Shown piece by piece: positions 1-25,970 of a DNA stretch of 25,970 bases. The notes under the pieces were generated by a model that was not told where the DNA came from, ran no database searches, and was given only the letters and a program-made list of their open reading frames with translations. The DNA is from a virus, in the IMG/VR virus record IMGVR_UViG_3300025879_001295, positions 1 to 25,970 of that record; one strand, 5' to 3'. Within the stretch, counting starts at the first letter, position 1, and every line of letters starts with the position of its first letter. A program made the translations under genes and the position numbers.

Positions 1-78
1 ACAGAAATCAGTTCTTATGTTATCGGTGGTGTAAAACAAGATGTCAATGAAGACACACTTAAGGGACTCTCTCTATGA
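1..78 (+). CDS. nrdB: Ribonucleotide reductase class I beta subunit, C-terminal end (partial)
   Basis: Only the last 25 codons lie in the window; the 5' part is cut off by the window edge. The reading frame ends SSYVIGGVKQDVNEDTLKGL plus SL. This resembles the C-terminal tail of class Ia NrdB (from memory, E. coli ends with a SSYLVGQ... acidic stretch ...LSNFQL), the flexible peptide that docks on the alpha subunit NrdA. The next gene is a glutaredoxin, the electron donor of this enzyme, overlapping by 4 nt (ATGA). That neighbourhood supports the call. Identification from 25 residues is moderately sure. Confidence 0.6.
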   Translation, partial: TEISSYVIGGVKQDVNEDTLKGLSL

Positions 79-332
79 TTAAACTATATACAAGAAACAC
101 TCCGCCTTGCTCATATTGCGAGGCGGCTAAAACCCTACTCAATGTGAAAAATATCGATCATGAAATCGTTGTAGTAGGTCCGGATGGAGACATTACAAAA
201 GATCAGCTACTTGCGATGTATCCAAATGTACGTACCTTTCCAGTCGTTCTAGATGGCTCTGACTATATTGGTGGATTTAAAGAACTCAAAAACTGGGTTT
301 ATTCAAACGATATGTCAGGGCTCAGCATATGA
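75..332 (+). CDS. nrdC: Glutaredoxin (NrdC-like)
   Basis: An 85-residue thioredoxin-fold protein. The dithiol active site is CSYC at residues 12-15, preceded by PP. The cis-proline segment is TFPVV (about residues 54-58), and a glycine pair in DYIGGFKEL forms the usual glutathione-binding end. In T4-like phages this protein reduces the phage ribonucleotide reductase, feeding dNTP synthesis in the cytoplasm. It starts at ATG inside the stop region of the preceding nrdB and its own stop overlaps the next ATG, so the genes are translationally coupled. The length is normal for a minimal glutaredoxin. Confidence 0.9.
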   Translation: MIKLYTRNTPPCSYCEAAKTLLNVKNIDHEIVVVGPDGDITKDQLLAMYPNVRTFPVVLDGSDYIGGFKELKNWVYSNDMSGLSI

Positions 333-484
333 CAGAGCATGAATGTATCGAATGCGGATGCCATTTTAAAGTAAAAATGGTCCATGAAGATTCTGAAGAC
401 GATGTAATTTACTGCGTCAGCTGTGGATCTGAGCTAGACGATGATCTAGATGAGAACTTTTATGACGATGAGGATTATCTATAA
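329..484 (+). CDS. Small acidic zinc-ribbon-like protein
   Basis: A 51-residue ORF overlapping the glutaredoxin stop (ATGA). Two CxxC knuckles, CIEC at residues 6-9 and CVSC at 29-32, are separated by about 20 residues, the layout of a minimal zinc ribbon. The C-terminal third is almost entirely Asp/Glu, which could mimic nucleic acid or contact a basic protein. I do not recognise a named family. Similar tiny zinc-ribbon proteins are common next to nrd genes in marine T4-like phages (recollection, not checked). Confidence 0.7.
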   Translation: MTEHECIECGCHFKVKMVHEDSEDDVIYCVSCGSELDDDLDENFYDDEDYL

Positions 485-487
485 ATA
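480..487 (+). promoter_or_regulatory. T4-type late promoter TATAAATA
   Basis: Exact match to the T4 late -10 element, recognised in T4 by gp55 with gp33 and the sliding clamp. It overlaps the stop codon of the zinc-ribbon gene, and transcription would begin near 493, about 23 nt before the GIY-YIG gene. A gp33 homologue is encoded at 24543-24773, so the machinery is expected in this phage. Confidence 0.6.
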
Positions 488-488
488 G

Positions 489-509
489 ACCATATGGCAA
501 TAATATGGT
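489..509. repeat. Inverted repeat ACCATAT/ATATGGT over the late start site
   Basis: Arms at 489-495 and 503-509 are perfect 7-bp complements with a 7-nt spacer. They lie directly after the late -10 box and before the ATG at 516, so they could form a 5' hairpin in the late transcript or be a protein-binding site. No Shine-Dalgarno is visible before the ATG. Confidence 0.45.
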
Positions 510-515
510 ACATTT

Positions 516-953
516 ATGGAACAGTGGATATACAATGAACAACCTTTTGAACCAGCCCAACTTGAAGAATGGGCTGGTTTTGTTTACTTGATTACTGACT
601 TAGAGAATGGAAAAAAGTATGTGGGCAAAAAAAGCTTCTGGTCGACACGCCGTCTGCCACCTCTTAAAGGGCAAAAACGTAAGCGAGTCAAGAAGTCAGA
701 ATCAGACTGGCAATCCTACCACGGTTCCAGCGAGCAAGTTAAGCTACTTGTTGAAGAGTCCGGAAGCGAACGCTTTAAACGGGAAATCATAAGACTGTGT
801 AAAACAAAGGGGGAAATGTCTTACTTCGAAGCGAAGGAGCAGTTTGACCGTGATGTACTATTCAGGGATGATTACTACAACGAGTTTATTGGTTGTAAAA
901 TACATTCAAATCATGTAAAAAACTGTGTACAAACCGACGAAGACTTGATATAA
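516..953 (+). CDS. SegE-like GIY-YIG endonuclease-family protein
   Basis: A 145-residue protein. The GIY-YIG signature appears as FVYLITDLENGKKYVGKK (about residues 22-39), where VYLI and YVG are the two halves of the motif. Later residues give a conserved SDWQSYHGSS block, FKREI and the catalytic-type glutamate region YFEAKEQF. This is the layout of the SegE_GIY-YIG family of T4-like phages. Such proteins may be homing endonucleases or domesticated nucleases; no DNA-binding domain follows, so a domesticated role is possible. A late promoter lies just upstream. The last codons overlap the early promoter of the next gene (926-954), so the C-terminal residues are shaped by promoter sequence. 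Confidence 0.75.
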   Translation: MEQWIYNEQPFEPAQLEEWAGFVYLITDLENGKKYVGKKSFWSTRRLPPLKGQKRKRVKKSESDWQSYHGSSEQVKLLVEESGSERFKREIIRLCKTKGEMSYFEAKEQFDRDVLFRDDYYNEFIGCKIHSNHVKNCVQTDEDLI

Positions 954-954
954 T
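926..954 (+). promoter_or_regulatory. Early-type sigma-70 promoter
   Basis: -35 TGTACA at 926-931 (context AACTGTGTACAAAC), 17-bp spacer, -10 TATAAT at 949-954. The context is the same as in the other early promoters of this window and close to the T4 early consensus (GTTTACA, 17 bp, TATAAT). Transcription should start at about 961, which is the A of the next ATG. Confidence 0.8.
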
Positions 955-960
955 AATACC

Positions 961-1269
961 ATGAGTGAAGATAATATAATACAATTTCCTTTCGGCGAGA
1001 TCCGTAACCCTCTTGTGGATCCAGGACTTCCTACCGAAGTAGATATCGCATCTGACATGCTTGAGGCAATGTTAGGCGTATTGATCGACGCTGAATATCA
1101 CCCTAGGGCAGATACTCAACTTCAGCAAGATCTGGGACTTATACTCAATCTACTGTACGCTATCATGGCAAGAGTGCATGGCAAAGAGCACTTCTTGCAC
1201 GAGGTTATTGACGAATTATCTTTAACATTAAGTAAAATAAAAGAAGAGCTAGAGAATGATAATCATTGA
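961..1269 (+). CDS. Conserved phage protein of unknown function, probably leaderless
   Basis: 102 residues, acidic, mostly helical, with a DTQLQQDLGLILNLLYAIMA segment in the middle and a charged coiled-coil-like C-terminus (SKIKEELEND). I do not recognise a function. The ATG sits about 7 nt after the TATAAT box at 949-954 and no Shine-Dalgarno precedes it, so the mRNA may begin at or next to the start codon. The 3' end overlaps the RNase H gene by 14 nt, implying co-expression with it. Confidence 0.7.
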   Translation: MSEDNIIQFPFGEIRNPLVDPGLPTEVDIASDMLEAMLGVLIDAEYHPRADTQLQQDLGLILNLLYAIMARVHGKEHFLHEVIDELSLTLSKIKEELENDNH

Positions 1270-2128
1270 TTTTAATGGTATTGCTGTTGGTAGTATCATC
1301 ACACAAAAGGTAAAGATATTAGGTACTCCTGATTTCCTTGTTGACGAAGATATGATTCGTCATATAATCCTAAATACAATCCGCATGTATAATAAAAAGT
1401 TTCGGGCCGAGTATGGCCAAATGGTTATTGCATGTGACAGTAGTTCATGGCGTCGTGACTACTTTCCTAATTACAAGTTTAAACGTCGTGAAGGACGTGA
1501 AGAATCTACTATGGATTGGGGAGAAGTATTTCGTATCATCAATATGGTACGCGAAGAAATCCGTGAGAACTTTCCTTACAAAGTATTGCATATTGATAAG
1601 TGCGAAGCTGATGATATCATTGGTGTACTTACCGACAATACTCAAGAGTTTGGTCAACATGAAGAAGTCATGATTGTCTCTGCTGACAAAGACTTTATTC
1701 AGCTTCACAAATATGACAACGTGCGCCAGTATTCTCCTATGACTAAAAAGTTCATTAAGGACCCTAACCCACGCACTTATATTACTGAACATATCTTTAA
1801 AGGAGACTCATCTGATGGTGTTCCTAATGTCCTTTCTGGCGATAACACTTTTGTTGATGGCATTCGTCAGTCACCAGTAACGCAAAAGAAAATCGCTGCA
1901 TGGATGGCAGGTATTGAAGATCTGCAATCGGTTATGGATAGCGAAACATACCGTAACTATTGCCGTAATAAGAAGCTGATCGATCTCTCCGAGATCCCAG
2001 AAGACATTCGTACTAATATTATAAATACATACGAATCCACCAAAGCAGCGTCAAAACTGAAAGTACTTAACTTTCTTATTAAGAAACGCTGCAGAATGCT
2101 AATTGAATCTGTTGAGGAGTTTTATTAA
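1256..2128 (+). CDS. rnh: T4-type RNase H (5'-3' exonuclease of the FEN-1 family)
   Basis: 290 residues, close to T4 Rnh (about 305). This enzyme removes RNA primers and adjacent DNA from lagging-strand fragments at the replication fork. The two-metal acidic centre is visible: D5 (IIIDFNG), D61 (ACDSS), E117/D119/D120 (CEADDIIG), D144 and D146 (SADKDF), and the GDSSDGVPN loop with D184 and D187. A basic arch-like stretch WRRDYFPNYKFKRR follows D61. The start overlaps the previous gene and the stop overlaps the next ATG (TAATG), so these genes form an operon. An internal TATAAATA at 2020-2027 is probably coincidental. Confidence 0.92.
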   Translation: MIIIDFNGIAVGSIITQKVKILGTPDFLVDEDMIRHIILNTIRMYNKKFRAEYGQMVIACDSSSWRRDYFPNYKFKRREGREESTMDWGEVFRIINMVREEIRENFPYKVLHIDKCEADDIIGVLTDNTQEFGQHEEVMIVSADKDFIQLHKYDNVRQYSPMTKKFIKDPNPRTYITEHIFKGDSSDGVPNVLSGDNTFVDGIRQSPVTQKKIAAWMAGIEDLQSVMDSETYRNYCRNKKLIDLSEIPEDIRTNIINTYESTKAASKLKVLNFLIKKRCRMLIESVEEFY

Positions 2129-2571
2129 TGGCAGTAAATAGAGTTAAGAATCTTACAGTGCATGAGATTCTTACACGTGTAGGAACACGGCAAACAAAAG
2201 AAGAACGTATTGAGGAGCTAAAGAAAAACAATTGCCTTGCTCTTCGTGACATTCTTAAGGGAGGCTTTGACGACTCGATTGAATTTATTCTGCCCGAGGG
2301 TGCTCCTCCATATAATCCTGCCGATGAAAGAAACCCACCTAGCAATCTTCACAAGATGTCAAAGCAGTTTCGCTACTTTGCCGTAGGTGGACCAGGTGAG
2401 CGTTTGCCGAGTATGCGTGTAGAACAAATGCTCATTCGAATGTTAGAAGTAATTCATCCACGTGACGCTGAGTTGGTTATCGCAGTAAAAGATAAAAAGC
2501 TTACCGGAAAATATCGTGGCCTAACTAAAAAACTTGTACAGGAGACGTTTCCAACGCTCATCGTGAAATAG
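2128..2571 (+). CDS. Conserved marine T4-like phage protein (DUF6433-like)
   Basis: 147 residues, starting at the A shared with the RNase H stop. It begins with a helical, basic region (VHEILTRVGTRQTKEERIEELKKN), then a central Pro-rich loop (LPEGAPPYNPADERNPPSN), and ends with a basic domain containing MLEVIHPRDAELVIAVKDKK. I recognise the pattern as the uncharacterised DUF6433 family, usually found beside RNase H in marine T4-like phages (recollection). The partnership suggests a DNA replication or repair role, but this is inference. Confidence 0.75.
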   Translation: MAVNRVKNLTVHEILTRVGTRQTKEERIEELKKNNCLALRDILKGGFDDSIEFILPEGAPPYNPADERNPPSNLHKMSKQFRYFAVGGPGERLPSMRVEQMLIRMLEVIHPRDAELVIAVKDKKLTGKYRGLTKKLVQETFPTLIVK

Positions 2572-2578
2572 TCATTTA

Positions 2579-2586
2579 TATAAATA
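2579..2586 (+). promoter_or_regulatory. T4-type late promoter TATAAATA
   Basis: Exact late -10 box immediately after the stop of the previous gene, in non-coding sequence. A start near 2592 would give a transcript that meets the strong terminator at 2645-2675 after about 80 nt, with no ORF of note in between. Confidence 0.55.
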
Positions 2587-2644
2587 AATGTATGAGACTA
2601 CTCAGCGTTAATAATAACAATAAAGTATTTCTCTAGCACCTTGG

Positions 2645-2675
2645 GGCTGGCGCATTTTGCGTCGGCCTTTTTTTT
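2645..2675 (+). terminator. Rho-independent terminator
   Basis: A 10-bp stem (2645-2654 with 2658-2667, eight Watson-Crick and two G-U pairs) with a three-T loop is followed directly by eight T residues (2668-2675). It ends the nrdB-to-2571 operon and also any transcript from the late promoter at 2579. Confidence 0.85.
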
Positions 2676-2748
2676 GTTTAGTAACATGGAGGATCCTAAA
2701 ATATCTAACCATCGCCGGCAAACTCAACAAGCGAAAAGGAGCCAACGA

Positions 2749-2919
2749 ATGTACGGTTCTCAAATTGAAAGACTAAAACGTGACTCGAAAGAGCTTAAAC
2801 ATTACATACAACGAGTGGAGCAAACAGGTAATAAACATTTAGCATATAAACTTCAAAAGAAACATGAATATCTCTCAAGCAGGATTGAAGACATTCGTGA
2901 GGAGCTGAGGAGCGCATAA
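2749..2919 (+). CDS. Small basic coiled-coil protein
   Basis: 56 residues, rich in Lys/Arg/Glu, with a continuous predicted helix (IERLKRDSKELKHYIQRVEQ onward). I chose the ATG at 2749 because AAGGAG lies 8 nt upstream. The longer frame from 2686 has no ribosome site, and still longer versions would run through the terminator. Unknown function; the composition would fit a small DNA- or RNA-binding or dimerising protein. Confidence 0.6.
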   Translation: MYGSQIERLKRDSKELKHYIQRVEQTGNKHLAYKLQKKHEYLSSRIEDIREELRSA

Positions 2920-2924
2920 AGTAG

Positions 2925-2953
2925 TGTACATCCCTCTACTTTTGTTGTATAAT
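2925..2953 (+). promoter_or_regulatory. Early-type sigma-70 promoter
   Basis: -35 TGTACA at 2925-2930, 17-bp spacer, -10 TATAAT at 2948-2953; start expected near 2960, upstream of the gene at 2974. Most of the spacer is occupied by the left arm of an inverted repeat (2929-2939). Confidence 0.8.
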
Positions 2954-2976
2954 ATACTAATAATTGTAGAGGGATG
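2929..2976. repeat. Operator-like inverted repeat spanning promoter and start codon
   Basis: CATCCCTCTAC at 2929-2939 and its perfect complement GTAGAGGGATG at 2966-2976. The left arm lies in the -35/-10 spacer, upstream of the transcription start; the right arm holds the Shine-Dalgarno (GAGGG) and the ATG at 2974. Because the two arms are not in one RNA, a DNA-level site for a dimeric or looping regulator is the simpler reading. Confidence 0.55.
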
Positions 2977-3330
2977 CCTACCGTGGTCCAGCAAACTATA
3001 CCCGAAAAGATTAAACAAAGACGCTCACAGATGCTAGTCCATTCGTGTTTATACTACGATATGGACGATTCGATCATTGATGATCATACATGGCAACGGT
3101 GGGCCGATGAATTATCGGAGCTACAAAATGAATATCCCCAACACTGCAAAGTCGACTTCTTTGATAAAGAATTCATTGGATGGGACGGATCCTCAGGATA
3201 TCACCTCCCTCTACGAGACCCGTGGGTGCGAAATAAAGCAGCTCAAATTCTCTCTTATAGCGAAAAAAACTGTGTACAACCTGAAGAAGATGTGATACAG
3301 TATACAGGTAATCTAGAGGAATTTATGTAA
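2974..3330 (+). CDS. Conserved phage protein resembling the Ia domain of NAD-dependent DNA ligase
   Basis: 118 residues. The segment LYYDMDDSIIDDHTWQRWAD plus ELSELQ resembles the N-terminal Ia motif of NAD-dependent ligases, where YYxLDxPxIsDxxYDxLxxEL binds the nicotinamide half of NAD. No nucleotidyltransferase domain follows, so this is a stand-alone Ia-like module or only a look-alike. The start ATG is inside the operator-like repeat with GAGGG as ribosome site. The C-terminus (KNCVQPEED) is encoded by the next early promoter. Its stop overlaps the next gene region (TAATG). Confidence 0.65.
   Translation: MPTVVQQTIPEKIKQRRSQMLVHSCLYYDMDDSIIDDHTWQRWADELSELQNEYPQHCKVDFFDKEFIGWDGSSGYHLPLRDPWVRNKAAQILSYSEKNCVQPEEDVIQYTGNLEEFM
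3273..3301 (+). promoter_or_regulatory. Early-type promoter inside the 3' end of a gene
   Basis: -35 TGTACA at 3273-3278 in the shared AAAAACTGTGTACAA context, 17-bp spacer, weak -10 TACAGT at 3296-3301. It would serve the gene at 3330. The imperfect -10 suggests lower strength than its sister promoters. Confidence 0.55.
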
Positions 3331-3887
3331 TGAACCTTTTTGTCCTTGACCAGGATCCAGTCAGAGCTGCTCAACTTCAGTGTGATAAGCACGTTGTCAA
3401 GATGATAGTTGAGTCTGCCCAAATGCTTTCAACTGCACACCGTATGCTTGATGGCGTTGAAACCCGCCGTCCATCTAAGTCCGGTAAGACAATGTCCAAA
3501 TATTGGGAATTGTCTGATGACCGTGAAAGCGTTATGTACAAGGCTGTTCACATGTATCACCCTTGTACTGTCTGGACAATGATTAATCTTTCTAATTATG
3601 AGTGGCACTATAAACACTTTATCGCACTTTGTGATGAGTATCAGTATAGATACAATAAGGTGCATGCCACTGACAAACTACTTCGTTATTATCTCCGTTG
3701 GCCTCCAACAAATATTCCTCTTGGAAAATTGACTAAGCAGCCTCTTGCCATGAAATCTAACCCAGAATGTATGTTCGAAGATATTGTCAGGTCGTATCGT
3801 GCATTCTATCAAACGAAACAAGAACGGTTCTCTATGGCATGGACGAATCGTAAAATACCGGAGTGGTTTAATGTCGCAACAGGATAA
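3330..3887 (+). CDS. Conserved phage protein, MNLFVLDQDP family
   Basis: 185 residues starting MNLFVLDQDPVRAAQLQCDK, a strongly conserved opening I associate with an uncharacterised protein of T4-like and other marine phages. Likely functional residues are C18, D19, H21 and K24 in QCDKHVVKM, an ESAQML helix, H50/R51-like residues after it, and HPCTVW in the middle. The His/Cys/Asp pattern looks enzymatic, perhaps metal-dependent, but no reaction can be assigned. A GAGGA ribosome site precedes the ATG. The 3' end overlaps the next small gene by 17 nt. Confidence 0.7.
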   Translation: MNLFVLDQDPVRAAQLQCDKHVVKMIVESAQMLSTAHRMLDGVETRRPSKSGKTMSKYWELSDDRESVMYKAVHMYHPCTVWTMINLSNYEWHYKHFIALCDEYQYRYNKVHATDKLLRYYLRWPPTNIPLGKLTKQPLAMKSNPECMFEDIVRSYRAFYQTKQERFSMAWTNRKIPEWFNVATG

Positions 3888-4005
3888 ACAAGAAACACCA
3901 GAACCATGTGAGTGTGGATGCGGTGGTTGTGAAAAGCAACAAAGTTACGATGCATACATACTAGAGATGCTTAGAAAAGAGCGGAAGGCCCCCATACTAA
4001 AATAG
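3871..4005 (+). CDS. Small Cys-rich protein
   Basis: 44 residues, overlapping the previous gene. A CECGCGGC cluster (residues 13-20) supplies four closely spaced cysteines that could bind one metal ion; the C-terminal half is a short amphipathic basic helix (YILEMLRKERK). Small proteins with this Cys cluster occur in marine T4-like phages (recollection). No function known. Confidence 0.65.
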   Translation: MSQQDKQETPEPCECGCGGCEKQQSYDAYILEMLRKERKAPILK

Positions 4006-4013
4006 GAAACATT

Positions 4014-4244
4014 ATGCCAACTTATGAATATGAAGATACGCGAACAGGTGAGAAGTTTACTACGTACTCTTCTTGGGAAGAAAGTAAACAGATGCTTGAG
4101 GACAATCCGTATCTTACTCGGGTTATTGGAGCACCAAGAATTATCGGTCAAGCCGGTACAAATTTGAAAGTCGATGACGGTTTTCGTGAAGTTATCTCAA
4201 AAGTAAAAGAAACTTACAAAGTCAATAACATTAAGGACTACTAA
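4014..4244 (+). CDS. FmdB-like small protein lacking the zinc cysteines
   Basis: 76 residues. It opens MPTYEYEDTRTGEKFTTY, like the FmdB/CxxC zinc-ribbon regulators (typically MPTYEY.C..CG..FE). Here every cysteine of the ribbon is absent, so the fold may survive without metal. The C-terminus contains a Gly-rich GQAGTNLKVDDGFREVISKV segment. The AGGAAA ribosome site is 5-6 nt upstream and the stop overlaps the PhoH ATG (TAATG), so it is co-translated with PhoH. Confidence 0.65.
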   Translation: MPTYEYEDTRTGEKFTTYSSWEESKQMLEDNPYLTRVIGAPRIIGQAGTNLKVDDGFREVISKVKETYKVNNIKDY

Positions 4245-4933
4245 TGGCGTTATCCCATAAGATAAAGCTCGAAGACATGATTAGTGTCGAGCCACTAACT
4301 CCCAACCAGGTAAAGGCATTTAAAGCGTATGAAAAAGACAGATCACTCGTCCTTGCCGGATCGGCAGGAACTGGTAAAACATTTATGGCGCTATCCTTGG
4401 CTCTTGAAGATGTACTTGACCGAGAAACCTCGTACGATAAAGTAGTCATCGTACGTTCTATTGTACCTACTCGTGACATTGGTTTTTTACCTGGTAACGA
4501 GGATGAAAAGAAAGATGCTTACACTGGCCCATATCGTTCGGCATGTTCTGAACTATTCGAAGATCCAGAAGCCTTTCCTAAACTAGTTACTGCGAATAAA
4601 GTAGATTTTCTTTCTACTTCCTTTATTCGTGGTATGACAATCCAAAATTCTATTGTGATTGTTGATGAGATGCAGAACCTAACTTTCCATGAGCTAGATT
4701 CTGTTATTACGCGTATTGGTCAGAACTGTAAATTCATCATGTGTGGTGATTACTACCAGTCTGACTTCGATAAAGAAAGAGACAAAAACGGAATTCTTAA
4801 GTTTCTAGAAATTATTGAGCAACTCCGTAACTTTGAAGTTATTGAGTTTACATGGGAAGATATTGTTCGTTCAGACTTCGTGCGTGACTATATCATGACA
4901 AAGGAAATGCTAGAGAAAGATGGCAAAATTTAA
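4244..4933 (+). CDS. phoH: PhoH-like ATPase
   Basis: 229 residues. P-loop AGSAGTGKT at residues 38-46, Walker B SIVIVDEMQN at 136-145 (D141, E142), and a CGDYYQSD motif typical of PhoH and of superfamily-1-like cores. The RDIGFLPGN segment is also characteristic. PhoH domains hydrolyse ATP and are linked to RNA metabolism; phage copies are widespread in marine myoviruses, and a direct phosphate-stress role is unproven. It sits between the FmdB-like gene and a small basic gene that overlaps its last 14 nt. Confidence 0.92.
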   Translation: MALSHKIKLEDMISVEPLTPNQVKAFKAYEKDRSLVLAGSAGTGKTFMALSLALEDVLDRETSYDKVVIVRSIVPTRDIGFLPGNEDEKKDAYTGPYRSACSELFEDPEAFPKLVTANKVDFLSTSFIRGMTIQNSIVIVDEMQNLTFHELDSVITRIGQNCKFIMCGDYYQSDFDKERDKNGILKFLEIIEQLRNFEVIEFTWEDIVRSDFVRDYIMTKEMLEKDGKI

Positions 4934-5075
4934 TCGATTCGATCCCCGCAACAAGAAGGCAAATAAGCACAAGCAAAAAGCTTCTAGCGGATCACAATTT
5001 AAACGGATCAAAGAAGTAGTGAAAAAAGGTAAAGCTTATTATGAAACGGAAGCAGTTCGAACACAAGGAGATTAG
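4920..5075 (+). CDS. Small highly basic protein
   Basis: 51 residues, about one third Lys/Arg (starting MAKFNRFDPRNKKANKHKQK), overlapping PhoH by 14 nt and the nuclease gene by 35 nt. A ribosome site (GAGAAAGA) precedes the ATG. The charge suggests nucleic-acid binding. The ends tightly overlap two real genes, but the start is well placed and such small basic ORFs follow phoH in related phages (recollection). Confidence 0.55.
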   Translation: MAKFNRFDPRNKKANKHKQKASSGSQFKRIKEVVKKGKAYYETEAVRTQGD

Positions 5076-5730
5076 TCTTGGCTATGAAGATCTTAATGCT
5101 GAAACTGGCGCATCTGGGAGAAAGTATCTTGCTCCCAATGGGGTTTCTTACCCTAGTGTCACTACAGTCCTTTCTATCCTAAGTGAAGAAAGCATTCGTG
5201 CATGGCGTGCACGTGTAGGTGAAGAAGAAGCAAATAAGGTATCAGCCAGAGCCTCTGGTCGTGGAACTCGTGTCCACCTAATCTGCGAAAAGTATTTAGA
5301 CAACGAAGAAGACTTTGCTGAGGGATTTACTCCTGATGTTCTTCAGACTTTTCTAACTATGAAAGAAACTTTCGATAATCGTATTAGTGCAGTATATGCA
5401 CAAGAAGCAGCACTCTATTCAGAATATCTTGGTCTGGCGGGGCGAGTCGACTGTGTTGGAGTCTTTGACGGTAAGCTAAGTATTATCGATTTTAAGACTT
5501 CGAAAAAACTAAAAAAGCGTGATTGGATTAACAACTACTTTATTCAGGAGTCTGCATACGCAATTATGTGGGAAGAACGAACAGGTATGCCGGTCACTCA
5601 ACTTGTTACCATCATTGGTTGTGATGGTGAGGATGCGGCCCAAGTCTTTGTTGAACATCGTGATGACTGGGCACCTAAATTATTGGAGACAATCAATGAA
5701 TATAAGAGGCGAAAAATCTTTGGCCATTAA
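5041..5730 (+). CDS. PD-(D/E)XK exonuclease (RecB/Cas4-like)
   Basis: 229 residues. The PD-(D/E)XK core is visible: GRGTRVH with H79, E122 in QEAALYS, D137 in AGRVDCVG, then IIDFKT with D150 and K152, and the QxxxY motif at Q169-Y173. This is the RecB/Cas4-like exonuclease common in marine T4-like phages, expected to resect or process DNA ends in recombination-dependent replication. The start is taken at the first ATG (AAAGGTAAAG upstream), although it overlaps the small basic gene by 35 nt. Its 3' end overlaps the next small gene by 35 nt as well. Confidence 0.88.
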   Translation: MKRKQFEHKEISLGYEDLNAETGASGRKYLAPNGVSYPSVTTVLSILSEESIRAWRARVGEEEANKVSARASGRGTRVHLICEKYLDNEEDFAEGFTPDVLQTFLTMKETFDNRISAVYAQEAALYSEYLGLAGRVDCVGVFDGKLSIIDFKTSKKLKKRDWINNYFIQESAYAIMWEERTGMPVTQLVTIIGCDGEDAAQVFVEHRDDWAPKLLETINEYKRRKIFGH

Positions 5731-5863
5731 TGCTCATCATCAGATTGGTATCTGTTGTGAGACTTTATGCGAAAAAGACGTAGTTCAAGAATATATTAAA
5801 GAGCTAGAAGATCTGGTTCAAGAATTAAAAGAAGAAATCAATCAACTCGAGGGTTATAAATGA
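5696..5863 (+). CDS. Small coiled-coil protein
   Basis: 55 residues in a frame shifted from the nuclease, starting at an ATG with GGAGAC 6 nt upstream. The C-terminal 30 residues form a Leu-heptad coiled coil (YIKELEDLVQELKEEINQLE); two cysteines and a histidine lie in the N-terminal part (HHQIGICCETLCEK). The stop overlaps the ClpP ATG (ATGA). Unknown function. Confidence 0.6.
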   Translation: MNIRGEKSLAINAHHQIGICCETLCEKDVVQEYIKELEDLVQELKEEINQLEGYK

Positions 5864-6477
5864 GTGAAGATCTTATGGAACTACTTACTGGCGGCGAAAA
5901 GAAACGAAATTATTTTCACCATCGTCCAGTAGCAAATATCCATGAATTTTATCTAGTTGGCGAGATTAAAAGAGCTGACGAATATATTGATTGGTTTGAC
6001 ATCATTCGTAATGCTGGAAAGAATGATGTAGTAAATATCCACATTAACTCGTATGGTGGTGATTTATTTACTGCTATTCAAATGATGCGTGTATTAGGAG
6101 AATGTGAAGGAACTGTTGTTTGTTCAGTAGAAGGCGCATGTATGTCTGCTGCAACAATGATCTTCCTTTGCGCAGATGGATTTGAGGTATCAAATCACTC
6201 AATGTTTATGTTCCATAACTATTCAGGTGGAACCATTGGTAAAGGTGGTGAAATGTACGATAACATTATCCATGAACGTAAATGGTCAGAAAATCTTTTA
6301 CGTCAAATCTATGAAGGCTTCTTAGAAGAACCTGAAGTTGAATCTATTTTGAATAATAAAGACATTTGGATGGATGGCGAAGAAGTTATCAAACGCTTAG
6401 AATCTATGAAAGAAAAGGTTAACGAAGTTAAAGAAAAACCTAAAGCTAAGCCGCGGAGTCGAAAGAAAGTTTCTTAA
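5860..6477 (+). CDS. ClpP-like serine protease
   Basis: 205 residues with a ClpP/crotonase fold. HINSYGGDLFTAIQ (oxyanion GG), nucleophile S96 in EGACMSAATMIF, H119 in MFMFHNYSGG, and a candidate third residue D172 in IWMDGEEV match the ClpP triad order. Residues 180-205 are a basic tail absent from cellular ClpP. Cellular ClpP works with a ClpX/A unfoldase; no phage unfoldase is in the window. In T4-like phages related proteases may act in head maturation or host proteome turnover (inference). Followed by inverted repeats and a terminator. Confidence 0.85.
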   Translation: MSEDLMELLTGGEKKRNYFHHRPVANIHEFYLVGEIKRADEYIDWFDIIRNAGKNDVVNIHINSYGGDLFTAIQMMRVLGECEGTVVCSVEGACMSAATMIFLCADGFEVSNHSMFMFHNYSGGTIGKGGEMYDNIIHERKWSENLLRQIYEGFLEEPEVESILNNKDIWMDGEEVIKRLESMKEKVNEVKEKPKAKPRSRKKVS

Positions 6478-6577
6478 ACTCACTGACAGCAATGGATTTG
6501 TTAGAAGTAATAAGAACAACTTTTCCATTGCTGTCATAAACTACCCATCTAAGTGGCTTTGTCTCTACTAGTTTCAT
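6446..6577 (-). CDS. Small antisense ORF behind a late promoter
   Basis: 43 residues (starts MKLVETKPLRWVVYDSNGKV), a plausible small beta-rich protein. Its last 11 codons run antisense to the ClpP 3' end. A T4 late -10 box on the minus strand (6590-6583) lies so close that transcription would begin at about the A of the ATG, giving a leaderless message; no Shine-Dalgarno is seen. An inverted repeat (6484-6536) lies inside it. It may be a real late micro-gene or an antisense RNA; I cannot decide. Confidence 0.45.
   Translation of the reverse strand: MKLVETKPLRWVVYDSNGKVVLITSNKSIAVSEFKKLSFDSAA
6484..6536. repeat. 13-bp perfect inverted repeat
   Basis: TGACAGCAATGGA at 6484-6496 and TCCATTGCTGTCA at 6524-6536, with a 27-nt loop, starting 7 nt after the ClpP stop. 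It could fold as a stem at the ClpP mRNA 3' end. There is no T-run after it, so it is not a standard terminator. Confidence 0.6.
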
Positions 6578-6582
6578 ACATA

Positions 6583-6590
6583 TATTTATA
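6583..6590 (-). promoter_or_regulatory. T4-type late promoter on the minus strand
   Basis: TATTTATA on the plus strand is TATAAATA on the minus strand. It points at the small ORF 6577-6446 and at the antisense side of the ClpP gene. Confidence 0.5.
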
Positions 6591-6618
6591 AAAAAAATGC
6601 ATTTCCGTGCATTTTTTT
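6591..6618. terminator. Bidirectional terminator hairpin
   Basis: A7 + TGCA (6591-6601) pairs with TGCA + T7 (6608-6618) around a 6-nt loop. The T-run on each strand allows termination from both directions. It separates the ClpP operon from the next early operon, whose -35 box starts 2 nt later. Confidence 0.65.
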
Positions 6619-6619
6619 G

Positions 6620-6648
6620 TGTACATTCTCTCCAGCATAGGTTATAAT
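6620..6648 (+). promoter_or_regulatory. Early-type sigma-70 promoter of the pentapeptide array
   Basis: -35 TGTACA at 6620-6625, 17-bp spacer, -10 TATAAT at 6643-6648; start near 6655, with GAGGAGA following at 6664-6670. It is the only clear promoter for the array up to about 12.7 kb. Confidence 0.8.
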
Positions 6649-6676
6649 AATACTATAATCAATGAGGAGAACTCTA

Positions 6677-6859
6677 ATGATGAGGAAAGCTATTGCTATA
6701 TTATTCCCAGAGGGTGCTAATGTACGCATTCCTTTTGAGGTAGAGCTTCACAGCGGATATGACGAAGGGGATTTAAACGATGTTGTTACTGAGATGTTCC
6801 CTCACCTCGAAAAGAGTGGCTGCTATGGTGAGTTCATAGAGGAACAAACCAATGAATAA
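6677..6859 (+). CDS. Small protein of unknown function
   Basis: 60 residues. Start at ATG 6677 (or 6680) because GAGGAGA lies 7 nt upstream; the ATG at 6662 would lie in front of that site. The protein is acidic, with a LFPEGANVRIPFEVEL beta-like segment and a helical EEQ tail. First gene of the array operon; its stop overlaps the next ATG by 8 nt. Not recognised. Confidence 0.6.
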   Translation: MMRKAIAILFPEGANVRIPFEVELHSGYDEGDLNDVVTEMFPHLEKSGCYGEFIEEQTNE

Positions 6860-7040
6860 ACTTGAAGAACTGAAGGCTGCTGCTGCTTCTGCTGATGATG
6901 TTATAGCTGCTTATGAGGCTGCTCGCGATGCCGTTGAAGCTGAATATAATGATTCTGCTGCTGTAGCTGTTTGGGCTGCTATTTGGGGTCCTTTCCAAGC
7001 CGAGCTAGATAAGATAAAAAGGGGCAATTCTAATGACTAA
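6852..7040 (+). CDS. Ala-rich small helical protein, copy 1
   Basis: 62 residues, about one third alanine, encoded mostly by GCT. MNKLEELKAAAASADDVIAA leads into a long amphipathic helix ending FQAELDKIKRGNSND. The end GNSND and the following ATGACTAAAG start overlap, coupling it to the pentapeptide gene. Two more members are at 7481 and 7650. The alternation of Ala-rich and pentapeptide genes suggests paired duplication. Function unknown; some similarity to amphipathic helical bundle proteins is only compositional. Confidence 0.6.
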   Translation: MNKLEELKAAAASADDVIAAYEAARDAVEAEYNDSAAVAVWAAIWGPFQAELDKIKRGNSND

Positions 7041-7488
7041 AGATGAACTTAAAGTAATCCTAGATAACCATATTCTGTGGCTCGATAGTAATACAGAAGG
7101 CGGAGTTCGTGCTGACTTGAGTGGTGTTAACTTGAGTGGTGTTAACTTAGAGGGTGCTAACTTAGAGGGTGCTAACTTGAAGGATGCTAACTTGAGTGGT
7201 GTTAACTTAAGTGGTGCTAACTTGAGATATGCTAACTTGTGTGATGCTAATTTGAGTTTTGCTAACTTAGAGGATGCTAACTTAGAGGATGCTATCTTGA
7301 TGGGTGCCAACTTGAATCTTGCTGACTTAGAGAATGCTAACTTGAGGGATGCTTACTTAGAGAATGCTACCTGGATGGGTGCTAACTTGTGGGGTGCTGA
7401 CTTAGAGAATGCTACCTTGAGGGGTGTTGACTTAGAGAATGCTACCTTGAGGGGTGCTACCTTGAGGGGGGAGAAACATAATGACTAA
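7033..7488 (+). CDS. Pentapeptide-repeat protein, copy 1
   Basis: 151 residues. An N-terminal helix ([20 protein letters not shown]) is followed from about residue 28 by roughly 24 pentapeptides of A(N/D)LxG type, which fold as a right-handed quadrilateral beta helix. At DNA level they are 15-bp units near GCTAACTTGAGTGGT. Known pentapeptide proteins include DNA-mimicking gyrase inhibitors (MfpA, Qnr), but those form Phe/Leu dimers not obvious here, so the role is open. Overlaps both Ala-rich neighbours by 8 nt. Confidence 0.85.
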   Translation: MTKDELKVILDNHILWLDSNTEGGVRADLSGVNLSGVNLEGANLEGANLKDANLSGVNLSGANLRYANLCDANLSFANLEDANLEDAILMGANLNLADLENANLRDAYLENATWMGANLWGADLENATLRGVDLENATLRGATLRGEKHND

Positions 7489-7657
7489 ACTAGAAGAACT
7501 CCAAGCCGCTTGTGATGCTGCTGCTGCTGCTGCTCAGGCTGATCTGGATGCTGCTATTGTGATGCTGCTCATGCTGCTTGCTCCTGTAGCTGCTTGGGCT
7601 GCTTACGCTGCTCAAGCCGAGCTAAAGAAGACACACGAGGAGAAACAGAATGACTAA
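7481..7657 (+). CDS. Ala-rich small protein, copy 2, with a compensated frameshift
   Basis: 58 residues, same ends as its sisters (MTKLEELQAA... and ...EEKQND). The middle reads AAIVMLLMLLAPVAAWAA: a hydrophobic patch unlike the Asp/Ala helices of the other copies. The same DNA in the next frame gives DAAHAA, the sister-like sequence, so two compensating indels have probably shifted about 10 codons. The GCT-repeat stays open in other frames, which lets this happen without a stop. Overlaps neighbours by 8 nt each side. Confidence 0.5.
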   Translation: MTKLEELQAACDAAAAAAQADLDAAIVMLLMLLAPVAAWAAYAAQAELKKTHEEKQND

Positions 7658-7865
7658 GCTTGAAGAACTAAAGGCTGCTCGGGATGCTGCTTGGGTTGTT
7701 TATGCTGCTGCTCGTGATGCTGCTATTGATGCTTATGCTATTGATGCTGTTCTTGATTCTGCTGCTCGTGCTGCTGCTTATGATGCCCTTGATGTTTGGG
7801 CTGCTGCTTATGCTGCTTACGAAGCTGAGCTAGAGAAGACACAAGAGGAGAACTCTAATGACTAA
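7650..7865 (+). CDS. Ala-rich small helical protein, copy 3
   Basis: 71 residues, the longest of the three, starting MTKLEELKAARDAAW and ending KTQEENSND. Nearly half alanine with Asp/Tyr/Trp spaced as in an amphipathic helix. Coupled by 8-nt overlap to the next pentapeptide gene. GAGGAG at the 3' end is the ribosome site for that gene. Function unknown. Confidence 0.6.
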   Translation: MTKLEELKAARDAAWVVYAAARDAAIDAYAIDAVLDSAARAAAYDALDVWAAAYAAYEAELEKTQEENSND

Positions 7866-8264
7866 AGATGAACTTAAAATAATCCTAGAAAAACATACGC
7901 TATGGCTCCAGGGTAATAAAGAAGGAGTTCGTGCTAGCTTGCGGGGTGCTGACTTGCGGGGTGCTAACTTGAGGAATGTTAACTTGAGTGTTGCTAACTT
8001 GAGGAATGCTAACTTGCGTGGCGCTGACTTAGAGAATGCTAACTTGAGATATGCTATCTTGTGGGGTGCTAACTTGAAGGATGCTAACTTGAAGGGTGCT
8101 GACTTAGAGGAAGTTATCTTGATGGATGCTGACTTGAGATATGCTATCTTGCGGGGTGCTAACTTGAAGGGTGCTGACTTAGAGAATGCTAACCTAAGCT
8201 ATGCTAACTTAGAAGATGCTATCTTGATGCGTGCTCAATTGAGGCGTGCTAACTTGAGGGGTGC

Positions 8265-8271
<7 letters not shown>
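7858..8271 (+). CDS. Pentapeptide-repeat protein, copy 2
   Basis: 137 residues. Leader MTKDELKIILEKHTLWLQGN, then about 21 pentapeptides starting at [14 protein letters not shown] and ending ...LRRANLRGAN. The first ~75 nt are nearly identical to the other copies. The stop is immediately followed by the 19-bp direct repeat that borders the guaC fragment. Confidence 0.85.
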
Positions 8272-8496
<225 letters not shown>

Positions 8497-8509
<13 letters not shown>

Positions 8510-8523
8510 AACACAATGACTAA
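8497..8523 (+). other. Nine-codon mini-ORF, probable remnant of an Ala-rich gene
   Basis: Reads MNKMEHND and stops, with its stop overlapping the next pentapeptide ATG at 8516. It keeps only the start (MNK) and end (ND plus coupled ATGACTAAAG) of the Ala-rich genes, so it looks like an internal deletion product that may still couple translation. Confidence 0.35.
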
Positions 8524-9019
8524 AGATGAACTTAAAATAATCCTAGAAAAACATAAGCTGTGGCTCCAGGGTAATAAAGAAGGAGCTCGTGCTAACTTAG
8601 AAGGTGCTGACTTGAGTGGCGCTGACTTGAGTGGTGCTATCTTGAGGAGTGCTAACTTGAGTGGTGCTTACTTGAGTGGTGCTGACTTAGAGAATGCTAA
8701 CTTGTTTCGTGCTAACTTAGAGGATGCTGATTTGACTGGTGCTGACTTGCGTGGCGCTGACTTGAGTGGTTCTGACTTAGAGGATGCTGACTTGCGTGAT
8801 GCTGACTTGCGTGGTGCTGACTTGCATGGTGCTTACTTGAGGAATGCTAACTTGATTTATGCTAACTTAGAGGGTGCTGACTTGCGTGGCGCTAACTTAG
8901 AGGGAGCTGGTTTGATTGGTGCTTACTTGATGGATGCTAACTTGATGGGTGCTCACTTAGAGAATGCTATCTTGTGGAATGCTGACTTGAGGGGTGCTAA
9001 CTTTGGAGAAACTAAATGA
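8516..9019 (+). CDS. Pentapeptide-repeat protein, copy 3
   Basis: 167 residues. Leader [20 protein letters not shown], about 27 pentapeptides, mostly A(D/N)L(S/R/E)(G/N), ending RGANFGETK. The final FGETK tail recurs in copy 5 (FRETK) and in the small gene ending at 9178 (FIGETK), where GAGAAACTAAATGA forms the junction to the next gene. Cytoplasmic, no signal peptide. Function unknown. Confidence 0.85.
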   Translation: MTKDELKIILEKHKLWLQGNKEGARANLEGADLSGADLSGAILRSANLSGAYLSGADLENANLFRANLEDADLTGADLRGADLSGSDLEDADLRDADLRGADLHGAYLRNANLIYANLEGADLRGANLEGAGLIGAYLMDANLMGAHLENAILWNADLRGANFGETK

Positions 9020-9040
9020 GTAAGTATGGAGTATTTCAGG

Positions 9041-9178
9041 ATGGATACTAAATTGGAAAACGCAATATATGCGGCTGTCATTGAGTACTCAACTAAATAT
9101 GGTGAAGATTCAGTGCGAAAATCCTCACTTTCATTCAAAGAATCAATGACAAGTGATTTCATTGGAGAAACTAAATGA
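9041..9178 (+). CDS. Small helical protein of unknown function
   Basis: 45 residues (starts [20 protein letters not shown]). The ATG at 9041 has GGAG 9 nt upstream; an upstream in-frame ATG at 9026 would add five residues. Ends DFIGETK, matching the tail of the pentapeptide proteins, and the stop overlaps the next ATG (ATGA). It fills the position of the Ala-rich genes in the array. Confidence 0.5.
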
Positions 9179-9450
9179 CTAAAGATGAACTTAAAGTAAT
9201 CCTAGAAAAACATAAGCTGTGGCTCCAGGGTAATAAAGAAAGCGGAGTTCGTGCTGACTTGAGTTTTGCTAACTTGACTGGTGCTAACTTGATGGATGCT
9301 AACTTGAGTGGTGCTAACTTGAGGGGTGTTGACTTAGAGAATGCTAACTTGATGGGTGCTAACTTGTGGGGTGCTGACTTGAGGGATGCTGACTTGAGTG
9401 GTGCTGACTTGAGAGGTGCTGACTTGAGGGGCACTAGTCTACCCTCATGA
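9175..9450 (+). CDS. Pentapeptide-repeat protein, copy 4 (short)
   Basis: 91 residues: the common leader and only about 12 pentapeptides, ending [12 protein letters not shown]. After the stop the DNA still reads ACTTGAG, like an interrupted repeat, so this copy appears truncated. GGAGAAACACC after it is the ribosome site of the next gene. Confidence 0.75.
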
Positions 9451-9471
9451 ACTTGAGTAAGGAGAAACACC

Positions 9472-9837
9472 ATGAAAATGTATATCGCAGTATTGGATGA
9501 GTTTTCAGACTATATGACGCCAACTTTAGTGGCACATGCTGTTCTGGGAGCTCATTTGGAATTTACAAAAGCACATACTGATTTTGATCGTATTGTTGAC
9601 AATGGTCCTTACAAGCATCCCCACTACATTGGCTGGCTTAAAAACAGTTTTAAAAAGTGCGTAGTCCGTGTTAATCAAAAAGAGTTTAATAAGATTGCAG
9701 CACTTGACAATGTGTATCTTGGGCATGAAAACAATACTCTTGATGGGCGCAAAAGTTGCGCGGTAGTATGTCCCATGCCGAATGAAGAATTGCCAAACGT
9801 ATTGAAGTTTGCTAAACTATGGAAGCCAAAAGAATGA
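9472..9837 (+). CDS. Conserved phage protein, possibly PTH2-like
   Basis: 121 residues with alpha/beta character: [35 protein letters not shown], a central [20 protein letters not shown], and a C-terminal [18 protein letters not shown]. The start (hydrophobic strand, then [13 protein letters not shown] helix) and the closing pattern are reminiscent of PTH2-type peptidyl-tRNA hydrolases, but the catalytic residues are not clear. I consider it a conserved hypothetical. It interrupts the pentapeptide array; the stop overlaps copy 5 (ATGA). Confidence 0.55.
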
Positions 9838-10457
9838 CTAAAGATAAACTTAAAATAATCCTAGATAAACATAAGCTGTGGCTCAATGGTAATAAAAAAG
9901 GAGTCCGTGCTGACTTGAGGTGTGCTGACTTGCGTGGTGCTGACTTGTGGGGTGCTAACTTGAGGGACGCTAACTTGAGGCGTGCTAACTTGGGTGGTAC
10001 TTACTTAGAGAATGCTAACTTGAGTGGTGCTGATCTTAGGGGTGCTAACTTGTACGGTGCTACCTTGCGTGGTGCTTACTTGAGTGTTGCTAACTTGAGG
10101 GATGCTGACTTGAGTGTTGCTAACTTGAGGAATGCTTACTTAGAGAATGCTTGCTTGAGTTGCGCTAACTTGAAGGGTGCTAACTTGAGTGGTGCTAACT
10201 TGAAGGGTGCTAACTTGAGGAATGCCAACTTAGAGAATGCTTACTTAGAGGATGCTGACTTCAGGGATGCTAGCTTGAGTTTCGCTAACTTGAAGGATGC
10301 TAACTTAGAGGATGCTGACTTAAAGAATGTTGACTTGGGTAGTGCCGACTTGAGTGGTGCGTACTTGAGGAATGCTGACTTGTACGGTGCTAACTTGAGT
10401 GGTGCTTACTTAGGGGATGCTTGCTTTAGTGGCGCTAACTTTCGAGAAACTAAATGA
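9834..10457 (+). CDS. Pentapeptide-repeat protein, copy 5 (longest)
   Basis: 207 residues. I start at ATG 9834 because it gives the family leader [20 protein letters not shown] and overlaps the previous stop; a non-ATG start at 9819 is unnecessary. About 35 pentapeptides follow, ending SGANFRETK. Several units contain Cys ([15 protein letters not shown]), absent from most other copies. Confidence 0.85.
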
Positions 10458-10855
10458 CTAAAGATGAACTTAAAGTAATCCTAGATAACCATAGGCTGTG
10501 GCTCAAGGGTATTAACGAAGTCGGAGTTCGTGCTGATTTTAGAGGTTCTGACTTGAGGGGTGCTAACTTAGAACGTGCTCACTTAGGGGAGGCTTACTTG
10601 AGTGGCGCTCACTTAGAGACTTCTAACTTGAGGGGTGCTTACTTGAGGAATGCTGACTTGTACGGTGCTGACTTGCGTGGCGCTGATCTTAGAGGGGCTA
10701 ATCTTGGAAGTGCTGACTTGAGGAATGCTAACTTGAGTTGTGCTTGCTTAGAGAATGCTTACTTGATTGGTGCTAACTTGAGGGGTGCTAACTTAGAGGG
10801 TGCTAACTTGAGATACGCTACCATGAGGGAGGTTGCTTTCGAGGATGTTAACTGA
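10454..10855 (+). CDS. Pentapeptide-repeat protein, copy 6
   Basis: 133 residues, overlapping copy 5 by ATGA. Leader [20 protein letters not shown], then about 20 pentapeptides and the tail [10 protein letters not shown]. The same EDVN end occurs after the guaC fragment, so the two tails derive from one sequence. This copy is the most divergent in the repeat units ([15 protein letters not shown]). Confidence 0.82.
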
Positions 10856-10940
10856 TGAAAGTCGTGGATGGCAGGACAAATATGGTCAACGCTATAAGTT
10901 AGCAGATGCCCCTCGTAAATTTTATGACTACAACTTTTGA
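10845..10940 (+). pseudogene. Possible gene remnant
   Basis: A 31-residue frame ending WQDKYGQRYKLADAPRKFYD plus YNF lies between the array and the HAD gene. Its end looks like genuine protein sequence with aromatic and charged residues, but the start is buried in the pentapeptide gene without a ribosome site. It may be the 3' remnant of a gene displaced by array expansion. Confidence 0.35.
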
Positions 10941-10952
10941 GGAAAATATGTA

Positions 10953-11543
10953 ATGTATGTAGACAATCAAAAAACTATCCTGGTCGATGCAGATGGAGTT
11001 CTGCTCGACTGGGTTTACTCGTATTCCGCTTGGATGGACCGTCATGGTTACCAAGTAGTTGAACCAGGCGTTTATCGAATGGATAAACGTTATGGTCTAG
11101 ACCGGTCCGAAGGCGAAAAGCTTTGTCGGATGTTTAATGAATCTGCGACTATTCGCAAGATTCCACCTCTTCGTGATGCAGTTAAATATGTACGTAAACT
11201 CCATGAAGAGCATGGTTATGTGTTTCGTGTCATTAGCTCTCTGAGCTTGGATACGTATGCAGGTCATTTGCGTACCAAAAATCTCATTGAGTTGTTTGGC
11301 CCTTCTGTCTTTGAGTCGTATGTTTACCTAGATACTGGTGCTGACAAAGACGAAGCTCTTGAACCATACCGTGATAGCGGTTGTATCTGGGTAGAAGATA
11401 AACCAGAAAATGCTGACCTTGGCATTGATCTTGGTCTAGACTCCGTTCTCATGCAACACGGTTTTAACGCTGATTATGTTGGTATGGCTACTCGAGTTAA
11501 GAACTGGAAAGAAATATATAACTATGTTGTAGGGGAATATTAA
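10953..11543 (+). CDS. HAD-superfamily phosphatase/nucleotidase
   Basis: 196 residues. HAD motif I is VDADGVLLDW with D12 and D14, motif II the serines at 95-96 (FRVISSLS), motif III K132 in ADKDEAL, and motif IV IWVEDKPENAD with E148 and D149. A helical cap lies between motifs I and II. HAD hydrolases of this size in T4-like phages are thought to be 5'-nucleotidase or polynucleotide-phosphatase relatives; the substrate is not evident. A GAGG ribosome site sits 10 nt upstream. Confidence 0.85.
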   Translation: MYVDNQKTILVDADGVLLDWVYSYSAWMDRHGYQVVEPGVYRMDKRYGLDRSEGEKLCRMFNESATIRKIPPLRDAVKYVRKLHEEHGYVFRVISSLSLDTYAGHLRTKNLIELFGPSVFESYVYLDTGADKDEALEPYRDSGCIWVEDKPENADLGIDLGLDSVLMQHGFNADYVGMATRVKNWKEIYNYVVGEY

Positions 11544-11804
11544 ATGTCAGACCTATTTGATTTCGGCTTTACTGCAATAGATGAAGCCGAATTAGAAGCA
11601 GTACAAGAAGCACGTACTGTAGCTAACGAGCATTCCAGCACCGTTGGCGAACTAGAAGACAAGTTAGATAAATTGTATAATGCAATCATCCCGCTCTTGT
11701 CTAATCTTAAAATGAATCCAGATAAAGATTATATCTATTGGCCGAATCGCGTCGAGAAGGTAGAAGCTTTTGAGGATATGATTTCGAAAATTATAAAGGA
11801 CTAA
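11544..11804 (+). CDS. Conserved T4-like phage protein (coiled coil)
   Basis: 86 residues, beginning MSDLFDFGFTAIDEAELEAV and carrying LDKLYNAIIPLLSNLKMNPD, then YIYWPNRVEKVEAF. These blocks recur in small proteins of marine T4-like phages (recollection). Acidic, largely helical, no enzyme motifs. Starts one base after the HAD stop with AGGGGAA as ribosome site. Function unknown. Confidence 0.75.
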   Translation: MSDLFDFGFTAIDEAELEAVQEARTVANEHSSTVGELEDKLDKLYNAIIPLLSNLKMNPDKDYIYWPNRVEKVEAFEDMISKIIKD

Positions 11805-11808
11805 TACA

Positions 11809-12684
11809 ATGAGCTTTGAGCTACAAAAAGAACAACTAGCGGCACTGATCCCGGGAAACAAAGATGTTGATTCCTGGCATGAGGCGCTGGTAAAAGTAAT
11901 GCCTAAATACGGCATTGACAGTGAACGGCGTGCTGCGCACTTTATTAGTCAATGCGCGCATGAATCAAACAACTTCCGGTCACTAGAAGAAAATTTGAAC
12001 TACTCAGCTAAAGCTCTTCGTGCGGTATTTGGCCGTTACTTTGGTGCAGCGCCGAAGCGTGATGCGGATGAGTACCACCGCAATCCAGAAATGATTGCAA
12101 ACTATGTCTATATGGATGAATTCCGTAAGTACAAAATGGGCAATGTTAACGACGGTGATGGTTGGCTGTTCCGTGGACGTGGCCTGAAGCAACTTACTGG
12201 TCGTAGCAACTACACTGCATTCGGTAAGAGCGTAGGCATGACAGCAGAAGAAGCAGCTGAATATGTTGCAACTCCTGCCGGTGCTGTTGAGTCTGCATGC
12301 TGGTTCTGGGATACAAATAACCTAAACGCAATTGCTGATACTGATGACGTCGTGAAAATGACCAAAAAGATTAACGGTGGTAACATTGGTCTTGCCGATC
12401 GTCAGGCACGTTACGCAAAAGCGTTAGAAGTATTTGGCATGGAAGCTGCTGATCTTGGTACTGATGATGAGTCCGTTGAAGATATCATGGATGATATTGG
12501 TGTGCTGCGCAAGGGTTCAAAGGGTGAAGGCGTGAAGATCATGCAAGAAGCTCTTGGTATTGTTGGTGCTGACGGGATCTTTGGTCCTGGAACTGAAGCA
12601 GTTCTTAAAAGATGGCAGGGTGAAAACGGTCTGACCCCAGACGGTATTGCCGGTCCTGCTACGTTTGCAAAGTTACTGGATTGA
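11809..12684 (+). CDS. Endolysin: GH19-like lysozyme/chitinase domain plus PG-binding domain
   Basis: 291 residues. The GH19-type domain covers about 15-210: FISQCAHESNNF carries the likely catalytic acid E52, with E60/E61 in RSLEENLNYS as the second; WLFRGRGLKQLTGRSNY is the family signature. Residues 233-290 form a PG_binding_1 domain (LRKGSKGEGVKIMQEALG ... DGIFGPGTEAVLKRWQ). No signal peptide is present, so release would need a holin or similar. Expected role: cleaving peptidoglycan at lysis. It lies immediately before a lipoprotein-like gene and opposite the envelope operon. Confidence 0.9.
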   Translation: MSFELQKEQLAALIPGNKDVDSWHEALVKVMPKYGIDSERRAAHFISQCAHESNNFRSLEENLNYSAKALRAVFGRYFGAAPKRDADEYHRNPEMIANYVYMDEFRKYKMGNVNDGDGWLFRGRGLKQLTGRSNYTAFGKSVGMTAEEAAEYVATPAGAVESACWFWDTNNLNAIADTDDVVKMTKKINGGNIGLADRQARYAKALEVFGMEAADLGTDDESVEDIMDDIGVLRKGSKGEGVKIMQEALGIVGADGIFGPGTEAVLKRWQGENGLTPDGIAGPATFAKLLD

Positions 12685-12688
12685 TACC

Positions 12689-13063
12689 ATGAAAAAAGTC
12701 GCCCTTCTCCTAAGCCTTATGTTGTCAACCGCCGGATGTGCTCATGCCAATGATGAGGACCTCCAGAATGTTCCGCCGACATATGACTTTGAGGAGGGCG
12801 ACTTCATGGTCGATCTTCCACTGTTTTGTGAGATGGATGGTACGGCAGTCTTAGATGTAGTGAATAGCCAAGGGTATAAGCTTGTATTTTTGGCAGAACA
12901 AAAAAGTATGGCAGGAAGTATGTTGTACGTTACGGTATTTTTGCATCCCGAGCGTAGAGACTTCTATATCTTCCTCACAAATAAAGACACCGGAGCTATT
13001 TGTGAAGTAACTTCCGGTGCCTTAGGTAATGTATATCCGTTGATTGATGGAGAGAATATCTAG
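12689..13063 (+). CDS. Exported protein, possible lipoprotein
   Basis: 124 residues from the ATG at 12689; the longer frame lacks a signal start. The N-terminus MKKVALLLSLMLSTAGCAHA is a signal peptide with a lipobox-like STAGC, so it may be an outer- or inner-membrane lipoprotein such as an o-spanin-like lysis factor (inference from position after the endolysin). The rest is a mixed beta domain with two Cys. The last residues LIDGENI are encoded by a 20-nt copy of the early-gene leader found at 18943. Confidence 0.6.
   Translation: MKKVALLLSLMLSTAGCAHANDEDLQNVPPTYDFEEGDFMVDLPLFCEMDGTAVLDVVNSQGYKLVFLAEQKSMAGSMLYVTVFLHPERRDFYIFLTNKDTGAICEVTSGALGNVYPLIDGENI
13041..13060 (+). repeat. Copy of the early-gene leader at a gene end
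   Basis: TGATTGATGGAGAGAATATC is identical to 18943-18962, the ribosome-binding leader in front of the gene at 18963. Here it is followed by TAG instead of ATG and serves as the coding end of the lipoprotein-like gene. Confidence 0.75.
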
Positions 13064-13605
13064 TTAGCTAATGGATTATCCAGTGCTCTTTGTAATTTAG
13101 AGTTCAATCTGTCCTCTACATCTTTGATCTTCTGATCTGTAGTATCCCTTAACTGAGACGCCTTCGTATCGTACTGATTCTGAAGAGCGTCTCTTTTATT
13201 ATCAAACCGCTCTTCTGCATTCTGAACAATCTGCCTTACTTCATTCTCGGTTTCTCTTACTAACTTTTCAACACGTCTTACTTGTGCATCAAGGATATTG
13301 ATCCGATCAACTAAGTCAGTTTTATTTTCACGATTTCTTTTTTCAGCTTCATCTAATGACTTTTGCAGTGCATCAAGGCGAATAGTAATCTCTCGATTGT
13401 TATTACCAAGCATTGCTTCGATTTCATTGTTTCTATTCTCGATAGTATCTACATCGATATTCTGTACGATTTCTCGCATATCCATATAGTCTTTATAGAA
13501 TTCAAAACCTGCCCAAGCACCACCACCCAAGGTTGAAAGTGCGGTGAGGACAATCATCATCTTGCCACCACGGAAAGTCATTCCCGCAAATTCAAACTCA
13601 GCCAT
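13060..13605 (-). CDS. Membrane-anchored coiled-coil protein
   Basis: 181 residues. A short N-terminal cytoplasmic part (MAEFEFAGMTFRGGK), one membrane segment at about 16-33 (MMIVLTALSTLGGGAWAG), and then about 130 residues of charged, heptad-like helix (EVRQIVQNAEERFDNKRDAL etc.). It could span the periplasm, as an i-spanin would, but this is inference. The opening resembles a conserved protein of marine T4-like phages. Ribosome site GAGGAC. Convergent with the plus-strand gene; the two stops overlap by 4 nt. Confidence 0.7.
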   Translation of the reverse strand: MAEFEFAGMTFRGGKMMIVLTALSTLGGGAWAGFEFYKDYMDMREIVQNIDVDTIENRNNEIEAMLGNNNREITIRLDALQKSLDEAEKRNRENKTDLVDRINILDAQVRRVEKLVRETENEVRQIVQNAEERFDNKRDALQNQYDTKASQLRDTTDQKIKDVEDRLNSKLQRALDNPLAN

Positions 13606-13608
13606 AGT

Positions 13609-13764
13609 TTAGTCCTCTTTTTTCCACATTGTCCAAGCACCGTATGCAATCATGCCATAAGCAATAAGATTCAGCGGTGCAATTATCATGGCGATGCCAG
13701 CAGCAACAAGTACTGCTCCATCAAGTGTTGTTCTTTCGGTTAATCGTTTCATTAGCCAGTTCAT
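13609..13764 (-). CDS. Small membrane protein (holin-sized)
   Basis: 51 residues. After MNWLMKRLTERTTLDG, residues 17-46 are hydrophobic (AVLVAAGIAMIIAPLNLIAY plus GMIAYGAWTMW), enough for one long or two short membrane passes, with a KKED end. AGGAGAAATAC precedes the ATG. Size and topology fit a holin or a small membrane subunit; its operon neighbours are envelope proteins. Confidence 0.65.
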   Translation of the reverse strand: MNWLMKRLTERTTLDGAVLVAAGIAMIIAPLNLIAYGMIAYGAWTMWKKED

Positions 13765-13781
13765 GTATTTCTCCTAAGTTG

Positions 13782-13919
13782 CTATTGATTATAAGTGTCG
13801 GAATTCAGCATTTTGTTCCATTTAGGTCCTACGTTTTCCCAATACTTTTTACCTGCAGGTGCATTCAACACCCATAGTAGACATATAATACCCACTATTA
13901 ATATGAAGCTATTTCTCAT
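13782..13919 (-). CDS. Small membrane-anchored or exported protein
   Basis: 45 residues. MRNSFILIVGIICLLWVLNA is a signal-anchor or signal peptide, followed by PAGKKYWENVGPKWNKMLNS, a short soluble tail with aromatic residues. It overlaps the upstream gene by 11 nt. No recognised family. Confidence 0.5.
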   Translation of the reverse strand: MRNSFILIVGIICLLWVLNAPAGKKYWENVGPKWNKMLNSDTYNQ

Positions 13920-14304
13920 CGCGGTTATCCCACGGTGCGTTTTCATAGCATCCAGCCGGTAGTTTATCTTTGTAATTTACTCCGGCTTCAAATCCATTTT
14001 CTGTCTTTTTAATATAAGAACTTTCAAAAGGCATTTCTCTAGGCTTTCCCCAGCAGCGGTTTAAACTTTGTCCTGGTACTCTATACCGAGGATTATGCTT
14101 AAGAAAATCCCGCAGCTCATCTAGCTTAGCTTCATTCATCATTACTCTATAATCACTATGACATGCAGCAGCCTCAGAAAAATCATACTCGTCAAATTTC
14201 TCGACCGAGTATTCATATGTTTCAAGACAAGCTTTCATGACGTCATTTGAATCTGCAGCTGCAGAGTATGACAACATAAAAAATAGCGTAATGACCGATT
14301 TCAT
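13909..14304 (-). CDS. Exported periplasmic protein of unknown function
   Basis: 131 residues. The signal peptide is MKSVITLFFMLSYSAAADSN with cleavage probably after SAAA. The mature part has four cysteines (in KACLET, AAACHS, NRCWG, AGCYEN) that could form two disulfides in the periplasm. GAGGAA ribosome site; the start overlaps the upstream gene stop by 4 nt. Not recognised. Confidence 0.65.
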   Translation of the reverse strand: MKSVITLFFMLSYSAAADSNDVMKACLETYEYSVEKFDEYDFSEAAACHSDYRVMMNEAKLDELRDFLKHNPRYRVPGQSLNRCWGKPREMPFESSYIKKTENGFEAGVNYKDKLPAGCYENAPWDNRDEK

Positions 14305-14576
14305 TTTTCCTCTAGTTCTTCGATTCGCTTTTCAAGCTCGTCGATTTTCTTTGTGACGTGTGGATACTTCTTTCTCCATGCGTCAGTTGGTTGTTCAAGC
14401 CAGGTCCATCCGTATCTTGCAACAAGATAATCCACGGCCAAATCGAACTTAGCATATCCCCATAGGCCTATTCTAGTTGTGCTCAGATAAGCCAATACGA
14501 CTGCACCAAGAATAGATCCACCAATTGCAGTGTAGATCCATAGTGTGTCATCAAACATTCTTGCAATCATATCCAT
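14301..14576 (-). CDS. Membrane protein with C-terminal coiled coil
   Basis: 91 residues. One membrane helix at about 12-31 (LWIYTAIGGSILGAVVLAYL), a central amphipathic region with many aromatics (YGWTWLEQPTDAWRKKYP), and a Glu/Lys coiled coil (KKIDELEKRIEELEEK). I recognise the overall pattern as a small protein conserved in marine T4-like phages. A holin-like or lysis-regulating role is possible but unproven. Confidence 0.65.
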   Translation of the reverse strand: MDMIARMFDDTLWIYTAIGGSILGAVVLAYLSTTRIGLWGYAKFDLAVDYLVARYGWTWLEQPTDAWRKKYPHVTKKIDELEKRIEELEEK

Positions 14577-14711
14577 TTAATTATCCGTTCTCATCTTTTG
14601 TGATAGTTGGTCAGCAGCTTCTCTTAAAACCTGGGCTTTACGCAGCTGCTGTTGGGTCTCTAGCTCACGTGCCATATCGTGTAGCTTAATTATTAGCTCA
14701 TCGTCAGTCAT
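14577..14711 (-). CDS. Small helical protein between lipase and membrane gene
   Basis: 44 residues, all helical and charged (MTDDELIIKLHDMARELETQ, then QQLRKAQVLREAADQLSQKM). The start shares its A with the lipase stop (TAATG), and it ends one base before the downstream ATG, so it is tightly packed in the operon. Unknown function. Confidence 0.55.
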   Translation of the reverse strand: MTDDELIIKLHDMARELETQQQLRKAQVLREAADQLSQKMRTDN

Positions 14712-15430
14712 TACATGCCCTTCGTGAATTTCACGTAGTTAGCCATACCATGATCCATCGCACCATCCAATAAACCTGAGCGATACCCACGCCACTTGTC
14801 TTTGATTGCCTGCCATGTAGTGAGTTTACGGATATTGCCATAGAAGTTGATATACTGTAAAACTCCGTGGTGTTTATAACCCATTAGCCACAGCGGAACC
14901 TTTGTAACGATATCGTTGTTATTCACGAATCTCATATGTGGAGTTGCGATGTGCTTAACAAACTTACGTGTGCCCACCCGTGGAGAACCAAAGGTTGTAA
15001 GCTGTTTAACTGATGTATATTCCTCAAAGCGAGAAGTGGCTACTGTAGCCATTGCCGCACCAAGTGAATGACCCGTGATATAGAATGTTTTTGAATCATG
15101 GCCTTTTCCATGATGAGCTACGATTTCAGTCCATATGTTATCAAGCTCACCTCTAAAACCCGAATGAACCAAACCGTGTGTCATTGCACCACGCGGAATA
15201 GCATTCAGGTCTGCCAGAACATCAGACAATTCATCCGGCTCTGTACCGCGAAATGCCAACACGTATTCGGTTTTGTTCCAGAATGCATGACACTGTGCTC
15301 CGTCATTTTCAAAGAACTTATGGCCAGTAAACCCAAGAGGTCGACCTCTTTCTTTTGCCTTTGGACCGTCTAAGTAAGCGATCTCGGCAAGTTGGGCCAT
15401 AACGTGGCATACATTTCTCATAGGTTTCAT
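14711..15430 (-). CDS. Class 3 lipase-like alpha/beta hydrolase
   Basis: 239 residues. The nucleophile elbow is TGHSLGAA with S122; D173 in NNNDIVTKVP is the likely acid and H188 or H227 the base. AFRGTEPDELSDVLADLN before it is the lipase_3 oxyanion strand. The family hydrolyses acylglycerols or phospholipids. No clear signal peptide is present, so it may act from inside at lysis, or be a virion or superinfection factor; the setting among envelope proteins favours membrane damage at lysis. AGGAGAAACCT ribosome site. Confidence 0.85.
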   Translation of the reverse strand: MKPMRNVCHVMAQLAEIAYLDGPKAKERGRPLGFTGHKFFENDGAQCHAFWNKTEYVLAFRGTEPDELSDVLADLNAIPRGAMTHGLVHSGFRGELDNIWTEIVAHHGKGHDSKTFYITGHSLGAAMATVATSRFEEYTSVKQLTTFGSPRVGTRKFVKHIATPHMRFVNNNDIVTKVPLWLMGYKHHGVLQYINFYGNIRKLTTWQAIKDKWRGYRSGLLDGAMDHGMANYVKFTKGM

Positions 15431-15439
15431 AGGTTTCTC

Positions 15440-15859
15440 CTAGTTTTCGAAACTATTACTCTGTTGTGAGTTAAGCCTTCTTAGTGCTTCTAGTTCTTCT
15501 TGCAACCTCAGTACCTCAAGTCTTTTCTTACGTAGCTCAAGTTGATACAGTGAGTTGCAGTTAATTCTTTCTCTTGGTTTATCGAGTGGTATTACGATTC
15601 TAGCAAATACCCCAATATCTTTTGATTGATTTCCATAGCTGCCGCTAAATGGGGTGTCGGCATTATCAATAATACCTGTCACGCCAAACTCAAGTTGTGT
15701 TGCTCCACCAATTGCGTTTTTGCAGTCTAGATCTCCGGACCTAATACTATCTTGTCCATACGACGAAGGTGCAGATGGCATTTGCAGACCTAGTGATGTA
15801 GATTCAGCCACAGCTTCGGTGGCGAATATCATCATCAAAGGTATCAATAGTTTTTTCAT
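15440..15859 (-). CDS. Conserved exported phage protein with C-terminal coiled coil
   Basis: 139 residues. Signal peptide MKKLLIPLMMIFATEAVAES; then a beta-rich domain with one conserved-looking Cys pair (DLDCKNAIGG and RINCNSLYQL) and a Leu-rich coiled coil at the end (RKKRLEVLRLQEELEALRRL). The sequence pattern GQDSIRSGDLDCKNAIGGAT is familiar from T4-like marine phages, where no function is known. It would be periplasmic or outer-membrane attached. Confidence 0.7.
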   Translation of the reverse strand: MKKLLIPLMMIFATEAVAESTSLGLQMPSAPSSYGQDSIRSGDLDCKNAIGGATQLEFGVTGIIDNADTPFSGSYGNQSKDIGVFARIVIPLDKPRERINCNSLYQLELRKKRLEVLRLQEELEALRRLNSQQSNSFEN

Positions 15860-15865
15860 ATCATA

Positions 15866-16252
15866 TTACTCACTTTTAAACTTCGAGCATATTTTAGATG
15901 ATATAGCTGCCCGACTAATATTTTCTTTCCTCACCTTAGACCTAGAACACACATATACCGCCCTAGGTACGTCGTCTTTGTGTATATACAGGTCAAACGT
16001 AACTTTGCTAAGATACTTAATTTTGACAATATTATATGAAGTTACAAAAGGAACTGGATTGAAGTCTTTATCGAATACTGCAATCTCATAGTATTCCACA
16101 TCTGCTCTTTTGTTGAACATTTCCATAGTAGTCTTAACCACATTAGGAAGATGCGAAATAGTCAATTTGGGATAAGTTGGTGTCATCTCGTGAGCCGATA
16201 CGACCGACGAAGACAACACCAACATTACCGTTATCATAAATGATTTAATCAT
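15866..16252 (-). CDS. Exported protein, possibly a pilus-chaperone-like fold
   Basis: 128 residues. Signal peptide MIKSFMITVMLVLSSSVVSA. The mature part is beta-rich (EYYEIAVFDKDFNPVPFVTS, KIKYLSKVTFDLYIHKDDVP) with two C-terminal cysteines. The strand pattern followed by a pilin-like neighbour gene suggests an immunoglobulin-like chaperone or carrier, but there is no diagnostic motif. Transcribed just after the pilin-like gene (16-nt gap). Confidence 0.5.
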   Translation of the reverse strand: MIKSFMITVMLVLSSSVVSAHEMTPTYPKLTISHLPNVVKTTMEMFNKRADVEYYEIAVFDKDFNPVPFVTSYNIVKIKYLSKVTFDLYIHKDDVPRAVYVCSRSKVRKENISRAAISSKICSKFKSE

Positions 16253-16267
16253 ATTATAAATGCTTCT

Positions 16268-16777
16268 TTATTTTGCGATGCATTCAGCAACGACCATAGC
16301 GGTATAGTTGCCACCTGGGAAAGCTTTGTCGCCACCCATTTTTGCTTCAGATGCAGTCTTAAACCAGGTTGAACCTGTTGCAGACATTTCATAACGAGTA
16401 GTCATATCCGTTACAACTTTAGAAGTCTCGTATGTACCCATGCCAGTAGCATCAGACACAGCAGAAACCTCGGTTGAACCAGTCCATGTTACAGCGTCAG
16501 GCAAAATAGGTGAAGATGAAAATTCACTTGGAGCTGTAATGCTTACATAGTAAGCATTTGCTAATGAAACATCTACACGAATAGAGGCATCTAGGCCACC
16601 ATCAGTTGGTGCTGTAGTAAGAGTGTATGCGTTAGGGTTACCATACACACCGGGCTGATCTGTTTGGATGACACAACGTGACTGAACTGTACCGGTAATC
16701 GGAACATTCTCAGCCTGTGCCTGGATGCCAGACGTTCCCAAAAGGGCTGCGCTGACAATAAGTGTTTTCTTGAACAT
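16268..16777 (-). CDS. Exported pilin-like (spore coat U/fimbrial-type) protein
   Basis: 169 residues. Signal peptide MFKKTLIVSAALLGTSGIQA. Mature part: a first strand GTVQSRCVIQTDQPGVYG, many Ser/Thr-rich beta strands, and a last strand NYTAMVVAECIAK with the second Cys, as in chaperone-usher pilins and spore-coat U domains, where the two cysteines pair. The expected place is the periplasm or the cell or virion surface. AGGAGAACAAAG ribosome site. Why a phage makes this is unknown; it might alter the host surface. Confidence 0.6.
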   Translation of the reverse strand: MFKKTLIVSAALLGTSGIQAQAENVPITGTVQSRCVIQTDQPGVYGNPNAYTLTTAPTDGGLDASIRVDVSLANAYYVSITAPSEFSSSPILPDAVTWTGSTEVSAVSDATGMGTYETSKVVTDMTTRYEMSATGSTWFKTASEAKMGGDKAFPGGNYTAMVVAECIAK

Positions 16778-16810
16778 CTTTGTTCTCCTAAGTTGGGGTT
16801 TATGTGTTCA

Positions 16811-17722
16811 TCATTTATTATACTGCTCGTCAATCATTTGCTCGTGCAGTAGTTGTTGTGCGAGGCCATTACGCAGTCCGTTATTGCTATCTGGAAGTTG
16901 TTTATCTTGTAGCACAATGGTATCAGTATATGTGCCGCCTGATATTCTGGCAGCGTAGTAAGTATTCATGTTCGTAGAAGCATTAATTGATTCGAGTATC
17001 TGTGCAACTACAAATGATTGAGCAAACAACTCAGAATTATCTACTGCTGATAGGGCTTTTTCAAGTCTATTTTCACGATCCTCTTTTTCTTCTGCTTCTT
17101 CCTCGGCGAGTTCTTCTTCGCTCTTTTTATCTTTATCTTCGTCGTCGATTAGTTCACCATCAACGTTACGATCTAGTGTGACATTCTCATCGGATACTGT
17201 GTCATATAGAGAGGCCAAGTCAACCTCAGGAATATCCGGAACTGGAACTCTGTATCCTGGGCAGTTTGGATCGTACTGAGTGTCATAGCAAGGGTCGACC
17301 TTATACGTATAAATTACAGTAGCATCTGATACTGAACCATCACCCTCAGTTACAATAGAACCATCACCCCATGCAGCCCGAGGTATGCCTGGTATGACTG
17401 GAACATTTTTGTTAATCTGTGTTCCACCCAGTGAGCCAGGTTCCCACGAATCTGTTTCTCTAAATATGTACCCACTTCCAAGTGCATTCTCGTTTTGTAC
17501 ATGGACGTCTACAGAATCATCAACTTCTTTTTGGATCGTATAGCTATAGATCACACCGTTAATGTCTAAACCAGGTGGTTCAGGCAATACGTTGCCCATC
17601 GACCAGCTTAAACCAGTCGATGCAGCGTTACCCGTATATCCGTAGTATGGCGTTATACTATCAGAATAAGAGTAAGAGGGCGACAATACCGCCAATGCCA
17701 AAAGTAGCTTTTTCTTCAACAC
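16811..17722 (-). CDS. Large exported conserved phage protein
   Basis: 303 residues, starting at GTG (17722); no ATG is available near the signal peptide LKKKLLLALAVLSPSYSYSD. Residues 20-175 form a beta-rich domain with SITPYYGYTGNAASTGLSWS and DPCYDTQYDPNCPGYRVPVP, then a very acidic linker (DEDKDKKSEEELAEEEAEEK), and a C-terminal helical part. I know the N-terminal pattern from marine T4-like phages, without function. Its first 62 nt overlap the previous gene in another frame. Periplasmic or envelope-attached by signal. Confidence 0.7.
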   Translation of the reverse strand: MLKKKLLLALAVLSPSYSYSDSITPYYGYTGNAASTGLSWSMGNVLPEPPGLDINGVIYSYTIQKEVDDSVDVHVQNENALGSGYIFRETDSWEPGSLGGTQINKNVPVIPGIPRAAWGDGSIVTEGDGSVSDATVIYTYKVDPCYDTQYDPNCPGYRVPVPDIPEVDLASLYDTVSDENVTLDRNVDGELIDDEDKDKKSEEELAEEEAEEKEDRENRLEKALSAVDNSELFAQSFVVAQILESINASTNMNTYYAARISGGTYTDTIVLQDKQLPDSNNGLRNGLAQQLLHEQMIDEQYNK

Positions 17723-18206
17723 TTAGTTTATCCGATTGTTCTAGTTCACGACGAGTTGTTTCTACGTGGGTTTCCCAGCCAAGTTTGGCCGATTCACCAA
17801 TCTGTCCGTTGTATGGACATGGAGTTCCGGCATGCATCATAGCATCAAAAACCTTTTGGTCCTGACACATAACAGATACCGCGGCCACTTTCATGCCCAT
17901 ATCATACATTACCTTTGCGTTCTTAAGGCGGATACAGTTTTCTTCGGTAAACGTAGTACCGGCCGAAATGCCCAGGATCTGGGTTTGAACTGCACCTGCA
18001 ACGCCGATAGTACATAGATCACTATTGTTACCGCCACTGAACTGCGGTGATATCGCGCTTGGGGGTGGTTGGTTGATGGTCGTTTCCATCTGCCCATTTG
18101 ATGTAATGGTGCTGTTGGTTGTTGAGTCAGTCACAATTGGCTCTGCGGCCAAAGTCATAGGTGTAAAAATAATTAAACCAGCAACGAGTGCTAGCCGTTT
18201 AATCAT
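17661..18206 (-). CDS. Exported conserved phage protein, first gene of the late envelope operon
   Basis: 181 residues from the ATG at 18206, chosen because GGAGAA lies 8-9 nt upstream and the signal peptide MIKRLALVAGLIIFTPMTLA begins there. The mature part has INQPPPSAISPQFSGGNNSD and SDLCTIGVAGAVQTQILGIS blocks and CQDQKVFDAMMHAGTPCPYN, conserved in T4-like marine phages (recollection), four Cys in all, and a hydrophobic C-terminal tail GIGGIVALLLLF that may insert in a membrane. A late promoter is 35 nt upstream of the ATG. Confidence 0.72.
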   Translation of the reverse strand: MIKRLALVAGLIIFTPMTLAAEPIVTDSTTNSTITSNGQMETTINQPPPSAISPQFSGGNNSDLCTIGVAGAVQTQILGISAGTTFTEENCIRLKNAKVMYDMGMKVAAVSVMCQDQKVFDAMMHAGTPCPYNGQIGESAKLGWETHVETTRRELEQSDKLSVEEKATFGIGGIVALLLLF

Positions 18207-18240
18207 ACCATGTTCTCCATATTTTATCATAATACTTGAC

Positions 18241-18248
18241 TATTTATA
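18241..18248 (-). promoter_or_regulatory. T4-type late promoter of the envelope operon
   Basis: TATTTATA on the plus strand, so TATAAATA on the minus strand, start near 18235. It is the only late box found upstream of the 5-kb minus-strand operon, and it lies back to back with the early promoter of the tmRNA. Confidence 0.75.
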
Positions 18249-18258
18249 CAATTAGGGG

Positions 18259-18287
18259 TTTACAAAATCGGAAAAGTGTGTTATAAT
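18259..18287 (+). promoter_or_regulatory. Early promoter of the tmRNA
   Basis: -35 TTTACA at 18259-18264 in GGGTTTACAAAAT, 17-bp spacer, -10 TATAAT at 18282-18287. It matches the T4 early consensus better than the TGTACA group. Expected start near 18294. Confidence 0.8.
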
Positions 18288-18352
18288 TAAAGAGTTACGT
18301 TGATGGGGGAGAGAGTATACCAGATTCTCTTTCTTGATATATAATTTGTTAG

Positions 18353-18409
18353 CGTTGAAGCAACGTAGACACATTCTGGACCTGGGGGCAGTACCCAGCA
18401 GCTCCACCA
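18353..18409 (+). ncRNA. tmRNA acceptor piece (3' tRNA-like half)
   Basis: Contains hairpin CGTTG-AAG-CAACG (18353-18365), a T arm CTGGG/CCCAG (82-86 with 94-98 of 18300) with loop GGCAGTA, acceptor strand CAGCTCC, then A and encoded CCA. The GGGGGCAGTACCC T-arm is typical of alphaproteobacterial tmRNA. The 5' end of the mature piece is uncertain and may lie further upstream, near 18310-18345. Confidence 0.8.
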
Positions 18410-18521
18410 TAAACACACTAGGTTTGAAATATAACCTCTCTTTCCCGAGATGATAACTCGATATAGAGGACCTAGAAATAGGGTAAAGAATAAGAGTGCT
18501 AGTGTGTTTTTGTTGTAGCTG
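18399..18521 (+). repeat. Pre-tmRNA spacer hairpin 1
   Basis: 23-nt arms 18399-18421 and 18499-18521, 20 of 23 positions complementary. The left arm contains the tmRNA acceptor strand and CCA. The loop holds nested stems CGAG/CTCG and CCTCT/AGAGG. Confidence 0.75.
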
Positions 18522-18628
18522 CGACCCCACCATAGATACACTAGCGTCTTTTGAGAGTAATAGGTCTCTGGGACAGTCTTAGGATCCTCCCTTTGTTCTC
18601 GCTAGTGTATCTTTGATGGGGTCGCAGC
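18518..18628 (+). repeat. Pre-tmRNA spacer hairpin 2
   Basis: 29-nt arms 18518-18546 and 18600-18628, 27 of 29 complementary; the only mismatches are C-A and T-T. Contains CACCATAGATACACT at 18528-18542 and GTGTATCTTTGATGGGG at 18605-18621; loop of 53 nt. Confidence 0.85.
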
Positions 18629-18713
18629 TTCACCATAGATACACTTGAGCGGTTGGCCTAGTGTAAGTAAGAACTCGAAAGAGAATAGACTTGGGTGTAT
18701 CTTTGATGGGGCT
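18626..18713 (+). repeat. Pre-tmRNA spacer hairpin 3
   Basis: 24-nt arms 18626-18649 and 18690-18713, complementary with five G-U pairs and the same C-A and T-T mismatches as hairpin 2. The right arm contains the 5' acceptor strand of the coding piece, so it competes with the tRNA-like acceptor stem. The loop has a CTC-GAAA-GAG stem with a GNRA tetraloop. Confidence 0.75.
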
Positions 18714-18871
18714 GAAATAGGATCGACAGGTGTGAAGATGAAGTGGAGTTAACCGGATGATCGCGTATAGATCAATTAAACTAAATGCAAACGATAACTT
18801 TGCTCCATCTGAGTTCGCTCTAGCAGCGTAACCACAGGGGGTTGGTCACTTACCTAGCAACAGAAAAGTGA
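18708..18871 (+). ncRNA. tmRNA coding piece with tag ANDNFAPSEFALAA
   Basis: Starts GGGGCTGAAATAGGATCGAC, like the universal tmRNA 5' end (GGGGCTGATTCTGGATTCGAC). The resume codon is probably GCA at 18787, giving the tag to TAA at 18829-18831. After the tag, GTTG(18841-18844)/CAAC(18858-18861) and GTCACTT/AAGTGAC (18845-18851 and 18865-18871) interleave as an H-type pseudoknot, a PK2-like element. The ALAA end is the kind recognised by ClpXP-type proteases. Confidence 0.85.
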
Positions 18872-18901
18872 CATTTATTTTCAAAAAAGCTAAAATAACT
18901 G

Positions 18902-18930
18902 TGTACAAACGGTTTCTGGTGTGGTATATT
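18902..18930 (+). promoter_or_regulatory. Early promoter, cassette type
   Basis: -35 TGTACA 18902-18907 in AACTGTGTACAAAC, 17-bp spacer with TGTGG before -10 TATATT 18925-18930. An A-rich tract (CAAAAAAGCTAAAATAACT) lies upstream, like an UP element. Confidence 0.85.
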
Positions 18931-18962
18931 GATTACATAAGATGATTGATGGAGAGAATATC

Positions 18963-19241
18963 ATGTTTAAGTTTGAAAACACTGCTAAAATCGAAGACGT
19001 AATCAAAGCCTATGACTTTGACCCAAAGATGACACGCTCAATTGGTGAGCAAGATCGTTACATCCAAGGTTCTGTTATTGCAAAAGGCACAACACCAGGT
19101 GGCTACGAAGGCTACACTATTCTGATCACCGAAGACTCTGGTAAAACAGAAGGTGGTCGTGTAGGCGATACTGGCTACGTACCTTTTGAAGTTAGCTTCA
19201 TGGAATATGACGAACGCATTGAAGTGATGGAGGCAGCATGA
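18963..19241 (+). CDS. Early protein of unknown function
   Basis: 92 residues from ATG 18963; the upstream in-frame ATG at 18942 would include the ribosome site (GATGGAGAG) and is not the start. Central segment GSVIAKGTTPGGYEGYTILI is beta-rich, the C-terminus acidic. First gene of a cluster of small early genes and directly behind a strong promoter. Its 3' end overlaps the next ATG by 4 nt. Not recognised. Confidence 0.7.
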   Translation: MFKFENTAKIEDVIKAYDFDPKMTRSIGEQDRYIQGSVIAKGTTPGGYEGYTILITEDSGKTEGGRVGDTGYVPFEVSFMEYDERIEVMEAA

Positions 19242-19456
19242 GCAATCCTATAACAAAAGTCTTAGAAGATCTCAATGAGAAACTTATGGACTATGATACA
19301 GAGATCGCGTACCTCGAAGAGCTGCTGGTAGGCACTAGCGGTCCTGCCGAGGACACAATCAAAGAGCTCGACTCTCTAAGAGCAATGCGACGCCAGGTTC
19401 AGGCAGAATACTCGAAAGCTGCAGAGTCAATATGGAAAGCCAAAGATGAAAATTGA
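19238..19456 (+). CDS. Small coiled-coil protein
   Basis: 72 residues; two antiparallel-type helices (ITKVLEDLNEKLMDYDTEIA YLEELL and IKELDSLRAMRRQVQAEYSK) separated by a GTSGPAED turn, as in a helical hairpin. GGAGGCAGC ribosome site; overlaps the previous gene by 4 nt and the next by 11 nt. Unknown function. Confidence 0.65.
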   Translation: MSNPITKVLEDLNEKLMDYDTEIAYLEELLVGTSGPAEDTIKELDSLRAMRRQVQAEYSKAAESIWKAKDEN

Positions 19457-19682
19457 AGGACTCACTCCGCTTCAGATAGAAATCGCAGATCATCTGTGGT
19501 CTATTGGTACGGTTGATCAGTGTCAGGCTTGGCTTGAAACCTTATCACCAGCCATACGCGATGAGGCGATGGTAGTCATGGAATTAATGATGATGTCGGT
19601 ACTGGATGACATTGTTGATGGGATGACCAGATATCCAGATGCAGATGCTATCATAAAAAAAGTTCAAAAAAAGGCAAAATAA
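19446..19682 (+). CDS. Early protein, helical, unknown function
   Basis: 78 residues. LTPLQIEIADHLWSIGTVDQ, CQAWLETLSPAIRDEAMVVM and an Asp-rich C-terminus ending KKVQKKAK. The opening pattern is familiar from small proteins of marine T4-like phages. The final Lys codons merge into the A-rich upstream element of the next early promoter. Confidence 0.65.
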   Translation: MKIEGLTPLQIEIADHLWSIGTVDQCQAWLETLSPAIRDEAMVVMELMMMSVLDDIVDGMTRYPDADAIIKKVQKKAK

Positions 19683-19705
19683 TTCAAAAAAAGTGAAATT
19701 AACTG

Positions 19706-19734
19706 TGTACAAACCATTTCTAATGTGGTATAAA
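19706..19734 (+). promoter_or_regulatory. Early promoter, cassette type
   Basis: -35 TGTACA 19706-19711, 17-bp spacer ending TGTGG, -10 TATAAA 19729-19734; A-rich CAAAAAAAGTGAAATT upstream. Confidence 0.85.
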
Positions 19735-19766
19735 GGTATCAAGAGATGGTTAATGGAGAGAATATC

Positions 19767-19979
19767 ATGTTGCTTAATAATGGATCAATGATCAAAATGG
19801 ACGTAATCGAAGCTTTCAACAAAGCAGTTGCTAGCGAAGAGAACATCAACACTTCAGGCGGAATCAACTGGAACTTTGTTGATGCTGACCTTAATCTGAA
19901 TCTTGGTGGCTTCTACTCAGCTGATTACTTGTATGAGTGCTTCGAAGTTCTGGTTGATAACTTTTTTTCAAAAAAGTGA
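19767..19979 (+). CDS. Small early protein
   Basis: 70 residues from ATG 19767, preceded by ATGGAGAGAATATC as in the other cassettes; the ATG at 19746 is in the leader. Sequence includes KMDVIEAFNKAVASEENINT and an acidic, aromatic C-terminal half (GGFYSADYLYECFEVLVDNF). It may resemble a degenerate relative of other cassette proteins. No function assigned. Confidence 0.6.
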   Translation: MLLNNGSMIKMDVIEAFNKAVASEENINTSGGINWNFVDADLNLNLGGFYSADYLYECFEVLVDNFFSKK

Positions 19980-19988
19980 AATTAACTG

Positions 19989-20017
19989 TGTACAAACAGT
20001 TTCAACTGTGGTATACT
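19989..20017 (+). promoter_or_regulatory. Early promoter, cassette type
   Basis: -35 TGTACA 19989-19994, 17-bp spacer ending TGTGG, -10 TATACT 20012-20017; A-rich CAAAAAAGTGAAATTAACT upstream. Confidence 0.85.
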
Positions 20018-20049
20018 GTATATACAAAATGAATGATGGAGAGAGAATC

Positions 20050-20130
20050 ATGGCTAAGAGTAAAGAAGATCTTCAAAAAGAAGTAGCAGCTCGGCTTGCA
20101 AGTGAACTGATGGCAAATCTGTTTAAGTAA
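20050..20130 (+). CDS. 26-residue early micro-protein
   Basis: From ATG 20050 with GATGGAGAGAATC upstream: a single amphipathic helix starting MAKSKEDLQKEVAARLASEL and ending MANLFK. It has its own strong promoter and ribosome site, which argues for a real gene despite its size. The longer frame upstream runs through the promoter and is not real. Followed 16 nt later by the next gene. Confidence 0.55.
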   Translation: MAKSKEDLQKEVAARLASELMANLFK

Positions 20131-20146
20131 TAAGGAGAGAGAACCA

Positions 20147-20332
20147 ATGCGTCTGAATATTAAAAAAATCATCGAGCTTCTTGGCTGTTCTGAGCATTTC
20201 GCTAAAAAGGTTGAGTATGAAATCGAGTGTACTGACTTTGACTTCTCAGAAGCTACTGATGCTGAATTCTCAGTTGCCGTTAACTATGCGGTATTTGAAC
20301 TAAATGTAGCGGAATTTATCGTAAAAAAGTGA
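20147..20332 (+). CDS. Small acidic early protein
   Basis: 61 residues, AAGGAGAGAGAACC before the ATG. MRLNIKKIIELLGCSEHFAK resembles the first helices of a helix-turn-helix domain, but the rest is acidic (ECTDFDFSEATDAEFSVAVN) and lacks basic recognition residues. Function unknown. Confidence 0.6.
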   Translation: MRLNIKKIIELLGCSEHFAKKVEYEIECTDFDFSEATDAEFSVAVNYAVFELNVAEFIVKK

Positions 20333-20351
20333 AAAAAAACTAAAATAACTG

Positions 20352-20380
20352 TGTACAAACAGTTTTGAATGTGGTATAAT
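20352..20380 (+). promoter_or_regulatory. Early promoter, cassette type
   Basis: -35 TGTACA 20352-20357, 17-bp spacer ending TGTGG, perfect -10 TATAAT 20375-20380; long A-rich upstream element. Probably the strongest of the group. Confidence 0.88.
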
Positions 20381-20409
20381 ACTACTATAATATGATGGAG
20401 AGAATCAAT

Positions 20410-20712
20410 ATGACTACTACTTTTACACCTGAACAAAAAGCAGCCCGCCTTGAAATGATCAAAGCTGCGGCTAAAAAAATCAATGATCGCAAAAACTTTA
20501 AAGCACGTCAGGCTGCTAACGCCGCTAAGGTCCGTCGCTACACTGATGTGGTTGAGACACCTAAGCGTAAAGCTAAATCTGACGAATTCGATCGTATGAT
20601 TTCCAAGCTTGATGAGAACCACAACGCGTGGACAGATGCTTCATCTTATGCTAAAGAATACTACGGTGAAACACTTCACTACACTACTAAGTTCGACAAC
20701 GATTGGAACTAA
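20410..20712 (+). CDS. Basic early protein of unknown function
   Basis: 100 residues from ATG 20410 (GATGGAGAGAATCAAT upstream). The N-terminal half is a highly basic helix (MIKAAAKKINDRKNFKARQA, AKVRRY), suitable for nucleic acid binding; the C-terminal part is acidic and aromatic (SYAKEYYGETLHYTTKFDND). Not recognised. Confidence 0.65.
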   Translation: MTTTFTPEQKAARLEMIKAAAKKINDRKNFKARQAANAAKVRRYTDVVETPKRKAKSDEFDRMISKLDENHNAWTDASSYAKEYYGETLHYTTKFDNDWN

Positions 20713-20715
20713 GGC

Positions 20716-20763
20716 AATGGATGATCCGTGTGATGAATGCAGCCACTGGGTTGGTAAACTTTA
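20716..20763 (+). other. 15-codon ORF with CxxC
   Basis: MDDPCDECSHWVGKL, starting 3 nt after the previous stop with AAGG before it. A CDEC pair suggests half a zinc knuckle. Either a micro-gene or the remnant of a zinc-ribbon gene. Confidence 0.3.
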
Positions 20764-20776
20764 AGGAATATACACT

Positions 20777-20932
20777 ATGAAATCTTATGAAATAAAAGCC
20801 TACATCTGGAAAGATGCTAAAAATACTCTTGTCGAATTTGGAAGTGGCTTTAGCTTCCGTCATGCCGATCAGTACTTTAAGCGTCTACGCGACACTAACA
20901 AGTTCTCAATGATCACAATGAAAGAAATTTAA
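20777..20932 (+). CDS. Small early protein
   Basis: 51 residues with AAGGAATATACACT before the ATG: MKSYEIKAYIWKDAKNTLVE, then FGSGFSFRHADQYFKRLRDT and a Met-rich end. Alternating strand and helix pattern, compact beta-alpha fold likely. Last protein gene before the structured RNA and the tRNA. Unknown function. Confidence 0.6.
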   Translation: MKSYEIKAYIWKDAKNTLVEFGSGFSFRHADQYFKRLRDTNKFSMITMKEI

Positions 20933-20936
20933 AGAA

Positions 20937-21240
20937 TTCGATACTGATTGGGTTTAGAGGCTAAAGACTAATCTTGATTGTATCGAAAATCCTAACAACC
21001 AATGTACATGGTCTGTTAGGTCGGTGTGAAAATCTGGTACCGAAGGAAACCCAGGCGCTGCTACGAGCGGGATGTGTAGATAAGGGGAGGGACGCTGCAG
21101 GAAAGTCCCTCCCACGAAAACTTCTTAATACTGCATAGTACGAGCAAAGAAACGTAACAGGTAGGTAGGTGCTAGCAACCGAACCCGTAAAATCCTGGTG
21201 AGGGACTAAGTTAAGACTACTATTCAGTATTAAGAAGTTT
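20937..21240 (+). ncRNA. Candidate structured RNA of unknown family
   Basis: No credible gene for 300 nt, but dense helices: TTCGATAC (20937-20944) with GTATCGAA (20980-20987); CCTAACA/TGTTAGG (20991-20997 and 21014-21020); CGCT/AGCG (21056-21059, 21066-21069); GGGAGGGAC/GTCCCTCCC (21085-21093, 21105-21113); and 23-nt arms 21118-21140 with 21218-21240, paired except for one C-T mismatch, enclosing a 77-nt domain. It ends 2 nt before tRNA-Trp. No promoter or terminator of its own is evident. A GCAGGAAAGTCC string resembles RNase P but other signatures are absent. Confidence 0.6.
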
Positions 21241-21242
21241 GA

Positions 21243-21316
21243 TAGGGTGTAGTATAATGGTAGTACAACGGATTCCAAACCCGTTGGCGTGGGTTCGATT
21301 CCTACCACCCTAGCCA
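21243..21316 (+). tRNA. tRNA-Trp (CCA)
   Basis: Acceptor TAGGGTG/CACCCTA, D arm GTAT-AATGGTA-GTAC, anticodon loop TTCCAAA with anticodon CCA, T arm GTGGG-TTCGATT-CCTAC, discriminator G73 and encoded CCA (74 nt). G73 and the loop support Trp; reading the anticodon as TCC (Gly) would destroy the anticodon stem. Oddities are the A31-C39 mismatch, a U1-A72 pair and a 4-nt variable loop. It is the only conventional tRNA seen in the window. Confidence 0.82.
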
Positions 21317-21335
21317 AAACAGTTTGGAGGATGTT

Positions 21336-21545
21336 ATGAGGACTGTACACTATGTAGGATTTAGAGGCGACGAGTACGTCCGCGCTCATAAGATCTTCGG
21401 TGGACCGGTTTATATCCACCGCGATTATGATGATCGTGTGTTTAGTGAAGTTGGCGATGATGATGTCGTTATCTTTGGTCCAAAGTATAAGAAGCTGCCA
21501 TATGTGTGGGATGCTTCTGCTGTTGATAGGAGATATACAGAATGA
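21336..21545 (+). CDS. Small protein of unknown function
   Basis: 69 residues from ATG 21336 with a perfect GGAGG 5 nt upstream. MRTVHYVGFRGDEYVRAHKI, then FGGPVYIHRDYDDRVFSEVG and an acidic beta-rich end; the hydrophobic strands suggest a small beta barrel. Directly downstream of the tRNA and overlapping the next ATG by 4 nt. Not recognised. Confidence 0.65.
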   Translation: MRTVHYVGFRGDEYVRAHKIFGGPVYIHRDYDDRVFSEVGDDDVVIFGPKYKKLPYVWDASAVDRRYTE

Positions 21546-21976
21546 GTATGCATATGATACAGGGTGTTCAAGTCCATGGCAACTCAAAGCGTCGTAAAAA
21601 AGCAAAGAAGCTTAATATGAAAGCTCTAGAGCTTGAATGGCGTCAGTACAATAAAGATATGCGTAGAAGTAACCTACACAATCTTCAGTACCAAACCCTT
21701 GATGAGTACATTGATTATAGAAGTGGAAAAGCACCCAAGCCGAAAACGGAGTTTAAAGAATATGCGAAGACCGAACCGTATGTCCGCCACACAGAGAACT
21801 ATCCAAGCCTCAAGACGTCGGACACAATACCTGGTGGGCCAACCCCGAAGAAAGAGCCTAACGTCTACACCGGAGATCTTATTGTCGGTATCGGACAAAT
21901 GCACAAATCAAACGCGGTTCCAATCATGCGTGGAACAAATGAAGCCAAAGACATAGCTCAAATGAGGAGAAACTAA
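21542..21976 (+). CDS. Conserved marine phage protein (GIGxMHKSNAVP motif)
   Basis: 144 residues. Basic N-terminal half (KRRKKAKKLNMKALELEWRQ, YNKDMRRSNLHN), then a disordered middle and a C-terminal motif VYTGDLIVGIGQMHKSNAVP IMRGTNEAKDIAQM, which recurs in many marine phages and looks like a small peptide motif. No domain is known. GGAGATATACAG ribosome site. Confidence 0.75.
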   Translation: MSMHMIQGVQVHGNSKRRKKAKKLNMKALELEWRQYNKDMRRSNLHNLQYQTLDEYIDYRSGKAPKPKTEFKEYAKTEPYVRHTENYPSLKTSDTIPGGPTPKKEPNVYTGDLIVGIGQMHKSNAVPIMRGTNEAKDIAQMRRN

Positions 21977-22366
21977 ATGGCCAAAGCATCAATTAATGTA
22001 GAAGTGTTTCCTGGTATTACACCAACCGGCATTTGTGCCAGTGTGTATATCGGAGACTCTAAGGATCCTATTCAGGTAGAAGAGTGTTGGCAAAACGTAA
22101 TTGATACTGAGATTGATTATCATGTAGTTCCCAACGAAGAGCGGCCAATTGTTGTTGATCGACTCGTTGGTACAGATGGTGTTCAAGAAGCAATGGACAC
22201 GGTTAATATGCTGCGTGATGTTGCTGACCGGCTTGAAGCTGCCCTAAAAGAACGACCTATTTTCATTCGTGATGAGTGGGTCAGTCAAAACTCTGGCGAT
22301 GACTTCTCAGGAGTGTACGTTACATACGAAGAATACTTAAACAAAATTTTAGGATATGGAGAATAA
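21977..22366 (+). CDS. Protein of unknown function
   Basis: 129 residues, acidic. N-terminal beta region (INVEVFPGITPTGICASVYI), a central helix (AMDTVNMLRDVADRLEAALK) and a short C-terminal tail. Starts at the base after the previous stop with GAGGAGAAACTAA. Not recognised. Confidence 0.65.
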   Translation: MAKASINVEVFPGITPTGICASVYIGDSKDPIQVEECWQNVIDTEIDYHVVPNEERPIVVDRLVGTDGVQEAMDTVNMLRDVADRLEAALKERPIFIRDEWVSQNSGDDFSGVYVTYEEYLNKILGYGE

Positions 22367-22367
22367 T

Positions 22368-22628
22368 ATGACGCGTGAACAAATGATTGATTCATTACGC
22401 GAAGGCTTGTGTGAAGTCACCTTTGAAAAGAAAGACGGCACTATGCGAGTTATGCCTTGTACACTCAAGTCTGATTTAATTCCGGCTGATATGATGCCAA
22501 AGGGTGGTGAAGACTCTTTGCGGGAAGGTTTTGAAAAGACTATCTCAGCAATCCGAGTGTATGCACCTGAGTCTGAAGGCTGGCGTTCGTTTATTGTTGA
22601 TAACGTCAAGGACTTTAAACTTGCCTAA
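22368..22628 (+). CDS. SH3-like (DUF2693-type) small protein, copy 1
   Basis: 86 residues from ATG 22368 (GGAGAATAAT upstream). An N-terminal helix MTREQMIDSLREGLCEVTFE leads into strands (KKDGTMRVMPCTLKSDLIPA) and a closing strand GWRSFIVDNVKDFKL, the pattern of the phage SH3-like DUF2693 family. The neighbour at 22621 has the same order of elements, so the pair are paralogues. Function unknown. Confidence 0.65.
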   Translation: MTREQMIDSLREGLCEVTFEKKDGTMRVMPCTLKSDLIPADMMPKGGEDSLREGFEKTISAIRVYAPESEGWRSFIVDNVKDFKLA

Positions 22629-22902
22629 ACGCAAAGATCCTATTACAAGATCTGAGCTGTACACCCATCTGGTCTCAAAGGTTTGTACCATCACGTACAC
22701 TCCTGAGGGGTCAGGTCGGCGTACAGTCCGAGCAACACTTATTCATGACTATATCAAAGAGCTTGACAATTTCCCGATAGGGTTTGAGTCAATGTACGAA
22801 ACAGCGATGTTTGAGCTCCATTCAATTACCTGTCTAGATATAGACAACAACAGCTGGATTAGCATTCCAGTAAATAGTATACAAAATATTCAAATACCCT
22901 AA
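22621..22902 (+). CDS. SH3-like (DUF2693-type) small protein, copy 2, TTG start
   Basis: 93 residues, with TTG at 22621 as start (AAGGA 7-8 nt upstream; no in-frame ATG before residue 58). RSELYTHLVSKVCTITYTPE, GSGRRTVRATLIHDYIKEL and SITCLDIDNNSWISIPVNSI parallel the three blocks of the preceding gene. It overlaps that gene by 8 nt. A TTG start may keep its expression low. Confidence 0.6.
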   Translation: MPKRKDPITRSELYTHLVSKVCTITYTPEGSGRRTVRATLIHDYIKELDNFPIGFESMYETAMFELHSITCLDIDNNSWISIPVNSIQNIQIP

Positions 22903-22910
22903 AATAGTTG

Positions 22911-22939
22911 TGTACATTACCCCTAAACTGTGTTAGAAT
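22911..22939 (+). promoter_or_regulatory. Early-type promoter
   Basis: -35 TGTACA 22911-22916, 17-bp spacer, -10 TAGAAT 22934-22939; A-rich CCCTAAAATAGT upstream. Serves the gene at 22970. Confidence 0.7.
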
Positions 22940-22969
22940 ATACTTATATTCAAACGATGGAGAATGCTA

Positions 22970-24091
22970 ATGGCTGCACCCCGTAAAAAGAAAGTCTTAC
23001 CTCGAGTCCGCCTTGCAACTGGCATTGCGGCTATTCCGATGAAGGATTTTCAAAATACAAAATACTATATTCACTATGAGCTTGACAAGAAGTCCGCAAT
23101 GGATATCACCAAGCCGTGGATCAAGAAAACCTTTTCAAAAGAAGATGCAAAAGCAATTTTAGCTAATGCCGAGTACTACTTTCACATGTACTCACACTAT
23201 GTGACTGCTATTTTGTGGGAGACCAATGGTCTCGAGTATCCTTCTGCATATAAGAACATCTACGAAAAAGCGATTGAGTTCTATTCAAGTCTAATTGAAT
23301 CTGGTAAGGAAATCGCAAAGAATCGAGAGAAAGAAGCAGCTGCCAAAGGCAACGTGATTGTTCTTTCTCCACGTGAGCGTTTACGTGCTAAAGTCAATAA
23401 AACTATCATGGTTGAGATTGATGATCTTGAAGATGAATGGATGGATGGTCAAAAGACCGAGATCGATCTTTATAACCGTATGCGTTACCATGATCTCAAA
23501 GGTGCTGCAGTTGATCAGGTACGCCGTACTATTGACGGTTGGATGCTTGACTATTCAGATGCTTATCACAAGAAATGCGAGCAGGCAGTTGAAGGTTATT
23601 CACACATTGGTCGTGCTGAATTAAAGCGTCGAATGAAAGCATGTGAGACTATGCTATCAGATCTGGATAAGCTGAAAGCTGCATCTAAAGCCGTACGTAC
23701 ACGGGTGAGTAAGCCTAAGGCTGCTGATAAACAAGTAGCTCGTGTCAAGTACTGTAAAGAAAACTCTGACTATAAGTTGGTATCTATTAATCCGGTGCTT
23801 ATTGTTGGAGCTGCAAGATTGTTTACCTTCAACGTGAAGACTCGAATGTTGACAGAGTACATTACTATGTCTCCTAAGGGATTTGAGGTAAGCGGTACTT
23901 CTATCAAAAAGTTTGATACCGAGGCGAGTCGATGTACTCGGTTACGTAAACCAGATGAAGTGTTACCTAGTATACAAAGTAAGACTCCTAAACAGATTGA
24001 CAATATCTTTAAGGGTCTATCTACTAAGATTAATGTACCTAACGGCCGGTTAAATGGCGATACTGTAATTATAAGAGCATTGGATAAATAA
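22970..24091 (+). CDS. Large conserved phage protein of unknown function
   Basis: 373 residues from ATG 22970; the ATG at 22964 is too close to GGAGA (22959-22963). A basic start (MAAPRKKKVLPRVRLATGIA), an N-terminal mostly helical half, a very long charged central helix with LSPRERLRAKVNKTIMVEID and ELKRRMKACETMLSDLDKLK, a Lys/Ala-rich linker (SKAVRTRVSKPKAADKQVAR), and a C-terminal beta domain (LFTFNVKTRMLTEYITMSPK). No enzyme motif. Similar proteins exist in marine T4-like phages (recollection). Its neighbours include replication and late-transcription genes; the stop overlaps the SleB ATG. Confidence 0.7.
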   Translation: MAAPRKKKVLPRVRLATGIAAIPMKDFQNTKYYIHYELDKKSAMDITKPWIKKTFSKEDAKAILANAEYYFHMYSHYVTAILWETNGLEYPSAYKNIYEKAIEFYSSLIESGKEIAKNREKEAAAKGNVIVLSPRERLRAKVNKTIMVEIDDLEDEWMDGQKTEIDLYNRMRYHDLKGAAVDQVRRTIDGWMLDYSDAYHKKCEQAVEGYSHIGRAELKRRMKACETMLSDLDKLKAASKAVRTRVSKPKAADKQVARVKYCKENSDYKLVSINPVLIVGAARLFTFNVKTRMLTEYITMSPKGFEVSGTSIKKFDTEASRCTRLRKPDEVLPSIQSKTPKQIDNIFKGLSTKINVPNGRLNGDTVIIRALDK

Positions 24092-24543
24092 TGGAACAGA
24101 TTATTCTAGCAGCGATGTTGTCTATATCAGCACCTGAAATGGAGTGTTTAGCTAAGAACATTTATTTTGAATCTCGTAATCAATCACATCTAGGTCAGAT
24201 TGCAGTAGCACATACTACTTTGAATAGAGTAATGGATGGACGATATCCAGACACTATTTGTGAAGTAGTTAAGCAAGGAAAAGTTAACAAAGATGGATCT
24301 ATGCGCCGTCATGCATGTCAGTTTAGCTGGTACTGTGACGGCTTGTCAGATAAACCTCGTAACTTAGATTTATGGGATCAGTCTTATAACGTAGCACTTG
24401 AGTCTATGGATCTATACCAACAAAATATTGATATAACACGTGGAGCAACGCATTATCATGCAGACAATGTATCACCCAACTGGGCACCAACATTGGACAG
24501 GATTATGCAAGTTGACGACCACATTTTTTACAGGTGGAATTAA
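24091..24543 (+). CDS. SleB-type cell-wall hydrolase (Hydrolase_2)
   Basis: 150 residues. NIYFESRNQSHLGQIAVAHT with E27 as catalytic glutamate, TLNRVMDGRYPDTICEVV, CQFSWYCDG and THYHADNVSPNWA are the hallmarks of the Hydrolase_2 family, which includes the spore cortex-lytic transglycosylase SleB. Only a weak hydrophobic N-terminus (LAAMLSISA) is visible. It may be a second lytic enzyme beside the GH19 endolysin, or a virion-associated one. The stop overlaps the gp33 ATG. Confidence 0.88.
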   Translation: MEQIILAAMLSISAPEMECLAKNIYFESRNQSHLGQIAVAHTTLNRVMDGRYPDTICEVVKQGKVNKDGSMRRHACQFSWYCDGLSDKPRNLDLWDQSYNVALESMDLYQQNIDITRGATHYHADNVSPNWAPTLDRIMQVDDHIFYRWN

Positions 24544-24773
24544 TGATTGAAGAAACGATACTAACAAAAAAGAAATTCGCCAAGATTGTCGAAGAACACG
24601 TGGCGAGTTTGCAGCTGTCTTACATGGACGCGATACTGCAAGTATGCGAGGATCGTGAACTTGATCCTGCAGATATAAGTAAGTTAGTATCGCCTGCAAT
24701 CAAAGATAAACTAGAGGCTGAGTGTATTGAGCTCAGGCTCATTGAAGGAACAACGGCGCAGTTGCCAGTATGA
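24543..24773 (+). CDS. 33: Late promoter transcription accessory protein (gp33-like)
   Basis: 76 residues, starting on the TAATG junction. MIEETILTKKKFAKIVEEHV, then ASLQLSYMDAILQVCEDREL, then DPADISKLVSPAIKDKLEAE and CIELRLI match the gp33 pattern of marine T4-like phages. gp33 bridges the host RNA polymerase flap and the sliding clamp at TATAAATA promoters. It is shorter than T4 gp33 (112). The position before gp59 and gp32 is the T4 order. Confidence 0.85.
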   Translation: MIEETILTKKKFAKIVEEHVASLQLSYMDAILQVCEDRELDPADISKLVSPAIKDKLEAECIELRLIEGTTAQLPV

Positions 24774-25369
24774 TGAGAACTATGGACTCTTTTGACGCTT
24801 ACAGGTATTATCAATCTTTAAAACTCCACTTTGAGTCAAAGACATATGATGCCACAAAGTACAACTTTAAGACTTCGGCAAACCCCAAGTCTTTTTGGAA
24901 ACGTAATGATAAGTACCATTTTTCGAAAGTCGCAAACAGATTTAAAGAAACACCTGAATTGATTGGATACTATGCATCTCATTTTGTCAATGGCACAAAG
25001 TGGATTGGTGAAATGCTGAACGCCGAGGATGTCTATCAGTCTTGGTTGAAGCGAATGCAGTCAATCGGGTATATCTTTGAACAGGATCTCAACCATCTCT
25101 CTCTTGAATGTGAGTCACTTGATTCATTACTCAAGAGTGTTGATGGTGAGCATCCGCCTATAATCAATTACTATATTCAAGAAGAAATTTCTCTTGAGAC
25201 GGTAGTGATTATAAATAAGCTCACCGGCTTTATGAACAAAGCCGATAAAGAGATCACGGAAACAATTATGTGGCCAGACGTCTCTTTGAGAATCCGTAAG
25301 TACCAACCTTTTGTTCAAGTAGATACCGAAAGAATGAAAAAAGTTGTACTTAAGGTGTTTACATCATGA
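24770..25369 (+). CDS. 59: DNA helicase loader (gp59-like)
   Basis: 199 residues (T4 gp59 217). The opening MDSFDAYRYYQSLKLHFESK, a KYNFKTSANPKSFWKRNDKY segment and a basic surface are characteristic of gp59, which places the gp41 helicase on forked DNA covered with gp32. Adjacent genes are gp33 upstream (ATGA overlap) and gp32 downstream, a perfect T4 order. The 3' end contains the -35 box of the gp32 promoter and an internal TATAAATA at 25210-25217 of unclear meaning. Confidence 0.88.
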   Translation: MMRTMDSFDAYRYYQSLKLHFESKTYDATKYNFKTSANPKSFWKRNDKYHFSKVANRFKETPELIGYYASHFVNGTKWIGEMLNAEDVYQSWLKRMQSIGYIFEQDLNHLSLECESLDSLLKSVDGEHPPIINYYIQEEISLETVVIINKLTGFMNKADKEITETIMWPDVSLRIRKYQPFVQVDTERMKKVVLKVFTS

Positions 25370-25386
25370 TAAAAATGGTGTATAAT
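25358..25386 (+). promoter_or_regulatory. Promoter of gene 32
   Basis: -35 TTTACA 25358-25363 (GGTGTTTACATC), 17-bp spacer, -10 TATAAT 25381-25386, near-perfect T4 early type. The roughly 58-nt leader to the ATG at 25451 could serve autoregulation, as T4 gp32 represses its own mRNA by binding an upstream pseudoknot. Confidence 0.75.
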
Positions 25387-25450
25387 ATAACATATATTAT
25401 GAATCAAGTGGATAATTCAGTAAATAAAACGCAATACAAGGAAAAAACAT

Positions 25451-25970
25451 ATGTCTTTTGCAAATCTTAAAGCTATTCGCTCTGCCGATATCTCTAAACT
25501 CATTTCTGCTGCCGAAGAGGCAGGTGGCGGCGAGAAAAAATCCTATGGGGATGATCGCTTCTGGAAACCAACAGTCGATAAATCAGGTAACGGTTATGCC
25601 GTACTTCGTTTCTTGCCTGCTGCTGAAGGTGAAGATCTACCATGGGTTAAGTACTGGGATCACGGTTTTAAAGGACCAACTGGTCAATGGTATATCGAAA
25701 ACTCATTGACTACTATCGGTCAGAATGACCCTGTTTCTGAGATGAACTCAGAACTCTGGAACTCTGGTATTGAGGCTAACAAAGATATTGTACGTGCGCG
25801 TAAGCGTCGCCTACACTATGTTGTTAACATGTTGGTTGTTGACGATCCAGCTAATCCTTCCAATAACGGTAAAGTATTCCTTTACAAGTTTGGTAAGAAG
25901 ATCTTTGATAAGATCATGGATGTGATGCAGCCACAGTTTCAGGATGAAGATCCTGTTAACCCATTCGATT
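25451..25970 (+). CDS. 32: Single-stranded DNA-binding protein gp32 (5' part)
   Basis: 173 codons to the window edge. MSFANLKAIRSADISKLISA is the LAST-like N-terminal basic arm used for cooperative binding; FWKPTVDKSGNGYAVLRFLP, WYIENSLTTIG and KVFLYKFGKKIFDKI are core OB-fold blocks shared with T4 gp32. The Zn ligands of T4 (H64, C77, C87, C90) are mostly absent: the His of DHGFKG is kept, but the three cysteines are replaced (SLTTIGQNDPVSEM). Acts at the fork with gp59 and the replisome. Confidence 0.92.
   Translation, partial: MSFANLKAIRSADISKLISAAEEAGGGEKKSYGDDRFWKPTVDKSGNGYAVLRFLPAAEGEDLPWVKYWDHGFKGPTGQWYIENSLTTIGQNDPVSEMNSELWNSGIEANKDIVRARKRRLHYVVNMLVVDDPANPSNNGKVFLYKFGKKIFDKIMDVMQPQFQDEDPVNPFD

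Follow-up and report, generated by a model that had tools for sequence, protein, structure and literature searches.

What does an interval without a credible gene, just ahead of a phage tRNA, encode? In a 25,970-bp IMG/VR virus contig, called the window hereafter, positions 20937-21240 lie between a 50-aa open reading frame (ORF; 20780-20932) and a plus-strand tRNA-Trp gene with the anticodon CCA (21243-21316; ARAGORN and Rfam). An earlier note, made from the sequence alone, had described this interval as an unassigned, highly structured RNA. The claim was to be given up if homologues kept the sequence but not the pairing, or if a conserved protein frame ran through the region.

The contig is T4-like in character, with a T4 RNase H family gene, PhoH, and gp59; the closest relatives of its RNase H are those of Melnitz and HTVC008M. 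Elsewhere it carries a two-piece (permuted) tmRNA gene of alphaproteobacterial type (18313-18875), which scores above the Rfam thresholds (RF01849, RF04321); marine phages are known to carry tmRNAs of this kind (PMC9004378). A class 3 lipase gene (Pfam PF01764) is present on the minus strand (14711-15430). Furthermore, a promoter-like site with an extended -10 element (20352-20380; TGTACA, 17 nt, TATAAT, with TG before TATAAT) precedes the ORF 20392-20712. The 50-aa ORF, which belongs to no known family, is located between this usual upstream ORF and the RNA.

Every helix named in the earlier note exists in the sequence. The interval folded at -94 kcal/mol compared to -76.9 ± 5.0 kcal/mol for shuffled sequences (z -3.4; 0 of 100 shuffles as good). 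As the reverse complement folded about equally well (z -4.3), fold energy alone cannot settle the strand, which was settled by the comparative evidence below. No credible reading frame was found, the window copy having stops in all six frames. A 214-aa antisense ORF (20961-21605) was rejected because it spans the tRNA and the next gene; only 26 of 63 copies have any antisense frame open across the core. In these 63 copies, core length varies between 59 and 70 nt and does not follow multiples of three. The sole Rfam match in the interval and its flank was the tRNA. With all 4227 models of Rfam 15 at gathering score, only tRNA and, elsewhere in the window, the tmRNA reached threshold, and nothing matched over the core in the window, G-type, or C-type copies.

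Distribution of the RNA in virus contigs

Using the downstream protein (21542-21976) as query, we retrieved 80 related IMG/VR loci. The segment 20936-21124 of the window recurred in about 30 of them (blastn, nhmmer), directly 3' of a homologue of the ORF 20392-20712 and with or without a tRNA. Pattern scans on different parts of the core yielded further copies in many other neighbourhoods; a pattern scan of viral contigs with a stretch of the window copy gave zero matches. The collection comprises 76 distinct copies. A covariance model (R1), built from 23 copies with the window copy left out, gave the window copy a score of 77.9 bits (E 6e-18) and recovered dozens of others. Exactly one strong match was present in each of the 43 IMG/VR records that were searched whole (up to 221 kb), besides three weak opposite-strand matches (E 0.002-0.07) that overlapped or abutted a true copy. 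Since contigs are fragments, these counts stand for at least one copy per genome.

In GTDB genomes, the pattern scan detected two contigs of one Rhodobacteraceae metagenome bin and the model four. This bin, Water_Bin34, holds four copies on four contigs (L248-L251) and probably represents several phages binned together. It suggests hosts of Rhodobacteraceae type, without proving them. Among 296 genomes drawn from the same GTDB family, only this bin carried the RNA, and the absence from the other genomes therefore points to phage DNA and excludes a host RNA. The RNA is also missing from the nearest isolate phages, six that are related at the protein level (Melnitz-1, HTVC008M, phiM12, Cr30, RHph_I1_18, and S-CAM3), where the sole match had an E value of 0.14. 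The core, searched by BLAST in 50,697 phage records and 72,556 plasmids, gave chance-level matches only, and a longer query matched only the tRNA. No earlier description of the RNA was found in the open-licence literature searched. The element thus constitutes a previously unlisted RNA family of marine T4-like phages that lies outside Rfam.

A conserved core with optional or exchangeable flanking domains

The core consists, in order, of a hairpin (P2), two tandem H-type pseudoknots (A and B), and a GC-rich terminal hairpin, all on the plus strand. P2 (20991-21020) pairs CCTAACA (20991-20997) with TGTTAGG (21014-21020), followed by an inner ACC/GGT, and its stem is kept among copies with many different sequences. 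In pseudoknot A (21022-21055), CGGTG (21022-21026) pairs with TACCG (21038-21042) and TCTGG (21033-21037) with CCAGG (21051-21055). These two helices, the first and second of the alignment, have 93-95% of cells paired; the pairing follows the pattern C/U-GGUA with UACC-G/A and CNGG with CCNG, and includes two-sided changes (U-A/C-G, G-C/A-U, and A-U/G-C/U-A). Pseudoknot B occupies 21056-21079. Its first stem, CGCT (21056-21059) with AGCG (21066-21069), has the pattern CG..CG and is weak, with 66% of cells paired and the inner two pairs present only in a minority of copies. In its second stem, CTACG (21061-21065) with TGTAG (21075-21079), each of the five pairs shows two-sided change in at least one copy (CUGCA/UGCAG, CUAC/GUAG, CUAU/AUAG, UCGUA/UACGA, UUGCA/UGCAA, and AUGCA/UGCAU). 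The terminal hairpin (21085-21113) has 9 bp, 21085-21093 with 21105-21113; 99.5% of its cells are paired and 9/9 pairs are changed on both sides. Both pseudoknots had been missed in the earlier note. The RNase P-like GCAGGAAAGTCC mentioned there makes up the loop and the 3' arm of the terminal hairpin, and an RNase P element is rejected.

Across 63 distinct copies, 92.0% of the cells in the 28 pairs of the five helices were paired, 20 of the pairs were altered on both sides, and the covariation score was 0.339. The corresponding values in 500 shuffles were 83.0%, 11.7 pairs, and 0.159, while sliding the partners against each other gave at most 46% paired cells and a covariation of at most 0.12. 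Kinship among the sequences inflates counts of compensatory cells. L250 and L251, copies that only the model detected, bring new compensating variants, an unselected confirmation of the structure. Without the inner half of stem 1 in pseudoknot B, the cells comprise 1529 Watson-Crick pairs, 53 G-U, and 1 A-C. G-U is tolerated and the mirror-image A-C is not, which therefore demonstrates selection on the plus-strand RNA and not on the DNA. The sequence varies, the pairing stays, no conserved protein frame passes through the region, and no Rfam family matches: the claim of an unassigned, highly structured RNA was supported and withstood both attempts at refutation.

The extent of the RNA as first described needs correction, however. 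The conserved RNA covers only the 5' portion of that interval (about 20991-21113) together with an optional 5' domain, and the tRNA-Trp neighbours the family, adjoining some copies only, but forms no part of the RNA. In the window, the 5' domain is a helix, P1 (plus strand, 20937-20987), in which TTCGATAC (20937-20944) pairs with GTATCGAA (20980-20987). Its 5' arm is formed by the tail (..FDTDWV*) of the ORF found ahead of the RNA in relatives; several of these (L039, L069, and L086 among others) carry TTCGATAAC/GTTATCGAA at P1. The 50-aa ORF has been inserted in the window, yet the tail of the upstream ORF stays beside the RNA, retained as a copy (EFDTDWV*) in the 20780-20945 region. In other members, a pseudoknot takes the place of P1 (GAGC..GGGG..GCUC..GAC..GUC..ACCC). 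Such a 5' pseudoknot lies ahead of P2 in many copies, and its loop-to-tail pairing changes as a whole: GGG/CCC in L087, L129, and L139, GAG/CUC in L175 and L186, CGAU/AUCG in L133 and L135, and GACGGUC/GACCGUC in L201. These pairings were read directly from the sequences, without a statistical score. Because several copies lack a 5' domain and start straight after a stop codon (TAAAATCC), we define the core as P2 to the terminal hairpin, about 120 nt.

The domain closed by the 22-bp helix, which the earlier note had included in the RNA, is a separate module (plus strand, 21119-21239) that can be swapped or absent. The helix (21119-21140 with 21218-21239) has one C.U mismatch, which is a C-G pair in L066 and L072, and closes exactly 77 nt. 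This type A module is nearly identical in L004, L066, L072, L091, L097, L106, and L109 despite their differing cores, and offers no covariation. The remaining copies have modules of types B, C, D, or E, or none, and L087 has two 3' modules in tandem. One of the two nearest relatives of the region (L005; 97% protein identity next door) has a type D module at the same place and no core. The 22-bp-helix domain is a mobile or recombining, exchangeable element outside the core.

Modules A-E are found at 21119-21239 of the window and at L005 2183-2334, L007 4365-4517, L053 937-1030, and L059 4902-4994, with further ones in L087 and in L176 near 5629; 3' modules also occur without a core. Several share an internal GAGGG..CCUAAA motif and AACUAUUUUAA.. 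ends. Conceivably, they represent a second unlisted structured element.

Self-complementary loops and genomic context

Both hairpin loops of the window copy contain a palindrome on the plus strand, ATGTACAT in the apical loop of P2 (21002-21009) and CTGCAG in the terminal loop (21095-21100). The terminal loop hexamer is self-complementary in all 76 distinct copies, as CTGCAG in 56, CCTAGG in 16, and CTCGAG in 4. A scan relaxed to drop the CTGCAG requirement returned the same 44 contigs, and four later scans likewise imposed no such requirement. The three self-pairs of this loop are complementary in 189/189 alignment cells versus 81% in shuffles, with positions 2-5 changing together. On a tree of the remaining core, which rests on 67 columns only and is poorly resolved, the loop type switches at least 10 times. 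Since neighbouring loop bases cannot pair together, this compensation is best explained by pairing between molecules.

The P2 loop shows the same tendency with greater variety. Among the 43 distinct inner segments of P2, 42 contain a palindrome of at least 4 nt, compared to a mean of 25.8 and a maximum of 37 in shuffles, and 25 contain one of at least 6 nt (shuffles: mean 8.2, maximum 17). At least eight palindrome cores occur (UGUACA, GGCC, UCGA, ACGU, GCGC, GGUACC, CUGCAG, and CGUACG), with GGATCC in L251 and CTTAAG in L273 in addition. The palindromes are commonly flanked in the loop by one base on the 5' side and three bases, mostly purines, on the 3' side. Within a copy, the P2 loop and the terminal loop usually differ in their palindrome, on which ground kissing of the two within one molecule was rejected. 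Another candidate partner of a CUGCAG loop, the CUGCA strand in pseudoknot B, was discarded as well, as copies with CCUAGG and CUCGAG loops keep CUGCA. Together, these data establish a conserved, structured, plus-strand noncoding phage RNA with self-complementary loops.

Might the palindromes instead mark a DNA-level element that only resembles an RNA, such as a site of recombination, replication, or packaging, or the target of a dimeric DNA-binding protein? For this, the six-base palindromes equal common restriction sites, and the location differs from phage to phage. However, the excess of G-U over A-C cells (53 vs 1) reflects selection on the RNA strand, the dyad of the palindrome is offset from that of the stem (1 nt 5', 3 nt 3'), unlike in a DNA inverted repeat, and the orientation to the upstream gene is fixed. 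We regard this explanation as very improbable.

The criterion for a kissing-loop homodimer, a self-complementary hairpin loop with compensatory changes, is met (76/76, three palindromes). Two objections to a dimer remain possible. The loop type may switch through recombination of whole hairpins, in which case not all of the ten changes would be stepwise compensation. Alternatively, a dimeric RNA-binding protein, and not RNA-RNA pairing, could be what maintains the palindromes.

The RNA is located 3' of a same-strand gene, commonly within 50 nt and within 200 nt in all resolved cases. The upstream gene is not conserved, and neighbours include gp32-like genes, small ORFs, and tRNAs. For nine copies, the preceding gene has a gp32-like acidic end (DDTMSYFAKLAAED or similar), and one of these genes was verified as encoding a single-strand DNA-binding protein. 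In many copies outside the window group, a U-run follows the terminal hairpin, which may act there as an intrinsic terminator; the window group has CCCACGAAAAC instead, and then a further module.

This setting is the basis of the main rival explanation, namely a 3'-UTR element whose pseudoknots and terminator hairpin stop transcription and shield the upstream mRNA from 3'-5' exonucleases, without any independent RNA. It is supported by copies lying commonly 0-50 nt past a same-strand stop codon, by minimal copies that begin TAAAATCC, by the many copies ending in a U-run, and by the nine gp32-like gene ends with their one confirmed ssDNA-binding protein. Against it, the upstream gene varies, there is about one copy per phage, and a plain hairpin would suffice for termination. 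In addition, the window group lacks the U-run (CCCACGAAAAC) and has further modules downstream, and the invariant non-paired bases and the palindromic loops are left unexplained. On balance, this explanation appears unlikely.

A cis-acting leader, i.e., a riboswitch or translational switch for the downstream gene, would fit a fold that resembles a pseudoknotted aptamer and leads into a terminator-like hairpin; at some loci (L129, L138, and L193) a start codon lies within 20 nt. However, a leader should in every case precede a regulated gene or gene class and share its direction, whereas the downstream genes here are unrelated. In eight distinct copies (L125, L187, L190, L192, L197, L199, L222, and L223), a convergent next gene on the opposite strand rules out a leader function. 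Nor do the copies conserve any alternative pairing, and we give this rival very little credence.

A tRNA gene, often tRNA-Arg(UCU), lies within 1 kb of 25 of the 63 distinct copies. Pseudoknots near phage tRNAs recall theta ribozymes (PMC10879173), and a self-cleaving or self-splicing ribozyme (HDV-like theta, or a group I or II intron) might process the neighbouring tRNA. However, theta ribozymes cut at the tRNA 3' end, whereas the window tRNA lies downstream, about 130 nt past the core; tRNAs elsewhere stand at varied distances and on either side, and most copies are not tRNA-adjacent. Nor is there the nested double pseudoknot of theta ribozymes, the pseudoknots being tandem H-type. Rfam intron and ribozyme models were unmatched, and group I and II introns and RNase P RNA had no match over 20700-21450 even at E up to 10. 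A ribozyme is therefore highly doubtful.

The reading we prefer, and consider likely as a whole, is a trans-acting kissing-loop homodimer RNA of marine T4-like phages. The RNA would form the 3' portion of plus-strand phage operon transcripts and fold into the P2 hairpin, two tandem H-type pseudoknots, and the GC-rich terminator-like hairpin, with a third pseudoknot in front in many copies. Two molecules would then join by kissing of terminal loop with terminal loop, to which kissing of P2 loop with P2 loop would probably add. The RNA structure, its strand, the loop palindromes with their compensatory change, the approximately one copy per phage, and the varied genomic places are shown. Homodimerisation and a stable separate transcript are inferred, as no transcript, dimer, or phenotype has been observed. 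A role of the dimer in infection, as a trans-acting RNA scaffold or regulator, is a guess, possible by analogy with GOLLD/ROOL or the T4 RNAs C and D, and the target of the dimer is likewise guessed. A bolder reading, which we raise only as a possibility, is a new class of self-assembling phage RNA. Here, two different palindromic loops would build a defined oligomer, loop swaps would give self-recognition versus a co-infecting relative, and the assembly would act on host or phage development.

Comparison with known structured RNAs

Among known systems, GOLLD and ROOL (PMC12286853) share with the new RNA a phage- or prophage-borne origin, an ornate fold with pseudoknots, a frequent position near tRNA genes, and an unknown function. 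They differ in size, many GOLLD members exceeding 800 nt compared to a core of about 120 nt with palindromic loops, and their Rfam covariance models do not match the new RNA. GOLLD and ROOL form homo-oligomers with kissing loops, whereas for the new RNA the evidence for self-association is only indirect, through its palindromic loops.

The loops themselves resemble the HIV-1 DIS, which also has a six-nt palindrome in a hairpin loop with flanking loop purines, and in which few palindromes prevail. In HIV-1, these are three (GCGCGC, GUGCAC, and GUGCGC), and the flanking purines matter (PMC5874298). Retroviral DIS elements are unrelated in sequence and virus, however, and belong to a packaged RNA genome rather than a phage noncoding RNA. 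Another small phage RNA that oligomerises by loop-loop pairing is the phi29 packaging RNA, whose loops are complementary to each other and not palindromic. It comes from another phage group, and nothing here links the new RNA to packaging.

The T4 RNAs C and D (rnaC and rnaD; NC_000866) are small RNAs of a T4-type phage that adjoin tRNA-Arg, just as many copies of the new RNA lie near tRNA-Arg(UCU). An unfiltered model search of the T4 tRNA region matched neither RNA convincingly, the best scores being 7.3 bits or less and none of them at rnaC or rnaD. Stable phage RNAs of unknown function beside tRNA genes include T4 RNA C and D, GOLLD, and ROOL, to which the new RNA is a compact addition with a well-supported fold and a wide spread in viral contigs. 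Its predicted homodimerisation by way of interchangeable palindromes is directly testable. Being only about 120 nt long, the RNA is a far easier object of study than GOLLD or ROOL, and could bring within reach the question of why phages retain RNAs of this kind.
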